From Methanothrix sp. (GTDB lineage Archaea > Halobacteriota > Methanosarcinia > Methanotrichales > Methanotrichaceae), in the NCBI GenBank assembly GCA_026394565.1, contig JAPKYA010000036.1, positions 1 through 58,772 on the forward strand: DNA of 58,772 nucleotides, read 5' to 3'. Position 1 is the first letter of the stretch; the number at the start of each line of letters is the position of its first letter. This document shows, piece after piece, positions 1-58,772 of the stretch. The notes under the pieces are model-generated. The model made no database searches, had not been told where the DNA came from, and worked only from the letters and a program-made list of their open reading frames with translations. The translations under genes were made by a program, and so were the position numbers.

Positions 1-183
1 TTTGAGATCAACAGGAGAATACTGTTCCGGGATGCTGCTAAATCCAAGACGCCATGCCAGGAAGGAGACTGCCTTAAAGCGCCAATCATTAAAACACCGA
101 CACCAACCTTTGCCAGCCCATGCTTAAGCGGCTCATGCAATAAATTCACGAATGCACTCAATGCCTTCACTAAGTCTGCTTGA
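1..183 (+). CDS. C-terminal 60 codons of an unknown Cys-containing protein (partial)
   Basis: Frame 1 is open from the first base of the window to a TGA at 181-183. The visible 60 residues contain two matching motifs of the form P-C-x4-C (PCQEGDC and PCLSGSC) separated by a Pro/Thr-rich stretch, which looks like a designed metal-binding or disulfide-forming tail. A long T-tract follows the stop directly, as expected for an archaeal transcription end. The start and the rest of the gene lie outside the window. I do not recognise the family; the call as a real gene rests on the open frame, the repeated Cys motif and the terminator. Confidence 0.5.
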   Translation, partial: FEINRRILFRDAAKSKTPCQEGDCLKAPIIKTPTPTFASPCLSGSCNKFTNALNAFTKSA

Positions 184-199
184 TTTTTTTTTAATTTTT
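183..199 (+). terminator. T-tract transcription terminator
   Basis: An uninterrupted run of T followed by AATTTTT begins at the stop codon of the partial gene at the window start. Oligo-T tracts on the non-template strand are the usual archaeal termination signal. Confidence 0.5.
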
Positions 200-677
200 A
201 AATGAAATACACATAGATTGCTGCACGGGTGCGCAGCCGCTGCTTCACCTCAAGTTTGCTAAAGGAATAAGGCGAAGATCTCGGGGGTAATGAAAGAATA
301 CGTCATTTCAATCTTCCATTGCTCTTCGCCCAATCTACTAACCGCATTCATTATATATAAATCTTTTCTTTTTAATTAAGTCAATTTTAGATTTTCTTTG
401 CCTTATATGTCTAAAACATAATGCCATTGTCGAATATATGACTAGTCATGTTGCATAACTAGTTATTTAATATATTTGTGTAATATTTTTGATACACCTT
501 TACCAACTTTTGTATTAAAATTTTTTATAAATTATTATATATACTTTCGTTGGATTTGGCGAATTTTTGGTAATGAGTCTAATGGCCTCGATATAAGCAA
601 AAGGAATAAATGGTTAAAGCTCACGTACCTGGAAAAGGGGTCTGATTGAGTACCCTTTAGAGAATGGAGGTTCATGA
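200..677. other. Intergenic, AT-rich, with promoter-like sites
   Basis: No convincing reading frame. A TATA-like stretch (TTATATATAAAT) lies near 351-362 with no gene within reach on the plus strand, so it might drive an unannotated small RNA or be fortuitous. A second TATA-like box at 535-543 suits the gene at 678. I see no tRNA or other structured RNA here. Confidence 0.4.
535..543 (+). promoter_or_regulatory. TATA box for the secreted protein at 678
   Basis: TTATATATA fits the archaeal TATA consensus. Transcription would begin near 565-570, giving an approximately 110-base leader before the ATG at 678, which also has a GGAGG-type ribosome site at 665-671. Confidence 0.4.
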
Positions 678-1085
678 ATGAAGTTGATTCTAACAGTCTT
701 CGTCGTCACAGTTCTTCTGGCAAGCGTTGCCGTCACGGCTAGCGCAGCGGATGTTCTGGATTTGAGCACGCTAGGCAAAAAACCGAGCATAGAGCCGGTT
801 TCTCTGCCCAGGCTATCGCCCACAATGCCGACTATTGCCGCAACCTCTTTGGGAGGCAACCTGAAAAGCAATGTGCTTGATCTCAGCACTCTGGGAAAGA
901 AAGCGCAGCTCGATTTGACCGCGACCATGATCAAGGGTGCATCTCCGGTTACCATCACACCCATGTTCGCCGTTAAGAATGCCAATGTAACCAACCAGGC
1001 TGGCTCTGTCTTTACCCTGCCCCAGGCAATTTCTGCCAATGCCTCAGTCTACACCCCGCCCATTGCCATATTCGGCGGAGCCTAA
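678..1085 (+). CDS. Small secreted protein with a repeated VLDLSTLGKK motif
   Basis: 135 residues beginning with a clear signal peptide (MKLILTVFVV... ending in ASA, cleavage near residue 23-24). The decapeptide VLDLSTLGKK occurs twice, at residues 26-35 and 66-75, exactly 40 residues apart, so the mature protein appears to be an internal tandem duplication followed by a Gly/Ala-poor, Thr/Val/Ile-rich tail. No Cys. The start is supported by an AATGGAGGTT ribosome site 6-7 bases upstream. Family not recognised; an extracellular or envelope role is inferred only from the signal peptide. The small gene at 1097 follows after 11 bases, so the two may be co-transcribed. Confidence 0.75.
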   Translation: MKLILTVFVVTVLLASVAVTASAADVLDLSTLGKKPSIEPVSLPRLSPTMPTIAATSLGGNLKSNVLDLSTLGKKAQLDLTATMIKGASPVTITPMFAVKNANVTNQAGSVFTLPQAISANASVYTPPIAIFGGA

Positions 1086-1096
1086 AGAGGAAGAAA

Positions 1097-1246
1097 ATGA
1101 ATGTTTCGCTAAAGGTGGATGGAAGGGCCATTGATTTAAATGCCTTCACGCAAGAGATCATCGGCAATGCGGCTGTAGCCATGGCCGAGTCTCTGCGAGG
1201 CGTTGGCAAGGACTGGAAAGGAATTGAGATCAGAATAGAAAAGTGA
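1097..1246 (+). CDS. 49-residue hypothetical protein
   Basis: Open frame ATG-TGA giving 49 residues beginning MNVSLKVDGRAIDLN and ending EIRIEK, with an AAGAGGAAG ribosome site 5-6 bases upstream. It starts 11 bases after the stop of the secreted protein, in the same direction. The pattern (strand with VDG, LNxF, alternating hydrophobics, final Ile/Arg strand) looks like a compact alpha/beta domain and resembles small conserved proteins I associate with methanogens, but I cannot name a family. The codon use is typical for the window and the minus-strand frame across it has no plausible product. Confidence 0.6.
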   Translation: MNVSLKVDGRAIDLNAFTQEIIGNAAVAMAESLRGVGKDWKGIEIRIEK

Positions 1247-1253
1247 TAATCCC

Positions 1254-1724
1254 TCAATCCTTCTTGCTCTTTTTAAAGGCAGATGTGAGATCTATAAAAT
1301 AGGTGCCTTCCTTTACCGCCATTATCAGCTCATCCCTCTCGAATAGAGACGGCAGATTCAGCTCGTAGGTGCCCGGTGCCGTTATCTTGATGCTCTCCAG
1401 AGCCTTGCCTTCCGGCTTGCTATCCTCGAGCTTTTTCTCAGCAGGACTGTAAAGCGGTGGAGAAGATGCCGCAGCAGGAGCCGATTTTTGGAGAGCAGGC
1501 AACTCCCGTTCTATTGCCATCGACTCTTTTTCCATTCTCCTGGGCGGCACCCTTACACCCATAGCCCGAGTTATGATCTGCTCCGGCTGTTGCAAAGCCG
1601 CCAACTCATCCCGCGGCTTCTTTTTCGTAAACATGAACTTCTTCCAGCCGCAATTGGGGCATCCCTTCAGGATATCCTCTCCCGAATCGAAGACATTGCT
1701 ACAGCGGGTACAGATATGAGGCAT
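1254..1724 (-). CDS. arvC: ArvC/OapC-type zinc-ribbon protein (DUF2072)
   Basis: 156 residues. The N-terminus carries a rubredoxin-like zinc ribbon with two knuckles, CTRC at about residues 5-8 and CPNC near 22-25. A charged, Pro-rich middle follows, and the C-terminus ends in a beta-rich module (GTYELNLPSLFER...YFIDLTSAF). This organisation matches archaeal DUF2072 zinc-ribbon proteins encoded with DUF2073 and an Era-like GTPase. These families are known as ArvC/OapC, ArvB/OapB and ArvA/OapA; in Haloferax the GTPase is needed for extracellular vesicle formation. The ATG lies directly after the stop of arvB, so the three genes form one operon. Confidence 0.8.
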   Translation of the reverse strand: MPHICTRCSNVFDSGEDILKGCPNCGWKKFMFTKKKPRDELAALQQPEQIITRAMGVRVPPRRMEKESMAIERELPALQKSAPAAASSPPLYSPAEKKLEDSKPEGKALESIKITAPGTYELNLPSLFERDELIMAVKEGTYFIDLTSAFKKSKKD

Positions 1725-2093
1725 CTAGTCCCCCACAGAGACCTTGGTGCTGATCTGATATTTGTCCTTCTCAATGGTGCGTAGCTGGTTGGCAGGGCCG
1801 ATGACCGTCATCCTGCCCTTAAGAGCTCTGCCGAATATCTTGTCCAAAAACGATCCTTCCTTCTTGGAAGGGTAGCTCTCGATCTCTATTCCAGAGAACT
1901 CGTCCATCCGAATCTCGGTCATGGTCATCTCGATGAGGCGCACCTCCTCATCAGAAGTCAGGCCGCACTCCAAAACCACAATCTTGCCGTTCTTGACCTT
2001 GTCCAGGATGAGCCGAATTTTCTCCATGGAGGTCATTTTCTCCAGCTTCTCCCCGGAGATGAGGTCCATATGCACTTCTCTCATCAAGATCAC
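1725..2093 (-). CDS. arvB: ArvB/OapB family protein (DUF2073)
   Basis: 122 residues, the usual size for DUF2073. The visible pattern is an N-terminal helix ([20 protein letters not shown]), a strand VVLECGL, then ESYPSKK and a C-terminal strand that reads like a small RNA- or protein-binding fold. It starts at a GTG whose GTGA overlaps the stop of arvA; an in-frame ATG three codons in is an alternative. Function is known only through the family: partner of the vesicle-forming GTPase ArvA. Position between arvA and arvC supports the call. Confidence 0.8.
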
Positions 2094-2728
2094 CCGAAAT
2101 GAGCTGCTATCGCCTGATAAAGGTTATCTATATTCGATCCTTCCAGAGCGGAGATCGGCACCATGGCATGCTGGGGGAAGGCAGCCTTAATTCTGGCAGG
2201 CGAGGCATTGGGCAGATCCATCTTATTGGCCACAATGAGAAGGGGGAGCTTCCTTGCTTCCATGTTACCAATCACCACCACATTGACCTGAGTGTAAGGG
2301 TCCTCGGTTGAGTCCATAACCAAGAGCACGCCGTCCAGGTCATCCAGCCATTTGATGGCTTCAATAACGCCTTCCGTTGCCTCCTTAGCCCTCTTCTTAG
2401 ACTCCGCCTCGGAGAGGCCGAAGGCCATGAACTCTTTGAAATCAACCTTGGTTGCCATGCCTGGTGTATCGACTATATCCAGCTCGATGCTCGATCCGTT
2501 GGCGTTGATCACCACACCCTCCTTTCTCATGGCCCTGCGGGTCTCATGGGGAATGGGTGAGGCCGCTCCAAAACTCTCACCCTCACTCCAGTCGTGCAGA
2601 ATCCTGTTGGCCAGGGTAGTCTTTCCGGCATTAGGCGGGCCGTAAAGTCCGATCTTGGCCCTCTTTTTTTTAAATATCCTGTTTATCCAGGTCCCAAGGC
2701 TCTCCTTGAGGCTACTGATGATACCCAT
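2090..2728 (-). CDS. arvA: Era-like small GTPase ArvA/OapA
   Basis: 212 residues with all G motifs: P-loop GPPNAGKTT (about residues 30-38), DTPG in the G3 position, NKMD (G4) and SAL (G5). The N-terminus ([22 protein letters not shown]) is an amphipathic, basic helix suitable for membrane association, and the family lacks a long C-terminal KH domain, unlike bacterial Era. In haloarchaea this GTPase drives extracellular vesicle production. The operon order arvA-arvB-arvC with overlapping ends is the typical archaeal arrangement. Regulation is not evident; the upstream region 2729-2848 is AT-rich and can hold the promoter. Confidence 0.85.
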
Positions 2729-2848
2729 GTCTTACCTCAGATCTGATAAGCGCATATCTCTACTAATAATTTTCCGTAAACTACCCACTGCCTAAAGGCG
2801 ATGGATATCCTTGGTGCTTTACTATCGGAAAATAAATTAAAATATGCC

Positions 2849-3943
2849 TTAGCCGAAGATATCCTGGGCCGGGCAATGGCAGACGAATCCCTCGAACTGC
2901 CCACAGCTACGCAAAGCCTTCCAGGCATCTTTCAGGGATGAGTCCTTGATATTGGCATAGCTTTCCTGCAAATAGGGACAGGCTCTGACGCTGCCGTCAA
3001 CGGCCACATGCAGCCACCTTCTCCCAGCCATGCAGCCCAGCAATTGGCCCTCAAAATAGGTATTGGCAAAAAGCCGCGGGCCGCCCGGCGTGGAGTTGAT
3101 CTTCTTGTAGATGTCAACGATCTTCTCTCTCTCAATGAGTGTCAGCTTTTCCTCAGGAGTCTTGGGCATGCCCTCCCAGATGGACAGCTCCTGCACCCCC
3201 AGTTCCGCGGCCAAATCGTATAAATCCAAAATCCTGTCCACCTGCCCTGCCTTGATATGACAGGACAATGTAACCATCAGTCCTGTTTGAAGGGCGATAT
3301 TTACGGCTTCTATTGCCTTGGCATGAGCGCCAACTACGCCCCTCACCAGATCGTGCTCCTCAGGATTGGTGCTGTATATGCCGATGATAAGATTATAAAG
3401 TCCGGCTTCTCTGAGCTTGACTGCCTTCTCTACGGTCATATCCAGGCCCGGCGTAAAGAGATTTACCACCGCCTTCTCAGGATCGACGTGCCTTATCAAT
3501 TCGTTGATATCCTCTCGCAAAAGGGGATCTCCTTCGGTAAAGGTGACGATACAGGTCCCCATCTCCAGGGCCTGGTCGATGGTGCGCAAAATGTCCTCGC
3601 GGGAGAGCTCTCCCTCGCCCTCCTTTATCAGGCAGTGGTCGCATTTTGCCCCGCAGCGTCTTGTAACCTCTATGGAGAGAGTCTGAGGCACCGGCCGGCC
3701 TATCGCTGCCCGCGCCTCATTGACCAGCAGCCTCTTGAAGGGGCCGCTGGGAATGGGCGGAAGCCATGTGCTGGCAACTATATCCTTCAGCCTGACCTGA
3801 GCAGGCTTTTCCTCCGCCAGCCTCTGGTTTATCATCTTCAAAACCGGCTGGATCATTCGTGCCAGAGCGCCAGTTGCCTGCAGGGCTCGAAGATCCCGAT
3901 CATAGTCCACAGATAGCGCGGCCGTCTTGATAAGCTGGGTCAT
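2849..3943 (-). CDS. Radical SAM protein with C-terminal auxiliary Cys region
   Basis: 364 residues. The radical SAM cluster motif CGAKCDHC (CxxxCxxC) is near residue 94-101, preceded by TLSIEVTRR. The barrel continues with FTEGDPLL and IIGIYSTNPEEHD. The C-terminal 70 residues contain further cysteines (GCMAGRRW, RACPY, CGQF, CHCPAQD) consistent with a SPASM-like auxiliary cluster domain. About 90 residues precede the radical SAM domain. The substrate cannot be inferred; such proteins act on peptides or cofactors. The gene stands alone between arvA and the divergently read argG, with about 100 bases to the argG start, so the two share a promoter region. Confidence 0.8.
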   Translation of the reverse strand: MTQLIKTAALSVDYDRDLRALQATGALARMIQPVLKMINQRLAEEKPAQVRLKDIVASTWLPPIPSGPFKRLLVNEARAAIGRPVPQTLSIEVTRRCGAKCDHCLIKEGEGELSREDILRTIDQALEMGTCIVTFTEGDPLLREDINELIRHVDPEKAVVNLFTPGLDMTVEKAVKLREAGLYNLIIGIYSTNPEEHDLVRGVVGAHAKAIEAVNIALQTGLMVTLSCHIKAGQVDRILDLYDLAAELGVQELSIWEGMPKTPEEKLTLIEREKIVDIYKKINSTPGGPRLFANTYFEGQLLGCMAGRRWLHVAVDGSVRACPYLQESYANIKDSSLKDAWKALRSCGQFEGFVCHCPAQDIFG

Positions 3944-4040
3944 TATGCTCCTACTTTTTCGTGGCAGTTATAGAGTTATCGCTTCATGAAGAGATAAGGT
4001 TAAATGACCCTGGCCTCTTGTACGAAAGTGGTGTTGCGAA

Positions 4041-5228
4041 GTGTCTGAAGTTGTACTGGCCTATTCCGGCGGCCTGGATACATCTGTTTGTATTCCGCTC
4101 CTCAAAGAGCGCTATGGATTTGATAGAATAGTCACCGTTCTGGTGGACGTCGGCCAGCCGCGCTCAGACATCGAGCGCGGAAATCGCAGAGCAGAGCAGC
4201 TGGCGGACGAGCATTACATCATAGACGCAAGAGAGGAGTTTGTAAAGGACTACATCTATCCGCTCATTAAAGCCAACGGCTCTTACGAAGGATATGTCCT
4301 GGGAACGGCCATCGCCCGGCCGCTGATAGCCATCAAAGCAGTCGAGATCGCCAGGCAAAAAGGCATAAAGAACCTAGCGCACGGATGCACCGGTCGCGGC
4401 AACGACCAGCTGCGCTTTGAGGCCATCTTCCGGGCCACAGACTGCCGGGTCATCGCACCCATGCGGGAGCTGGACTTAGCCCGCGAATGGGAGATAGATT
4501 ATGCGCGCGAGCACGGCATTGAAGTCGCTGTAACCCATGACAAGCCCTGGTCGATAGATGAGAACATCTGGTCGCGGTCCATTGAGGGAGGCAAGCTGGA
4601 GGACCCCTACTTCGAGCCGCCCGAAGAGATCTACGGCTGGACCAAAAAGCCGGATGCAAGCAAGAGCACGCAGATAGTGGAGATCGGATTTGTCCAGGGC
4701 GTTCCCGTCTCTCTGGATGGCGTACAAATGGGCGGCATAGAGCTGATTGAGTTGCTCAACCGGATGGGCGGCGAGCACGGCGTGGGCAGGACGGATATGG
4801 TGGAGGACAGGGTGCTGGGCCTGAAGGCGCGCGAGAACTATGAGCATCCAGCGGCAACTATTATCCTCACGGCGCATAAGGACCTCGAGCATCTGGTCTT
4901 ATCCCGGGCCGAGCTTCGCTTTAAGGTCATGGTGGATGAGGCCTGGTCGGAGCTGGCCTATATGGGCCTGGTGGAGGATCCGCTTTACTCCGACCTGAAT
5001 GCCTTCCTGGACCAGTCCCAAAAGAGGGTCAACGGCTCTGTAAAGATGAAGCTCTACTGTGGAAATGCCATCCCCGTGGGCCGACAGTCACCGGACGCAC
5101 TCTATGCCCAGGACATGGTCTCCTTCGACTCCCAGACCTTGAGCCAGAAGGATGCAGAAGGCTTTGCGAAATATCACGGCTTCCAGGCCAGGCTGCTCAA
5201 GAGAAAAGGACTAAATAGATTTATTTGA
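4041..5228 (+). CDS. argG: Argininosuccinate synthase
   Basis: 395 residues, the full family length. ATP-pyrophosphatase P-loop AYSGGLDTS is at residues 7-15, and the family blocks [18 protein letters not shown] and [14 protein letters not shown] are all present. The enzyme joins citrulline and aspartate using ATP in arginine synthesis, in the cytoplasm. The start is a GTG at 4041, which gives the canonical N-terminus with the P-loop close to it. The stop at 5226-5228 leaves 23 bases before the preferred ATG of the DUF2111 gene, suggesting co-transcription. Confidence 0.95.
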
Positions 5229-5251
5229 TATCGCGGCCCAATATCAACAGT

Positions 5252-5641
5252 ATGTCCAGACTTGTAATATCTGAGGACGCCAGATCTCTGGATCTGGCTG
5301 CAATCGCCCTTGCCTTCAATGAGATCGTCCGGCTTCCCGTTACAATGCGCTCTGCGAGATTTCCCGGGGTTCGGGTGGAGAAGGGAAAGGTTCTGGATAA
5401 TGAATACAGCGGACCTGTCCTGGAAGAAGTTATCCGAACCGGCAAGAGCATTCGCACCACTCCGAAAGAGGGAGCTTATCGGGGTATTCCTGTGTCCGTC
5501 GCCCCCATATTAGTAGAGGGCCGAGCCGTTGCAGCCATAGGGGTAGTGGATGTGATCGGCACCATCGATATTCCTGAGGTCTTCGGGGCCTACGGGGATG
5601 TCTTAAAACAGGTTTCAGGTAAGGTGCCAGAGAAGAAATGA
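5252..5641 (+). CDS. DUF2111 family protein
   Basis: 129 residues from the ATG at 5252; a TTG at 5225 in the same frame would add nine residues but overlaps the argG stop and gives an untypical leader. Visible blocks are LDLAAIALAFNEIVRLPVTM, ARFPGVRVEKGKVLD, GPVLEEVIRTGKSIRTTP, PVSVAPI and AAIGVVDVIGTIDIP. This matches my recollection of DUF2111, a family confined to methanogens and unassigned functionally. The ATGA at 5638-5641 overlaps the start of the downstream acetyltransferase, so the two are translationally coupled. Confidence 0.7.
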   Translation: MSRLVISEDARSLDLAAIALAFNEIVRLPVTMRSARFPGVRVEKGKVLDNEYSGPVLEEVIRTGKSIRTTPKEGAYRGIPVSVAPILVEGRAVAAIGVVDVIGTIDIPEVFGAYGDVLKQVSGKVPEKK

Positions 5642-6096
5642 AGATCCGGAGTGCTGTGCCCAGGGATCTGGCCCAGATCGTGCAGATCGAGGGGCTCTGC
5701 TTCCCTGAGGAGACCGCTTTTCCGCCCCAGATGTTCGCCTACCTGATACACTATGCGGTTTCTCTGGTGGCCTCTGAGCCGGAGAAGAAGGTATTAGGCT
5801 TCATCATGGGATATGCCAGCGGAAAGGCAGGCGCGGTCTATACCCTGGACGTTCACCCCGGTTATCGCAGGAAAGGCATCGGCAGCAAGCTCCTCCCGGC
5901 TCTGGAGGAGAGGCTGTCTCACTTAGGTGCCCAGGCGATCCGACTTGAGGCCGCAATAGATCGGCCTGGTGTGGTAGAGCTATACAGAAAAGCCGGCTAC
6001 CGGGAGAGGGAGTTGGTCAGGAACTATTATGGTCGAGGAAATCATGCCTTGCGGATGTGGAAGAATCTGGATGTGTGCTTATGCTTAACGACGTAG
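5638..6096 (+). CDS. GNAT-family N-acetyltransferase, RimI-like
   Basis: 152 residues of GNAT fold. Motif A, the acetyl-CoA pyrophosphate loop, is HPGYRRKGIGSKLL; motif D follows as ELYRKAGYRERELVRNYY, which closely resembles RimI/Naa10-type N-terminal protein acetyltransferases. The N-terminal strand IRSAVPRDLAQIVQIEGLCFPE is also typical of RimI. Substrate is probably protein N-termini but this is inference. The start overlaps the DUF2111 stop by four bases, and the end overlaps the next gene by about 16 bases. Confidence 0.85.
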   Translation: MKIRSAVPRDLAQIVQIEGLCFPEETAFPPQMFAYLIHYAVSLVASEPEKKVLGFIMGYASGKAGAVYTLDVHPGYRRKGIGSKLLPALEERLSHLGAQAIRLEAAIDRPGVVELYRKAGYRERELVRNYYGRGNHALRMWKNLDVCLCLTT

Positions 6097-6965
6097 CCCG
6101 GAATAGAAGCGGTGAGATGGAGGCCGAGCTTTCTGCCAAGGTAGATACGCTGATAGACGAGTTCATGGCCATAGTTGACGCCATGACCGAGGATAGGCAT
6201 TTGCAAAGAGGCATTGCCAGAAGCCAGCTCCCCTGCAGCATGGTAGCCATCCTGGACAAAAAGAGCCTCTCCATCTTGGCAACGTTCCGGTTGGCGAACA
6301 GGACCGCAAGCTATTTTTATCGGCCGGATATCGCTCTGCTGCCTCAGCAGGCGGCCAATAGCGCCCAGTGGGAGTTCGGCTTCGAGGATGCTTTTATCAT
6401 CCAGTTTCCGGCAGAATTGGTAGAGCAAAGCACCCAGGAGCGACATGAGGCTATGCAGAAAATTGCCTCTGAGCATATCGACTCGGAGTTCCTAAGGCTG
6501 GAAAAGATGCTCAGCCTCATGCGCACCCGGCCCATATTTGGACAGGCAGTCCAGCCGGTAGGCGCAAGGACGCTTTTTCTGCTCCTGCCCCAGGATGAGA
6601 ACCTGCGAGGAAATGAGTCGGCCATTTTAAATGCGAGCCGGGCCAACAAACTGCCGATTGTTGAGGCAGAAGACATCAGGTGCGGTAAATCTGCCGTGCG
6701 TGAGATGTGGCATTCACTCAATCACGCGGCAGTGATCATTGCCGATCTCACGGGAGCTGACGGCGGGGTTATGTATGGCCTGGGCATTGCTCATACCTTG
6801 GGAAAGGAAACGATCCTGATTCACCCGCAAGGCTCAAAATACCTGACGGATATTCCCAGGACATACAGAATAGAGTACGAGGATAGCGAAGATGGCAGGG
6901 CAAAGCTGGAAGAGCAGCTTTCCCGGATGCTCGGGCCCATGCTGGCGCCAACTGTAGAAGGTTAG
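6081..6965 (+). CDS. Unknown protein with C-terminal TIR/deoxyribosyltransferase-like domain
   Basis: 294 residues from the ATG at 6081; an upstream ATG at 6057 is possible but overlaps the acetyltransferase more. The first 180 residues are helix-rich (MEAELSAKVDTLIDEFMAIV..., ERHEAMQKIASEH) and unrecognised. The last 110 form a Rossmann-like domain: LFLLLPQD, KLPIVEAEDI, HAAVIIADLTGADGGVMYGLGIAH, ETILIHPQ. This pattern (ADLT..N/G-V-YELGIAH...K.VILI) is the signature of nucleoside 2-deoxyribosyltransferase-like and TIR-like domains found in signalling and defence effectors. The usual Asn is Gly and the catalytic Glu before LGIAH is Gly (MYGLG), so the active site may be altered. Unknown role. 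Confidence 0.65.
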   Translation: MLNDVARNRSGEMEAELSAKVDTLIDEFMAIVDAMTEDRHLQRGIARSQLPCSMVAILDKKSLSILATFRLANRTASYFYRPDIALLPQQAANSAQWEFGFEDAFIIQFPAELVEQSTQERHEAMQKIASEHIDSEFLRLEKMLSLMRTRPIFGQAVQPVGARTLFLLLPQDENLRGNESAILNASRANKLPIVEAEDIRCGKSAVREMWHSLNHAAVIIADLTGADGGVMYGLGIAHTLGKETILIHPQGSKYLTDIPRTYRIEYEDSEDGRAKLEEQLSRMLGPMLAPTVEG

Positions 6966-7002
6966 GCTAAGGGCCAGGGAAAATTGCAGATGGGCCTATA
7001 AT

Positions 7003-7012
7003 GTTATATATG
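7003..7012 (+). promoter_or_regulatory. TATA box upstream of ino1
   Basis: GTTATATATG lies 75-84 bases before the TTG start of ino1. Transcription is expected near 7033-7036, which leaves about 50 bases of leader carrying the AGGAGGGG ribosome site at 7071-7078. Confidence 0.45.
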
Positions 7013-7086
7013 TCCTGTATTTATACGAAGCTGCGACTCCGAACTCAGGTCTCCTAGCTTCATTTGACCCAGGAGGGGAAAAGAGG

Positions 7087-8226
7087 TTGAAAAAGATAAG
7101 GTTGGCAATCGCGGGCTTGGGAAACTGCGCAAGTTCCCTGATTCAGGGGATCGAATATTACAAACATACTGATGAAAAAGAATGCATCGGACTTATGCAT
7201 TATGATGTCTGTGGTTACAGAGCCGGCGATATCGATGTGGTGGCAGCCTTCGACATAGATGCGCGAAAGGTGGGCAAGGACGTAGGCCAGGCCATATTTG
7301 CGCCCCCCAACTGCACAAAGGTGTTCTATCCTGATGTTCCCCGAAAAAACGTAGAGGTCAAGATGGGGCCGGTTTTAGACGGCGTTGCTCCTCATATGCT
7401 CAATTATCCTGAGGACAAGAGATTTGTCGTAGCTGATGACAAGCCCTGCGATGTGAGAAGCGAGCTATTGGCCTCGCGCGCTGATGTGCTGGTAAATTAC
7501 ATGCCGGTAGGATCGGAACAGGCCACGCGCTTTTATGCGCAAGCTGCCTTAGATGCAGGCGTTGGCTTTGTTAACTGCATGCCGGTCTTCATTGCCTCCA
7601 ACCCGGAGTGGGCCAGGAAATTCCAGGATGCGGGGGTGCCAATTGTTGGTGACGATATAAAATCTCAAATCGGTGCCACCATTGTGCATCGCGCCCTCAC
7701 TCAGCTCTTCAAGGACAGAGCCTGTGTCATGGACAGGACCTACCAGCTTAACATCGGCGGGAATACTGATTTCCTGAATATGCTCAATCGGGAGAGGCTC
7801 AAATCCAAGAAGATCTCCAAGACCGAGGCCGTGCAGTCCATCCTGGATGTGCCCCTGAACGAGGATGATATACACATCGGCCCATCCGACTATGTGCCCT
7901 GGCAAAAAGACAACAAGGTCTGCTTCCTGAGAATGGAAGGCAGGGTCTTTGGAGATGTGCCCATCAATCTCGAGCTGCGTCTCTCCGTTGAGGACTCGCC
8001 CAACAGTGGTGGAAGCTCCATTGACGCCATAAGGATCTGCAAGCTGGCCAAAGACAGAAAGATAGGAGGGCCGCTTCTGGCCATCTCCGCTTATACCATG
8101 AAGCATCCTCCTGTGCAGTATCCCGATGAAGTGGCAAAAGAGATGGTGGATAAATTCATCCTGGGAGAGGCAGGCGAGCTGGAGAATGTGAAGGCCTGTC
8201 GGCCGCAGGCGGTAAAAGCTAAGTAA
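7087..8226 (+). CDS. ino1: Inositol-1-phosphate synthase (myo-inositol-3-phosphate synthase)
   Basis: 379 residues, the size of archaeal and actinobacterial enzymes. NAD-binding motif GLGNCASSLIQG is at residues 11-22; downstream blocks include VLVNYMPVGSEQATRF, NCMPVFIAS, GDDIKSQIGATI and the family SxxDYxPW region (PSDYVPWQKDNK). It converts glucose-6-phosphate to inositol-1-phosphate for archaeal phosphoinositol lipids and compatible solutes. The start is TTG, chosen because a strong AGGAGGGG ribosome site precedes it by about 8 bases and the N-terminus then aligns with the family. The cupin gene follows after three bases. Confidence 0.93.
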   Translation: MKKIRLAIAGLGNCASSLIQGIEYYKHTDEKECIGLMHYDVCGYRAGDIDVVAAFDIDARKVGKDVGQAIFAPPNCTKVFYPDVPRKNVEVKMGPVLDGVAPHMLNYPEDKRFVVADDKPCDVRSELLASRADVLVNYMPVGSEQATRFYAQAALDAGVGFVNCMPVFIASNPEWARKFQDAGVPIVGDDIKSQIGATIVHRALTQLFKDRACVMDRTYQLNIGGNTDFLNMLNRERLKSKKISKTEAVQSILDVPLNEDDIHIGPSDYVPWQKDNKVCFLRMEGRVFGDVPINLELRLSVEDSPNSGGSSIDAIRICKLAKDRKIGGPLLAISAYTMKHPPVQYPDEVAKEMVDKFILGEAGELENVKACRPQAVKAK

Positions 8227-8229
8227 TCC

Positions 8230-8550
8230 ATGTTCTTTCCATATGCCCAAGCCACACCGGTACGGATGGCCCCCGGACTGATTCGTAGAACCCTGGTCAG
8301 CGAGGAGAAGCTTATGATTTGCCGGTTTGACCTGGACTTGGGGGTGGTTATTCCCACCCACGCTCACCCCCATGATCAGGCAGGCTATGTGGTCCTGGGA
8401 AAAATCCGCATTACAGTGGACGGCAAGAGCTGCGATCTTGGACCGGGGGACAGCTACTCCGCCCCCTCCGGTGTATTGCACTCGGCAATAGCTTTAGAGG
8501 CATCTGTGGTGGTGGATACATTCAGCCCGCCCAGAGATGACTATTATTAG
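8230..8550 (+). CDS. Small cupin-domain protein
   Basis: 106 residues forming one cupin barrel. Motif 1 is HAHPHDQAGYVVLGK, with metal ligands His-His and Gln/Glu, and motif 2 is GPGDSYSAPSGVLHSA with the final His ligand. The arrangement suggests a metal-binding non-heme isomerase or sugar-binding cupin, but the substrate is unknown. It follows ino1 by three bases in the same direction and so is probably translated from the same mRNA; a link to inositol phosphate or sugar metabolism is inference only. Confidence 0.8.
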   Translation: MFFPYAQATPVRMAPGLIRRTLVSEEKLMICRFDLDLGVVIPTHAHPHDQAGYVVLGKIRITVDGKSCDLGPGDSYSAPSGVLHSAIALEASVVVDTFSPPRDDYY

Positions 8551-8706
8551 CAAACTGTGGCTAACGTCCTAACGTTCTGCCTTTCGTCGCATGGGAATCT
8601 GGATTGTAGAATCGCTTTGCAGCTAATAATAATAATAGATCCGCTGGGTCCGCTTGCTGCAGGCAGGAATTCCGAGAGAGATTTAAATGATCACAGGAAG
8701 AGCAAA

Positions 8707-9849
8707 ATGATCGCCAGGCGAGCAGATGAGATCGCCCCTTTCATTGCCATGGAGGTCTTGGAAAAGGCGCGGGAGATGGAGCGCCTGGGAATAAATGTCA
8801 TCCATCTGGAGGTGGGCGAGCCGGACTTCGATGTTCCCGCTGCGGTCAAAGCGGCCACCTGCCAGGCGCTGGAGGAGGGGCTCACCCACTACACTCATAG
8901 TCTTGGCGATATGGAGCTACGAGAGGCCATTTGCCGGCACTATCTGGAGGCTTATGGAGTTTCTGTGAGGCCGGAACAAGTGGCAGTGACCTCAGGCACA
9001 TCCCCGGCCATGATGCTCGTCTTTGCGGCGCTGCTGGAGAGGGGTCAGGAGGTAATAATCTCCGATCCGTGCTATGCCTGCTATCCCAATTTCATAAATT
9101 TTTTGGGAGGCGTCCCGGCGAAAGTGCCGGTCTATGAAAAGGACGGCTTTCAGTTCCGGCCGGAGGCGATCCGTGAGAAGATCAGCAGAAAAACAAAGGC
9201 CATTCTCATCAACTCACCCTCCAATCCGGCGGGCTGCTTGCTCTCCGAGAACGCATTGCGCTCTATTGCAGAGTGCTCGCCTTACATCGTCTCTGATGAG
9301 ATCTATCACGGCCTGGTTTATGAAGGCCAGGAGCACTCTATCCTGGAGTTTTCCGACCACGCCTTTGTCCTAAACGGTTTTTCCAAGCTCTACGCCATGA
9401 CGGGCTATCGCCTGGGCTATCTCATCGCCCCGGAGAGGTTCATCCGGCCCATCCAGAAGATGCAGCAGAACTTCTTCATCTGCGCCGGCTCTCTGGCCCA
9501 GAGGGCGGGCATCGCCGCTTTACAGGAGACCGAATCAGAGGTGGCGGAGATGAAGCGGATCTACAACCAGCGGCGAAAGTTCATGATCAAACGCTTGAGA
9601 GAGCTGGGCTTTTCCATCGCAGTGGAGCCGACGGGGGCCTTTTATGTCTTTGCCAATGCCCGGGCGTTCTCGGGCGACTCTTACCGGCTGGCCTTCGACC
9701 TCCTGGAGAAAGCGCACGTGGGTGTGACGCCGGGAATCGACTTCGGGCAAAATGGGGAGGGATATCTCAGGTTCTCCTATGCCAATTCCATGGAAAATAT
9801 TGCCGAGGGGCTGGACAGGATTGAGATGTATCTGAAAGAGCTTGATTGA
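8707..9849 (+). CDS. PLP-dependent class I/II aminotransferase
   Basis: 380 residues from the ATG at 8707, which follows an AGGAAG site. A longer frame from 8557 exists but its first 50 codons do not resemble the family. Visible features: LEVGEPDFD near the N-terminus, TSGTSPAMML, the SPSNPAG substrate-carboxylate loop, VSDEIYHGLVYEG, and the PLP-lysine segment NGFSKLYAMTGYRLGY, followed by the C-terminal LRFSYANS with the conserved Arg. It is an aspartate/aromatic-type aminotransferase of fold type I; the exact amino acid cannot be assigned. Separated from the cupin by about 155 bases. Confidence 0.85.
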   Translation: MIARRADEIAPFIAMEVLEKAREMERLGINVIHLEVGEPDFDVPAAVKAATCQALEEGLTHYTHSLGDMELREAICRHYLEAYGVSVRPEQVAVTSGTSPAMMLVFAALLERGQEVIISDPCYACYPNFINFLGGVPAKVPVYEKDGFQFRPEAIREKISRKTKAILINSPSNPAGCLLSENALRSIAECSPYIVSDEIYHGLVYEGQEHSILEFSDHAFVLNGFSKLYAMTGYRLGYLIAPERFIRPIQKMQQNFFICAGSLAQRAGIAALQETESEVAEMKRIYNQRRKFMIKRLRELGFSIAVEPTGAFYVFANARAFSGDSYRLAFDLLEKAHVGVTPGIDFGQNGEGYLRFSYANSMENIAEGLDRIEMYLKELD

Positions 9850-9973
9850 GCGATACTACCAGATAATCATCCGAAAAAATTATTTTTACTGCAGGTTAAT
9901 TTTATATTCTAGTTCTGCATATTGCTTTTGGGAAAAATTGATTTAAGCTTTGGGGGATTTGATAAATTTAAGC

Positions 9974-11053
9974 ATGGGGACCAAAAAGGGCAGGTTGGAT
10001 TTCATCGATTCCCTGCGCGGGATTGCGGCTCTCGCAATTGTTGTCTATCACCTGAGCTTTTTACGTCTCCCTACGCTACTGGAAGAGCATATTCTTCTGG
10101 CAAGATCCAGTTTAATTTTATTTTTTATCATCAGCTCTTTTACGCTCTATTATTCTTTGGACAATAAAAGAGATGAGGAGAAACGATTTCAAAAATTCTA
10201 CATGCGTCGATTCTTCAGAATAGCACCACTATTTTATATTATGATAATAATCTATTTGATTAAGGACGTCCTTATTCTTAAAACATTTCCCTCCAATGCA
10301 GAAATTATAGCAAATTTTGCTTTTATATTTAATCTCTACCCACCTTACTTTGAAAGCATTGTCTCAACCGGCTGGACCATCGGGGTAGAGATGCTTTTCT
10401 ATCTTATCCTGCCCCTTATCTATTTGGGCTTTAACACCATTCCAAGATCGCTAATCTTCTTAGCTTGCACTGTGGCCTTTGCTGATATCGTCCACTACCT
10501 TCTCGGCCAATTCCCTCCATTCAGCCAGGAGATTATGAGCGGATATATGAGCGTAGCAAGCTTCCTGCCGGTTTTTTCCACAGGCATTATTTGCTATCTA
10601 ATATACAAAAACTATATTCACAAAATAAGCCATGCATATGGCAAGGCAATATCCATATTATTATTTATACTTACATTCTTTATTTTATTTATTGTTATAT
10701 TCAATCCATCTTTTTATTTTATTCCTCTTAGCGAGCGTTACTGGCAAGCGATAGCCTTCAGCACACTATGCCTCTCTCTTTCATTATATCCAAATAGATT
10801 GCTGGTAAATGGGATAACCACATTTTATGGAAAGATCAGCTACAGCGTCTATTTGCTTCATCCTTTATTGATATATTTTTTGAAACCCGCATACAATTTC
10901 ATCTATGCCGGCATAGCTTCCCCCGGCCTTGCCTTTTTTTCCTGCTTACTGCTAACGCTTGTCTTTCTAACTATGAGTTCATTACTTAGTTATCGCTTCA
11001 TCGAAGTGAAGGGCATTTTATATGGCAAAATGCTGATTGCAAGGCTGCCCTGA
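9974..11053 (+). CDS. Acyltransferase family 3 (OafA/WecH-like) membrane protein
   Basis: 359 residues with about ten hydrophobic segments. The family signature is at the N-terminus: LDFIDSLRGIAALAIVVYHL, with the Arg in DSLRG and catalytic His in YHL. STGWTIGVEMLFYLILP and ISYSVYLLHPLLIYF are further hallmarks. Such proteins O-acetylate or otherwise acylate exopolysaccharide or lipid-linked sugars at the membrane. The ATG at 9974 is preferred to a TTG at 9950. The gene is much more AT-rich than its neighbours and uses ATA and TTA codons heavily, suggesting transfer. It stands alone. Confidence 0.85.
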   Translation: MGTKKGRLDFIDSLRGIAALAIVVYHLSFLRLPTLLEEHILLARSSLILFFIISSFTLYYSLDNKRDEEKRFQKFYMRRFFRIAPLFYIMIIIYLIKDVLILKTFPSNAEIIANFAFIFNLYPPYFESIVSTGWTIGVEMLFYLILPLIYLGFNTIPRSLIFLACTVAFADIVHYLLGQFPPFSQEIMSGYMSVASFLPVFSTGIICYLIYKNYIHKISHAYGKAISILLFILTFFILFIVIFNPSFYFIPLSERYWQAIAFSTLCLSLSLYPNRLLVNGITTFYGKISYSVYLLHPLLIYFLKPAYNFIYAGIASPGLAFFSCLLLTLVFLTMSSLLSYRFIEVKGILYGKMLIARLP

Positions 11054-11221
11054 ATCCTAAAGACCTCATGAGCAGCAACACCCGCGCCGATCTAATGCCG
11101 GTGCGGCAGTAAAGCAGGTAAGCGTTATTGCGGTCCCGCCGTGCGATCTGATCTTTAAAGGAAGGCGATCTAAAATCCAGATTTTGTTGGGGAAGGCGGC
11201 ATTCGGTTTTCCGGACATCTC
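11054..11221. other. Intergenic between convergent genes
   Basis: About 170 bases between the acyltransferase stop and the M24 peptidase stop on the other strand. No frame, no T-tract of note and no structured RNA was seen. Confidence 0.3.
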
Positions 11222-12403
11222 CTACACCCGCCAGATCTCCTGTGGCAGACGAGTCAGCCTCTCCGGCCCTCTCGCTCCGACGAGGAAGGTGTCCTCAATT
11301 CCCACCACGCCTTCCCCTGGATAGATCATCTTCGGCTCCACGGCAACGGTCATGTTCTCCACAATTTCATGGTCCACGGGACCTATCACCGGATACTCAT
11401 CTATCTGCAATCCCACGCCATGTCCTACAAATCCGGCTTTGCTCTCGGGGGGGCCTCCCAGGAAATCCTGATAGCCCATTCTCGCGCCCTCGGTCTCAGA
11501 GAGGCTCCAGATCTCGCGGCTCTTCTTGCCGGGGCGAAGCTGCCCGGCTATGGCCTCTTCGATTTGCAGGGCTGCCTGGTGCGCCCTCTCCAGCTTGACC
11601 GGAAGCTTTCCCAGGCAGAATATGCGCGTCTCATCGGCAAGGTAGCCGTTGCAGCATCCGGCATAGTCCACCAGCACAGGTTCACCATGCTTGATCCTGG
11701 CAAATCCAGGTCCCTGGGCAAAGAAAAGGGACATGCCCTTTCCACCCGTGGGAGAGGATACGTTGCTTGGCATTGCGGCACTTGCACCTGCCATGAGGTG
11801 GCCCATGGGAAGAGCCTGATTGAACCTTCTAAATGCCACATTGCCCTGATGGCCCAGGAGCTTCATGGTGCTCTCCACCGTTACGGCCAGATCAATCTCG
11901 CGCATGCCCTCTCGAAGGTGGTCCGCAACACTTGCGATTCCCGCATCCAAAATCCTGGCCGCCTGGCGGATGAGTCCTATCTCAAAATCGGACTTCACAG
12001 AGCGAATGTGCTTGATATTCTCAGAGATATCGGAAAATTGGACATCCTGGCCCAAAGTCTTTTTTAGCCGGGCATAATTATTGTAAGGAAGCACATCCAG
12101 CTCCAGGCCGATTCTTGCCCCGGCTGGCAGATCCAGATCCTTTTTCAGGGACTTGTGGCTCCTTTGCGGCTGCACGGAGAGTGGTGATTCCAGTCTGGCC
12201 CTCTCCAGGCTCTTTTTGATCATGAGGATTGGCGGACCTTCCCTGGGAATATAGATCAGACCTTCCTGAGCCGTGCCCGAAAAATAGCCCAGGTCCGTGG
12301 ATTCAAACAATATGGCACCGGTCAGTTCGCCCATTCGATCTTGCAGCTTCTTTATCCTGGCATCGATCTCTGAGCGGGGATGCAAAACGTATTCCATTTT
12401 CAT
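11222..12403 (-). CDS. Xaa-Pro aminopeptidase-like M24 metallopeptidase
   Basis: 393 residues from the ATG at 12403, whose ATGA overlaps the stop of the HD gene; a longer frame to 12547 only reads antisense-like sequence across that neighbour. The N-terminal creatinase-like domain (about 1-140) includes GAILFESTDLGYFSGT. The pita-bread domain has the metal ligands: VDYAGCCNGYLADETR (two Asp), GHGVGLQIDEYP (His), VEPKMIYPGEG and GIEDTFLV (two Glu). All five ligands appear intact, so it should be an active Xaa-Pro dipeptidase or aminopeptidase in the cytoplasm. Operon with the HD hydrolase. Confidence 0.88.
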   Translation of the reverse strand: MKMEYVLHPRSEIDARIKKLQDRMGELTGAILFESTDLGYFSGTAQEGLIYIPREGPPILMIKKSLERARLESPLSVQPQRSHKSLKKDLDLPAGARIGLELDVLPYNNYARLKKTLGQDVQFSDISENIKHIRSVKSDFEIGLIRQAARILDAGIASVADHLREGMREIDLAVTVESTMKLLGHQGNVAFRRFNQALPMGHLMAGASAAMPSNVSSPTGGKGMSLFFAQGPGFARIKHGEPVLVDYAGCCNGYLADETRIFCLGKLPVKLERAHQAALQIEEAIAGQLRPGKKSREIWSLSETEGARMGYQDFLGGPPESKAGFVGHGVGLQIDEYPVIGPVDHEIVENMTVAVEPKMIYPGEGVVGIEDTFLVGARGPERLTRLPQEIWRV

Positions 12404-13047
12404 ATTTGGTTTCCGATCTCCTCTTCCAGGTCCAGGATATATCTTCTCAAAACCGCCGTCCTTACTGCGGCAAGCTTTTTTCCGCGCTCTGTATGCATGC
12501 CCGATTCCAGTTTGAGCAGCTTTTTGTAGAAATGATCCAGATTCCATTCTCCGTCATCCGGCTCCCTGGCCCGGCAGAAGGGATCGCTGGAATGGTAAAG
12601 CTCTCTTCCTAAAGCTCCTCCCGTGAGAAAGACCCGGGCAATTCCGATGGCCCCCAGGGCATCCAGCCGGTCGGCATCCTGAAGTATCCTGGCCTCCAGA
12701 GTAACCGGAACAATTTTTCCGGAAAAGCGGTGCACATCTACGGCATAGTGCACCTTCTCTCTTGCCCCCTCTTCCAGCCCAATGGACTCCAGGAAAGCCT
12801 CCACTGCCCTTTTGCCCCAGCCCTCAGACTCGCCCTGCAACGAATTGTGCTTTTTTTTCGATCCAACATCATGTAGCAGCGCGGCTAGCAGTAGCACCTG
12901 CATATCTGCGCCTTCCTCCTGTCCAATGATCCTGGCATTTTTGTAAACTCTCCAGATATGCGAGAAATCATGGGCTGGATCTGCCCCCCGGTACATGGAT
13001 CGGATATCGTTCAGTCGGGACTCGGGATCAAATTTATCGGAGGCCAT
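12400..13047 (-). CDS. HD-domain metal-dependent phosphohydrolase
   Basis: 215 residues starting MASDKFDPESR at 13047, ten bases after the upstream stop; an ATG at 13074 would overlap that gene. The HD motif is complete: HDFSHIWRV (first His), LLLAALLHDVGSKKK (HD), H in HYAVDVHRF, and ILQDADRLDALGAIGIARVF (final Asp). This is the YedJ/YpgQ-type HD family, often acting on nucleotides. Its stop overlaps the ATG of the peptidase gene. Substrate is not deducible from sequence. Confidence 0.85.
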   Translation of the reverse strand: MASDKFDPESRLNDIRSMYRGADPAHDFSHIWRVYKNARIIGQEEGADMQVLLLAALLHDVGSKKKHNSLQGESEGWGKRAVEAFLESIGLEEGAREKVHYAVDVHRFSGKIVPVTLEARILQDADRLDALGAIGIARVFLTGGALGRELYHSSDPFCRAREPDDGEWNLDHFYKKLLKLESGMHTERGKKLAAVRTAVLRRYILDLEEEIGNQI

Positions 13048-13057
13048 AAATAGTCTG

Positions 13058-13240
13058 TTAGCTGGTGGGCGCATAGATGATGGTCAGGATCTCCTCAGGC
13101 GCGACCTCTCTGGGATCGTTCAGGTAAGCCTCTCTTATGGGCCCCGTTAGCTTAAGGCCGTTTTCCTCAAGCCAGGCAAAAAGCCTTTCGTAAGAAGGCC
13201 CGCTTGCATCGTATGGGCCCTTATGAATTATATGGGCCAT
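13058..13240 (-). CDS. GyrI-like (AraC effector-binding) domain, apparently missing its N-terminal half
   Basis: 60 residues from the only ATG: IHKGPYDASGPSYERLFAWL and GPIREAYLNDP... match the C-terminal half of SOUL/GyrI-like small-molecule-binding domains, which are normally about 150 residues. The same frame stays open upstream for another 33 codons (to about 13339) and reads sensible family sequence there (EEALKADEAG, DIEVCVPIAEK), but has no start codon before an in-frame stop. So the gene probably lost its 5' half, perhaps when it came to sit next to the flavin-protein gene. It may be a pseudogene, or a short protein expressed from the internal ATG. Confidence 0.5.
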   Translation of the reverse strand: MAHIIHKGPYDASGPSYERLFAWLEENGLKLTGPIREAYLNDPREVAPEEILTIIYAPTS

Positions 13241-13349
13241 CTTTTCGGCAATAGGTACGCAGACCTCTATGTCGGCATTGCCTGCCTCATCGGCTTTCAG
13301 GGCTTCCTCTACGCTCTTCTCATGCCAGAGACAAGAGACGGATCAATGT

Positions 13350-13757
13350 TTATTCTTCCCAGACCTCCATGTTCATATCATGATAATACTCGATCCTCTT
13401 TGGGACGAATTTGAGAACTACATATTCTGGATTCTCTGGCTTTTGGAAATAGGGCTCAAGCTTTTTGTCCCAAAACTTCTTTTTCGTCTCCAGATCGTCA
13501 TGGACGCTGGCCTCGCCTTGAATCACTACAAATGGATCGGAATAATTCTTGCCGGACCAGATGGAGAGAGCTACAGCCGGGTTCTTCTTGATCTGAGCCA
13601 CCTTGCGAGAGCTTTTCATGGTGGCTCCAATCAGGGTTAGATCGTCCATCCCAACTATTGCCAAGAACCTCACAGCTGGCTTGCCTTCCTGTACAGTAGC
13701 CAGGGCGGCTACATGCTCGCCACCTATGACCTTGAGAATGCCTTCCTTTATCACCAT
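13350..13757 (-). CDS. Pyridoxamine 5'-phosphate oxidase-like flavin-binding protein
   Basis: 135 residues with the split-barrel pattern: AALATVQEGKPAVRFLAIVGM, TLIGATMKSSRKVAQIKKNPAVALSIW, FVVIQGEASVHDD, and a C-terminal VLKFVPKRIEYY. This is the small PNPOx-like family that binds FMN or F420. In methanogens several such proteins are F420-binding, but the cofactor cannot be decided here. The start at 13757 gives the family's normal N-terminus. It stands upstream of the truncated GyrI-like remnant. Confidence 0.8.
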   Translation of the reverse strand: MVIKEGILKVIGGEHVAALATVQEGKPAVRFLAIVGMDDLTLIGATMKSSRKVAQIKKNPAVALSIWSGKNYSDPFVVIQGEASVHDDLETKKKFWDKKLEPYFQKPENPEYVVLKFVPKRIEYYHDMNMEVWEE

Positions 13758-13835
13758 GATTAATAGTAATGGTCTTTCTTATTGATAAAATGTTGGGTAA
13801 GATGATGAGACAACGCAAAGACGACAGACAGGAAT

Positions 13836-14312
13836 TTAGACCTGAATTTCCCGCATTATCATCTCTGCCGAGATGGCGATCCCTTTCCAGTTGTGCATGT
13901 TGATCGAGAGCAGAAGTCCCACCACGCGACCATCCTGAATAAGGGGGCTGCCGCTATCACCCGGCCCGGGAAGATTGCCCAAAGGCAGCACGACATAGGC
14001 AATGGACCAGGAGGTATCGGAGATGCGGCAGCGCATGCTGCGCTGGGAATTTTTCAGCTCAGATTCGCCCAGCCGGGGCTTGGCGAGCAATGTCGGCCGG
14101 CAGGCTCCTATGATAGGAAAGAAGGCCAGGTCGGCATCATTGGGCATGTAAGCCACCTGGCAGGCCAGCCCAGCCACGCGCAGGCTGTACGTGCCTGCGG
14201 CATGAAAGATGTGCGCCGGGGCTACGCCCGCAAAAGCGCCCCGCCAGGGGACGACGGCACCCACCACTCCGCCGGAACGGCCTGCGATGAACTGGTCACC
14301 TGATTTTATCAT
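13836..14312 (-). CDS. Minimal trypsin-like (S1-fold) serine protease without signal peptide
   Basis: 158 residues from the ATG at 14312 (MIKSGDQFIAGRSGG). The catalytic pattern is visible: His in APAHIFHAAG, Asp in NDADLAFFP, Ser in GPGDSGSPLI. The GDSGSP motif is diagnostic for the chymotrypsin fold. The protein is short compared with a usual 200-220 residues and has no secretion signal or PDZ domain, so it would act in the cytoplasm or as a self-processing module. A longer frame to 14426 has no ribosome site and reads across the divergent secreted gene's promoter. No partner gene is adjacent. Confidence 0.7.
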   Translation of the reverse strand: MIKSGDQFIAGRSGGVVGAVVPWRGAFAGVAPAHIFHAAGTYSLRVAGLACQVAYMPNDADLAFFPIIGACRPTLLAKPRLGESELKNSQRSMRCRISDTSWSIAYVVLPLGNLPGPGDSGSPLIQDGRVVGLLLSINMHNWKGIAISAEMIMREIQV

Positions 14313-14377
14313 AATGATTTTCACCCAGCAAAAGATATTTGTCTCCCCCAGCCAACCGGACTGAAGGTGAACGCAGT

Positions 14378-14971
14378 TTGCACACTCGAATTCTAGCTTT
14401 AGCCCTTCTCCTCTTGCTCGCCGCAATAGCCCCTGCCTCCGCCTACGGCAAGAGCGTGGAGGACCTGGTAGGCTCGTTCTCTATAGGCAAGACCATAAAG
14501 ATTGGAAGCAGCAGCGAATGTTTTTCCTCTCCCGGCGCAGCCGATCCCCTGACTCCGCCCCAAAGCGGCGGCGCGGGCCCCCTGGCAGACGATCAGCCGC
14601 CGAGCGTTGCGGGCTTCGCCATCGAGGCGCAGCAGCTCTCCGCCGCCTCGGTCCCGCTCATCAATCTGACAGCTCACCTCATCGACGACCAGGGCGTTTG
14701 GGCGGCAGAGGCGATATTTTCCGGTCCGCGAGGAGAGGAAGCTGCCGCGCTCTTCTCTGCCCAGAACCTCACCTCGGGAACGGCAAAGGACGGATATTAC
14801 GGCGCAAAGATGTTTCTTCCCCAAAACAATGAGACTGGTGAGTGGCATTTAAAGAGCTTGACCCTTGTGGACAGGGAAGACAACCGTCGAATTATGGTCG
14901 AGGGTGATCTTACGCGCCTGGGTCTGCCCACAGAGATAATCATCTTACCTCAAGAGCTTCCCCTGCTCTAA
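14378..14971 (+). CDS. Secreted protein of unknown function
   Basis: 197 residues from a TTG at 14378 with the ribosome site AAGGTGA 7 bases upstream; a TTG at 14339 would place a charged leader before the signal peptide. The signal peptide is ILALALLLLLAAIAPASA. The mature part contains a Pro/Gly-rich linker, then a predicted beta-sandwich (VPLINLTAHLIDDQGVWAAEAIFSGPRG..., YYGAKMFLPQNNETGEWHLKSLTLVDREDNRR) that resembles bacterial Ig-like lectin modules. Single Cys. No homologue is recognised. The 3' end overlaps the convergent glycosyltransferase gene by 32 bases. Confidence 0.65.
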   Translation: MHTRILALALLLLLAAIAPASAYGKSVEDLVGSFSIGKTIKIGSSSECFSSPGAADPLTPPQSGGAGPLADDQPPSVAGFAIEAQQLSAASVPLINLTAHLIDDQGVWAAEAIFSGPRGEEAAALFSAQNLTSGTAKDGYYGAKMFLPQNNETGEWHLKSLTLVDREDNRRIMVEGDLTRLGLPTEIIILPQELPLL

Positions 14972-17048
14972 GTTTCATCTCTATATTTGAAATAAAATCT
15001 ATAATTTGATTTTTGAATATATCGCTGGAGAATTTTTGGCTTTTTTCGAACGCTTTTAGAGAAAGATCTTCACGCAAGCGATCATCATTTATTATTTTTA
15101 ATGTGTAGGCTTTGAGTTCCTCTATACTATTGAATCTAAAACCATTTACACCATGATCAACAATCTCCTTTTGTCCGCCACCATCAATAACAACAGGGAC
15201 ACAATAGTTTTGCATGGCCTCCACAGTGGTCATGCCAAAGTGCTCCACACGATGTGGATCAACCTCATTAAGGCCGCATAAATGCCAGAATATCGAAGCG
15301 CTTCTATATAAATTTTTTAACTCTTCCATATCGACATTGGGCATTAGCTTTATGTTTTTTATTTCCAGGAAATTTATCCTTAGAGCGACTTTTTTGAGGT
15401 AATCGTTATCTCCAGAAGAGCCTCCCGCCAATACCAGCGTCCAATTATCCCTTATATCCTTATTCTTCCGGCAAATCTCATAATAAGCATTTGCCATTTC
15501 TATCTGTTTTTTGCTTCCACCTGGCTCAAATCTGGCTACAGATAATATTATCTTTTTCTTATTTTTCGGATCGGACTCTTGATGATTCATTTCCACGGGT
15601 GGATATAGTCGTAAATTCGCCTCAATGTCCCATTTTTGTCTCAGCCAAAATGTAGTATAATCGCTATTTGTTATTATATAATTATATTTATCTACGGAAA
15701 AAAAGCGGTTTTTATCCTGATCCGGAAAGTGACAGATAAACAATGATTCACACGATAACGGATTTACTTTGCTCAGCATATTCGCATTTATAAATATATC
15801 ATAATTTCTACTTTCATAGCTTATAATATCAAATGGGTTTATATTTTCGTGATTTGTTCTTCCTTCATCGATATAATAGAGATCCCTTTTCTCGTAAAAT
15901 GGTATTTTTATTATTTTAAGTTTGCATCTTGATAGGTCTATGCCGAACCATTCATTATATTTTTCCAGCGTACATTCTTTATTTGCTATATAAGTTATGT
16001 CGTAGTTGTCTTGAAGAATTTCTGCTATTTTTGCTACATATCTCTGGCCTCCACCTGCGAAATGAAAGGCGTGATCGTAAATGCCTATTTTTATCTTTCG
16101 CAGCCCCAAAACGACCTCCAGTTGTGTGAAGAAATTTAATGCAATTTGTGTCCCAAATACGTCCTTTACGACTGTATCCAATTTCCTGAGGACTTTACAG
16201 GAGATTTCGGTTTCATTATTATCTATAAGTTTTCTGATCGCCTGCAATAATGAATGACATAACTCGCTCGTTTCTCCTTTTAAAAATAAATGAGAAGTCT
16301 TTATGGATTCTGGCAATTTATGAGGATATCTTTTTCCAAGAAGAAGAAGTCTGTTCCTTGAACAAAAATATTCACACAATTTTGAGGAAGCCGTTCCGTG
16401 ATATTTATGATAGACTATACTATCTGGTGAATAAAATATCTTCCATCCAAGATCTTTACACCTTATACTATAATCCACATCTTCCATATAAATTACGAAA
16501 TCCTCATCGAATTTTCCCACTTGCTCAATGCATTCTCGCTTGAGCAGGACAGATCCTCCTGTAAAAAAATTGATTTCTCCTGGTTTATTGTACTTTCCAT
16601 TGTCTTTCTCGTTGAATCCAATATCTCGGAAATAAAAATCCTCAACTTCTTCCACACCGACGCTATTAATAGTTATTTCATCATTGAACAAGATCTTACT
16701 CTGAGCAGCCCCGATATCCTTCTCTGAATTAATCGTTTTCAATAGCTCTTTTAGCCAATTCTTTTCAACAATAGTATCGTTATTTAAAATAGCAATATAT
16801 TTTCCAGTAGAAATACTAACTCCCAAGTTTAATGCTTTTGCATAATTATTTATAGTATTCTCTATGACATTTACTTCGGGAAAGGTCTCTTGAATTTGTT
16901 GGGCGGATTTATCGGTTGGCGAATTATTAATTATAATTACTTCTAATAAATTACCACATTTATCGACTTTAAATATTGAATTTAAACATTTTTTTAGATA
17001 ATCCCATCCATTATAATTTACTATCAGTATAGTTATCAAATCAACCAT
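14940..17048 (-). CDS. Two-domain glycosyltransferase (GT2 + GT4)
   Basis: 702 residues. The N-terminal 240 form a GT2 domain: ILIVNYNGWDYLKKCL, NNDTIVEKNWL (DxD-like NDT), GGSVLLKRECIE and FDEDFVIYMEDVDYSIRC, typical for rhamnosyl-like transferases. A helical linker follows. The second half is a GT4 (GT-B) domain: HFAGGGQRYVAKIAEIL, SVARFEPGGSKKQIEMANAYYEI, and FGMTTVEAMQNYCVPVVIDGGGQKEIVDHGVNGF, the sugar-nucleotide site. Such fusions build cell-surface polysaccharide in two steps. It is strongly AT-rich (ATA, TTA, AAA codons) compared with genes on both sides and directly abuts the next gene of the island. Confidence 0.88.
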   Translation of the reverse strand: MVDLITILIVNYNGWDYLKKCLNSIFKVDKCGNLLEVIIINNSPTDKSAQQIQETFPEVNVIENTINNYAKALNLGVSISTGKYIAILNNDTIVEKNWLKELLKTINSEKDIGAAQSKILFNDEITINSVGVEEVEDFYFRDIGFNEKDNGKYNKPGEINFFTGGSVLLKRECIEQVGKFDEDFVIYMEDVDYSIRCKDLGWKIFYSPDSIVYHKYHGTASSKLCEYFCSRNRLLLLGKRYPHKLPESIKTSHLFLKGETSELCHSLLQAIRKLIDNNETEISCKVLRKLDTVVKDVFGTQIALNFFTQLEVVLGLRKIKIGIYDHAFHFAGGGQRYVAKIAEILQDNYDITYIANKECTLEKYNEWFGIDLSRCKLKIIKIPFYEKRDLYYIDEGRTNHENINPFDIISYESRNYDIFINANMLSKVNPLSCESLFICHFPDQDKNRFFSVDKYNYIITNSDYTTFWLRQKWDIEANLRLYPPVEMNHQESDPKNKKKIILSVARFEPGGSKKQIEMANAYYEICRKNKDIRDNWTLVLAGGSSGDNDYLKKVALRINFLEIKNIKLMPNVDMEELKNLYRSASIFWHLCGLNEVDPHRVEHFGMTTVEAMQNYCVPVVIDGGGQKEIVDHGVNGFRFNSIEELKAYTLKIINDDRLREDLSLKAFEKSQKFSSDIFKNQIIDFISNIEMKLRAGEALEVR

Positions 17049-18068
17049 TTAAAAAAACTCCGTCCCAATATGATAAATTATTGATGTGATCTCTCTTCCT
17101 ATAATTTCTCTGTCAATTTTTGAATTAATTTCTGTAAGTGGTACGAACCTTATATTACTGGCAGTATTAGCCTCCCGATTGGCTGAGGCCTTCAAGTATA
17201 GCTCTAAAGTTCGGGGGCGATAAAAGCTCAATAAGCGAAAGCTGAGCATGGCAGAAGTCGATTCCTCAGAATGCACAAGAATAGTGGCATCATTTGATAT
17301 CCATTTAATTTCTTCCTCGTTCAAATACTCCGCATCATAACAGTTATTTCCCATTACAAATGGAATCCGATATCCTTTGCTCATTATCATAATATTTTTT
17401 ATTGCTACGCTCAAACGCCTAGAGTCTTCATTTTTAAGTTCTGGAAAAGAGCAGGGACTCTCAGCCCCTTCTCTGACATGAAATCTAATCACATTGAAAC
17501 CCACAACAATTGGAAGAGGACACTCTGTTGCTTTGAACTCCAAGGTCGCTTTTTGTTTAAGTAGAAGACGATCTCTCCACATATTTTCAATGTTTTCTTC
17601 ATAAGACCTGACAGTTTTAATGGGTATATATTTATTATTTAGTACACATTCTTTAACGCTATTGCAGAAAGCTCTACCACCTTCATTTATAAGTATTCTT
17701 ATATTTTTTATAATCTGATCATATGATGCCCGTCTTCTGGTTCCTTGTTTAAGCAGTCTCTCGATAATTTTTTGATGGAATTTATTCTGGATTTGCCAGG
17801 TTGCACTCATTTGCATATCCTTGAATTGGGCCTCAAGTTCTTGATTGTAAATTTTTTCCTCCTGCAATTTTTCAAGAGTCGAGGCAAGCATCTTTTCTAA
17901 TTCATTAATTTCTCTCTCCTTTAGTTCTGTTTTTTTTATCTCATCTTGTAACATTATTGATAGCAATTCTGTCTGGATTTCCACCCCAGGAAATGATCTC
18001 TCGGAATCACTGCCCTTTTCGTTAACCATCTCTACAATTCTCTGCATAATCCCAGAACCTGAATTCAT
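17049..18068 (-). CDS. Coiled-coil protein with C-terminal surface-glycan beta-sandwich domain
   Basis: 339 residues. Residues 35-110 form a Glu/Lys/Leu-rich coiled coil (KTELKEREINELEKMLASTLEKL...), then a basic helix resembling the region between repeated domains of surface-polysaccharide glycosyltransferases. The last 170 residues contain a module with the motif GFNVIRFHVREG...SPC...ELKNEDSRRLS. The same motif occurs twice in the neighbouring UbiA fusion (18208-20016), so it is a shared domain of this island. No catalytic residues are recognised. Its stop abuts the GT gene start. AT-rich. Function unknown; possibly a scaffold or sugar-chain length or binding protein. Confidence 0.65.
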   Translation of the reverse strand: MNSGSGIMQRIVEMVNEKGSDSERSFPGVEIQTELLSIMLQDEIKKTELKEREINELEKMLASTLEKLQEEKIYNQELEAQFKDMQMSATWQIQNKFHQKIIERLLKQGTRRRASYDQIIKNIRILINEGGRAFCNSVKECVLNNKYIPIKTVRSYEENIENMWRDRLLLKQKATLEFKATECPLPIVVGFNVIRFHVREGAESPCSFPELKNEDSRRLSVAIKNIMIMSKGYRIPFVMGNNCYDAEYLNEEEIKWISNDATILVHSEESTSAMLSFRLLSFYRPRTLELYLKASANREANTASNIRFVPLTEINSKIDREIIGREITSIIYHIGTEFF

Positions 18069-18207
18069 TCTTTCGGGCTATAGGACAAGTAAGATCTATC
18101 CATCATTAAAAGGATTTCGACCAAAAGGATTTACTACACATTCTAATGCTCATTGCCTGGCCTTCACGCCGAAATAGCATCGGTTTCGGTAATCGATTCA
18201 CTTTATA

Positions 18208-20016
18208 TCACTTAATTTCTATTTTGAAATTTTTAATTAAAATGCTTAACTCTCTGCTATCATTATTATTTAATCCCGGCAAGTCACAGGGCCTCTCTCC
18301 ACCCTCTTCCGTCTTGAGCCTCAGGACGTTAAGCCCATTTTTTGTAACCAGTATTACTTTTACAGAAATGAAATATGTTGGCACATAAACCTGTCTTATC
18401 TGAAGGAATCCATCATAAATTATTAATGTTCTTGGTCTGAAAAAGCTCTTGGCATCGAAACATATTTCATAGATCTTGCCGCCAGTTGAAATCAATTTAA
18501 TGAGTGCTTCTCCTTTCATCCATCTGGAGAGATGACTCTCAAAATTCTCGATTTCATGCCAGCCTTCCTTAAATACGCAGACCTGATCAAATTGCTCTTC
18601 CTTTTCGTTCTCCATGTGGGTCAAGACGGATATATCCAATCCACAAATATTTATGCCAAGAGATCTACTATCTGAGTTTTTTAGTTCATCGATATCGCAA
18701 GGCCTTTGGCACCCATTCGGCACTTTAAAGCCAATCAAGTTAGCTCCTCTATTAATCTCCAAAGTGATCTTAATATCGGTCAAATGCGTAGGCACAGAAG
18801 AGCTATGGAGAAAATGGCCATTACAGGATATCTCCAATGTTCTTGGAATATGAAAACTTCTTGCTTTGAATTTTAATATTGCAATTTGATTCTTTTTTGG
18901 CGTAAGCATAAGATAGGCATTATCTTCTATCCATCTGCAAGATAGATCATCTTGTTTTTCGATATCAAACCACCCTTTGATATGCTGGATTTTTATCGTT
19001 TGGTTATCATCTAAATAATCATTGAAAAAATTGCTTAAAAATTTTAGAGATAATATATTCGACAGATGGAAGTAAAGCAAATATAGGATTATCGCTTCTG
19101 GGATCTTTAGAATTATAGATCCATAAAATATTAAAAAAATCTTATTAATATGATAGGGAATTATTGGGAATATTGAATTTCGTTCTATATTAAATTGAAC
19201 CTTATATCCATAAGCTACAGTTTGTGCGATAGAGATAAAAAATATTATCGAGAATAAAATTAATTTATTTGTAAATAAAAACCCGGTGTAGTTATAGAGG
19301 CTGACTAATAGAAACACATATCCTACGGCTAAAGATAAGTACTCAACTATTATTGCGTTTTTTTTCCCCACTCTTACAGCAAAGGTCCAAATATCAAAAG
19401 CCAGATCGTTTTCATAATCCCTTATGGTATGTTGAATTTCATAACCCATATAAATAAAAAATAATCCTAATAACAAGTTGATAGATATATTATTAAAATA
19501 ATTAAACTCTGTCAATAATACCAATGGTGCACCTACCCAAAGGGTTATAGATGCAATTATTGGGGCAAAAAGAGATTCCTTCAGTCGTATCTTCAATCCA
19601 CTGTATAAATATGCCATTAATGAAATAAACCAAAAGAGAATAATTGCGACCAACGATTTGTATAAAATTATAGAACTAATTATGGTTGCCAGCACTAATA
19701 TTGCTACCGATTTTTCTGCGGACTTTTTTTGTAACAGGCCTTGCGCGAGGATATTTTTCTCTCTTGGGTCTGTCGTCAAATCACAAATTGTATTATATAT
19801 AAATCCGCCTGTCATGGAAATAATAAATGGTATTATTAATGATACATCCCAAATTGACTTCATAAGGTCACTGGCGAATAGAATTGATAAAAATGGAAAA
19901 AGAATTAAGAGATAATTGCTAAAAGGAAAAGCTCGAGATGCATAATATAGATATATCATATTCTTTAGAAATTCCTTAGTTTTGCACGTATCATCTTTAC
20001 TAGTGGCAAAAACCAT
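18208..20016 (-). CDS. UbiA-family prenyltransferase fused to two beta-sandwich domains
   Basis: 602 residues from the ATG at 20016, which has GGGGTGA 5 bases before it; a GTG at 20025 is in frame. Residues 1-330 are a UbiA membrane domain of about eight helices. The first Asp-rich motif is NTICDLTTD (N-x3-D-x3-D, near residue 76-84) and the second is RDYENDLAFD. The first resembles the NDxxDxxxD of decaprenyl-phosphate phosphoribose synthases better than that of quinone prenyltransferases. Residues 340-602 hold two copies of a domain with GANLIGFKVPNG..RPCDIDELKNSDSR and GLNVLRLKTEEG..RPCDLPGLNNNDSR. I infer a polyprenyl-phosphate sugar transferase feeding surface glycosylation. Confidence 0.75.
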   Translation of the reverse strand: MVFATSKDDTCKTKEFLKNMIYLYYASRAFPFSNYLLILFPFLSILFASDLMKSIWDVSLIIPFIISMTGGFIYNTICDLTTDPREKNILAQGLLQKKSAEKSVAILVLATIISSIILYKSLVAIILFWFISLMAYLYSGLKIRLKESLFAPIIASITLWVGAPLVLLTEFNYFNNISINLLLGLFFIYMGYEIQHTIRDYENDLAFDIWTFAVRVGKKNAIIVEYLSLAVGYVFLLVSLYNYTGFLFTNKLILFSIIFFISIAQTVAYGYKVQFNIERNSIFPIIPYHINKIFLIFYGSIILKIPEAIILYLLYFHLSNILSLKFLSNFFNDYLDDNQTIKIQHIKGWFDIEKQDDLSCRWIEDNAYLMLTPKKNQIAILKFKARSFHIPRTLEISCNGHFLHSSSVPTHLTDIKITLEINRGANLIGFKVPNGCQRPCDIDELKNSDSRSLGINICGLDISVLTHMENEKEEQFDQVCVFKEGWHEIENFESHLSRWMKGEALIKLISTGGKIYEICFDAKSFFRPRTLIIYDGFLQIRQVYVPTYFISVKVILVTKNGLNVLRLKTEEGGERPCDLPGLNNNDSRELSILIKNFKIEIK

Positions 20017-20160
20017 TATGATCACCCCTCGCCAATTTCATACTTATAGTCCATTTTGATCGTGAACTTTCAAGTTACCATTATAAAAGAATATTCTTGA
20101 TCCGGGTCAACAAATTTAATCGTTCATCGACGAGGTTCATATCGTTTTTGCCGCAAGGTT

Positions 20161-20168
20161 TTCATATA
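20161..20168 (+). promoter_or_regulatory. TATA-like box of a probably leaderless lhr-type gene
   Basis: TTCATATA lies 24-31 bases before the GTG start at 20192. This is the archaeal TATA-to-start distance, and no ribosome site is present, so the transcript probably starts at or beside the initiation codon. Confidence 0.4.
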
Positions 20169-20191
20169 CCTGGCTCAGAAATTAGATAATT

Positions 20192-23017
20192 GTGAACGCT
20201 TTCGGCCTGCTTCATGGCCAGATCAGGGCAAGGCTAGCAGAGGAGAATATCATCGAGCCGACGCAGCCGCAAGAGGAAGCCATTCCTACCATCCTCTCCG
20301 GAGAAAATGTGCTGCTCATCGCACCTACCGGCACGGGAAAGACGGAAGCGGCCAGCCTGCCCATCTTCCACAAGATTCTCTCCGGCGAACGCAAGGGCAC
20401 GCAAGCCGTCTACATCACGCCTCTTCGTGCCCTGAATAGGGATATGTTGCGCCGGTTTCTCGAATGGGGGGAGATGCTTCACATCACCGTAGCCGTTAGG
20501 CATGGCGACACCAGCCAGGCGGATCGCAGAAAACAGGCCTTGAAGCCGCCGGACCTGCTGATCACCACCCCGGAGACGCTTCAGATAATGCTGACCGGCA
20601 AGCTCCTGCGCCAAAATCTCTCCACCGTCAAGACCGTTGTGGTGGATGAGATACATGAGATGGCCTCCTCCAAGCGCGGCTCGCAACTGGCCGTGCTTCT
20701 AGAGAGGCTGACAGAGATCGCGGGCGACTTTCAAAGGATTGGACTTTCCGCCACAGTCGGCTCGCCCCAGGCCGTGGCCAGGCTGCTCGTCGGAACCGGA
20801 CGCAGCTTCAGAATTATCCAGACAGATGTGGAGAGGGCAAGCGACTTTATGGTGGTCAGCCCCATCCCCCGAAAGGGAGACTATGCGCTTGCCGGAACCC
20901 TGGAGTGCGATCCCCGTCTCGCTGCGCAGATTCGCTTCATCCGGGAGATGGTGCATACAAAAAAGTGCCTCATCTTCGTCAACACCCGGCAGGCGGCGGA
21001 GGTCCTGGGCTCCCGGTTCCGCCAGCTTGGCGAGCCCATCGGCGTGCACCACGGCAGCCTTTCCGTAGAAACGCGAGTGGAAGCAGAAGAGGCTTTTAAG
21101 TCAGGAGAACTGCGCGGCCTGATCTGCACCTCCTCTATGGAGCTGGGAATTGACATCGGCGATGTGGACCATGTCATTCAGTACAGCTCGCCGCGCGCCA
21201 TCTCTCGTCTGCTGCAGCGCGTCGGCAGAGCCGGGCACAAGATCGGCCTCATCTCATCCGGAACCATCATCGCCACCTGTGCCGATGACGTGGCCGAAGG
21301 CTGCGCCATCGCCCGCGGGGCGGCGGGCGGCGAGCTGGAGGCCATCCAGATTCACGAGAAGCCCACAGATGTGCTCGCCAACCAGATTGTGGGCCTGGAG
21401 ATGGATTTTGGGGATATCGGCCTGGAAAAGGCGCACAGAATCGTCACCAGAGCCTATCCCTTCCGGAATCTGCTATTGGAGGAGATGAATGACGTCCTCA
21501 CGCAAATGGAGGAGAACAGGCTGGTTCGGCTGGACGGCGACGTTTTACAGAGGACCCGCAAGGCAAGGGAGTACTACATCGAGAACCTCTCCATGATCCC
21601 GGATGAGAAGAGGTACAACGTCTACGACATTGTAGGCCGCAGATCTGTTGGAACCTTGGACGAGGCCTTTGTCATCAGCTTCGCCCAACCGGGAGCCACT
21701 TTCGTCACCAAGGGGGAGATCTGGGAGATCACCGAGATTGGAGATGATGAGATCAAGGTGGTGCCCATCCATCGAAGCGGAGAGATTCCCAGTTGGACGG
21801 GAGAGGAGATTCCCGTTCCATTCGCTGTGGCCCAGGAGGTAGGGAGCATACGGCGAGAGATCCGGCAAATCCTGGAAAGCGAAGCATGCGAAAGTAGAGG
21901 CGAGGGCAGCAACGCAAGCGAGTCGGCCGTGGCCATGCTGCAGGGCAAGTACCCGGTAGATGATGTTGCGGCAGAGGAGCTGGTCGGTCTCATTGCCAAG
22001 CAGATGGAGAAAAACCTGCCAGTTCCCGATGAATCTCACATCGTGGTGGAGAGCGGAGGAGAGGGAGCCATCATCAACGCCTGCTTCGGCCACAAGACCA
22101 ACGACACATTGGGCCGGGTCATCACCTCCATCCTCTCCGCCCGATTCGGCAGCAGCGTGGCCCTGCAGATCGATCCCTACCGAATCGAGCTGACCCTGCC
22201 CCGGCCCCTATTGGCCGAGGAGATCAGAAAGCTGCTCTTGGATCTTGATCCGACCTATGTGGAGCCCATACTGGAGATGACCCTCAAGAACACCACACTT
22301 TTGCGCTGGAAGATGGTGCACGTGGCCCGCAAATTCGGGGCCTTCTCCCGAGATGTGGACTATCGGAGGGTGAGCATGGCCAAACTCCTGGCCGTCTTCG
22401 AGGGCACGCCTATGCACCGGGAGGCACTGCGGGAGATCTATCACGACCGGCTGGATATCGTGCGGGCGAAGTGGGTCCTGGAGAGAGTCCGGGACGGCTC
22501 GATTGAGATCATTATCAGCAGCTTGAGTCCCATCGGAACCTCAGGTCGGGGTGGGGGCCGGGACGTCACCTCGCCCGAGCATGCTGATGCCGCGGTAATC
22601 GATCTGCTCAAGAATCGCATTATGAACGATCGGGTCCTCTTGTTTTGCGTTAATTGCAAGAAATGGAAGTCCATGCGGCAGGTCGAGCGGGTGCCCGAGC
22701 AGCCCGAATGTCCTTTATGCGGCTCACGCATGGTGGCGGCCCTCAAGCCCTGGGAGGAAGAGGAGATCAAGGTTGTCAAGAAGCCTGAGAAGACGAAGAC
22801 CGCCGAGGAAAAAAGGAGAACGAAGCGGGTCTTCCGCAATGCCAACCTGGTTCTGAGCTATGGCAAGACCGCCGCCATCGCCCTGGCCAGCCGGGGGCTG
22901 GGGCCGGAGACGGCAGCGCGCGTGGTGGGAAAGAGGCAGAAGGATGAGCTGGAGTTTTACAGGGATATTCTGAAGGCGGAGAGGGAATATGCCAGGACGA
23001 AGAGGTTCTGGGGGTGA
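20192..23017 (+). CDS. lhr: Lhr-family superfamily 2 helicase with C-terminal zinc motif
   Basis: 941 residues. Helicase motifs in order: I APTGTGKTEAASLP, Ia TPLRALNRD, II VVDEIHEMASSKRG, III GLSATVG, IV CLIFVNTRQAAEVL, V CTSSMELGIDIGDVD and VI QRVGRAGH. This DEIHE..KRG and the long Lhr core domain beyond residue 400 mark archaeal Lhr proteins (large helicase-related), DNA or RNA-DNA helicases for repair. Near residue 810-850 is a zinc site (CVNCKKW ... CPLCGSR), seen in the aLhr2-like branch. The start is GTG with the family's expected N-terminus. Its TGA overlaps the first bases of the next (broken) gene. Confidence 0.9.
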   Translation: MNAFGLLHGQIRARLAEENIIEPTQPQEEAIPTILSGENVLLIAPTGTGKTEAASLPIFHKILSGERKGTQAVYITPLRALNRDMLRRFLEWGEMLHITVAVRHGDTSQADRRKQALKPPDLLITTPETLQIMLTGKLLRQNLSTVKTVVVDEIHEMASSKRGSQLAVLLERLTEIAGDFQRIGLSATVGSPQAVARLLVGTGRSFRIIQTDVERASDFMVVSPIPRKGDYALAGTLECDPRLAAQIRFIREMVHTKKCLIFVNTRQAAEVLGSRFRQLGEPIGVHHGSLSVETRVEAEEAFKSGELRGLICTSSMELGIDIGDVDHVIQYSSPRAISRLLQRVGRAGHKIGLISSGTIIATCADDVAEGCAIARGAAGGELEAIQIHEKPTDVLANQIVGLEMDFGDIGLEKAHRIVTRAYPFRNLLLEEMNDVLTQMEENRLVRLDGDVLQRTRKAREYYIENLSMIPDEKRYNVYDIVGRRSVGTLDEAFVISFAQPGATFVTKGEIWEITEIGDDEIKVVPIHRSGEIPSWTGEEIPVPFAVAQEVGSIRREIRQILESEACESRGEGSNASESAVAMLQGKYPVDDVAAEELVGLIAKQMEKNLPVPDESHIVVESGGEGAIINACFGHKTNDTLGRVITSILSARFGSSVALQIDPYRIELTLPRPLLAEEIRKLLLDLDPTYVEPILEMTLKNTTLLRWKMVHVARKFGAFSRDVDYRRVSMAKLLAVFEGTPMHREALREIYHDRLDIVRAKWVLERVRDGSIEIIISSLSPIGTSGRGGGRDVTSPEHADAAVIDLLKNRIMNDRVLLFCVNCKKWKSMRQVERVPEQPECPLCGSRMVAALKPWEEEEIKVVKKPEKTKTAEEKRRTKRVFRNANLVLSYGKTAAIALASRGLGPETAARVVGKRQKDELEFYRDILKAEREYARTKRFWG

Positions 23018-24446
23018 GGATAAATAATTTTTCAGGATACTTGCACATAGAGTTTCTATTGGGTCAGGGTGTGGAGGATTCCAACGCTACGGTTCTAAAG
23101 ATCGGTACTCCCAATGTGGTCAAGTCTGCTGGCATTCTGGGAGACAGCAGCATGGGCGTCTTTGCCCATCTCTCCAATCCGACTTTGATGAAGATGGCAT
23201 CTGACGGAAAGGTAGTAGGCCTGACGGCAAAAAGCTATGAGGTCTCAGAAGACGGAAAGATCTGGAAGTTTTTCATCAACGACGACCTGTACTGGAGCGA
23301 CGGAGAAAAGCTGACGCCGGATGATGTGCGGTTCACCTTTAGCTATCTGGCAGATAATTACCCGACAGCAGGCTGGATCAAGAAGACTGTGGACAATATT
23401 TCCGTGGAAGACGGCGCTGTGGTCTTCAAGCTGAACAAGCCCCACTCCCGACTGAACCTGGAGTTTGCCACCTATCCCATCCTGGCCCGGCACATCTGGG
23501 AGAAGGTGGAAAAGCCCATGGAATACATTAATGAAGGGGAGAATGTGGGCTTTGGCCCCTTCTACATCGCCAAGACGGATCTTGGTGCCGGCGTGATTTA
23601 CTTCCGGAAGAACCCCTATTGGAAGGGAGCTTCCCCCAAATTCGATTCACTGGAGATTCACACCTTCAGCAATATGGACGTGCTTTCCCTGGCCCTGAAC
23701 CTGCAAAAGGAGACCATGTCCGACAAGAGCTTCCGAGAGGCCATCTCCTGCGCCATCAACTACAGCGAAATTCTAAAGCTTGATGCTCTGGGATACGGCC
23801 AGGTTCCCAATGCCGGCTATGTGCCGCCCAGCATGATGGACTTCAAAGAGACGGCCAGGCTTGAGTACAATCTCTCCAAGGCAAAGAGCATTCTTGAAGG
23901 TGCCGGATACAAGGACTCCAATGGAAACGGCATCGTGGAGGGCAAAGACGGCAAGGACATCAAACTTACATTCCTCACAAGAACAGAATACCAGCGGACG
24001 AAGAGCTTACGCAGGAATACCTGAAGCTTCTCGGAATCGACAGCGAAGTTAAGAATGTGGATTCGAGCACCTGGATCAAGCAGAAGGATGCAGGCGAATA
24101 CGATCTGACCATCACCAGGTCCACACCCTGGGGAATGCTCATGCACGCCAACTGGGGTACAGGCTACTTCGACTCTCGCAGGACGGGCGAAGGAGTTTTG
24201 CATGTGCTTGACGATCCCGTCTTCCTCAAGCTGTGCGACGATATTCTCGCCGCCACGAACGAGGATCAGCTGCATGATTACGCCTACGAGCTGCAGGACT
24301 ACTATGCAGAGAATCTGCCGGCCATTGCCCTTTACTGGAGCAAAGCGGAGACTCCCTATAACAGGGCCTGGCAGGGCTGGTATTCCGATCCGCTCTACGG
24401 CATATTCAATGTGGACAATTTCCTCTCTGTGGAGAAGAAGCAATGA
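23014..24446 (+). pseudogene. Broken family 5 substrate-binding protein gene (oligopeptide/nickel type)
   Basis: Two frames together read a solute-binding protein of SBP family 5. The first (23014-24024) gives TVLKIGTPN..., SEDGKIWKFFINDDLYWSDGEKLTPDDVRFTFSYL and GFGPFYIAK; the second (from about 23997 to 24446) continues LTQEYLKLLGID... and YAENLPAIALYWSK. Three defects: no signal peptide in front of the domain; an internal deletion where SLALNLQKETMSDKSF joins two distant parts; and a frameshift near 23990-24000. The two frames still read without further stops, so decay is recent. Family members import peptides or nickel with an ABC transporter, and no permease gene remains nearby. Confidence 0.8.
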
Positions 24447-24686
24447 GCCAGTTGGCAGATGAATGGAGGGATTTCGTCAGAAGGGAGAGCTATGTGCATA
24501 GCCTTATGGAGGAGAATACCAACAACATCTCCTCCCTTAAATTTATTACATCGGGAGTGCGGAGGGTCACGAATACCCCAACAAGGACTCTCTGGGAACC
24601 GAAAACGGGTTACGATAATTCTGATCAATGGGATCTGGTCAACGAAAGCTCGACGATTTCTGGATTCCATAAAACCGGGCGTGCGG
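24447..24686 (+). other. Junk between two gene remnants; open but unrecognised start
   Basis: An ATG at 24443 overlaps the stop of the pseudogene above and opens about 35 plausible codons (MSQLADEWRDFVRRESY...), which do not match any transporter part I know. Downstream the sequence loses coding character. A rest of another operon gene is possible. The stretch ends at the hairpin at 24687. Confidence 0.3.
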
Positions 24687-24737
24687 GCGTGCGGCCCGAA
24701 GCATACCCCATCCCTTTAGGGTGGGGTGGCCGCACGC
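24687..24737. repeat. 51-base near-perfect hairpin at a deletion junction
   Basis: The outer arms GCGTGCGGCC (24687-24696) and GGCCGCACGC (24728-24737) are perfectly complementary. Inside, ACCCCATCCCT (24705-24715) pairs with AGGGTGGGGT (24718-24727) with one bulge and a tiny loop. It lies exactly between the decayed binding-protein locus and the truncated EcfT gene, and the EcfT frame begins in its right arm. It could be a mobile palindromic element or a remnant at the break point. Confidence 0.65.
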
Positions 24738-24980
24738 AGTTTGATTCCCATCTTTGCGGGCATAATCGCCCTGCCCATGGTCTTCAACATCTTCTTCCCC
24801 GGTGACCCACTCATTTTGTTGGCATATCTGGGACCAGGAGCTCATATCGGACCATTTTCGCTGCCTGATAGTATTTTCATCACCAAGCAGGGGGTCAACC
24901 TGGCAGTCATATTTACCATGCGTGTGGCGACCTGCGTCTCGTCTTGCTTGTGTTGATCGCTCAGGATTTTATTCGGGTGT
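24720..24980 (+). pseudogene. Remnant of an EcfT (CbiQ) energy-coupling transmembrane gene
   Basis: The frame from about 24727 reads SLIPIFAGIIALPMVFNIFFPGDPL and later FITKQGVNLAVIFTMRVATCVSS. These are the conserved middle of EcfT/CbiQ (PxIFxxIIALPxxFNxFxPGxPL..ITxxGLxxAxxFxxRVxxxVS). The frame then breaks: the ending LRLVLLVLIAQDFIRV reads in another frame to 24980. The first 60 or more residues and the C-terminal coupling helices with the Ala-Arg-Gly motifs are missing, so this cannot be a working transmembrane component. It sits 6 bases before the intact ATPase gene. Confidence 0.7.
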
Positions 24981-24986
24981 AAGAAC

Positions 24987-25823
24987 ATGGATACCATCTT
25001 CGACTTAAGAAATATTTCATATTCATACGTGGGAAAGATAAATGCGCTGAAAGATATCAGCTTAAAGATAAATCGTGGAGAACAAGTATCAATAATCGGC
25101 ACAAACGGCAGCGGCAAATCAACTCTGTTGGCCATCCTGAATGGATTGATCTATCCGACTTCAAGAGAATTTTATGCATTCGATAATCAGATAACCGAGG
25201 ATGTTTTTGGTGCCATAAAGGATAATAAGTTCCGGTCCTATTTCCGCACGAAGGTGGGCTTCGTCTTTCAGAACTCTGATGTCCAGCTCTTCTCGCCTAC
25301 GGTCTACGAGGAGATCGCCTTTGGGCCCTTACAGCTTGATGTCCCACCAGAGGAGGTTAAACACAGAGTTGAGGACGTTCTGGAGATAATGGAAATCACA
25401 AAGCTCAGGGATCGATCGCCTCATACCCTAAGCGGTGGGGAGAAAAAGAAAGTATGCATAGCTACGGTGCTGGTCAACAACCCGGATGTCCTCCTATTAG
25501 ATGAGCCCACGGCCGGATTAGACCCCAGGACGCAGCTCTGGCTGGTTGAGTTCTTGCAGGAGCTGGGAAGGTCGGGGAAGACTGTGATCACTGCCACACA
25601 TGACCTGGAAACCATCGAGCAGATCAGCAAGAGGGCCGTAGTCATGGGTGAAGATCACGGTGTTAAAGTCGACGGAGATACGGTCAAAGTACTGGATGAC
25701 ATGGCACTCCTCCTTAGCGTCAACCTCATTCACGAGCACATGCATATTCACGGAAAGACGGTTCATGAGCACCTCCATGCCCATGGAAAAGAAAAAGAGC
25801 ACCACCCTCAACATCTGACTTAA
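24987..25823 (+). CDS. cbiO: EcfA-type cobalt/nickel ABC ATPase with His-rich C-terminal tail
   Basis: 278 residues. Walker A GTNGSGKSTLL, Q-loop GFVFQNSDVQLFSPTVYEE with EcfA-typical FGPLQL, signature LSGGEKKKV, Walker B DVLLLDEPTAGLD and switch ATHDLET are all intact. The last 35 residues are an unusual His-rich tail: HEHMHIHGKTVHEHLHAHGK and HHPQH, containing ten His. Such a tail might store or sense the transported metal. The membrane and substrate-capture partners are absent or broken nearby, so the ATPase is either an orphan or serves a distant EcfT. The His-rich gene at 26026 follows. Confidence 0.88.
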   Translation: MDTIFDLRNISYSYVGKINALKDISLKINRGEQVSIIGTNGSGKSTLLAILNGLIYPTSREFYAFDNQITEDVFGAIKDNKFRSYFRTKVGFVFQNSDVQLFSPTVYEEIAFGPLQLDVPPEEVKHRVEDVLEIMEITKLRDRSPHTLSGGEKKKVCIATVLVNNPDVLLLDEPTAGLDPRTQLWLVEFLQELGRSGKTVITATHDLETIEQISKRAVVMGEDHGVKVDGDTVKVLDDMALLLSVNLIHEHMHIHGKTVHEHLHAHGKEKEHHPQHLT

Positions 25824-26025
25824 AGTCCGAGCGCGAGTCCACCAGTCCGATTGTTGCTGGAAAGCCGGACTAAAGTCAATCGGACTAAGAATTTCATTAT
25901 TAGTATTACTTTGGGAGACTTTTAGTAGAAAAGTATTTAGAACATAACAGTAATATGTTATTGTGTAGTCAAATGAGTCTTTGAGCACAATGATATTGAC
26001 TATCAAGCCAAGGAAGGTGGCATAA

Positions 26026-26169
26026 ATGGCAGAGAAGCACGAACATGAACACGAACACGAGATTAAACATGAGCACGAGCATGAGCATGAGGATAAAGCC
26101 CATGCACATGAACATGGACACGAAATAAAGCATAAACATGAGCATGGCGAGGAAGAAGAACATAATTAG
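26026..26169 (+). CDS. 47-residue His/Glu-rich peptide, probable metal-binding
   Basis: ATG at 26026 preceded by a strong AGGAAGGTGG ribosome site (26011-26020). The product is 47 residues with 16 His and many Glu, mostly as alternating HE pairs, plus HAHEHGHE and a GEEEEHN end. No Cys or hydrophobic core, so it should be disordered and able to bind several Ni, Co or Zn ions. It lies downstream of the His-tailed ATPase and 22 bases before the next gene, which also has its own ribosome site, so the three probably share a transcript. It is too repetitive for a chance frame, because only this frame reads His/Glu alternation with a good ribosome site. Confidence 0.75.
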   Translation: MAEKHEHEHEHEIKHEHEHEHEDKAHAHEHGHEIKHKHEHGEEEEHN

Positions 26170-26191
26170 AGGAATCAGGAAGGTGAATTTG

Positions 26192-26560
26192 ATGAATCAT
26201 GTCGATAGAGCATTTTTCTTCACGAGGATTGACAGCAAAGATGAACTGATGGACGCGATGTTCAACCACAAATGGCCTCTTTGCTGCAGCTTTTATCACG
26301 AGAAACTGCTCTACCTGAGCGATGGTGAATGTGAGGACATGCCGGAATACGCCATCGTGGCTATTGACAAAACTGATGGGCGCTTCGGCGTTCATGGCCG
26401 CGAGGTGGGAAGGATCAAGCCTGCGAGCATGCAGCCCGCAGAGACGCCAAAGTTCATCCAGGAGATGAATGCGGGCATTCGCAATGTCGGGAATCCAGTC
26501 CAGTTCGTGGCAGAGCCAAAATGGCACCATAGCTGTCAGCTTTGCAGCTTGGAAGATTAG
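26192..26560 (+). CDS. 122-residue protein with C-terminal HH/CxxC site, unknown
   Basis: Starts at ATG 26192 with AGGAAGGTGA 6-7 bases upstream, and 22 bases after the His-rich peptide. Visible: MNHVDRAFFFTRIDSKDEL, a CC pair (WPLCCSFYHEK), a GDGE... acidic patch, and the C-terminal WHHSCQLCSLED, a compact HHxCxxC site likely to bind metal. The middle (YAIVAIDKTDGRFGVHGREVG) looks like a two-strand beta hairpin. Family unknown. Its coupling to His-rich genes suggests a metal chaperone or sensor, an inference from context only. Confidence 0.65.
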   Translation: MNHVDRAFFFTRIDSKDELMDAMFNHKWPLCCSFYHEKLLYLSDGECEDMPEYAIVAIDKTDGRFGVHGREVGRIKPASMQPAETPKFIQEMNAGIRNVGNPVQFVAEPKWHHSCQLCSLED

Positions 26561-27026
26561 CGTTTGCCGTTTACCTGCCGTTTTTAATTTTTGGTTAAAC
26601 CAGGACCGAGAGTTGCTACTTAAATACTGGAAATCGCAATTCTGATGCGTTCATATCTATATTTTGATTTGTCTCTAATAGAGTAAAATGGCTTTATTTA
26701 TACAACATAGGCATCTACATTGAAGAAAATTGAGCACTCTATTGATTACATGCGCGAGGGAATCTCGCCACTAAATCACAATGCAGCAGGTTCGATAGGA
26801 GATCGACATATTCTCTTATCTGGCAGCGTCTTTCTCCCGGAAATCATTATGACGCATCTAGCTTATCAATTATCCGTCCTACTAATATAGTTTCCTAAAG
26901 CAAGATATATCCTAATAACATAATTGAAACAGAAGATTTATGCATAATCGCAAGAATGGTGCTACAAATAGCAGCTATTCTCTTTTACAAAAGTTATGTC
27001 CATCCTTTAAAAAGTCCACAAAAAGG
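26561..27026. other. Intergenic region, no gene seen
   Basis: About 465 AT-rich bases. A TATA-like CTTTATTTATAC near 26692-26703 has no gene within reach downstream. Short pieces read openly on the plus strand (for example after 26720) but lack a ribosome site and are not convincing. No tRNA fold was recognised. Confidence 0.3.
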
Positions 27027-27035
27027 ATTATATAT
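27027..27035 (+). promoter_or_regulatory. TATA box with BRE for the Cys/His peptide gene
   Basis: AAAAGG (BRE-like) followed by ATTATATAT lies about 51-59 bases before the ATG at 27086. Transcription is expected near 27055-27060, giving a 25-30 base leader with the GGAGGTGAA ribosome site. This makes the small gene a separate transcription unit. Confidence 0.5.
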
Positions 27036-27085
27036 CGGATCCATGTAATTAATTGCTATCAACAATGAAATGGAGGTGAATCTAA

Positions 27086-27202
27086 ATGTGTTGCCATGAT
27101 GATAATAAGCACGCACACGCACACGCTCACGATGGAAAAGAGCACGTCCATGAGCACATCCACGACGCAGAGCACAAGCACGGACACAAGTGCTGCCATT
27201 AA
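27086..27202 (+). CDS. 38-residue Cys/His-rich peptide, probable metal-binding
   Basis: ATG at 27086, ribosome site GGAGGTGAA at 27072-27080, stop at 27200-27202. The 38 residues begin MCCH and end KCCH, with the middle HAHAHAH and HVHEHIHD and HKHGHK: four Cys and 13 His, about 45% metal-ligating residues. The symmetrical CC ends and His core would fit a metallothionein-like zinc/nickel/copper store. It has its own promoter and terminator, so it is a discrete small gene. No family recognised; length is below typical gene-finder limits. Confidence 0.7.
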   Translation: MCCHDDNKHAHAHAHDGKEHVHEHIHDAEHKHGHKCCH

Positions 27203-27310
27203 TGCCGAAACAACTTTCGAAAAATTTTAGTTTGAAGAGGTGATCCGGGCAGTTGATCCCTGAGGCGAACAGCTAGGAATCAATGCCAGGATTGTTCCTA
27301 ATGGCGCAGC

Positions 27311-27351
27311 AAATCCATCTGGATTTGTCAATATGTCTTGTTTTTTTTTTT
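27311..27351 (+). terminator. Hairpin plus T-tract terminator
   Basis: AAATCCATCTGGATTT (27311-27326) is a perfect short hairpin followed within 15 bases by an 11-base T run (27341-27351). It lies downstream of the Cys/His peptide gene and would end its transcript. Confidence 0.55.
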
Positions 27352-27367
27352 GTTCATTTCCTCTGGC

Positions 27368-27562
27368 TCAATAATAAATCTGGACCCTCCTGAGCGGATT
27401 ATTTTTTCTATCTACCAGGATGACTTCCTCTCCATTCTCAATTCCCGGATCTGAAGCTATAACCTGTCCCGAGAACAGCATTCCTCCACGGGCAATGAAG
27501 GGTACAGCTGCATCTGAGACCACTACCCTGCTGATTGATGATTTATCTGCTTCGGACATCAT
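27368..27562 (-). CDS. Short PUA-like domain protein, possibly a fragment
   Basis: 64 residues. SRVVVSDAAVPFIARGGMLFSGQVIASDPGI followed by NGEEVILVDRKNNPL fits the N-terminal two thirds of a PUA domain as found at the end of archaeosine tRNA-guanine transglycosylases. An AGGAG site stands about 7 bases upstream of the ATG at 27562. The protein stops before the final PUA strand, so it is either a very small stand-alone RNA-binding module or a remnant of a longer gene. Confidence is limited. Confidence 0.5.
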   Translation of the reverse strand: MMSEADKSSISRVVVSDAAVPFIARGGMLFSGQVIASDPGIENGEEVILVDRKNNPLRRVQIYY

Positions 27563-27725
27563 GCAAACTCCTGTTATGTGATTTATTCAATATTGATATT
27601 ACTAAGTAATAAACTTTTCGATAGTATTGCTATTGATATGGGCCCATGAGATCGAAACAGCATCAATAAGCCATCTTAAGAATCATGAGATCCCTGAAAA
27701 ATATGACTATGCGCCCAGAGTTTAA

Positions 27726-27847
27726 GTCAGGTCGATCTTACAATGAGCTTTCGGATCAGGCAAGCGTTTTCTCGATTAAGGATAAATGACCGCTTCAGAA
27801 AGGAGCAAGCCTGATGCCTCAGATGGAGTGTATCGGATCGACCTGAC
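27726..27847. repeat. 122-base imperfect palindrome with 12-base perfect outer arms
   Basis: GTCAGGTCGATC at 27726-27737 is the exact reverse complement of GATCGACCTGAC at 27836-27847. Nested inside are ATCAGGC/GCCTGAT and AAGCG/CGCTT pairs, so either strand could fold into one long interrupted hairpin. No protein frame is present. It may be a miniature palindromic element or a structured RNA. Confidence 0.55.
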
Positions 27848-27892
27848 GTAAGTAGTAGTTACTTAATCATAATAATAAGCTTTTTGGTAATA

Positions 27893-27991
27893 CTAGATGA
27901 TGGTTCCCGTGAAGCAGATGATGCTGGCCGTTATGAGCGAGGCCAGCATCATGTAGATCACCCTGCTACAGCGAGGCTCAAATAAAGCCAT
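27893..27991 (-). CDS. Possible 32-residue single-span membrane peptide
   Basis: An ATG at 27991 opens 32 codons: MALFEPRCSRVI followed by one hydrophobic segment YMMLASLITASIICFTG. No clear ribosome site was found and the longer frame to 28084 runs through a repeat element, so this could be a chance frame or the tail of a lost gene. Confidence 0.25.
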   Translation of the reverse strand: MALFEPRCSRVIYMMLASLITASIICFTGTII

Positions 27992-28038
27992 GAATGTGAG
28001 AGGATAAAAAAAGAGTCGTTGTGAACGTCTGATTGTTC

Positions 28039-28106
28039 TTCGCTCCTTCGCGCCTTCGCGGCTTCGCGCGAGATTCCTTTTCACGCGAAGACGCGAAGCC
28101 GCGAAG
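28039..28106. repeat. CGCGAAG-type inverted repeat
   Basis: CTTCGCGCCTTCGCGGCTTC near 28047-28066 and the complementary ACGCGAAGACGCGAAGCCGC near 28083-28102 form an imperfect hairpin. A further short copy (GCGCGAAGCCGCGAAGGGCG) occurs near 44109-44128. A dispersed, GC-rich palindromic family. Confidence 0.6.
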
Positions 28107-28790
28107 TCAAAATATATTATCCGAATTGGCTTGAATCTCCTTTGCCAGAAGCGTCATGTTATTGTAAACAGCCGAGGATTGGCTGAAAATGACTGCCGTC
28201 TCATTATGCAATAGATAAGTGCGGTTTTGGCTTTCGCTCGCCTGGCCGGCGCTTTCTGCAGACGAATCCGCATAGCCTCTTGCTTCCCCCAACATGGATT
28301 TCATCCGGTTCACATTTCCTTCTACCTCAGTAGAAAGGGCCAGCGTCTTTCCGTAGGCCTCATCGGTCTTATTGAAAAAGACTCCTGCCTGGGCGGCGTT
28401 TGTGGCCGAAGCCTCGGTTCCTGATTCGGCTCTTTTCAGCAGGGATTGGATATTTTGCTCTTTCTCATCCGTCTTGTCCAGCAACGATTTTGTCTCGTTA
28501 TACATGGTTTTTATTTCGTCTCTGGCAGATACGGACTCGTCCCTGGCCGCGCCAGCCTTTATCATCATATTAGGGCTCAGGGCCATTGGCTGGGGCATGC
28601 TGGGCATCACGAAACCGGACCTGGTAAATTGATAGTTCTGGCCGGGCAGCTTTGCACCCGCATCCAGATTGATGACCTGGTCTCTGATTCCGTTGCCCAG
28701 ATAGAAATAATCCGTTCCAACTGACGGCCAAGACAGGGCGAGGAGCATCAGAATTGATACCGCGATTTTAGGATTCATGCAATCTATCAC
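28107..28790 (-). CDS. Secreted coiled-coil protein of unknown function
   Basis: 227 residues; signal peptide MNPKIAVSILMLLALSWPSVG from the Met at residue 5, or with MIDC in front. The mature start carries FYLGNGIRDQVINLDAG. From about residue 85 to the end are heptad-like helices rich in Ala, Ser, Glu and Asn (KTMYNETKSLLDKTDEKEQNIQSLL..., NRMKSMLGEARGYADSSAESAG) with several N-x-S/T sequons. It could be a surface fibre or adhesin stalk. No C-terminal anchor. It reads away from the CGCGAAG repeat, which starts where the gene ends. Confidence 0.65.
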   Translation of the reverse strand: MIDCMNPKIAVSILMLLALSWPSVGTDYFYLGNGIRDQVINLDAGAKLPGQNYQFTRSGFVMPSMPQPMALSPNMMIKAGAARDESVSARDEIKTMYNETKSLLDKTDEKEQNIQSLLKRAESGTEASATNAAQAGVFFNKTDEAYGKTLALSTEVEGNVNRMKSMLGEARGYADSSAESAGQASESQNRTYLLHNETAVIFSQSSAVYNNMTLLAKEIQANSDNIF

Positions 28791-28960
28791 TCCAATTTTG
28801 GTATGCTTTTCCGATTATATAATACTTTTTTCTAATTTGTTAATAATTCATGTTAATATTATTACTAATATTATGACCTTAGATATATTGGTGTAGATAC
28901 TCATAAGATCACAATCGTCCAGCTTTGCCGCTCCGGCGGACGAACGATACCACTGATGAA

Positions 28961-29788
28961 CTACACCAGGAGCGGATTATTTAACTCTGAAGAAAGGGCC
29001 ATCTTTGCATTGGACGCGCCATTAAAAGAGCGGATGGGCACTATATAAGGTCTGCCGGAGACGTTCATCACCATGGCCTCAATTCCGAAGACTGCAGCCA
29101 TGTTCTCAGCGCTGAGCAACAGGCCTAGATGGCCCTTTGCATAGATCTTTCCCTTGACCAGCATGGCCAGCTTGTCCGAGAACCGGGAGGCCAAATTGAG
29201 GTCGTGGATGGCCATCACCGCGGAGATCTTCTTCTCATGCACCATGTCCCTGACGATCTCCATCACCTCCAGTTGATGCCTCATGTCCAGATTGGAGGTC
29301 GGCTCGTCTAAGAGGAGCACGGCGGGCTCCTGGGCCAGAGCGCGAGCGATGAGCACTTTTTGCCTCTGGCCCCCGGAAAGCTGGGAAAAGTCCCTCATGG
29401 CCAGATCCTCCAGATGCAAAAGCTCCAGGATCCCGGCCACCTTATCCAGGTCGGCGTCGGAGACCTGCCAGCTTATGTGAGGCTTTCTGCCCATGAGCAC
29501 CGTATCGAAGACGGTTGTGGACAGGGAGCTGGTGCTGCTCTGGGGAACGTAGCCGATGGCCCTGGCGATCTCCTGCCGGCTCAAGCTCTCGATGTCTCTT
29601 CCGTCCAGAAAGATGCAGCCTTTGGGCCTTAAAATACGATCAATGCACTTGATGAGCGTTGTCTTTCCCGAGCCGTTGGGCCCCACCAGGCTTACAATTT
29701 CTGAGTCATGTACTGCTAAATTGACATCCTCGAGGATCTTGTGGCTGCTATAACTGAATGAAAGGCCTTTTATCTCAATCTTTACCAA
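28961..29788 (-). CDS. FecE/BtuD-type ABC ATPase (siderophore/cobalamin class), orphan
   Basis: 275 residues from a TTG at 29788; an ATG at 29818 adds ten residues but overlaps the upstream gene by 44 bases. IEIKGLSFSYSSHKIL opens the domain; Walker A GPNGSGKTT, Q-loop YVPQSS, signature LSGGQRQKV, Walker B AVLLLDEPTSNLD, switch AIHDLN. The tail ASRFSDKLAMLVKGKIYAKG is typical of FecE/BtuD importers of iron-chelates or B12. No FecCD permease or binding protein is adjacent, so the ATPase is orphaned here. Upstream is a small unknown gene overlapping it. Confidence 0.85.
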   Translation of the reverse strand: MVKIEIKGLSFSYSSHKILEDVNLAVHDSEIVSLVGPNGSGKTTLIKCIDRILRPKGCIFLDGRDIESLSRQEIARAIGYVPQSSTSSLSTTVFDTVLMGRKPHISWQVSDADLDKVAGILELLHLEDLAMRDFSQLSGGQRQKVLIARALAQEPAVLLLDEPTSNLDMRHQLEVMEIVRDMVHEKKISAVMAIHDLNLASRFSDKLAMLVKGKIYAKGHLGLLLSAENMAAVFGIEAMVMNVSGRPYIVPIRSFNGASNAKMALSSELNNPLLV

Positions 29789-30044
29789 ATTGTATCTCTT
29801 CTCCCACGATAAGCCCATGGTCAGGCTTTGCCCTCAAGCGGATGTACTGATCCCCGCAGCGCACGCCAATTGCTGGGATCTCCTCTTGTGCGGTGGCGCT
29901 TTCCAGTACCAACAGGCTCCTCTCGTCTAAAGATCTCAGTCTGCTGGAATCATAACCATCTCTGCTGAGAAATATTGCGGTTACCAGATCAAATCCTTTA
30001 TCGAAGCAACTTTTTCTGATATCTGTGATCATCAGCGAGGTCAT
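29775..30044 (-). CDS. 89-residue hypothetical protein upstream of the ABC ATPase
   Basis: ATG at 30044 with AGGA 5-8 bases before it. A short alpha/beta protein: MITDIRKSCFDKGFDLVTAIFLSRDGYDSS, LRSLDERSLLVLESA, EEIPAIGVRCGDQYIRLRAKPDHGLIVGEEIQF. The last part looks like a small beta-barrel. The 3' end overlaps the ATPase, suggesting coupling. Codon pattern and a ribosome site support a real gene, but I do not recognise the family. Confidence 0.5.
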   Translation of the reverse strand: MTSLMITDIRKSCFDKGFDLVTAIFLSRDGYDSSRLRSLDERSLLVLESATAQEEIPAIGVRCGDQYIRLRAKPDHGLIVGEEIQFGKD

Positions 30045-30334
30045 AGCATTCCTGCTTCCAACTTTATGATCTTGTTTTTTCAGAAGAGGAGTCCGGTCTG
30101 GCAGTGACCGGAGCCCAACGACAGGTAGACGACGGTAAAGGAGGTCAGTGACTTTCTGTCGCCATCCTGTGGGTTAGGATATTACTGGTTAATATGCTTT
30201 TTGCCTTTAGTAGCAATACAATTTTTGGAGAAAGCATTGGGGACGAGAGCGAGCGAAGCCGGAAAGAGAGATGAGTCCAGGCTGAAGATGGTAAAAAAGG
30301 ACTGGGCACGGCAATTATCCGCTTTCCTTGAACC
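30045..30334. other. Intergenic, no gene seen
   Basis: 290 bases with several short dyads such as TCCGGTC/GACCGGA around 30090-30111. A plus-strand frame at 30201 runs antisense into MC1 and is rejected. Confidence 0.3.
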
Positions 30335-30607
30335 TCAAATTTTCTCCAGCTTTTCTTCGCCGATCTTCTTTACAGTCGGCTTCCAGATCTTCTTGGGCAT
30401 CCAGGCCGGGGCCTTCTTCGGTTTCTTTATCTGTTTTCTATTGCCCTGGAAAACATGAACCTTTTTGGTTCCCCGCTCCCTGAGCCTTATATCTGTGAAT
30501 CCTCTGGTGGCTGCCTTTAAGGCCGCTTGCCGGGGAGCTGTTCCTGCAAAGACGCCAATCTCGTTGCCCTCGGCGTCCCTGAGGGCGAAATTTCTATTTT
30601 CAGCTAT
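30335..30607 (-). CDS. Archaeal chromosomal protein MC1 paralogue with ATA in the start position
   Basis: 90 residues when read from the ATA at 30607: NRNFALRDAEGNEIGVF, PRQAALKAATRG, IRLRERGTKKVHVFQG, PAWMPKKIWKPTVKK. These are unmistakable MC1 blocks; MC1 is a monomeric DNA-bending chromatin protein. The family starts with Met two residues before the Asn-Thr-Arg-Asn-Phe block, and this gene has ATA exactly there, 7 bases after AGGTGG, a good ribosome site. The open frame continues further upstream to a TTG at 30658 through unrelated sequence. Either ATA initiates, or the gene lost its start by one base change. Confidence 0.7.
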   Translation of the reverse strand: MAENRNFALRDAEGNEIGVFAGTAPRQAALKAATRGFTDIRLRERGTKKVHVFQGNRKQIKKPKKAPAWMPKKIWKPTVKKIGEEKLEKI

Positions 30608-30624
30608 GATTATCCCACCTGCGC

Positions 30625-31045
30625 AAATTTCTGCCCATTTCCATGATCCTGGCAGCAAGCGTCTTCGCCTCCATAACTTCTGTGGTGGAGATCTCCAAGC
30701 AGCTCACCCAGACCCGAGCTGCTGCTCGGAGGCTCTTTCTTCTTTTGGATGAACAGCCGGCGGTACGCGAAGAATCTGATGAGGCTCCGCCGGGGCCGGT
30801 TGAGCCTATCGAGCCATCCATAGCCCTTCAGGATGTGAGCTTCCGCTATTCTCCTGTAGGAGCCGCGGGTCATAAGCACCCTCAGCTTCGAGATACCGGC
30901 GGGCTCTACGGTGGCTTTGGTGGGAATGGGCGGAGCGGGAAGGATATTGCTGGGCGGAAAAGAGCTGCGCGGCTATCCCCTGCCGGAGCTGCGCGGGCTG
31001 TTCTCTGTGGTCTCCCAGGATGTCTTTAATAAAAAAATCTCTGAA
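30625..31045 (+). pseudogene. Remnant of an MsbA/CydCD-type ABC exporter
   Basis: The plus strand reads the end of an exporter membrane domain and start of its ATPase: SVVEISKQLTQTRAAARRLFLLLD, then PSIALQDVSFRYSP. A frameshift follows; the other frame continues FEIPAGSTVALVGMGGAG and then jumps to ILLGGKELRGYPLPELRGLFSVVSQDVF. So the Walker A end and the following helix are deleted, and the rest of the ATPase is gone. It lies head-to-head with MC1, and its beginning overlaps the region in front of the MC1 start. Confidence 0.7.
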
Positions 31046-31062
31046 GGTTATTTGCCTGGCCT

Positions 31063-31479
31063 TCAAAGGAACTTCTGAATTTTTGCGGCTAATGCCGGCT
31101 TGGGGTAAGCGCCCACCAGTTTATCGATGAGCTTGCCGTTCTTGAAGATCATCATAGTGGGAATCGCCGAGATCCTGTGCTTGTTGGAAGTTTGCATATT
31201 CTCGTCGACGTTCAGCTTGCCGAAGACGGCCTTGCCCTTCATCTCCCTGGCCAGCTCTTCGATAATCGGCCCGATCATGCGGCAGGGTCCGCACCACTCC
31301 GCCCAGCAGTCCAGGATGAAGACAGGATACTTGCTGACTGTGGCATCAATGGTCGCGTCCGTTACCACAACGGGCTTGTCCGGCATCTCTGCCGACGGTT
31401 GTGCGGATTTGTTCATCATCTGTTCCATTTTCTTCCTTTTTATCTCTTCCAGCTCGTCCAAGCTCAATCCTCCAAGCAA
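31063..31479 (-). CDS. trxA: Thioredoxin with a charged N-terminal extension
   Basis: 138 residues: active site DCWAEWCGPCRMIGPII, cis-Pro region ISAIPTMMIFKNGK, and GAYPKPALAAKI at the end. The first 40 residues are an extension (LDELEEIKRKKMEQMMNKS) not part of the thioredoxin fold. Disulfide reductase in the cytoplasm. Its start overlaps the 3' end of the DUF1638 gene by 16 bases, so the two are translated together, a recurring pairing for methanogen redox proteins that I can only state as context. Confidence 0.9.
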   Translation of the reverse strand: MLGGLSLDELEEIKRKKMEQMMNKSAQPSAEMPDKPVVVTDATIDATVSKYPVFILDCWAEWCGPCRMIGPIIEELAREMKGKAVFGKLNVDENMQTSNKHRISAIPTMMIFKNGKLIDKLVGAYPKPALAAKIQKFL

Positions 31480-32042
31480 TCTTTTGCCTTGACTATGAGG
31501 GATTTGAAGTGTCCCAGATCCACGGGCATTATGGTGAAGGGCAGGTTAGTGAAGTCAAAGAACTGCAAAAGCTCTTCCTCGCGCCCCGCCGCGTCCTTCA
31601 GGGTGTCCAGGTAGACCGACCCCCGAAAAGAGCCCATCTGCATCCTGGCCTCCTCCGGACCCCAGTTCAGGCGACGGAAAATGTCCTTCCAGGCATCCAG
31701 CCAGCCCGGGGAGAGGTAGAAGAAAAGCCCATCCTTGGCCTTCTTCTCCATGCCTTTGCGGGTGATGAAGGCATCCACGCAGTTCTGGCACTCGATAAGT
31801 GCAGCATGGTAGGGCTTGAGGATCTCCTCAATCCTAGGATGGCACTGGCCATATACTACTATCGTGCCCTCGCTTCCATCCGCCCGGCACTTTTCCAGCT
31901 CGGCCACTAGAGCCCCTTTTAAGTCATCGAAGTCCACATGCAGGCCTGCTCCCAGGTAGTGGGCCTCAAAGGGAAAGTCCAGCTCTCTATGCAGCGCCTC
32001 GATCTCCTTTTCAAATATGCCGCAAGCGATGATTGCATACAT
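31464..32042 (-). CDS. DUF1638 family protein
   Basis: 192 residues: MYAIIACGIFEKEIEAL opens the family, and VVYGQCHPRIEEI, IECQNCVDAFI carry the conserved cysteines that could bind a metal or corrinoid. DUF1638 occurs in methanogens and methylotrophic bacteria, often near corrinoid methyltransferases, function unestablished. The gene overlaps the thioredoxin gene downstream, suggesting that its Cys pair (CQNC) is kept reduced by that thioredoxin. Confidence 0.75.
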   Translation of the reverse strand: MYAIIACGIFEKEIEALHRELDFPFEAHYLGAGLHVDFDDLKGALVAELEKCRADGSEGTIVVYGQCHPRIEEILKPYHAALIECQNCVDAFITRKGMEKKAKDGLFFYLSPGWLDAWKDIFRRLNWGPEEARMQMGSFRGSVYLDTLKDAAGREEELLQFFDFTNLPFTIMPVDLGHFKSLIVKAKDCLED

Positions 32043-32092
32043 AGCTGCATCACTTTAGGGCGGCAATAGGATATATCTGTGATCCTTGATTT

Positions 32093-32165
32093 TTGCTCGA
32101 TGGCGTAACTGATGGAACGCCCGAGCATTTGTCTCCAAGCCCCGATGAAAGCCTCTCCTTTCATT
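32093..32165 (-). pseudogene. Small relic of a response-regulator/kinase linker
   Basis: The minus strand reads MKGEAFIGAWRQMLGRSISYAIEQK. Compare KGEVDGILLSRSISYAIERK in the intact kinase at 42064-43209: the same junction between receiver and kinase. No surrounding domain remains, so this is a relic between the DUF1638 gene and the large kinase. Confidence 0.4.
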
Positions 32166-32191
32166 CCAGATGGTCGCCTTCGCTTCAATTT

Positions 32192-34495
32192 CTATCGGGT
32201 ATTGCAGGGAATGGTGAAATAGAATGTGGAGCCTTTCCTAGGCTCGGACTCAACCCAGATGTGACCATCGTGTCGTTCCACTATCTTTTTAGCTATGGCC
32301 AGGCCAATGCCTGTGCCCGAGTACTCCTCGTGGGTATGAAGACGTTGAAATATCTCAAATATGCGATCCTTGTATTTGGAATCAATTCCGATGCCATTGT
32401 CCCGAATGGAAAAAATCCAATCATTTCCGCTCATAATGGCTGATATCTCTACATGAGGAGCTTCATCTCCATGGAACTTCAGGGCATTCCCGATGAGATT
32501 TTGAAATAGTTGAGTCATTTGCTGTTCATCAGCAACGATTGAGGGCATTTCCTCATATGTGACCGTGCCCCTGGACTCCTCCAGAACATACCTGAGATCT
32601 TGCATAGCCCTCTGCAATGCATCCTCAATTTTCATGGGGCGCAGCGGCTCTCTCCTGGTGTTTACCCTTGAATATGTCAATAGATCGTTAATGAGCTGCT
32701 GCATTCGTTTCGTTCCGCCGACGATAAAGCCTATGAACTCGTCCGCATCCTGATCGAGCATTCCCTGATAACGCTTCTGCAGAAGCTGTACAAAGCGGGT
32801 TATTGTGCGAAGCGGCTCTTGCAGATCATGAGAGGCGATATAGGCAAAATGCTCCAGATCTTGATTGGAGCGCGTCAGGTCCGTCGTTTTCCTGGACAGC
32901 TCCTTTTCCATCCGCTTGCGCTCGGTTATGTCCTGCATCACTCCCACGATGCCCGCCACATCGCCTGCATAATTATTGAAGGTCGCTTTGGCAAATAGAA
33001 AAACTCGCCGGACTCCGTCCGCGCACTGCACCGGCATCTCGAACACCTGGACAGACCTCTCCTGGAATAGCCTCTCATCCATCTCGCAATATCTATCTGC
33101 CAGGTCGGCCGGGATGACATCCCTTAGGTCGTAGACCGACTTGCCCATGATGCTCTCTTTAGAAAGACCTATGATCTGGCGGGCAAAAGATTCATTGCAG
33201 CCAATGTAGCGGCCCAGTCGGTCTTTGTAAAAGATGGGACTGGGAATGGTGTTGATCAGAATCTCCAGAAATCTCAGGCTGCTTTGCAGCTCTTCTTTTG
33301 CTCTCTTGCTCTCGGTGATATCATCGCCGGAAGAAAGGGTACCTGTTATATTTCCTGCCTCGTCTCTTAAAATGGTGTTATGCCAGGCAACAATTCGCTC
33401 CTCGCCGTCCCGGGTCAATACCTTGCCCTCTACATACCTGACCGGATCAATAATCCCGGCCATTAAAAGATCAAATATCTCTTCAACATCCTCCTTTACC
33501 TGCTCCGGCAAAAACCGGCTAAACCAGTTCATACCTATAATCTCATCTTCACGGTATCCCAGCAAATGACAACCGGCCTGGTTGACCAGACTTACTGTAT
33601 GGTCGGAACTGATGGAGATAATTATTGTCCCCACAATATCAAGATACAGATGGGCCAGTTCTTTCTCTTGTCGCAGTGCCTCCTCCGCTTGCATACGAGA
33701 GGTTACATCCACAATGATGTCTTGGTAGTGGGTAATCTCTCCCGAAGGGTTCTGTCTAACTGTGGTCCTATCCTCCACCCAGCGTATCTGACCATCTTTA
33801 GTAATTATCCGGTAATTCTGGACAAATTTGCCGTCATCCTGGACGGTATGTTGGCAGACCTCATTCTCAATCCTCCTCAAGTCGTCGGGATGTATGATGT
33901 CCGCGTAATGGATTCTTCCCGAGATGAAATCGTCTGCAGAGTAGCCGAATATATTTACGTTCTCTGAGACCATCTCCACCGGCCATCCCACCTCATTGCG
34001 CCAAAGTAAGACGACTATAGGACTACGGTTTACTATGTCCTCTAGATCCTTGCGCCGCTCATACTCTCTGCGCAGCGCCTCCTCAGTCCTCCTTTTCTCC
34101 TCTCGCAGCCCTCTCTGCTCCAGAGCCCTGACTACTGCCTGACCTAGCCGTGCCATCCGGTCCTTGAGCAGGTAGTCGGAGGCTCCTTGCTTCATGAACT
34201 CAACTGCCACATCCTCAGTTATGGCCCCACTGATCACTATAAATGGTATATCCAGCTTCTGCATCTGCATAAGCTGCAGGGCCAGAAAGGCATCGAACTG
34301 AGGTAGATTGTAATCCGACAGGATCAGATCCGGGTCCGATCCGAGGGCAGTTAGATACTGGTTCTCAGTATCCACGCGCATCCAATCCGGCATAAAGCCT
34401 GCCTGCTTCAACTCATGAATCATCAGCTGTGCATCGGATTCTACATCCTCCAATATCAGGACTTTGAGCGCGCGGGTCATGGTCAATCCCATCAT
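32192..34495 (-). CDS. Hybrid sensor histidine kinase: receiver, three PAS domains, HisKA, ATPase
   Basis: 767 residues (an ATG five codons later, at 34480, also fits). Receiver domain residues 9-125 with phospho-Asp in LILSDYNLP. PAS/PAC domains follow at about 150-270, 280-400 and 410-530. HisKA carries the phospho-His in FAYIASHDLQEPLR; the ATPase has N box NLIGNALKF, G1 IRDNGIGID and G2 GTGIGLAIAKKI. No membrane segment, so it is a cytoplasmic sensor. An N-terminal receiver on a kinase is a common methanogen architecture; the cognate output is unknown. The gene lies next to remnants of another regulator and kinase. Confidence 0.9.
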   Translation of the reverse strand: MMGLTMTRALKVLILEDVESDAQLMIHELKQAGFMPDWMRVDTENQYLTALGSDPDLILSDYNLPQFDAFLALQLMQMQKLDIPFIVISGAITEDVAVEFMKQGASDYLLKDRMARLGQAVVRALEQRGLREEKRRTEEALRREYERRKDLEDIVNRSPIVVLLWRNEVGWPVEMVSENVNIFGYSADDFISGRIHYADIIHPDDLRRIENEVCQHTVQDDGKFVQNYRIITKDGQIRWVEDRTTVRQNPSGEITHYQDIIVDVTSRMQAEEALRQEKELAHLYLDIVGTIIISISSDHTVSLVNQAGCHLLGYREDEIIGMNWFSRFLPEQVKEDVEEIFDLLMAGIIDPVRYVEGKVLTRDGEERIVAWHNTILRDEAGNITGTLSSGDDITESKRAKEELQSSLRFLEILINTIPSPIFYKDRLGRYIGCNESFARQIIGLSKESIMGKSVYDLRDVIPADLADRYCEMDERLFQERSVQVFEMPVQCADGVRRVFLFAKATFNNYAGDVAGIVGVMQDITERKRMEKELSRKTTDLTRSNQDLEHFAYIASHDLQEPLRTITRFVQLLQKRYQGMLDQDADEFIGFIVGGTKRMQQLINDLLTYSRVNTRREPLRPMKIEDALQRAMQDLRYVLEESRGTVTYEEMPSIVADEQQMTQLFQNLIGNALKFHGDEAPHVEISAIMSGNDWIFSIRDNGIGIDSKYKDRIFEIFQRLHTHEEYSGTGIGLAIAKKIVERHDGHIWVESEPRKGSTFYFTIPCNTR

Positions 34496-34496
34496 T

Positions 34497-34714
34497 AAGT
34501 GTAGCTATCTACAATATCCCGGTCCTCTTTGGATGAGTTGGGAACGACGACGGGGATCTCTTGGGTATGAGGATCTTCTCGGATCTTTCGCAGAACTTCT
34601 TTCCGGTCCACCAGCGGAAGCTTCAGATCCAACAGTATCAGCTCCACATCGCTGGAGTTGTCCTCTACCCAATAAGATCTCGACCGACATGCTCATGGAC
34701 TTATCATTGTTCAT
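34497..34714 (-). pseudogene. Remnant of a response regulator
   Basis: The minus strand reads SMSVEILLG, then in another frame [38 protein letters not shown] and [12 protein letters not shown]. The first Asp pocket (EDN) is joined directly to the phospho-Asp strand (LLDLKLP), so about 40 residues are deleted and the frame is broken. No C-terminal part remains. Confidence 0.65.
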
Positions 34715-34727
34715 AAGGATTCGCCTC

Positions 34728-35056
34728 CAGCCAGGGTGAAATAAAATGTGGCACGTTTATTTACCTCAGCCTCTGCCCAAATGCGCCCTCCGGATAGGGC
34801 GCGAAAAGACCCCGAAGATCTTGCCTGAATAATGCATATCGAAGCCTATGCAGATGTCTTTAGCGAAATAGGTCGTCTTTTCCTCATTATTAATATTACC
34901 TATCTCGATCTGTGACCCCTCTTTCTTGCGGGTGAACTTGAATGAGACGGCGTTGCTTCGCACCAGATTCAAGTAGTGCTGAGCATCCGGGGAAAGCTCT
35001 GATAGGAACTCTTCCAGGAGAATGCGCGAGAAGCCGTCCACCGCCCACAAGGGTGC
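34728..35056 (-). pseudogene. Remnant of a histidine kinase
   Basis: Reads DGFSRILLEEFLSELSPDAQHYLNLVRSNA (HisKA end), then jumps to FKFTRKKEGSQIEIG and IGFDMHYSGKIFGVF (ATPase G1 region, Asp-Asn lost) and, after a frameshift, GGRIWAEAEVNK and TFYFTLAGG. The phospho-His and N box are deleted. Together with the regulator remnant it is a decayed two-component pair. Confidence 0.7.
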
Positions 35057-35256
35057 CTGCCGATCATAGATGAGGGCAGCAGCCTATGAGAACCACTGCT
35101 GCGGCCAGAATGCGAGAGATTCTCTCGTCCAGGTAGCAAAGGATGCTACAGGTAAAAAGTATTTATCGATGGAAGGTGAGTAGGGTGAGCAAGGATACAT
35201 GGGCCAGGGTGAATTTACAGAAATTTCGGCACACGGCCTTTTACATAGGAATGAGA

Positions 35257-35502
35257 ATGGCAAGACGGGATAAATTGGACATTATATGTGATCTCCTTTC
35301 CCTATGCAAAAATAAGGAAATGAGAAAAACGAGGATCGCATATGCATTGAACCTTAATTTCCAGAAAGCCAGCGAATACTTGGATTGGTCGATCAGCCAT
35401 GATCTTGTGCATGAAGAAAAGAATGGTTATAAAACCACTCCCGCCGGAGATGCTCTGCAGGCAAATCTGGAAGAACTCGGCCAAGATCCGGCAGAGAAGT
35501 GA
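35257..35502 (+). CDS. Winged-helix DNA-binding protein (HTH_45-like)
   Basis: 81 residues from the ATG at 35257 (AGGA six bases upstream); longer starts at 35251 or 35143 are possible. RDKLDIICDLLSLCKNKEMRKTRIAYALNLNFQKASEYLDWSI and LVHEEKNGYKTTPAGDALQ follow the ArsR-type/HTH_45 pattern widespread in methanogens as stand-alone regulators. The stop overlaps the GTG of the upstream reading of the surface protein gene, so it may regulate and be co-transcribed with that gene. Confidence 0.75.
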   Translation: MARRDKLDIICDLLSLCKNKEMRKTRIAYALNLNFQKASEYLDWSISHDLVHEEKNGYKTTPAGDALQANLEELGQDPAEK

Positions 35503-35537
35503 AATCCTTTCGCGACCGGATTGAATGGAATCTGGAA

Positions 35538-38500
35538 ATGAAACAGGTAGCAAATCTTTTGATATTGTGTTATTGTTGCTCCTTGGTCAGTGTATATCCT
35601 AGCCTGGCGGTCGATATTAACCCCTACAAGTTGAGCATAGATCTCCCACGATCAGTTCTTTATGATCTGACCATTGCCATAACTCTTCCACGTGGATTGA
35701 TCTACGATAAAAATATGTACGCTACGCCAACCGACATAACCTCCGAGACGATAAGCTCGCCCAATGATGGAAGCAGAGATGCTGTAATTGCCTGGAAATT
35801 CGATAAAGTGGACAACACTGAAGATAGGGACTTATCTATCTATTTTCAGGCCATTGCGGCAAATACCATAGACAACCGGGATGGAGTTGTGCTTGGGTCA
35901 CTCAAGGCCGATCTGGTGGGAAAAGACAGCAGGGGGATGCGCATAACCGGATCTGCCGAATCGACTGCTGTCCGAATAGTAGAACCAGATCTAGAAATTG
36001 TCAAAAGTTCCAGTCCGACATCTGCCAGAGCCGGAGAATTTATCACCTACACCATATCTATTTTTCACTCCTCGAACAGCCACGCAGAAGCCTACGACGT
36101 AGACATCCTTGATGTATTGCCCCTAAATACGGCCTATTCTCCAGGGTCCTTCAAAGTCATCTCCGGACCTTCGGCAACTTTCGAATTGGGTCAGACCCTT
36201 CGGATTCATTTCGCCAAATTGGCCCGCGATTGGAGTGCCAATAATAGAGTTCTGTTCAGTTTCACGGCAAAAATCCTGGATAGTGTCAAAGTAGGAGATA
36301 TAATAAAAAATGATGCAGAGCTTACCTGGGCCAGCGCGCCCGGCGACCATCCACAGAGAAGGACGGGTGCCGGTGGATTGAATTATTATCTGAAAAGCAC
36401 CTCCTCATCAATAAGGATCGTCGGCCTCTTTGTTATCAAAGAATGCCGCCCTAAGCCGGTAGAAGCCGGCAACCAGCTAACTTATAAAATAAAATATAAT
36501 AATGATGGCGCTGATCTGCATGGTGTTGTGATCAAGGAGACGTATGACCGCAAACTTGTAAAATTCGAATCTTCAGACCCGCCACCTGATATGGGGACAG
36601 ACGACCAATGGACGCTGGGAGAATTGAAGAGCGGGTCGCATGGAGAGCTGCTGGTTTATGTGCAGGTCAATTCTTCGGCTCAGGAAGGAACTATGTTGAA
36701 AAACTTGGTCAATATATCCAGCAACGAACGCATAAATGCATCTGCAGAAAACACCACGACCATAAAGAATGCAAAATCTCTGACCATAATAAAAGAGGCC
36801 TCTAAGACGTTGATCAGCCAAGGTAGCCCCGATCTGCAGTATACTATTACTCTGAAGAATAATGACGTAAAAAAAGCTACAAATGTAACAGTAACAGATA
36901 TCATCGATGCCAATCTAAACTACATTCTTTCCAGTTCACTTCCCAACAGAATCCTTGGCCGGTCATACCACTGGGACGTTTCAGATTTAGAGCCGGGAGA
37001 TGAAAGGACCATAGAAATCACCACCCGCCTCAAGCCAAAAGCGGAGTTGACTGATGGCAAATTAGAAAAAGTCTATAATCTATATAGAGTAGAGTCCAAT
37101 CAAAGCATAGGAAATTTCAAGATCCTTGAGACCGAAGTCATGCATTCCCTCTTCATCGTCAAGAAGGCGGAGAAGAGATCCTACTCTTCCGGGGAGCTGA
37201 TAAATTACACCATATTTTATGGCAACAGCCAGAATCAACCGGCTACAAATGTAAAGATATTTGATAAGCTTCCCGATGTGGAGTTCTTATTTGCAGATCC
37301 ATCACCCAGTTCCTTAGGTGGTAACCTGCTCAAATGGGATATTGGGGAGCTTTCCGCCAGGACCAATAATTCGATATCATTGACGGTGAGGCTAAGAAAG
37401 AGGCCTGAGATGAAATTTCAGGAGAGAGGGTCCATAAGCGGAGTAGGTTATGTCTACACTCGTAGTAGGCTCTCGACGGACACAGAGCCGCATTTCCTAA
37501 CGAACTACGTCAATATTACAGGCTCTTACGGCATAGGGCCGGATAATGAAGTGCAGTATAATGATTCCAGCTCCGATAGCGTGGCAATCGGAGACAACAT
37601 CGGAACGGAAGTAGGAATGGACGAACACGGCAGTGGATATTATCATAATGATCAGACGATATCGTTAAACAACACCAACCGCAGCATAATTCTGGATAAG
37701 CAGATAAATGTGAAGCACGCAGATATAAGTCTCAGCCTGCTCAAAGGCAGAAATCTATCATTCAATTCTCCCTGGCATGAACATACCTACGCCAAAAACC
37801 AGGTCAGAGATGAGAGCATCTCAAAGACGCATCTTTATGCCGATTCAATTAACGAGAGTATTCACCTTCAGGCGGATGAGAACCAGACGGTTTACAGATC
37901 CATAGACGAATCCAACAAGAGCCTGACAAGGTTATCCTACAAATCGAATGTCAGTGAGATCAGCGAGGAGTATCAGGGAAGTTTCAAAACCACTCAGTCT
38001 CTCACATCCTACGGATCTGATAGGATTTATGACAAGTATTCTTCCGGGATGGGGTTCGTATCCTCAGACAAGAGGATAGAGGGAAAACAGAGATCTTACG
38101 AGTATGGGAGCGGGTCATATAATTCAAGCGAGGTCATAGGCAGAGGCATCATTTACAAGATGCTGGATGCGGCACAATTCCCCACAGATCATTACGCAGG
38201 CAAATGGAATGAGGGCATGAGCACGAAGGACTCGAAATTCAATTCATCGATAAGCGAGAGGATCAGCCAGGCAGATCAAATCGAGAAGGAAGCGATAATG
38301 GGCCCGTCCTCTCTTTCCGTGACCAGCAATTTGACCGGCACGGCTTCAACGAAATTTAAAATTCAAAACGGTCCGAAGCGATCTGAAGAATTGCTGATGG
38401 AACAATTCTTTAGCGGCACCTTCAGGCTGGACTATGCACTCAGCATACAACTTGGCCCCAAATACCTTTACCCCCACTTAAACCTGACAAAGACGGCTTT

Positions 38501-39032
38501 GAAACAGGATGAGAGCACTGTCCTGTTCCGAATCAACATAACTAACGACGGCAACAAGACCCTCGGGCCGGTAGAAGTCATGGACATCATGCCTGCCGGC
38601 ATGATATTCGTCAATTCAAGCCTCATGCCAAGCGTCGTTGGCCAAAATGTGAGCTGGACATTGCTATCGCTCTCCATTGGGCAGATGCAAACCATCGACC
38701 TGAGGGCCAGGTTGAGGGATACTTCATACCCCTACCAAAACCGCGTGATTGCCGTTGGCAAATACGGAAAGGAGATTGTGACTGCAGAGGCCTCCGTCAT
38801 TGTCGTTCTGGACTGGCTGCCCTGCTGTCTCCAGTACATTCGCCCTGCTAAGAGACTGATACAGGATAACGAATCCCTGTCATTTTTCAGCGGTATTTGG
38901 AAAGTGCCCGGCTGCATGGGGATAAATGGGACAGGATTCGATTGTGAGCAATACATCGACGAGTACTACAACAACGCGGAGAGTGCATGTCATGATTGTC
39001 TCTTTGATGCATCTCTTCCTGAAGTCGTCTAG
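35538..39032 (+). CDS. Large secreted protein with DUF11 (TIGR01451) repeats
   Basis: 1164 residues from the ATG at 35538; signal peptide QVANLLILCYCCSLVSVYPSLA. Five DUF11-type Ig-like repeats: DLEIVKSSSP (near 140), LFVIKECRPKP (about 290), SLTIIKEASKT (about 405), LFIVKKAEKRS (about 535) and LNLTKTALKQD (about 975). Between repeats four and five is a 310-residue insert, Ser/Asn/Gly/Tyr-rich, with many N-x-S/T sequons and no repeat signature. The C-terminus has a Cys-rich tail (CCLQY, CMG, CEQY, CHDC). No membrane anchor, so attachment is by another protein. Likely cell-surface or sheath structural protein. First member of the surface cluster. Confidence 0.8.
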   Translation: MKQVANLLILCYCCSLVSVYPSLAVDINPYKLSIDLPRSVLYDLTIAITLPRGLIYDKNMYATPTDITSETISSPNDGSRDAVIAWKFDKVDNTEDRDLSIYFQAIAANTIDNRDGVVLGSLKADLVGKDSRGMRITGSAESTAVRIVEPDLEIVKSSSPTSARAGEFITYTISIFHSSNSHAEAYDVDILDVLPLNTAYSPGSFKVISGPSATFELGQTLRIHFAKLARDWSANNRVLFSFTAKILDSVKVGDIIKNDAELTWASAPGDHPQRRTGAGGLNYYLKSTSSSIRIVGLFVIKECRPKPVEAGNQLTYKIKYNNDGADLHGVVIKETYDRKLVKFESSDPPPDMGTDDQWTLGELKSGSHGELLVYVQVNSSAQEGTMLKNLVNISSNERINASAENTTTIKNAKSLTIIKEASKTLISQGSPDLQYTITLKNNDVKKATNVTVTDIIDANLNYILSSSLPNRILGRSYHWDVSDLEPGDERTIEITTRLKPKAELTDGKLEKVYNLYRVESNQSIGNFKILETEVMHSLFIVKKAEKRSYSSGELINYTIFYGNSQNQPATNVKIFDKLPDVEFLFADPSPSSLGGNLLKWDIGELSARTNNSISLTVRLRKRPEMKFQERGSISGVGYVYTRSRLSTDTEPHFLTNYVNITGSYGIGPDNEVQYNDSSSDSVAIGDNIGTEVGMDEHGSGYYHNDQTISLNNTNRSIILDKQINVKHADISLSLLKGRNLSFNSPWHEHTYAKNQVRDESISKTHLYADSINESIHLQADENQTVYRSIDESNKSLTRLSYKSNVSEISEEYQGSFKTTQSLTSYGSDRIYDKYSSGMGFVSSDKRIEGKQRSYEYGSGSYNSSEVIGRGIIYKMLDAAQFPTDHYAGKWNEGMSTKDSKFNSSISERISQADQIEKEAIMGPSSLSVTSNLTGTASTKFKIQNGPKRSEELLMEQFFSGTFRLDYALSIQLGPKYLYPHLNLTKTALKQDESTVLFRINITNDGNKTLGPVEVMDIMPAGMIFVNSSLMPSVVGQNVSWTLLSLSIGQMQTIDLRARLRDTSYPYQNRVIAVGKYGKEIVTAEASVIVVLDWLPCCLQYIRPAKRLIQDNESLSFFSGIWKVPGCMGINGTGFDCEQYIDEYYNNAESACHDCLFDASLPEVV

Positions 39033-39057
39033 ATTGGAAATCGCGAAGAGCCACTTT

Positions 39058-39573
39058 TTACGCCGCAGGGGATCCGGTAAAGGTGACAACCATGCGGTAC
39101 CTATTGCCGCTATCTATCGCATCTTTCTCTGTTACCTGCTGAACAAAAGAAAAATCGACCTCTTGAGGTGTGGAGCCCGTTCGAAGGCCGGACTTTATGG
39201 GACTTTCATCCATGTTGGGCAGGGTGACCGACTGGTCGGCCTTGACCATCATGGGAATGGAGAGCTTCCTGTTACCGTAGCATTTTCCGTTCCACTCCGT
39301 CATATGCCCGTCGGTGGCATTCTCTTCCTTCACGGTGATGATCCATGGAGCATTTGACCTGATTTGCAAACTGCTGTCTTTGGCATAGATTCCGGGCTCT
39401 GTGGGAGAAAGCTCCCATACGCACTCCTCCTGGGAGATGGAGACTTCTACCGAGGGCTTGACACATCCTTTGATCTGTATGGTATTGCCCTCGGCATAGG
39501 CTAATCCTGCTAAAGAGCTCAGAGCCAGCCCGATCATTATGCTCATCACCGCGAAAAACCAATGCCTCTGCAT
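39058..39573 (-). CDS. Small secreted beta-sandwich protein, paralogue 1 (WxL-like)
   Basis: 171 residues; signal peptide WFFAVMSIMIGLALSSLAGLAYA. Mature part: VEVSISQEECVWELSPTEPG, SNAPWIITVKEEN, DGHMTEWNGKCY, LSIPMMV and a final YRMVVTFTGSP. The same skeleton (Val-Trp-x-Leu-x-Pro, Pro-Trp, GHMTEWxG, YRxxLTxT) recurs in the genes at 41526 and partly at 40771. A core Trp strand and a terminal Tyr/Thr strand also characterise WxL-like folds. No anchor, so probably a surface subunit bound by the DUF916-like neighbour. Confidence 0.7.
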   Translation of the reverse strand: MQRHWFFAVMSIMIGLALSSLAGLAYAEGNTIQIKGCVKPSVEVSISQEECVWELSPTEPGIYAKDSSLQIRSNAPWIITVKEENATDGHMTEWNGKCYGNRKLSIPMMVKADQSVTLPNMDESPIKSGLRTGSTPQEVDFSFVQQVTEKDAIDSGNRYRMVVTFTGSPAA

Positions 39574-39775
39574 ATTCGTCCCAAAATTGTATTAGGCCAG
39601 ATACTTATTTGCTTTAATCAGTATCTTGGGCGATAACTATATTAAAAGTTTTTGGTAGATAATTCAGAAACAATAATCAGTGGCTTAGGTGATTGTTGCA
39701 GGTATTGGGAAAAAAAATTAAAACCCAAAAAAATCGACTCAGCTCGCGAGAGCGCCTGAGGGCCGCTTCCCCGGT

Positions 39776-40591
39776 CTAAAGAGTGAAACTTGTCTCCTTT
39801 TCGGCCAGCACAGTTCCATCTTCCAGTTTCGCCGCGGCATTTACCTTGTAGGTGCCGGCTTTCAGAGCCGTAACTGGCAGGAAAGAGAATTCAATGGCCC
39901 TCGTCGAGGTTGGAATCACTGAAGAAAAGGATAGTGGTGCAGATGCTGTGGCCTGCAATATGCCATCTTTATCTGTCAAGGACGCATCCACCTTGACAAA
40001 GTAGTGATAGTTCCCTGTGTTTTTAAAGGATAGAGTCACATTCTGTTGTCGGCCGGAAATCGGCTCCTCCAGCTTTATATCGGTGATCTCCCCTTTCCGG
40101 ATCTGCTCTGTGCCGCCGATGGTGAGACGAACCGGAACATTGATGGCCAGGCTTACTCCTACTGTGCCTTTACCTTGCGGCTTGCTGTGGATGTTGACTA
40201 TGGCATATCTACCCCCGGCCCCCACATCCTGAGGGATATCTCCCGTCAGCATCACACTTTCCTGCTGGCCGGGATCGATATGGACGCCGGCGGGGGTGAC
40301 ATTAAGGAAAGGTCGGGCGGTGTAGGGGCTCGTATCTTTTTCAGGGGGAATCTCTTTGCTTCCTCCCCGAGGGGACTGGCCGTAGCCCATTACGTCGATC
40401 AAAATGTCCATAGGCGAGTCGCTATTCGATGTCTGCACTTTGATCTCCTTGCTGATATGCTCGCCGGGCGTTACATTCATCTCGATAATTGCGCCCTTAA
40501 CTGTCAGCCCTTCCGTGACGGATGAAATGGAAAGTGCCAGAAGGGCCTGGATAAGAATTAATTTAAGGATTAAACATCTATTGCAATTCAT
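39776..40591 (-). CDS. Secreted two-domain protein resembling WxL-interacting DUF916 proteins
   Basis: 271 residues from the ATG at 40591, chosen because GGGAGGA lies 5-6 bases upstream; signal peptide LILKLILIQALLALSISSVTEG. Domain 1 includes IEMNVTPGEHISKEIKVQTSNSDSP, FLNVTPAGVHIDPGQQESVML and PQDVGAGGRYAIVNIHS. Domain 2 includes QNVTLSFKNTGNYHYFVKVDASLTDKDG and LKAGTYKVNAAAKLEDGT. This order and the sulphur-free Ig-like strands are those of WxLIP proteins, which bind WxL surface proteins in Firmicutes. Unlike those it has no C-terminal membrane helix. Likely chaperone or binder for the three small proteins around it. TATA-like GTTTAAATAT precedes it near 40627-40636. Confidence 0.65.
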   Translation of the reverse strand: MNCNRCLILKLILIQALLALSISSVTEGLTVKGAIIEMNVTPGEHISKEIKVQTSNSDSPMDILIDVMGYGQSPRGGSKEIPPEKDTSPYTARPFLNVTPAGVHIDPGQQESVMLTGDIPQDVGAGGRYAIVNIHSKPQGKGTVGVSLAINVPVRLTIGGTEQIRKGEITDIKLEEPISGRQQNVTLSFKNTGNYHYFVKVDASLTDKDGILQATASAPLSFSSVIPTSTRAIEFSFLPVTALKAGTYKVNAAAKLEDGTVLAEKETSFTL

Positions 40592-40770
40592 ATCAAATCC
40601 TCCCACGGATTGTGGGGATTATCAATATTTAAACGATTTGGTGAAGTTAGTGGGAGATCTTGTCGGAGGTAAAAAAGAATAGGGGGGAAAGGTGCACCCC
40701 CCGGGGTCTTGGGAATAATTGCGCGATTATCAAAAATCACGCGACAATCATTTCCGAAGGTTGAAACTGT

Positions 40771-41280
40771 TTAGGCATATCCGGCTGTGAATGTGAGTGT
40801 GGTTCTGTATTCCTTGCTGGGCACGTCCTCCCAGGATACCGGCTGAGAGAAACCAAGAGCCACTCTATCTACACCCCTCTTATTGTCCGCCGTCCACATT
40901 GTATCCGGCTTTTCCATGTTGATCTCATATGTTTTGCCCCAATCCGGTGTGCCTGGTTTCAGTGTCATAAAGCCGGCCACTGTATTTGTTCCGTCGCTGA
41001 GTTTCTTGGGATCTGCTTTGACGTTTACAGCCCAAGAGTTCAGCATATTGGTGCTCACAAATACGCCCTTATCTATGGTCATACTATTATCGATAAGCGG
41101 GCTATGAGCCGGGTCGAGATCCCAGGTCAAACTCGGTGTTTTAACTTCGATGCTGAGGATCTCAGGCAATTGAGCGTTGATTGGTAGATTGGCATCCGAT
41201 GCCTGTACCGCCATGAATGCTCCGTTTATTGTCAACAGAACAACAAAGAGCTTTAAGAGATTGCGCATTACATTTTTCAT
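40771..41280 (-). CDS. Small secreted beta-sandwich protein, paralogue 2 (WxL-like)
   Basis: 169 residues; signal peptide NLLKLFVVLLTINGAFMAVQA. Mature: LSIEVKTPSLTWDLDPAHSP (Trp-Asp-Leu-x-Pro as in the neighbours), LNSWAVNVKAD and the end WEDVPSKEYRTTLTFTAGYA. The pattern W-x-L then S-W-x-V-x-V and a final Y-x-x-x-L-T-F-T strand shows relation to the genes at 39058 and 41526. No Cys. The start is preceded by AGGAGAAAA. Probably an abundant surface or pilus-like subunit. Confidence 0.65.
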   Translation of the reverse strand: MKNVMRNLLKLFVVLLTINGAFMAVQASDANLPINAQLPEILSIEVKTPSLTWDLDPAHSPLIDNSMTIDKGVFVSTNMLNSWAVNVKADPKKLSDGTNTVAGFMTLKPGTPDWGKTYEINMEKPDTMWTADNKRGVDRVALGFSQPVSWEDVPSKEYRTTLTFTAGYA

Positions 41281-41491
41281 TACAGTTTTCTCCTGAATAT
41301 GATTTTTTACATCATTCCTTACTCCTGCCCTTTTCCATGCAAGAATATAAATTGAGAAGAAACGAGATGAAACCTTAGTGGTGGTAAGAATCTATTAAAA
41401 ACAGTATTTTAAGTTACTAATTTAGCATAATACTGTTATCAAATCCTTAGTGCTTGCAGGGCAAAACCGATGGCAAAAATATTGGCACATA

Positions 41492-41500
41492 GTATAAATA
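41492..41500 (+). promoter_or_regulatory. TATA box of a probably leaderless gene
   Basis: GTATAAATA lies 26-34 bases before the ATG at 41526 and no ribosome site is seen, so transcription probably starts at or just before the initiation codon. Confidence 0.5.
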
Positions 41501-41525
41501 ATATTGCTCATCAAAGACATCTTCA

Positions 41526-42059
41526 ATGAGAATGCGAGATATAATCCCACTCTGTTGTCTTCTCCTCAGTCTTACCATCGCTTTGATCCCAGGAGAGGAT
41601 GTCGCTCCGGGCCAACCGCTCTTGGGTGATTTGGTTTTGAAGGCGGAGGCAGTGGAGAATCCCGTCCTGGAGATTTCAGTAGAAGAAAGTGATGAATCGA
41701 TCTGGAAGCTGGTTCCATCTCCTGCGAACAAGAAGGAGATACAGGTACAGGTCAAAGCCGATGGCCCCTGGCAATTGATAGTAACAGATAACAATTCCCT
41801 CACAGCCGGACACATGACTGAGTGGACTGGCCTTGCCTACACAGACAAGCATATTATCTCTCCTCTCAAAGCAGTAGGATCGATCGCGATTCCTCTTCCT
41901 AACCCGGAAAAGATCCCTCTCAGAGAGGGCACGGCCACATTATCGGGGGCCCTGCCGCTGAAAGTGGGCCTGGAGCAAGAGGTTTCACTGAATGATGAGC
42001 CTTTGGCATCGGGGCATATTTATCGCATTGAATTGACTATAACCCTTTCCGCAGAGTGA
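41526..42059 (+). CDS. Small secreted beta-sandwich protein, paralogue 3 (WxL-like)
   Basis: 177 residues with signal peptide IIPLCCLLLSLTIALIPGE. Skeleton as in paralogue 1: VLEISVEESDESIWKLVPSP, KADGPWQLIVTDN, AGHMTEWTGLAY, IPLPNPEKIPLREG, QEVSLNDEPLASGHIYRIELTITLSAE. It lies on the opposite strand to the rest of the cluster and is promoted separately. It reads toward the convergent kinase gene with only 4 bases between stops. Confidence 0.7.
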   Translation: MRMRDIIPLCCLLLSLTIALIPGEDVAPGQPLLGDLVLKAEAVENPVLEISVEESDESIWKLVPSPANKKEIQVQVKADGPWQLIVTDNNSLTAGHMTEWTGLAYTDKHIISPLKAVGSIAIPLPNPEKIPLREGTATLSGALPLKVGLEQEVSLNDEPLASGHIYRIELTITLSAE

Positions 42060-42063
42060 GCAT

Positions 42064-43209
42064 CTAAGGAATTGTGAAGCACACAGCGCAGCCTTTGTTC
42101 ACAACCGATTCTATCCATATCCTTCCCCCATGAACCTCGATAATCCTCCGGGAGAGGGCCAGTCCCGCGTGGGAATCTTCCGCCTCGCTGCCCCGGTAAA
42201 ATAGCCGGAATATATTTTTCTGCATTATCGGGTCTATGCCAAGGCCGTCATCCTTGACAAAAAAAACGGTCTCGCCCCCGTTGGCCTGATATCCTATTTC
42301 GATCTGTAGCGGCCCATTATTGCTCGCATACCTGATGCAATTCTCGATCAGATTCACCAGGACATCCACAATCCTGGGCCGATCCACGCTCACCATGGGA
42401 AAATCATCCGCCACTGTGATCTTGGCTCCGCTGGATCTGATCTTATCTGCCGCCAGACTCAAGGCCTCCTTGACAAGCTCGCCATAGAGAACCCTCTCTC
42501 TGGTATTCGATAGCTTGCCTATGCTCGATATATCCAGTGCCCTGACCAAAAGGGCCTCCATCCTCTCAACTGCATCCCCCATCAAACCAATATCGATTTC
42601 AATCCTCTGCCGGCTGCCGGACGCAACATCCTTCTTGAGATAACCGAGAAACCCCTTGATGGTCACCAAGGGCAAAATGAGGTCATGGGAAATGGCATAG
42701 ACCAGTTGTTCAATCTCATCATACCTCTCTTTCAATTCTATGGTCCTCTCGTGAACCTTCTTCTCTAGATTGTTCTGGGCTAAGCGAAGCTCTTCCTCGG
42801 ACTTTTTGCGCTCGATGGCATAGCTGATGGAACGGCTGAGCAGTATGCCGTCCACTTCTCCTTTCAACAGATAGTCCCCTGCGCCTTCCCGAACCGCTTT
42901 CATGGCCAGCTCTCTGTCGCTAAGGCCGGTTAATATCAGTATGGGAATTTTTGCCTTCTTTTTATGAATTTTGGAGAACGTCTCCAAACCAAAGCTGTCG
43001 GGCAGATTCAAATCCAGGAGCACGGCGTCCACATCTTCCTGGGTCAGAAATTCAAGCCCCGAAGAAAGGCTGTTTTTCCAGGTCAAATCGAACATTGCAG
43101 AGGAAACGCCATTCTCCTTGCGGGAGGCATCCAGTAAATACTCCCGGATCAGCCTTGCATCTACCTCATTATCTTCTATTAAAAGAATTTTAATGGTATT
43201 CCTGCTCAC
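42064..43209 (-). CDS. Receiver-histidine kinase hybrid
   Basis: 381 residues. Receiver at 8-130 (KILLIEDNEVDARL, phospho-Asp in AVLLDLNLPDS, TGLSDRELAMKAV, DYLLKGE). A coiled linker then an H-box YAISHDLILPLV, N box LVNLIENCIRYASNN and G1 FFVKDDGLGID; G2 region ends AGLALSRRIIEVHGG. No membrane segment. Its start overlaps the response regulator gene by 20 bases, so both are made together. Probably a signal integration kinase controlling the regulator next to it. Confidence 0.88.
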   Translation of the reverse strand: MSRNTIKILLIEDNEVDARLIREYLLDASRKENGVSSAMFDLTWKNSLSSGLEFLTQEDVDAVLLDLNLPDSFGLETFSKIHKKKAKIPILILTGLSDRELAMKAVREGAGDYLLKGEVDGILLSRSISYAIERKKSEEELRLAQNNLEKKVHERTIELKERYDEIEQLVYAISHDLILPLVTIKGFLGYLKKDVASGSRQRIEIDIGLMGDAVERMEALLVRALDISSIGKLSNTRERVLYGELVKEALSLAADKIRSSGAKITVADDFPMVSVDRPRIVDVLVNLIENCIRYASNNGPLQIEIGYQANGGETVFFVKDDGLGIDPIMQKNIFRLFYRGSEAEDSHAGLALSRRIIEVHGGRIWIESVVNKGCAVCFTIP

Positions 43210-43669
43210 TTATCTCATCCCTCCGAGGCAATCTGGCCGTCTCGAACCAGAATCTTTTTATGGAGTTCATCATTTCCACGAACCGGTCCAGCTCCAGCGG
43301 TTTGACCAGATAGCAATTGGCTTGCATACTGTAAGAGTACAAAATGTCGCTCTCGGCATCAGAGGTGGTCAAGATCGCCACAGGAATGTGTTTGAGCTTC
43401 ACATCATTCTTCATCTCCATAAGTACCTCGCGGCCGTCTTTTTTGGGCAGATTAAGGTCGAGTAAGATGAAGTCGGGGCTCTTGGCCTGGGCATGAATTC
43501 CCTCTTTGCGCAAAAAGGCCAGCGCATCCACTCCATCTCTGGCAATGCTAAGCGTGATGAGTATTTTCTCGTCTCTGAGCGCCAGCTCGGTCAGACGCGC
43601 ATCAGCAGGGTTATCTTCTACCAGCAAAATCTCTATTCTATATCCATTTCGGTTGTCCTTGCTATTCAT
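43190..43669 (-). CDS. Single-domain response regulator (Rcp1/CheY-like)
   Basis: 159 residues: EILLVEDNPADARLTELAL, phospho-Asp in FILLDLNLPKKDGREVL, switch Thr in VAILTTSDAESD and Lys in YLVKPLEL. The RR is of the Rcp1 class (DLNLPKKDG), which pair with bacteriophytochrome-like or PAS kinases. No output domain. Upstream partner of the kinase at 42064. Confidence 0.9.
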   Translation of the reverse strand: MNSKDNRNGYRIEILLVEDNPADARLTELALRDEKILITLSIARDGVDALAFLRKEGIHAQAKSPDFILLDLNLPKKDGREVLMEMKNDVKLKHIPVAILTTSDAESDILYSYSMQANCYLVKPLELDRFVEMMNSIKRFWFETARLPRRDEISEQEYH

Positions 43670-43868
43670 TGTGGGCCTTCTTCATTTTCCAACTGTGTTT
43701 CTTTCGATAGTGTTCTCTCTTTTTTGTAATGTTATGTTTGAACTTCTAGAAGATTACCTTATCGATCAAGACAAGAGAGTTGATCTGCCTATTCATTGGT
43801 GGGAAGTGTCACCAAAACCTTTTTTGTGTCTTTTCGCCTGGTGCTATTCGCTATTTAGTGTGGGCAAG

Positions 43869-43959
43869 CTCTGTGTCTCTGTGGTTAGATTCCCACAACC
43901 GCGAGTTTAATTATCGCTAGCATCTCCAACAAAACCACAGAGGCGCAGAGACACAGAGA
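43869..43959. repeat. Dispersed inverted-repeat element, copy 1
   Basis: TCTGTGTCTCTGTGGTT (43870-43886) and the facing ACCACAGAGGCGCAGAGACA (from 43935) form a stem of about 17 bases around a loop carrying CGAGTTTAATTATCGCTA. A second copy with the same internal motif lies at 57133-57226 and a degraded half-copy at 56025-56053. Confidence 0.7.
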
Positions 43960-44105
43960 TAACAGAACCAAAGTTTCACCCACTCGATACAGCTAGGAAC
44001 CAAAGTATCTATCCATGAATCGAGGAGTGGGGGGATATGGATACGGATAAGGGGGTAGAAATTTCCAGAAAATTCGACACACTACCTGTCGATCTTACCC
44101 TGGAT

Positions 44106-44133
44106 CTCGCGCGAAGCCGCGAAGGGCGCGAAG
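44106..44133. repeat. CGCGAAG-type repeat, short copy
   Basis: GCGCGAAGCCGCGAAGGGCG matches, in the opposite orientation, the left arm of the element at 28039-28106. Confidence 0.5.
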
Positions 44134-44175
44134 CCCGGCAACCATGATCGCACGCATTAGGCGACAACCAAAACG

Positions 44176-44760
44176 TCAGCCAGACGATGCGAAGGCAGAG
44201 AGCAGTAAGGACAGGCCGATAAGCAAGAACACAACACATGCAACTCTGGTGATCATCCTGCGATCGATCCTGCTGGAGAGATACTTGCCCAGGAAAACGG
44301 CCATGATGGATAGAAGCAAAAGCGCGATCATGACGCCTATGAAAACCATTATCGGATTGTACTCAGTGGCAAAGAGGGCGGAAGCGATCTGAGTCTTGTC
44401 TCCCCATTCAGAGAGGAAGATCATAGAGAAGCCCGATACAAAGGCCCTCTTTGCGGAGAGGTTGCTCTCCACCTCATCATCCTGACCACCTTTCAGTATC
44501 AATATCCCAAAGAGGATAAACACTAATCCGGAGACGAGCTTTACCAGATGTACGGGAATGACACTCGTCACCCAGGAGCCTACCAGTATGGCAATCCCAT
44601 CCGCCAGCAGAAAGGCCAGCATCACTCCCAGGAGAAGGCGGAAGTATTCTCGGGTCCGAGAAGAGAGCAGCAGGATGGAGAGCTGAGTCTTGTCGCCCAT
44701 CTCGGCCAGCCCGACGGCCAGCAGCGGAATTATGATCTCATCCAGCGCGATTTCAAACAC
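44176..44760 (-). CDS. GDT1/TMEM165 (UPF0016) family cation transporter
   Basis: 194 residues with six hydrophobic segments in two repeated halves. The two E-x-G-D-(K/R)-(T/S) motifs are AEMGDKTQLSILL (near residue 20) and SEWGDKTQIASALF (near 115), diagnostic for the family, which exports Ca2+ or Mn2+. Loop between halves is acidic (KGGQDDEVESN). Bacterial and plant homologues confer manganese homeostasis; in this genome it may protect from Mn or Ca excess. Upstream lies a repeat copy. Confidence 0.9.
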   Translation of the reverse strand: MFEIALDEIIIPLLAVGLAEMGDKTQLSILLLSSRTREYFRLLLGVMLAFLLADGIAILVGSWVTSVIPVHLVKLVSGLVFILFGILILKGGQDDEVESNLSAKRAFVSGFSMIFLSEWGDKTQIASALFATEYNPIMVFIGVMIALLLLSIMAVFLGKYLSSRIDRRMITRVACVVFLLIGLSLLLSAFASSG

Positions 44761-44839
44761 CTTTGGCCCTTATAATTAGGGACTCCCTGGTTTTCGTCAT
44801 TGGTATTAATAATTTTTGCCTCCGCCCAACTGGCCAGAC

Positions 44840-44890
44840 AGTGAAACGGCGGCGCACCCGCGCAGCAAGCTGCGGGGTATTGCGTTTAAA
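44840..44890. repeat. GCAGCAAGCTGC hairpin repeat, copy 1
   Basis: GTGAAACGGCGGCGCACCCG followed by a hairpin ACCCGCGCAGCAAGCTGCGG and TATTGCGTTTAAA. The core GCAGC-AA-GCTGC is perfectly palindromic. A second direct copy is at 46081-46124; the pair flank the methyltransferase gene. Confidence 0.65.
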
Positions 44891-44941
44891 AATCAACATA
44901 TATTGCAAATTCACGCTCAAATTTTGGCAACCCTTTTTTGA

Positions 44942-45180
44942 TCAATTGACCAGGTTAATAAAAACTCGGCTTCCGATATTGATTTCGGATGAGAAAAGGA
45001 AGACCTCATTACTTTTAAGCGTACGTGGTCGTCGTGCCAATGTATATGCAATGTTAGTATTATGGCCTAGAACTACTTGCTTCTTTTCAAGCAGAAGTCT
45101 AAGATGTTTATAATTGGGTAAAAATTTGAGGCTGTCATCACCACATTATCAACGAGATTAGCATTAGGTCCCCCAACACC
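44942..45180 (-). pseudogene. Frame-broken relic of an unknown protein
   Basis: On the minus strand one frame reads GVGGPNANLVDNVVMTASNF and, one base later, another reads NYKHLRLLLEKKQVVLGHNT and LARRPRTLKSNEVFL to a stop near 44942. Both halves look like a continuous folded protein with a frameshift in between. No family identified. Confidence 0.3.
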
Positions 45181-45221
45181 TTTATTAATCAAGTTACCAT
45201 TTCCAGAAGGAGGCTTGAATT

Positions 45222-45965
45222 ATGGAATTCCTTGACATTATGAGCATCTCACACCGCTATATGGAGATACTAAACCCTTCCACGCCTGAAAAGATCATCA
45301 AACTTGGCAAATTACTCAAATTGAAAAAAGGAAACCGGGTCATTGACTTCGGTTGTGGTTGTGCCGGACCCCTTACTCTCTGGGCTGAGGAATTCGGTAT
45401 TACTGGTATTGGAATAGATATATCCGAGGATTTCTGCGACAGGGCTAGGCAAAAACTGGCTTCGGAAGGTTTATCGGACCGAATCGAAATCGTTTGCTCC
45501 AATGGGGCTGATTACGTATTCGAAGAAGGGGTTTTCGATGCCGCAACATGTATTGGGTCAACGTTTATTTTTGGCGGCTGCCAGCAGACACTCCAGGTAC
45601 TGAAGCGAGCTGTTCATCAGAATGGACGCCTTGGTATCGGTGAAACCCACTGGCTTAGCAATCAGGTACATCCGGTATACGCCCAAAAACAGACAACAAC
45701 CCATACAGAAACGGAACTAACTCAATTTACCCGGGATGAAGGCTTTGAACTCGAATACATCATTCGTGCCAGCTACGACGACTGGGACAGGTACATTTCG
45801 GATGGTTGGTATGGACTGATACGTTGGCTCGAAGAAAATCCCACCCACACTGACTTTGAACAGGTATTCAAGCATTTCCGTACTGACCAGGATGATTATT
45901 TACAGTTCCAACGCCAATATATGGGTTGGGCCATGTACTGCCTCGCTCCCATGAAATCTCGTTGA
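45222..45965 (+). CDS. SAM-dependent class I methyltransferase
   Basis: 247 residues. SAM-binding motif I is VIDFGCGCAGPLTLWAEEFG with post-I GIGIDISEDFCDRARQKL; motif IV-like FDAATCIGSTFIFGG. C-terminal segment WLEENPTHTDFEQVF is a substrate-binding extension. Related to small-molecule methyltransferases; substrate unknown. The start follows a strong AAGGAGG site. The gene is flanked by two direct copies of the hairpin repeat (44840 and 46081) and has no neighbours in the same operon, which suggests a mobile cassette. Confidence 0.85.
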   Translation: MEFLDIMSISHRYMEILNPSTPEKIIKLGKLLKLKKGNRVIDFGCGCAGPLTLWAEEFGITGIGIDISEDFCDRARQKLASEGLSDRIEIVCSNGADYVFEEGVFDAATCIGSTFIFGGCQQTLQVLKRAVHQNGRLGIGETHWLSNQVHPVYAQKQTTTHTETELTQFTRDEGFELEYIIRASYDDWDRYISDGWYGLIRWLEENPTHTDFEQVFKHFRTDQDDYLQFQRQYMGWAMYCLAPMKSR

Positions 45966-46080
45966 CATGTAGTCATCTATGAAAATATTTTTTATTGACA
46001 CTGCCTAGGCACACTTGTATATGCTACCACCCTAGAGCAGACTGTCTAAAATTTAAGTATTTTTATATAATAATTTTCCG

Positions 46081-46124
46081 AGTGAAACGGCGGCGGCGCA
46101 CCCCAGCAGCAAGCTGTGGGTGTT
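46081..46124. repeat. GCAGCAAGCTGC hairpin repeat, copy 2
   Basis: AGTGAAACGGCGGCGGCGCA then CCCCAGCAGCAAGCTGTGGG. Same order and sequence as copy 1 with a few differences. A more degraded third copy (AGCTGCAAGGCATTATGTTT) may lie near 48470-48490. Confidence 0.6.
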
Positions 46125-46164
46125 ATTTTTGAATAAAGTATGGAATCTCTGGAAAGTCTTGACT

Positions 46165-47514
46165 TTATTTCATAATCTTAAAAAGGAAGTCAGTCACTTT
46201 TTCGAAAGGTTTTTTTACCAAAATTATTGGAGAATCAGGCCTCTTCTGAAAGGAGAATTGAATTTGACCTTTGAGGATGGCGAACCTTATCTTAGCTTCG
46301 GAAAATTCGCTTTCGAAGATCAATGAATGATCTGATAGCGGGCTTTTCTGGCCTTTCCACTCGCTTACAACTTTGCTCTTGATTCGCTCCGACAACCTGG
46401 TTCCAGGTAAAGGGTACGGCATGGTGAAAGAAAGATAATCGAGGGGAAGGGATGTGGCAAATCTTATGGTCTTAAGCACGGTCTCGTTAGTCTCTCCTGG
46501 ATAGCAAAGGATGAAAAAGGCGCCTGTCTTTAGCCCGGCTGCCCTGGCAGCCTCAACCGCTCGACGAGCCTGATCCAACAAGATCCTCTTATTCATGAGC
46601 ATCAGAATGGACTCGTCGCCTGATTCGATACCAAAGAAGATTCTATCACATCCGGCTTTCTTCATGGCATCTGTTGTGGCCTTATCTATCGAGTCCACCC
46701 TGCCCAGGCATTCCCATTTGAACTCCATTTTGCGGGCCAGGATCTCCTCGCAGATCTGCATCATGCGTCCTCTGTTCAAGATAAATACGTCATCGGCGAA
46801 ATGAATCCGGTCATAACCTAGAGCCAGAGCCCCCTCAACCTCATTGAGTACATTGCCGGATGATCGTTCTCGATAAGTGACCCCAAAGACGGCATTACTG
46901 CAGAACTCACAGCTAAAGGGACAGCCCCGTGTGGTTATAACCGTAGTGGCAGAGTAGCCGAATCTCTTCTTCCAATGATCGATGTATTTCTGGTTCTGGA
47001 ACAGATCCCTGGCAGGAAAAGGTATCTTGTCCAGCTCGCCCTGCAGTTCCCTCTTTTGCGTCCGAGTAATAGCTGTCTGATATCTATATTCCAGACCTTT
47101 TATGGAACTGAAGTCCATGCCGGCCTCATAGGCTTTGACTATCTCTTGAATCGTCTGTTCGCCTTCACCCACAACCACCAGGTCAAAGTCATCCAAAAAT
47201 GTAGCCAGAGAGCAGGAGGGAAGAGGTCCGCCAGCCACCAAGAGATCACAACGGTTACGCATGAGCCTGGCAAAGGTCAGACTATCTTCCAGCATGGATA
47301 CCATACTGTAAATCCCGACGATATCGGCCCTTGACTCCCCGGCTATCTGCCAGGCTTCTTCTCGATCGAGAAATGTACAATCCAGCAATTGTGGGTGGAA
47401 TCCGCAGACCTTGAGACTTGAGGCCAAATATCCTAATCCCAGCGGTGGGAACCGAAATGACGACCGGTCATATCTGGGTTTGAAATAGGGATAGATAAGA
47501 AGAATCCGTGTCAT
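46165..47514 (-). CDS. B12-binding radical SAM enzyme
   Basis: 449 residues. N-terminal cobalamin-binding-like domain 1-140 (PYFKPRYDRSSFRFPPLGLGYLASSL, VGEGEQTIQEIVKAYE) typical of the BchE/Hpn family. Radical SAM motif CPFSCEFCSN (CxxxCxxC) near residue 200, then SNAVFGVTYRERSS, HFADDVFILNR, IFFGIESGDESILMLMNKR and the YPGETNETVLKTI block. Such enzymes methylate or rearrange lipids, antibiotics or polysaccharides. It is coupled to the unknown gene at 47511 by a 4-base overlap (ATGA). Confidence 0.9.
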   Translation of the reverse strand: MTRILLIYPYFKPRYDRSSFRFPPLGLGYLASSLKVCGFHPQLLDCTFLDREEAWQIAGESRADIVGIYSMVSMLEDSLTFARLMRNRCDLLVAGGPLPSCSLATFLDDFDLVVVGEGEQTIQEIVKAYEAGMDFSSIKGLEYRYQTAITRTQKRELQGELDKIPFPARDLFQNQKYIDHWKKRFGYSATTVITTRGCPFSCEFCSNAVFGVTYRERSSGNVLNEVEGALALGYDRIHFADDVFILNRGRMMQICEEILARKMEFKWECLGRVDSIDKATTDAMKKAGCDRIFFGIESGDESILMLMNKRILLDQARRAVEAARAAGLKTGAFFILCYPGETNETVLKTIRFATSLPLDYLSFTMPYPLPGTRLSERIKSKVVSEWKGQKSPLSDHSLIFESEFSEAKIRFAILKGQIQFSFQKRPDSPIILVKKPFEKVTDFLFKIMK

Positions 47515-48329
47515 GTTCTGCTCAACTCGATCGAATAAGCGAATTTTTCAGTCAATGGTGGCAGTACGTAAGCCAGCCCGGACCATGCCAGGCTGCCAGT
47601 TACCAGTTCCCTTCCACGGAACATCCTCGCTCCTTCAACTCTTTTTAAGGTGAATGCCAGACCATCCTCTTGGTCTCTGAAAGATGCATAGGTCGCTTTG
47701 ATCCGGTTCCAGCTACCTATTCGTTCTCTTTTTAGGATAAGACCATCGGAATCTTGGTAGATATCAAACCAGTTTGCTCCTTGCTCGTTCAGAACAATTA
47801 GCTCAGTGCAACCATCAACTTTCGGGAACCTGAGTTCCACATCAATTCTAGAGTCGCGGATCAGGTAGGATGCTCTTACGTAGCCAAGAGAATGCTTCTC
47901 AAAGAAAGCCTCCCTCAGATCCAATTTTTTTTTCATGGTTTGGGATGAGATCGATATCCATTTTCTAAATTGAGGATACTCCCTATGTATCTTGGAAAGA
48001 TTCTCCCACGCCAGGCAGAATAAGCCATTGTTAATTATTTTACCTCTCCTGAGCATTCTGGATCTGAGATTCATCTCAAAATCCGCTTCGATCAAACAAA
48101 GCCCATTATACTCCCTGGTGGTGGTCCTCCACGAACCGGGGAATACGGGCTGGAGGCCAAGTTTAAGCACAGGCAGACCGAACCCAACGCCTTCTTCAGA
48201 GAGGTCTCGATCTCCCAGTTCAAGGACTAAAGCCTTCTGAATCCTGGAAGCTGGAAAGCAACCTGTTCCAGCGTCCAGAGTCTTGAGATAGGCGTCATGA
48301 ATAGATGGGATGGGATATCGTTCAATCAT
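47511..48329 (-). CDS. Unknown partner of the B12-radical SAM enzyme
   Basis: 272 residues. Visible: IPSIHDAYLKTLDAGTGCFP at the N-terminus, ELGDRDLSEEGVGFGLPVLK, FPGSWRTTTREYNGLCLIEADFEMNL, a helical middle and a beta-rich end (DSRIDVELRFPKVDGCTELIVLNEQG, IKATYASFRDQEDGLAFTLKRV). No signal peptide, no membrane segment and no known motif. A carbohydrate-binding-like C-terminus is only a suggestion. The 4-base overlap with the radical SAM gene means joint translation, so it is likely its substrate carrier or second enzyme. Confidence 0.6.
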   Translation of the reverse strand: MIERYPIPSIHDAYLKTLDAGTGCFPASRIQKALVLELGDRDLSEEGVGFGLPVLKLGLQPVFPGSWRTTTREYNGLCLIEADFEMNLRSRMLRRGKIINNGLFCLAWENLSKIHREYPQFRKWISISSQTMKKKLDLREAFFEKHSLGYVRASYLIRDSRIDVELRFPKVDGCTELIVLNEQGANWFDIYQDSDGLILKRERIGSWNRIKATYASFRDQEDGLAFTLKRVEGARMFRGRELVTGSLAWSGLAYVLPPLTEKFAYSIELSRT

Positions 48330-48567
48330 AGACCTGAAAGTATATTGAGGCCATTGCTATAAAAAGATCGCTCAGGTTTTGCGCCACACTACAGTCTATG
48401 GCTGGACGAATAAAATCTCGCTGACTATGCCGGGCCCCCTAACTCCTGCAGCCCTCTGGGCCTCTCTAAGAGCTGCAAGGCATTATGTTTAAAATAAATT
48501 CGGACAGTAATTATAAATTTATAAAATTTTCATAAGTCAATTCTTTTTTCGTTTTTTGAAATGCAAT

Positions 48568-48578
48568 CTTTAAATACT
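48568..48578 (+). promoter_or_regulatory. TATA box of the universal stress protein gene
   Basis: CTTTAAATACT lies 37-47 bases before the ATG at 48615. The AGGTGAG ribosome site at 48603-48609 is correctly spaced. Confidence 0.45.
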
Positions 48579-48614
48579 ATTATTCATAATATACTTAGAA
48601 TTAGGTGAGAGTTT

Positions 48615-49550
48615 ATGTATGAGAAGATCTTATTAGCAACGGATTTCTCCAAATACGCAGAAAAATTAGTTGACTGTGTTGGAGAAATTCCCGGCGTAAA
48701 AGAGATAGTTCTCCTGCATGTTCTAGCTAAAGATCCGCTGGCCAGGGTCTGGTCTCCCGGCGATGAGATCAAGCAAGCTGCAAATAAAATGGAGGCCTCC
48801 AAAAAGGCCCTGCAAAAAGCCAATTTGAGCGTCAAGGTAAGAGCGGAGATAGCGGAAGAGACACCGGAACACGCAGTAATAGAGCGTGTAGCCAAAGAGG
48901 AGGATGTCTCGCTCGTAGTGATGGGGGCGAGGGGAAGAAGCATCTGGCAGGGCCTGCTCTTGGGAAGCGTCTCCAGCGGCGTTCTCCGCTATGGCGATAA
49001 GGATCTTCTCATCATGCGCTACAAGACCCTTGGCGGCGCAGACAAAGAGGAAATAGGCAAATTCTGCTCGCACATATTCGAGAAAGTCATGGCTCCTACT
49101 GATTTCTCTCCCGCCGGAAATGCTGCCATTGATATGATAAAAAAGTCGTTGCTTACAAATAATGTATTGCTGCAAAACGTGGTGGCTAAGGGTGAAAACC
49201 AGTACCAAGTGGATGCTGCTTTGGGGAAGGCTCAGACCAGGCTTGAGGAGATGAAGGCAGATCTGGCAAAGGCAGGAATTAATGCCAAGGCCATTGCAGT
49301 CTCTGCCTCGGCCGGAGAGCCAAGAACTTATGGTTCAGGCGGCATGGTCAAGGTTGAAACCACTCCCTTTGCCTCCGTGGGTGGAGTCGCTGATAGAATA
49401 CTATCCATGGCAGAAAATGAGAATGTTTCCCTGATTGCCATGGGCTCTCACGGCAAAGGCTGGCTGGAGCAAGCCACCATTGGCAACGTAGCTTTCGATG
49501 TGGCCAGGATGGGACGGCGGCCTGTGCTGATTGTCAGATCCAAAAAATAG
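48615..49550 (+). CDS. Tandem universal stress protein (two UspA domains)
   Basis: 311 residues. Domain 1: KILLATDFSKYAEKLVDCV, VVMGARGRSIWQGLLLGSVSSGVL (ATP-binding GxxGxxxxxxGS). Domain 2: KVMAPTDFSPAGNAAIDMI, AMGSHGKGWLEQATIGNVAFDVA, with RPVLIV at the end. Both nucleotide loops are intact, so the protein probably binds ATP. Role in stress survival by family. The gene stands alone, promoted by a TATA box. Confidence 0.9.
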   Translation: MYEKILLATDFSKYAEKLVDCVGEIPGVKEIVLLHVLAKDPLARVWSPGDEIKQAANKMEASKKALQKANLSVKVRAEIAEETPEHAVIERVAKEEDVSLVVMGARGRSIWQGLLLGSVSSGVLRYGDKDLLIMRYKTLGGADKEEIGKFCSHIFEKVMAPTDFSPAGNAAIDMIKKSLLTNNVLLQNVVAKGENQYQVDAALGKAQTRLEEMKADLAKAGINAKAIAVSASAGEPRTYGSGGMVKVETTPFASVGGVADRILSMAENENVSLIAMGSHGKGWLEQATIGNVAFDVARMGRRPVLIVRSKK

Positions 49551-49567
49551 ATTTTTGGATACGAAAT

Positions 49568-51376
49568 TTACCTTCCCCAGAAGGGGTCCTTCTTGCGCTT
49601 GATCTCCAGGAAATTCTCCAGCACCTCGCGCTCGTCCTCAGCCAGCTTCGGCTTCAGCTCCAGCTCCACAATGCGAGCATGCTTCTCAGGAATGTTGACG
49701 TAGAGTATATCGCCCTCATGGATCTGGCGGCCTACCGTGGGGCCGTCGATGGATATGGCCACCTCCTGCCCGACGGTCGCGGAGCCGACGTTTTCATTGC
49801 GCGCCTGGATTCCCTTAATCTCGCCCACATTGGCCCCGTCCTCTCTCATCAAATTGACCTGGGTCCTGATCACGCCGCCTATGATCTGCACGCCAACAAT
49901 TGCCGGCCGGGACTGGCGGAAGACGCAGTCGGGGAGGAGGCGCACCGCCCCGGGGCGGATGACCGCCTCAAGCCGCTCCTGCTCTATGCGCATCTTCTGC
50001 TCTTCCGTCCACTGCTCATAGTTCTCCAGAATGGTGTAGATGATATCGCTGCAAAAAACAGGCACATTGGTCTTCTGAATCTCGCTGATGGCATCGGGCA
50101 AGATTTCCACATTAAAGGCTAAAATCACGGAGAGCAGTGGGTCTTTGATGGCTGAAGCGCGGATCACATCCCTTCGGGAAATGGCCCCAACGTCCGCATG
50201 GTGGATGGCTATGCTCTTAGCCTTCAGCTCGCCCACCAGCGCCTCCAACGAGCCGATGGTATCCGCTTTTAGGATCACGCCCTCGCTCTCCGCGTCAATT
50301 CGCACCGCCTCAAGCTCCGATTTCAGCTCCTTGCAAAGGGCCTCCACCTCTTCCAGGGAGGTCACCACTCGAATGGTTGATCCTGCCAGAGCGTTCTCCA
50401 ATTTGGGTGCTGCTATCTTCACTCCGGATGCAGCCGCCACATGCTTTACCGGCAGAAATCTCTCCTCGCTTCTGATCTCCGTCAGAGGTTTGGGCTTGAG
50501 CAGAGCTCTGATCTTTGTGACGATAGGCTCATGGGCCGTGCCCACAATTATCGTATCGCCCGAGTTGAATTCGCCGTTGTAGAGTATGACGTCTAAAGTC
50601 GTGCCCAGACCCTTCTCCTCTTTTACCTCTAAGATAGTGCCCACACCAGGACCGGTAGCAGTCAGCTTCAAATTTTCCTTCAAAAATCTCTGCGCGAGGC
50701 CCACCAATATCATGAGAAGATCGGGCACCCCTTCCCCTGTGATGGCGCTGATGGGCACAATTCCAATCGTTCTGGTGAAGTCGGGGATTCGATCATACCT
50801 GTCCCCATCAAATCCACGCTTATAGAGCTCTCCCACCAGCTCGTAGATCCTTGTATCCAGCACCTCGGTTACTCTTTCATTTTGAGCCTTGAGGCTCTTG
50901 GCAAAGGGAGCGTTGGCTACGGGATGCCAGCCGCCGATGCGATCCATCTTGTTGGCGGCGACGACAAATGGGGTCTTAAAGCGCTTGAGAATTGCCAGCG
51001 ACTCGATGGTCTGGGGCTGGAAGCCCTCGTTTACATCCACAATCAGCACGGCTAAATCAGCAAGCGAGCCGCCTCTACTTCGCATAGAGGTAAAAGCATG
51101 ATGCCCAGGCGTGTCGATGAACAGCAGACCGGGAATCTGCATCTCTTTGCCGAAATGCGATCCACAAAACTCCTGGACAACGCTTAGCGGAACCTCCGTG
51201 GCTCCAATGTGCTGGGTAATGAGCCCGGCTTCACCCTTGGCAACAGCCGTTCCCCTGATCTTATCCAAAAGAGAGGTCTTGCCGTGGTCCACATGCCCCA
51301 TCACCACTACTATGGGTGTTCTGAGGTTGGACTCTTCGCCCTTCGCTTTACCGGCTTTTTTGGACTTCTGTTGCAT
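49568..51376 (-). CDS. infB: Translation initiation factor aIF5B (archaeal IF2)
   Basis: 602 residues, normal for archaeal IF5B without the bacterial N-terminal extension. G1 GHVDHGKTSLLD, G3 DTPGHHAF, G4 NKMD, G5 SAITGEG; middle and C-terminal beta-barrels (GAVRLLPDCVF, RPAIVGVQIIGG). Promotes subunit joining. Last gene of the cluster rpl7ae-rps28e-rpl24e-ndk-infB, which all run on the minus strand with short gaps. Confidence 0.96.
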   Translation of the reverse strand: MQQKSKKAGKAKGEESNLRTPIVVVMGHVDHGKTSLLDKIRGTAVAKGEAGLITQHIGATEVPLSVVQEFCGSHFGKEMQIPGLLFIDTPGHHAFTSMRSRGGSLADLAVLIVDVNEGFQPQTIESLAILKRFKTPFVVAANKMDRIGGWHPVANAPFAKSLKAQNERVTEVLDTRIYELVGELYKRGFDGDRYDRIPDFTRTIGIVPISAITGEGVPDLLMILVGLAQRFLKENLKLTATGPGVGTILEVKEEKGLGTTLDVILYNGEFNSGDTIIVGTAHEPIVTKIRALLKPKPLTEIRSEERFLPVKHVAAASGVKIAAPKLENALAGSTIRVVTSLEEVEALCKELKSELEAVRIDAESEGVILKADTIGSLEALVGELKAKSIAIHHADVGAISRRDVIRASAIKDPLLSVILAFNVEILPDAISEIQKTNVPVFCSDIIYTILENYEQWTEEQKMRIEQERLEAVIRPGAVRLLPDCVFRQSRPAIVGVQIIGGVIRTQVNLMREDGANVGEIKGIQARNENVGSATVGQEVAISIDGPTVGRQIHEGDILYVNIPEKHARIVELELKPKLAEDEREVLENFLEIKRKKDPFWGR

Positions 51377-51428
51377 AATAATTTAAAGGCTCCGATGAGA
51401 GGAGGCAGAAATGCTTTCTGCCAGGGTC

Positions 51429-51878
51429 TCACTCGTAGAGCCATGCTTCATCTATTCGCTTGTAGGCCACCAGTTCGCCTGAGCTGAAATGCAACGCTAT
51501 CTCGCGAGCCGCGGATGCTGCCGAATCCGAGCCGTGCACCACATTTCGTCCGGTCTCAATGGCCAGATCCCCTCGAATAGTTCCAGGGACGGCATCCGCC
51601 GGATTGGTAGCGCCGTTCATCTTCCTCATGGCCGCAATAGCTCCCCGCCCCTCAACTACCATAGAGACGGAAGGGCCGGAGGTGATGAAATCCACCAGGT
51701 CCTGGTAAAACTTCTTGCCCACGTGCTCAGCGTAGTGCTCTTTGGCCTTCTCCACCGGCATCAAGGCGAACTTCATAGCCACTATCTTGAAGCCCTTCTC
51801 CTCGATGCGCTGCAGTATCTTGCCAATGAGGGCGCGCGCCACTCCATCGGGCTTCACCATGACGAAGGTTCTCTCCAA
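51429..51878 (-). CDS. ndk: Nucleoside diphosphate kinase
   Basis: 149 residues. Active-site His in NVVHGSDS, nucleotide-binding TFVMVKPDGVARAL, and MNGATNPADAVPGTIRGDL. Converts NDP to NTP at the expense of ATP. The start is a TTG at 51878, 12 bases after the rpl24e stop with GGCGGAG upstream; a GTG or ATG alternative would lose the first strand. Typical place before infB in Euryarchaeota. Confidence 0.95.
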   Translation of the reverse strand: MERTFVMVKPDGVARALIGKILQRIEEKGFKIVAMKFALMPVEKAKEHYAEHVGKKFYQDLVDFITSGPSVSMVVEGRGAIAAMRKMNGATNPADAVPGTIRGDLAIETGRNVVHGSDSAASAAREIALHFSSGELVAYKRIDEAWLYE

Positions 51879-51890
51879 CTCCGCCAGGGC

Positions 51891-52061
51891 TTATGCCCCC
51901 TTTCTGGCCCACTTGATTCTTCTCGTTACACGGCCAAGGGCTACGTTATTCTCGCACTTGGCTGAGCAGAAGTAATAGACCGTGCCGTCTTTTTTGGCAT
52001 AAAGCTTGCCTGTGCCCGGCTCGATGGTCTTATTGCAGAATGTACACTTTCTCGCTTCCAT
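51891..52061 (-). CDS. rpl24e: Ribosomal protein L24e
   Basis: 56 residues: [39 protein letters not shown], and [10 protein letters not shown]. The four Cys (CTFC and CSAKC) form the zinc finger of eL24. Stop at 51891-51893. The gene is below usual length limits but its sequence and position are unambiguous. Confidence 0.95.
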
Positions 52062-52067
52062 CTTCCT

Positions 52068-52280
52068 TCACCTGCTGGTAAGCTTCTTGGCCTCTCTTGC
52101 AGTCTCCAGCAGCATCAGGACATCGCCCATGCGAATAGGTCCCATGCAGTTCCTGGTGATAATGCGGCCCTTGTTGTTGCCCTCCAGGATACGGCACTTG
52201 ATCTGCGTCGCCTCGCCATGCATGCCGGTGACGCCGATGACCTCTATGACCTCTGCCGGTACTCCGTTCTCATCCTCCAT
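52068..52280 (-). CDS. rps28e: Ribosomal protein S28e
   Basis: 70 residues: [56 protein letters not shown], the conserved eS28 OB-fold. 6 bases separate it from rpl24e. Normal archaeal length. Confidence 0.96.
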
Positions 52281-52290
52281 CGGATATCAC

Positions 52291-52659
52291 CTACTTTAAA
52301 GCGGCCACTTTCTGGACGATTTCATCAAGCAACTCTTTTCCCTTTCCAGGCTCCACGATTGCCGCAGCGGCACTCTTTACGCCCAGACCTGCAGCAGCGC
52401 CAAGCTCGCTCTGCTTCTTGACATAAATGTAAGGTGTCTTCTTCTCTTCGCAAAGAGCTGGAATATGCGCCACAATCTCAGGAGGTACAACATCTTCGCC
52501 GACAATAACCAGGCGAGCCACACCGCGCTCAATGGCCTTGGTGGCCTCATTGGTGCCCTTTTTTATTCTCCCTGTATCGCGAGCCAGTTCGAGGGCCTCA
52601 AGAGACATAGTGGCCAGCTCTGCTGGAACATCAAACCTTACGAATATTGGTCGTGCCAT
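52291..52659 (-). CDS. rpl7ae: Ribosomal protein L7Ae
   Basis: 122 residues: [40 protein letters not shown] and [17 protein letters not shown], the kink-turn RNA-binding fold. Also part of box C/D and H/ACA RNPs and RNase P in archaea. A GGAAGGAGA site precedes the ATG. First gene of the block. Confidence 0.96.
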
Positions 52660-52772
52660 AATTTAATCTCCTTCCGGGCAGCTTGCCCATCATCATTCAT
52701 CGCAAAAACGCCTAAACGCATTAGACGGTTCAGATTAGATCAGCCATTAGCTCCATATGTAAAAAGGTTGCG

Positions 52773-53633
52773 CTACGGCCCGAGGAGAGCCGTCAGCACA
52801 TTCTTCAGATTTTCCCGGGCCACAAGTCCTGATATTTCTACAACGGAACCTTTCGTGGAATAGCTGAGATTGTCTTTCGCGGCGATTTCCCCGAGCTTGC
52901 TGGACACACTCGCCTGAGGCTGCAGATACCGGGCCGTCAGAGAAAAGCCCTGATCCCGGCTTTTTGCGGCATTTGCACTCAGGTAAAACTCTTTGTATCC
53001 GCCGGAGAGGGGCATGCTCGCGCCGCCGCTGCCTAGAGCCGCCACCTGCAGGTCCGCTTGCCCGTCATCAATTAGAGTGAAGCCCTCCGCGGACGGGCCT
53101 CCTGTGATCACATCTATGACCTGGCGCACGGAATCCTGCGTTCCGAAGAGGGCCGGCTTTCCGAGGACTGTTACATAATCGGTTCCTGCCGGAATCATCA
53201 TGTAATCCTGATAGGGTATTACCAGGCCATTGTAGCCCAGAGGGTAGGGCTTAATCAAGTGAAACTCCGTCCAGGTGCCATTGAAATGGACATTGGCCAG
53301 CTTTTCAATCTTGGTGCTGTAAAGCTGGCTTCCGTAGCTCATGCCCAGGGACTGCGGCAGAGCTGCCGCTCCGGCATCCGTCAGATTCTGCGATGCATTC
53401 AGGTTGATCCAGTATGCCATCACTGTGCTCTCCGGAGACATCTGCAATACATCCTTCAGTCCTTCAAAGTCCCATTCCACTAAGCGGCCCTGTACCCCAA
53501 AGGTCTGCAAAGAGTCATTGCCCGACGGCACAACAACGGCCTCGTTCTGGTTGCCGCCCATCATCACGAAACTTGCAAAGGCGGACAGTACCATGATAAC
53601 GCCTACAAAGATAGCGAAAGCCTTCGAATTCAT
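52773..53633 (-). CDS. Membrane-anchored extracytoplasmic protein, unknown
   Basis: 286 residues from the Met at 53633 (MNSKAFAIF). An N-terminal hydrophobic segment AFAIFVGVIMVLSAFASFVMM anchors the protein; no lipobox Cys. The rest is alpha/beta without Cys: GRLVEWDFEGLKDVLQMSPEST, LGKPALFGTQDSVRQVIDVI, SSKLGEIAAKDNLSYSTKGS and VEISGLVARENLKNVLTALL. Two repeated motifs of the type strand-helix-(V/L)(K/R)xVLxxL suggest two similar halves. Family not recognised. It lies next to, and may be co-transcribed after, the DHPS-like gene. Confidence 0.65.
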   Translation of the reverse strand: MNSKAFAIFVGVIMVLSAFASFVMMGGNQNEAVVVPSGNDSLQTFGVQGRLVEWDFEGLKDVLQMSPESTVMAYWINLNASQNLTDAGAAALPQSLGMSYGSQLYSTKIEKLANVHFNGTWTEFHLIKPYPLGYNGLVIPYQDYMMIPAGTDYVTVLGKPALFGTQDSVRQVIDVITGGPSAEGFTLIDDGQADLQVAALGSGGASMPLSGGYKEFYLSANAAKSRDQGFSLTARYLQPQASVSSKLGEIAAKDNLSYSTKGSVVEISGLVARENLKNVLTALLGP

Positions 53634-53660
53634 CCGCATCTATGTCGCGAGACCAATTAT

Positions 53661-55130
53661 TTAACTCTTCTCGGAGGGCCAGAGAAGTTCGTCCTGGACA
53701 TAGTTTCTTTTCAGGCGAAGAGCGATCTCTGCCTTCTCCAGTTCGCGGCCCAGATAGCCGGCATGATCCAGGCGGCTGACCAAACCCTTCTCGATGAGTG
53801 TATTGAGGATGTCGCGAGCATTCCTTCCAGCCACAGCTATGGGGCCGTTTTGTGCCAGGTTTTGTGCCAGGATCCTTCCCCCGGAGAGGAAGATTCTGAA
53901 ACTGCCCCTGCCATCCGGCTCATATTTGTGACCTTCTTTTGCATCCAGGAACGTTTCGGGCATGGCTTCCTCGGGCAGGCATCGCTTCTCCTTCAAGATG
54001 AGAAGGTCAAGGCCCAGGTCTTTAGGAGGCGCATGGCGCTTTTGGGCCAGCATCATCATCCTCGAGGCCAGGGCAAGTTCGTGAACGCTTCCTGCCGCTT
54101 TGGCGCTGAACTCCGGTGTGAAGAGAATAGAAGCGCCGGTCTCTGCACCCAAGGCGGCCAAGAGGGCATTAACGCCGGCGGTATCGGCGTCCATTAGCTC
54201 GGCGACATTTCCTGCTCCAAAAAAGAGAGGAATATCGGGATGATCCCTCCGGAAAAGCAGGTACCTTTGCAGTGAGGTGGCCAGTCCCTGCAGAGGCGGA
54301 TCGAGAACAGGATCGGCTATCATGGATATTCCCTTCTCCCCGGCCATCAACAGGTTCTCTTCCAAACTGATGGAGCCTGGACCGGGGATGATCACGGCAG
54401 GCACGTTCGCCCCGGCCACCGCATAGCCTACCAGGGGAAGATTGCCTGCGTTTAAGCTGAGCAGCAGATCGGCACCAGCCTCCAGGCCAGCCAGGATCAG
54501 CTCCGGCCTGATGGTATCAATGCTCAACGGAAGATTTGTGGCCTTTTTAGCCGTTTGCAGCGCTGCTATCACCTGATCAGGACGGGCATCAAGAGGTATG
54601 CCCAGGTCGATCATATCCGCACCCTGCTCCTCATAGTAGCGGATTTTTTCCGCCAGAGCCCTAGAGCAGTAGCGCGTGGCATCCACGATCTCCGCCAGAA
54701 CCTTCATGCGAGAGCTGCCTCCGATCTTGATGCCCCTGATCCGCTGCGGCGAGCCGGCCCCTGCCTCCAGCCTCTCCACCTGATCCAGAGCCTCCCCTCT
54801 CATCTTTCCTTCCATGAGGAGGCAGGCAGGAATGGTGCGAGAGAGCTCTATTTCTCCCTTGGCCAGATGATGTAGCACTATTCCCAGATCTGCTGCGTGT
54901 TTGGGCCCCAGGCGGATTTTGCCGCCCAGAGCACGCTCGGCTTCCCGAAAATCAGCAGTTATGGCTCCAGGAATCAATATGAGATCGTAGCCTCGCGGCG
55001 CAGCGCAGAGCAACAGATCAGGTGTGATGAAGGCGGCTACATCGACATCTGCCACCAGCACATCAGCTTCTCCGGCAAATGCACTGACCTGGGCTTCGGC
55101 CATTCTGCCCGTGACCAGGAGGATTTTCAT
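53661..55130 (-). CDS. Dihydropteroate synthase-like protein (TIGR00284 type)
   Basis: 489 residues. An N-terminal Rossmann-like part (about 1-150), then a DHPS-type TIM barrel: GADMIDLGIPLDARPDQVI, LPLSIDTIRPELILAGLEAGADLLLSLNAGN, GISMIADPVLDPP and FGAGNVAELMDADTAGVNALL. Fits the archaeal DHPS-related family of methanogens, thought to act in tetrahydromethanopterin synthesis, though the reaction is not settled. Its gene is followed by the Csa3-like gene start at a short distance on the same strand. Confidence 0.85.
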   Translation of the reverse strand: MKILLVTGRMAEAQVSAFAGEADVLVADVDVAAFITPDLLLCAAPRGYDLILIPGAITADFREAERALGGKIRLGPKHAADLGIVLHHLAKGEIELSRTIPACLLMEGKMRGEALDQVERLEAGAGSPQRIRGIKIGGSSRMKVLAEIVDATRYCSRALAEKIRYYEEQGADMIDLGIPLDARPDQVIAALQTAKKATNLPLSIDTIRPELILAGLEAGADLLLSLNAGNLPLVGYAVAGANVPAVIIPGPGSISLEENLLMAGEKGISMIADPVLDPPLQGLATSLQRYLLFRRDHPDIPLFFGAGNVAELMDADTAGVNALLAALGAETGASILFTPEFSAKAAGSVHELALASRMMMLAQKRHAPPKDLGLDLLILKEKRCLPEEAMPETFLDAKEGHKYEPDGRGSFRIFLSGGRILAQNLAQNGPIAVAGRNARDILNTLIEKGLVSRLDHAGYLGRELEKAEIALRLKRNYVQDELLWPSEKS

Positions 55131-55156
55131 GGCAGAGGCATTGTCAGTCTGATTGC

Positions 55157-55789
55157 TTAAAGCAGTATCCTCCCGGTCAAGGTTATTCTTACCTCTTTGG
55201 TCTTGCCCTTTTGCACGAGATGCAAAGCCCCAAGCTCAGCCAGGCGGGCCACCTGGCGGGAGACTGTGCTCTCGGAGACAGAGAGGCGCTTTGCGATATC
55301 GGTAATAGTAGTAGGCTGGCTGTCGCTTACGTCCCTCAAAATCCTCTTTTGCCGATCTTCCAGAACAGCGGTGATATTAGGCAGGGCGACCTCATGGAGG
55401 CTTCTTTCGATATCGCTGTAGTTGGTGGTTTTAGAGATCTTCCCGGACTGGGAGAGACAGGCGATGGTGAAGGCCAGGAAGATCTCTCGCGGCCCGCCTG
55501 AGAGGTTGGCGATGACCTGGCCCTCCGCCTTCTCCAGAAGAGCTTTTAAAGAGATCACCATGCCCTCAAAATCCCGGTGATCCACGCGGTGGATCTGCAG
55601 ATCAATGGAGCTGTCTATTTGGCGGGAGAGGTCCCGGATGGCCTGCACCGTCAGCTCGCCGCGCGTGTCCGGCTCCACTTCGGGACGGATGAGGATGATA
55701 GTGTCTCCGCCCTCCACTCCGTATTTCACAATCAGGGATACGATCTGGGAGGAATCGAAGCCGGAAAGGGAGATGTAGGTTTTCATCAT
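55157..55789 (-). CDS. Csa3-like regulator: CARF domain plus winged helix
   Basis: 210 residues. N-terminal CARF fold: MKTYISLSGFDSSQIVSLIV, GDTIILIRPEVE, VIANLSGGPREIFLAF. C-terminal winged helix: LRDVSDSQPTTITDIAKRLSVSESTVSRQVARLAELG. CRISPR-linked Csa3 proteins sense cyclic oligoadenylate and activate adaptation or defence genes. Here a Cas6 gene lies 400 bases away on the other strand, but no adaptation genes. It may instead control the two neighbouring genes. Confidence 0.85.
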   Translation of the reverse strand: MMKTYISLSGFDSSQIVSLIVKYGVEGGDTIILIRPEVEPDTRGELTVQAIRDLSRQIDSSIDLQIHRVDHRDFEGMVISLKALLEKAEGQVIANLSGGPREIFLAFTIACLSQSGKISKTTNYSDIERSLHEVALPNITAVLEDRQKRILRDVSDSQPTTITDIAKRLSVSESTVSRQVARLAELGALHLVQKGKTKEVRITLTGRILL

Positions 55790-56200
55790 TCAATATAGCA
55801 GATTTAATGCATAAATGCTTTTCCATGTGACAATTGCATGATGCTGCAAATGGCCGGTCGGGCCCAAGGGGCAAGGGTGCGAGGGGGTTTCACATGGCGC
55901 GAGACCGTCACCTCGGTAGAGGCTCAAGCGCCGGGAGATATTGGTAGTAGTAGCTGATAGGATCTCGGTTGCCCTTTTGATTATATTCTATGATGCGAAT
56001 TTTAACCAGGGGTTTACAGACTTTCACCACAAAGATCACAGAGCGCACAGAGGACGAACGAACGGAGACGACTATTAACCTGGATTTTGGATCATAATGA
56101 TTTTCCTTGCAGGTATTAGAGTGCAGAAGCTTTTAGTTGCAATAATATGAAACTATTGCAATTATCGACAGGTTTAAATGTGAGGGGATATAATGCCAGA
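55790..56200. other. Divergent promoter region with a degraded repeat
   Basis: No gene. Between Csa3 and Cas6 the region contains a degraded half-copy of the dispersed repeat (CACCACAAAGATCACAGAGC near 56025-56044) and a TATA-like TTTAAATGT near 56172-56180, 21-29 bases before the preferred Cas6 ATG. No CRISPR repeats are seen. Confidence 0.45.
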
Positions 56201-57049
56201 ATGATGCCGCAAAAGATCACACTGACCCTCAGGCCCACGGCCAGCTTTGAGATGCCTTACAGCGAGGGCTACCAGCTCTACTCTGCCCTTCTGGGCGTCA
56301 TGGGGGAGGCCGATTCTGCTACGGCCAAACACACACACGACTCGCCCATCAGCTCCATCTCCCTGGGCCCCCTGGAGGGTCGGTTCGTGCGCTGCCAGCA
56401 GGCCATGCACAAGGCCGTCGAGGCTGGGGAGAGGTACGGTCTAGCGGTGGGGATCACGGACCAAAAGGAGGTTGAGATCTTCCGCTCCATCATTGCGCCG
56501 CTGGTTTTGAAAGAGCGAAATCTAGCAATGGAGAAAGGAGAGCTGAGGGTGGAGGAGCTGGCCAGCTCTACGGCGAGCTTCGAGGATCTGATTTTCTCCG
56601 CAGGGGTGATCAAAGAGCAATATCTTGATTTTCAGTTCAAGTCGCCAACCTGCATTCAATACAGAAACACCAAGGTCTATGAGATGTTCCCGCACCGAGA
56701 GGCGGTCTTTCACTCGCTGCTGTCCAAGTGGAACGCAGTCTGCCCCGAGGAGATGTTGATGAGCATGGAGCGGGACGATATGGCACGCTTCATGATCGAG
56801 AAGCCGCTGGCCTACGAGACGCACAGCATAGTAGTGAACACGGTCTTCGACAGGGTCAAAGGGCACGCCAGACCGATTATGAGGCAGGGATTCACAGGGC
56901 GCTGCCGGTACACAATCACCAGGAATGCGCCAGAGGGCCTGCGGAACGGGATTGTGGCCCTGGCAAAATTTGCGGAGTACAGCGGGGTGGGCAGCGCAGT
57001 TGCCCGCGGGTGCGGGGCGGTGGCCGTGGGAGTGGGGGTGGAGAGGTAA
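56201..57049 (+). CDS. cas6: Cas6 family CRISPR RNA endonuclease, without a nearby array
   Basis: 282 residues from the ATG at 56201; an ATG at 56147 lies upstream of the TATA-like box and is unlikely. First RRM-like domain: ITLTLRPTASFEMPYSEGYQLYSALLG, with TATA-distance suggesting a leaderless start. Second domain ends in the glycine-rich loop GFTGRCRYTI and the final LAKFAEYSGVGSAVARGCGAV, hallmark of Cas6. It cleaves repeat RNA; the catalytic His could be one of those near residues 48-50 in KHTHDS. No other cas gene or repeat array occurs in the window. Confidence 0.85.
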   Translation: MMPQKITLTLRPTASFEMPYSEGYQLYSALLGVMGEADSATAKHTHDSPISSISLGPLEGRFVRCQQAMHKAVEAGERYGLAVGITDQKEVEIFRSIIAPLVLKERNLAMEKGELRVEELASSTASFEDLIFSAGVIKEQYLDFQFKSPTCIQYRNTKVYEMFPHREAVFHSLLSKWNAVCPEEMLMSMERDDMARFMIEKPLAYETHSIVVNTVFDRVKGHARPIMRQGFTGRCRYTITRNAPEGLRNGIVALAKFAEYSGVGSAVARGCGAVAVGVGVER

Positions 57050-57370
57050 TGGAAACGATGGCTCTTCGTTATGTCCAGTGGCTAACTTTAAGTCATTATG
57101 GTTTTCGAGTTGTTAGTTCGTCGCTCTGTGCGTACTCTGTGTCTCTTTGTGGTTAGAACCCGTAACTGCGGGTTTAATTATCACTAATATCTACAACCTA
57201 ACCACAGAGGCGCAGAGACACAGAGACGAGGGCAGTAGACGAAGGCGGCCGGCATGCCGACTGGGATGAGGTCATTTCCATCTTCAATGGAACTCCTGAG
57301 GTTAGCCGCTGCAAATAGCGAAGAGCCATATTTCTGAGGGGCTTATGACGCCCAGCGATTACGCTTAGAA
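57050..57370. other. Intergenic with dispersed repeat copy 2
   Basis: No gene in 320 bases. Contains the inverted-repeat element at 57133-57226. No CRISPR-like repetition. Confidence 0.4.
57133..57226. repeat. Dispersed inverted-repeat element, copy 2
   Basis: ACTCTGTGTCTCTTTGTGGT facing TAACCACAGAGGCGCAGAGA, with loop sequence CTGCGGGTTTAATTATCACT matching copy 1 at 43869-43959 (GCGAGTTTAATTATCGCT). Stem of about 18 bases. Confidence 0.7.
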
Positions 57371-58063
57371 TTAGAAGACCCTCTTCTTAGCCTTCTGCCT
57401 CACCTGGACCCGGCCCCTCGTTTTCAGGTATTCGGCTATCTGCGGCTTTGTCGCCCCCATCGACCAGAGATGTGAGCAGTTCAGGCAGAACTGGGGCTGG
57501 TAATTGTATTCATTTCCAGGCACTGTAAAGGGATCGGCCGGTGTAAGCTCCGAGGGGGCGGCATCCAGCGTGGACTCCATGAGGCACCAGCGGCCGGACT
57601 CATTCTGGTAGACCACCCAGGCATGGCCAAAGGATCCGTCCGGGGTGGATATCCTGCCCAGGACCACGCGCACGCAGTGCTCGGAGACGCCGCCGGCCAG
57701 AAGAAGGGTGGCGAGCAAGAATGAGGTGTCCTCGCAGTCGCCCTTATGCAAGACGAGCGTCTCCTCGGGAAATAGCCAGAAGTCTTCCAGGCCGAATAAA
57801 TTTTTGTCTGTGATGTACTGCACTGAGTTGGCCACATAATCCCAGATCTTCCAGGCCCGCAGGTCAAAGGTGCCAGCCTCGCGAGCCGAGGGTAGATCGA
57901 TATCCTGCAAAGCCCTCAGGATAACCGCACTGCTCGTGGAGGACAGCCAGGCCCGAATGTCGGTGGGAATGTAAATGCCCGAGTTGCCGATAACCGCTCT
58001 TTTGTCCCACATAATCGTATCCCTGACAATTACATCCCCTGCCCAGTTATTGCCCGTCGCCAT
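57371..58063 (-). CDS. Transglutaminase-like cysteine protease-fold protein
   Basis: 230 residues. The catalytic triad pattern is present: Cys in HKGDCEDTSFLLATLL, His in SFGHAWVVYQNES and Asp in MESTLDAAPSE. No signal peptide, so it is cytoplasmic. A short CxxC motif (FCLNCSH) near the C-terminus may bind metal. The tail is very basic (RVQVRQKAKKR). Substrate unknown; related archaeal proteins are often protein-processing peptidases. Confidence 0.8.
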   Translation of the reverse strand: MATGNNWAGDVIVRDTIMWDKRAVIGNSGIYIPTDIRAWLSSTSSAVILRALQDIDLPSAREAGTFDLRAWKIWDYVANSVQYITDKNLFGLEDFWLFPEETLVLHKGDCEDTSFLLATLLLAGGVSEHCVRVVLGRISTPDGSFGHAWVVYQNESGRWCLMESTLDAAPSELTPADPFTVPGNEYNYQPQFCLNCSHLWSMGATKPQIAEYLKTRGRVQVRQKAKKRVF

Positions 58064-58130
58064 CTAGAATCCACCCCATATCTATCATAATAATTTTAAC
58101 TAGTTATATTTAAAATTTTGCATTGAGAAC

Positions 58131-58772
58131 CTAAACTCCGGCCCTTTCAATAACCAGGTTAGCCTCGATGGGAATTCCAATCTTCATCTTCTCCAGGATC
58201 GTTCTCTGTTTTTTTGAGATCTCCGTTAACCTCCATTTGCCGCCGACTTTAACTGCCCTGAGCTTTCCCAGTTCCAAGAGAATCTCTTCAATGGATTTTT
58301 TATCAAGCAGCTCCGGCTCCCTGGCCTTTCTAAGCAATATCGCCCTCATGATCAACGATACGAAGAAAATGAATAGCAGGCCCTGAAGCGTTTCAATCTT
58401 ATGTACTCTCAGAGGCATAGCCTCAAGCTCATTCTTCAGATCATCAAACTTCTTCTCGACTTCATCTCTTTCGCGATAGAGTGAAAGCACTTCGTCCCAT
58501 CTTCGTTTGGTAGCTGAAAGAAGAATTGTCTTGCCAAATCGGTTTGAAGCCTGCGATATGGCATTTATTCTCCTGCGAAGGTGGATCGTTTTTTCCTCCA
58601 CAATGCACTCCAAGTATCTTTCAAAATTGCCGGCTGTCCGCTTGAATTCTCCGATCGGGTTTTTGAACTCTTTTCCATTGAGTGCTGATTCGATATCGAT
58701 CAGTCTGTTGTAGAACGAATTTGTCTCTGATCCTTCCCGCTTCTTATTGAACAGGACATATCCATAGGCATT
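58131..58772 (-). mobile_element. IS transposase, 3' part (IS4/IS1634-like), runs off the window
   Basis: The minus-strand frame is open from the window edge to a stop at 58131 and codes for 213 residues. It reads YGYVLFNKKREGSETNSFYN, DEVEKKFDDLKNELEAMPLRVH and LQGLLFIFFVSLIMRAILL. The YREREEVEK-like E-x6-K block followed by hydrophobic FIxFVxL is the C-terminal end of IS1634/IS4-family DDE transposases (YREKWxIE type). The catalytic Asp residues and the start are outside the window. The gene ends next to the transglutaminase-like gene; no inverted repeat terminus could be recognised in the 67 bases after the stop. Confidence 0.75.

Follow-up and report, generated by a model that had tools for sequence, protein, structure and literature searches.

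The locus described here lies in a 58,772-nucleotide stretch of Methanothrix DNA (the window), and consists of broken genes of a nickel/cobalt importer followed by an ATPase gene with a His-rich tail and three small open reading frames, the last of which encodes a 38-residue peptide with Cys-Cys-His at both ends that we refer to as CCH (Table 1).

Table 1. Features of the locus, with positions in the window
Feature	Position	Strand	Remarks
nikA-like family-5 substrate-binding protein (SBP) pseudogene	23014..24446	+	SBP_bac_5 4.4e-43
225 bp without counterpart in related operon	24517..24741	.	breakpoint of ~5.8 kb deletion
cbiQ/nikQ remnant	24741..24986	+	CbiQ residues 111-177 plus 3' scrap
EcfA/NikO-type ECF ATPase, His-rich C-terminal tail	24987..25823	+	278 aa, profile matches
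Promoter-like element AAAGTATTTAGA, conserved	25930..25941	+	5' of His/Glu peptide and 122-aa gene
His/Glu-repeat peptide	26026..26169	+	47 aa, 16 His; fetched loci only
122-aa protein, Methanotrichaceae family	26192..26560	+	WHHSCQLC present
TGCTACAAAT element recurring 5' of CCH genes	26960..26969	+
TATA-like box of CCH gene	27028..27034	+	pattern at other loci
Ribosome-binding site GGAGGTGA of CCH gene	27072..27079	+	pattern at other loci
CCH peptide (MCCH...CCH)	27086..27202	+	38 aa, 13 His, 4 Cys; conserved ORF

The original prediction held that four His-rich features cluster here and that this cannot be chance, and both points stand with small corrections. The two short peptides have the lengths and the His and Cys counts given for them; the ATPase tail has 11 His in its last 35 residues rather than ten, and the 122-residue protein carries the HHSCQLC motif but ends in HHSCQLCSLED. 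Among the 570 open reading frames of at least 30 codons in the window, only the His/Glu and CCH peptides contain 20% His or more (34% each), and the highest His fraction in 60 order-2 Markov resamplings was 17.6%, with none at 30%, which rules out chance composition as the source of both peptides.

The importer operon and its relatives

The importer was described as dead, and in this assembly it is. The nikA-like pseudogene is truncated at its 5' end, with a frame change near position 24010, and matches NikA-like residues 33-384 in one frame and 381-525 in another. Relative to the operon in genome G024 (locus L060), about 5.8 kb are absent between positions 24516 and 24741, a deletion that removed other nik/opp-type ABC genes, cbiM, cbiN, and the 5' part of cbiQ, and a second deletion of about 370 bp lies at approximately 24943 within cbiQ, where residues 111-177 are the sole protein match. 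About 120 bp of the stretch at the breakpoint recur in L194 at 85% identity. The M, N, Q and O genes occur together at four loci (L058, where cbiM is at the contig edge, L060, L065, and L097), but in the window CbiM and CbiN are gone and CbiQ is broken. The operon's CbiM-type S component is accompanied by a small protein with a match to the C-terminal part of a CbiM model; PMC2667541 gives NikN as the component specific to Ni uptake, and CbiN as the one for Co.

The ATPase is of the EcfA type found in Nik/CbiMNQO importers (NikO/CbiO), with matches to the ECF_ATPase_2 (1.7e-65) and cobalt-transporter ATPase (cbiO, 4.9e-54) models that are both below the curated cut-offs, and its orthologues sit with CbiM/CbiQ genes in G009, G024, G022, and G027. 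It differs from the typical importer ATPase in these lower scores, in the loss or breakage of its partners, and in its His-rich tail. The tail is present in 27 of 27 full-length orthologues and is an ordinary trait of this NikO-type lineage, wherever the gene is encoded. The predicted tie to Ni/Co import is supported as one of ancestry in a Nik/Cbi ECF importer operon, and the window island is best read as the surviving 3' half of a NikMNQO-type operon that has decayed.

The order cbiM-cbiN-cbiQ-ecfA-122-aa gene-CCH is seen in G009, G024, and G022, although the G009 copy is cut by a contig edge in cbiM and has a TGA in its 122-aa gene, and on a short G006 contig the end of ecfA is followed by the His/Glu peptide, the 122-aa gene, and CCH. 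The order from ecfA to CCH is present with the His/Glu peptide in the window, G009, G006 (ecfA end), and G024, and without it in G022. Among the loci inspected, the His/Glu peptide was seen only in the window and three close relatives, and it varies from 34 to 60 residues. The promoter-like element AAAGTATTTAGA also precedes the 122-aa gene in L065, a locus lacking the His/Glu peptide. A palindrome upstream of the His/Glu peptide, ATAACA-N6-TGTTAT, was rejected as a conserved operator, having exact matches in only three of 194 loci, all of which hold the window's own stretch.

The 122-residue protein belongs to a separate Methanotrichaceae family, undescribed as far as literature searches show, with 43 named loci, in which WPxC and WHHxCxxC are invariant in 21 aligned rows. 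Metal genes are usually not near its members. Three of 39 rows (L108, L109, and L111) have an in-frame peroxiredoxin-type extension, with the peroxiredoxin confirmed by profile in L108 only, and the family is perhaps redox- or zinc-related. A PDB search with its profile gave one weak match (E 0.057).

Conservation and setting of the CCH gene

The CCH open reading frame is a real and strongly conserved gene. Its alignment of 25 copies has 17 invariant columns, 15 of which are His or Cys, and the Cys/His spacing is fixed. CAC and CAT alternate as the His codons, the mean pN/pS is 0.158, and pN is below pS in all 300 pairs; the His and Cys residues are under strong purifying selection. The cysteines are paired at C2-C3 (C-G in one copy) and C36-C37, and a Cys-Cys-His lies near the C-terminal end in 30 of 30 copies recovered by a pattern requiring M[CG][CG]H. 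No Pfam or NCBIfam family matches the window peptide, and the CCH profile has no PDB match at E up to 1. The gene is found in 28 of 237 genomes of the class and in six of 392 in the phylum set, all within the window's family, Methanotrichaceae. Carriers include G003 (about 3.0 Mb) and G227 (about 2.6 Mb), each assembled in 2 contigs. Within the same genus, several genomes that are fairly complete (G010, G020, and G021) lack it, and it is therefore not essential. We note that a gene this small is easily missed by annotation.

For the most part CCH has promoter-like and start signals of its own, as judged by sequence pattern. Of 30 loci, 26 have a TATA-like pattern in the 130 nt upstream, compared with 5% of 6000 random positions, and a ribosome-binding-site pattern is present at 28 of 30 compared with 2.5%. 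The neighbours of the gene differ from genome to genome. Importer genes for Ni, Co or Zn, or cfb genes for F430 synthesis, occur within 7 kb of 16 of 31 CCH loci and 4 of 34 controls (one-sided Fisher p=0.0006), and CbiM/CbiQ genes at 8 of 31 and 0 of 34 (p=0.0016), values that are descriptive only because the twelve metal-gene queries were drawn from CCH loci once the neighbours were known, and because the loci are related to one another and lack controls matched one to one. In G011 and G014, CCH lies 3' of cfbC-cfbB, for which two family matches exceed the curated cut-offs, and of a PNPOx-like gene of 134 aa that stands between cfbB and CCH; a reading of this last gene as CfbA was rejected, as it is PNPOx-like.

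Within the count of 16 are three loci (L083, L084, and L094) where the family-5 SBP matches the NikA-like query at no more than 23-27% identity and may belong to a peptide importer, and without these the count is 13 of 31. At the other 15 loci no Ni/Co/Zn/F430 gene was found within 7 kb. These include L199 and L117, which were not placed by the CCH pattern and are scored as misses, several contigs shorter than 5 kb, L073 and L088 with Fec-type genes only, and five loci (L090, L096, and L195-L197) that have at least 10 kb of flank and none of the queried metal genes.

Possible roles of the CCH peptide

We propose, by analogy with Hpn, that CCH is a lineage-specific cytosolic peptide that buffers Ni(II), and perhaps Co(II) or Zn(II) as well, before passing the metal on, and give this a probability of about 55%. 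The peptide is probably unstructured, and the neighbouring genes make Ni the favoured metal. Binding of several divalent metal ions would fall to the HxHxH runs and to the Cys-Cys-His at either end. Met-Cys-x-His begins all 25 aligned copies, and an ATCUN site is available only if Met1 is removed; Met aminopeptidase is expected to remove Met1 where residue 2 is Cys, as it is here, and removal would expose NH2-Cys-Cys-His, an ATCUN-type site for Ni(II) or Cu(II) that would explain the fixed His4. Acetate-using methanogens depend on Ni enzymes, both through the coenzyme F430 of MCR and through CODH/ACS, and CCH may supply or buffer Ni for these. A more specific version, which we offer tentatively, is that the 38-41 residue Methanotrichaceae peptides, with a Met-less N-terminal Cys-Cys-His Ni(II) site, a C-terminal CCH clamp, and an HxH ladder between, are dedicated Ni carriers for F430 and CODH/ACS assembly. 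If true, this would be a previously undescribed nickel metallothionein or chaperone of methanogens. Methane formation hinges on Ni, and to our knowledge the holding and handing on of Ni in the methanogen cytosol is poorly understood; because CCH is small, conserved, easily synthesised, and has a fixed ligand pattern, it makes the question directly testable.

Two other readings concern the locus as a whole. The four His-rich products might act together as one functional metal island, as first supposed, and the order ecfA (or its end)-His/Glu-122-aa-CCH in the window, G009, G006, and G024, its retention minus the His/Glu peptide in G022, and an EcfA pN/pS of 0.20 against the nearest relative in spite of the broken cbiQ are all consistent with this. 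However, EcfA, the 122-aa family, and CCH mostly occur at separate loci, the tail is lineage-wide, the CCH neighbours vary, the His/Glu peptide is known from just four genomes among the loci inspected and is absent from L065 and L097, and a TGA lies inside the 122-aa gene of the closest relative. We therefore reject the single island as a conserved system, and joint action of the four parts seems very improbable; having the lineage-wide tail and the separate 122-aa family on record guards against reading the cluster as one unit. Alternatively, the locus could be a passive remnant of a decaying operon, with an orphan EcfA, a His/Glu peptide arising by repeat slippage in a leader, and a CCH (perhaps with the 122-aa protein) that functions without relation to the old importer. 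The broken or missing nikA, cbiM, cbiN, and cbiQ and the variable length of the His/Glu peptide and its presence in just four genomes among the loci inspected fit this, but CCH recurs beside several different importers in other genomes, and we consider it rather unlikely.

The proposal that CCH is directed to nickel must also be set against the possibility that it is mainly a buffer for zinc or divalent metals in general, or a metallothionein-like detoxifier. Four Cys and 13-15 His would suit Zn, ZnuA/ZnuB genes lie within 7 kb at four loci (L080, L081, L085, and L087), and at L082 a cation-efflux (CDF) gene is present in the CbiM2 cluster adjoining CCH. Nonetheless, CbiM/CbiQ or cfbBC genes accompany 10 of 31 CCH loci compared with Znu at four, and we regard a role not directed to nickel as unlikely.

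The closest parallel for the nickel-buffering proposal is with Hpn and Hpn-2 (Hpn-like) of Helicobacter pylori, the likeness being one of composition and described features. These proteins are small, His-rich, lineage-specific, and placed in a nickel context, as is CCH (PMC4671568, PMC8704837); Hpn is a Ni-sequestering peptide whose N- or C-terminus contains one or two CC motifs (PMC4671568), and N-terminal XXH peptides of Hpn-like bind Ni(II) in ATCUN mode (PMC8704837). CCH similarly combines a very high His content (34%) with CC pairs near its termini. It differs in its length of 38-41 residues, its regular HxH spacing without long His runs or Gln, its Cys pairs at both ends, its archaeal origin, and its frequent proximity to ECF importers or F430 genes. 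CooJ, the CODH accessory protein of Rhodospirillum rubrum, is likewise a small His-rich protein of Ni context, whose C-terminal domain contains 16 His and which binds four Ni per monomer (PMC6006190), but is 12.6 kDa and encoded in CODH operons, whereas no CODH gene appeared among those neighbours of CCH that were annotated. Metallothioneins share with CCH a very small size, a richness in metal ligands, and a probable lack of structure, but CCH is dominated by His and matches no Pfam or NCBIfam family. Literature searches gave no paper joining Methanothrix, nickel and histidine-rich, none joining Methanosaeta and histidine-rich, and none joining archaea, small proteins, metallothionein, methanogen and nickel; we describe CCH and the 122-aa family as undescribed in the sense that neither was found among the matches listed.

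In viral contigs 98 stretches fit the CCH pattern and none was confirmed. Plasmid tblastn matches fall in 16 records, all below 60% identity and taken as compositional, and ten of these lie under genes annotated as DMT-family transporters.

The CCH peptide and its distribution

The main gain of this follow-up is the CCH peptide (38 residues, 13 His and four Cys), and not the island to which the original prediction assigned it. All four predicted features are present in the sequence, and the His/Glu and CCH peptides alone among the 570 window ORFs of at least 30 residues exceed 20% His, at 34% each, against a maximum of 17.6% in 60 order-2 Markov resamplings, so the claim that this composition is not due to chance is borne out. 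The EcfA tail is indeed His-rich, with 11 rather than ten His in the last 35 residues, and the 122-residue protein said to end in HHSCQLC has that motif followed by four more residues (SLED). The observation is thus right, and the interpretation as a metal-handling island behind a dead Ni/Co importer is right only in part.

A single-sequence search found the CCH peptide in 24 of 60 relatives, and profile searches found it in 28 of 237 genomes of the class (five genera) and in 6 of 392 of the phylum, all within the window's family, Methanotrichaceae; the searches covered this class and phylum together with viral contigs and plasmids. A second copy in the window's own genome begins MCGH (contig C119, locus L088). 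The 25-row alignment has 17 invariant columns (M1, C2, H4, H9, H11, H13, H15, H20, H22, E23, H26, H30, H32, H34, C36, C37 and H38), CAC and CAT interchange among the His codons, and mean pN is 0.14 relative to a mean pS of 0.87 (ratio 0.158), with pN below pS in all 300 pairs. Thirty copies were gathered with a pattern that itself demanded M[CG][CG]H, and CCH lies near the end of all 30. Of these 30, 28 have a GGAGGTG-type ribosome site and 26 a TATA-like pattern within 130 nt, compared with 2.5% and 5%, respectively, when 6000 positions were drawn at random from these loci. Two further copies are broken or diverged, with no MCCH start at L097 and an internal stop at L117. We also note that TGCTACAAAT (26960-26969) is repeated ahead of many CCH genes, with few occurrences elsewhere in the loci retrieved.

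Features of the window and of related loci
Feature	Location	Remarks
nikA-like family-5 binding-protein gene	frame change near 24010	upstream of ecfA; lacks a start; SBP_bac_5 4.4e-43
EcfA ATPase	24987-25823	
His/Glu peptide	26026-26169	
122-residue protein	26192-26560	
CCH peptide	27086-27202	
Cation diffusion facilitator	L082:5768-6790	His-rich N-terminus; inside CbiM2 cluster adjoining the CCH gene
122-residue protein/peroxiredoxin fusion	L108:2932-4098	peroxiredoxin confirmed by profile in L108

Gene context and the putative metal

Twelve metal-gene queries gave a match within 7 kb at 18 of 31 CCH loci (the window being outside the 31) and at 6 of 34 control loci, which encode the 122-residue protein family and have no CCH gene; the flanks total 293 kb and 334 kb, respectively. 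Without FecB/FecCD the counts are 16 of 31 and 4 of 34 (Fisher p=0.0006), and for CbiM/CbiQ alone 8 of 31 and 0 of 34 (p=0.0016), but these values are descriptive, because the queries were drawn from the CCH loci after clustering of their neighbours, the CCH loci share phylogenetic history, they have no one-to-one pairing with the controls, and the counts themselves have limits: weak family-5 SBP matches underlie three of the 16, three of the four control matches are CfbB at 42-45% that may be related cob enzymes, and L199 and L117, unplaced by the pattern, were scored as misses.

The arrangements are diverse. The CCH gene lies near cbiMNQO at L058, L060, L065 and L097, near cbiM and cbiN at L078 and L080, and near a second CbiM type at L082 (with a cation-efflux gene) and L092 (5.8 kb away); cfbC-cfbB (coenzyme F430) is nearby in genomes G011 (L091) and G014 (L093), and none of the queried metal genes is near it at L090, L095, L096 and L195-L198. 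A small MntR/DtxR-like helix-turn-helix protein is encoded near the cbiMNQO-CCH cluster of L097 (4658-4993, minus strand). In the window, a 64-residue ORF with a PUA-domain match (3.1e-7; 27368-27562, minus strand) lies directly downstream of the CCH gene, and an ABC ATPase of the corrinoid/haem/siderophore importer type (28961-29818, minus strand) is also near.

The pattern M-C-C-H...HxHxHxH...HxHEHxHD..HxHxHxCCH suggests an extended imidazole ladder closed by two thiol pairs. Since Met aminopeptidases remove Met ahead of Cys, loss of Met1 would expose NH2-Cys-Cys-His, a potential Ni(II) or Cu(II) site of the ATCUN type. N-terminal peptides of Hpn-like from H. pylori bind Ni(II) in the ATCUN mode (PMC8704837), and Hpn, a Ni-sequestering protein, carries a CC motif once or twice in its N- or C-terminus (PMC4671568). 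CooJ is another His-rich Ni protein, serving CODH (PMC6006190).

Gene context points to Ni first. A small protein of the importer operon matches the C-terminal part of CbiM model PRK07331 and we read it as NikN-like, NikN being taken as specific to Ni uptake in PMC2667541. Zinc is a serious rival, and Znu genes are found near the CCH gene at L080, L081, L085 and L087. We favor an Hpn-like Ni(II) buffer or carrier at slightly better than even odds (about 0.55), a confidence lowered because the metal-gene queries were chosen after sight of the CCH loci. The peptide is described as a putative variant of the His-rich nickel-peptide kind, present in one methanogen family only among the genomes searched.

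The importer remnant and the neighboring genes

Relative to L060 (genome G024), the window has lost approximately 5.8 kb between 24516 and 24741, a loss that covers nik/opp-type ABC genes together with cbiM, cbiN and the 5' portion of cbiQ; a second loss, of some 370 bp, lies within cbiQ at 24943. These losses could possibly reflect misassembly; the window genome's assembly is 79% complete, and in it there is one distant CbiM (30%, E<=1e-10) and nikA is represented by its two fragments (E<=1e-40). L058 (genome G009), 93% identical, retains cbiN and cbiQ, with cbiM cut only by the contig edge. The breakpoint carries a 225-bp stretch (24517-24741) that contains a hairpin-like GC-rich repeat; about 120 bp of the stretch recur at 85% in L194.

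Between the window and L058, ecfA has 13 synonymous and nine other differences (pN/pS 0.20), and therefore any decay would be recent. A search of 60 relatives (E<=1e-90) located EcfA at 29 sites across 28 genomes, counting the window, and 27 copies, including the window's own, end in an [IV]HxHxHxH-type tail with 11-14 His within the last 40 residues; the tail is therefore a feature of this ATPase lineage. The L151 copy is cut by its contig, and that of L150 (246 residues) is shorter and diverges ahead of the usual tail position; its final 40 residues still include 11 His.

Among the 60 loci examined, the His/Glu peptide is confined to L058 (34 residues), L059 (37), L060 (60) and the window (47), and the frame is preserved across the alignment gaps, consistent with slippage at a 6-nt HE repeat. 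A promoter-like AAAGTATTTAGA element precedes it, and also precedes the 122-residue protein gene in L065, which has no His/Glu peptide.

The 122-residue protein has no match in Pfam or NCBIfam, and we take it as a separate family, perhaps redox- or zinc-related. It occurs in 32 of 60 relatives, commonly in two copies, and in 12 of the 392 genomes of the phylum, with every carrier in both sets belonging to Methanotrichaceae; scanning GTDB species with a pattern turned up 43 loci, titled Methanothrix, Methanosaeta, Methanotrichaceae, unassigned Methanosarcinales, Euryarchaeota or archaeon. At 28 of the 34 loci without a CCH gene, none of the twelve metal-gene queries matched within 7 kb. WPxC and WHHxCxxC are invariant across 21 rows, and in the closest relative (G009) a TGA replaces a conserved Trp codon. 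In three genomes (L108, L109 and L111) a His-, Met- and Cys-rich linker joins a member in frame to a peroxiredoxin-like sequence.
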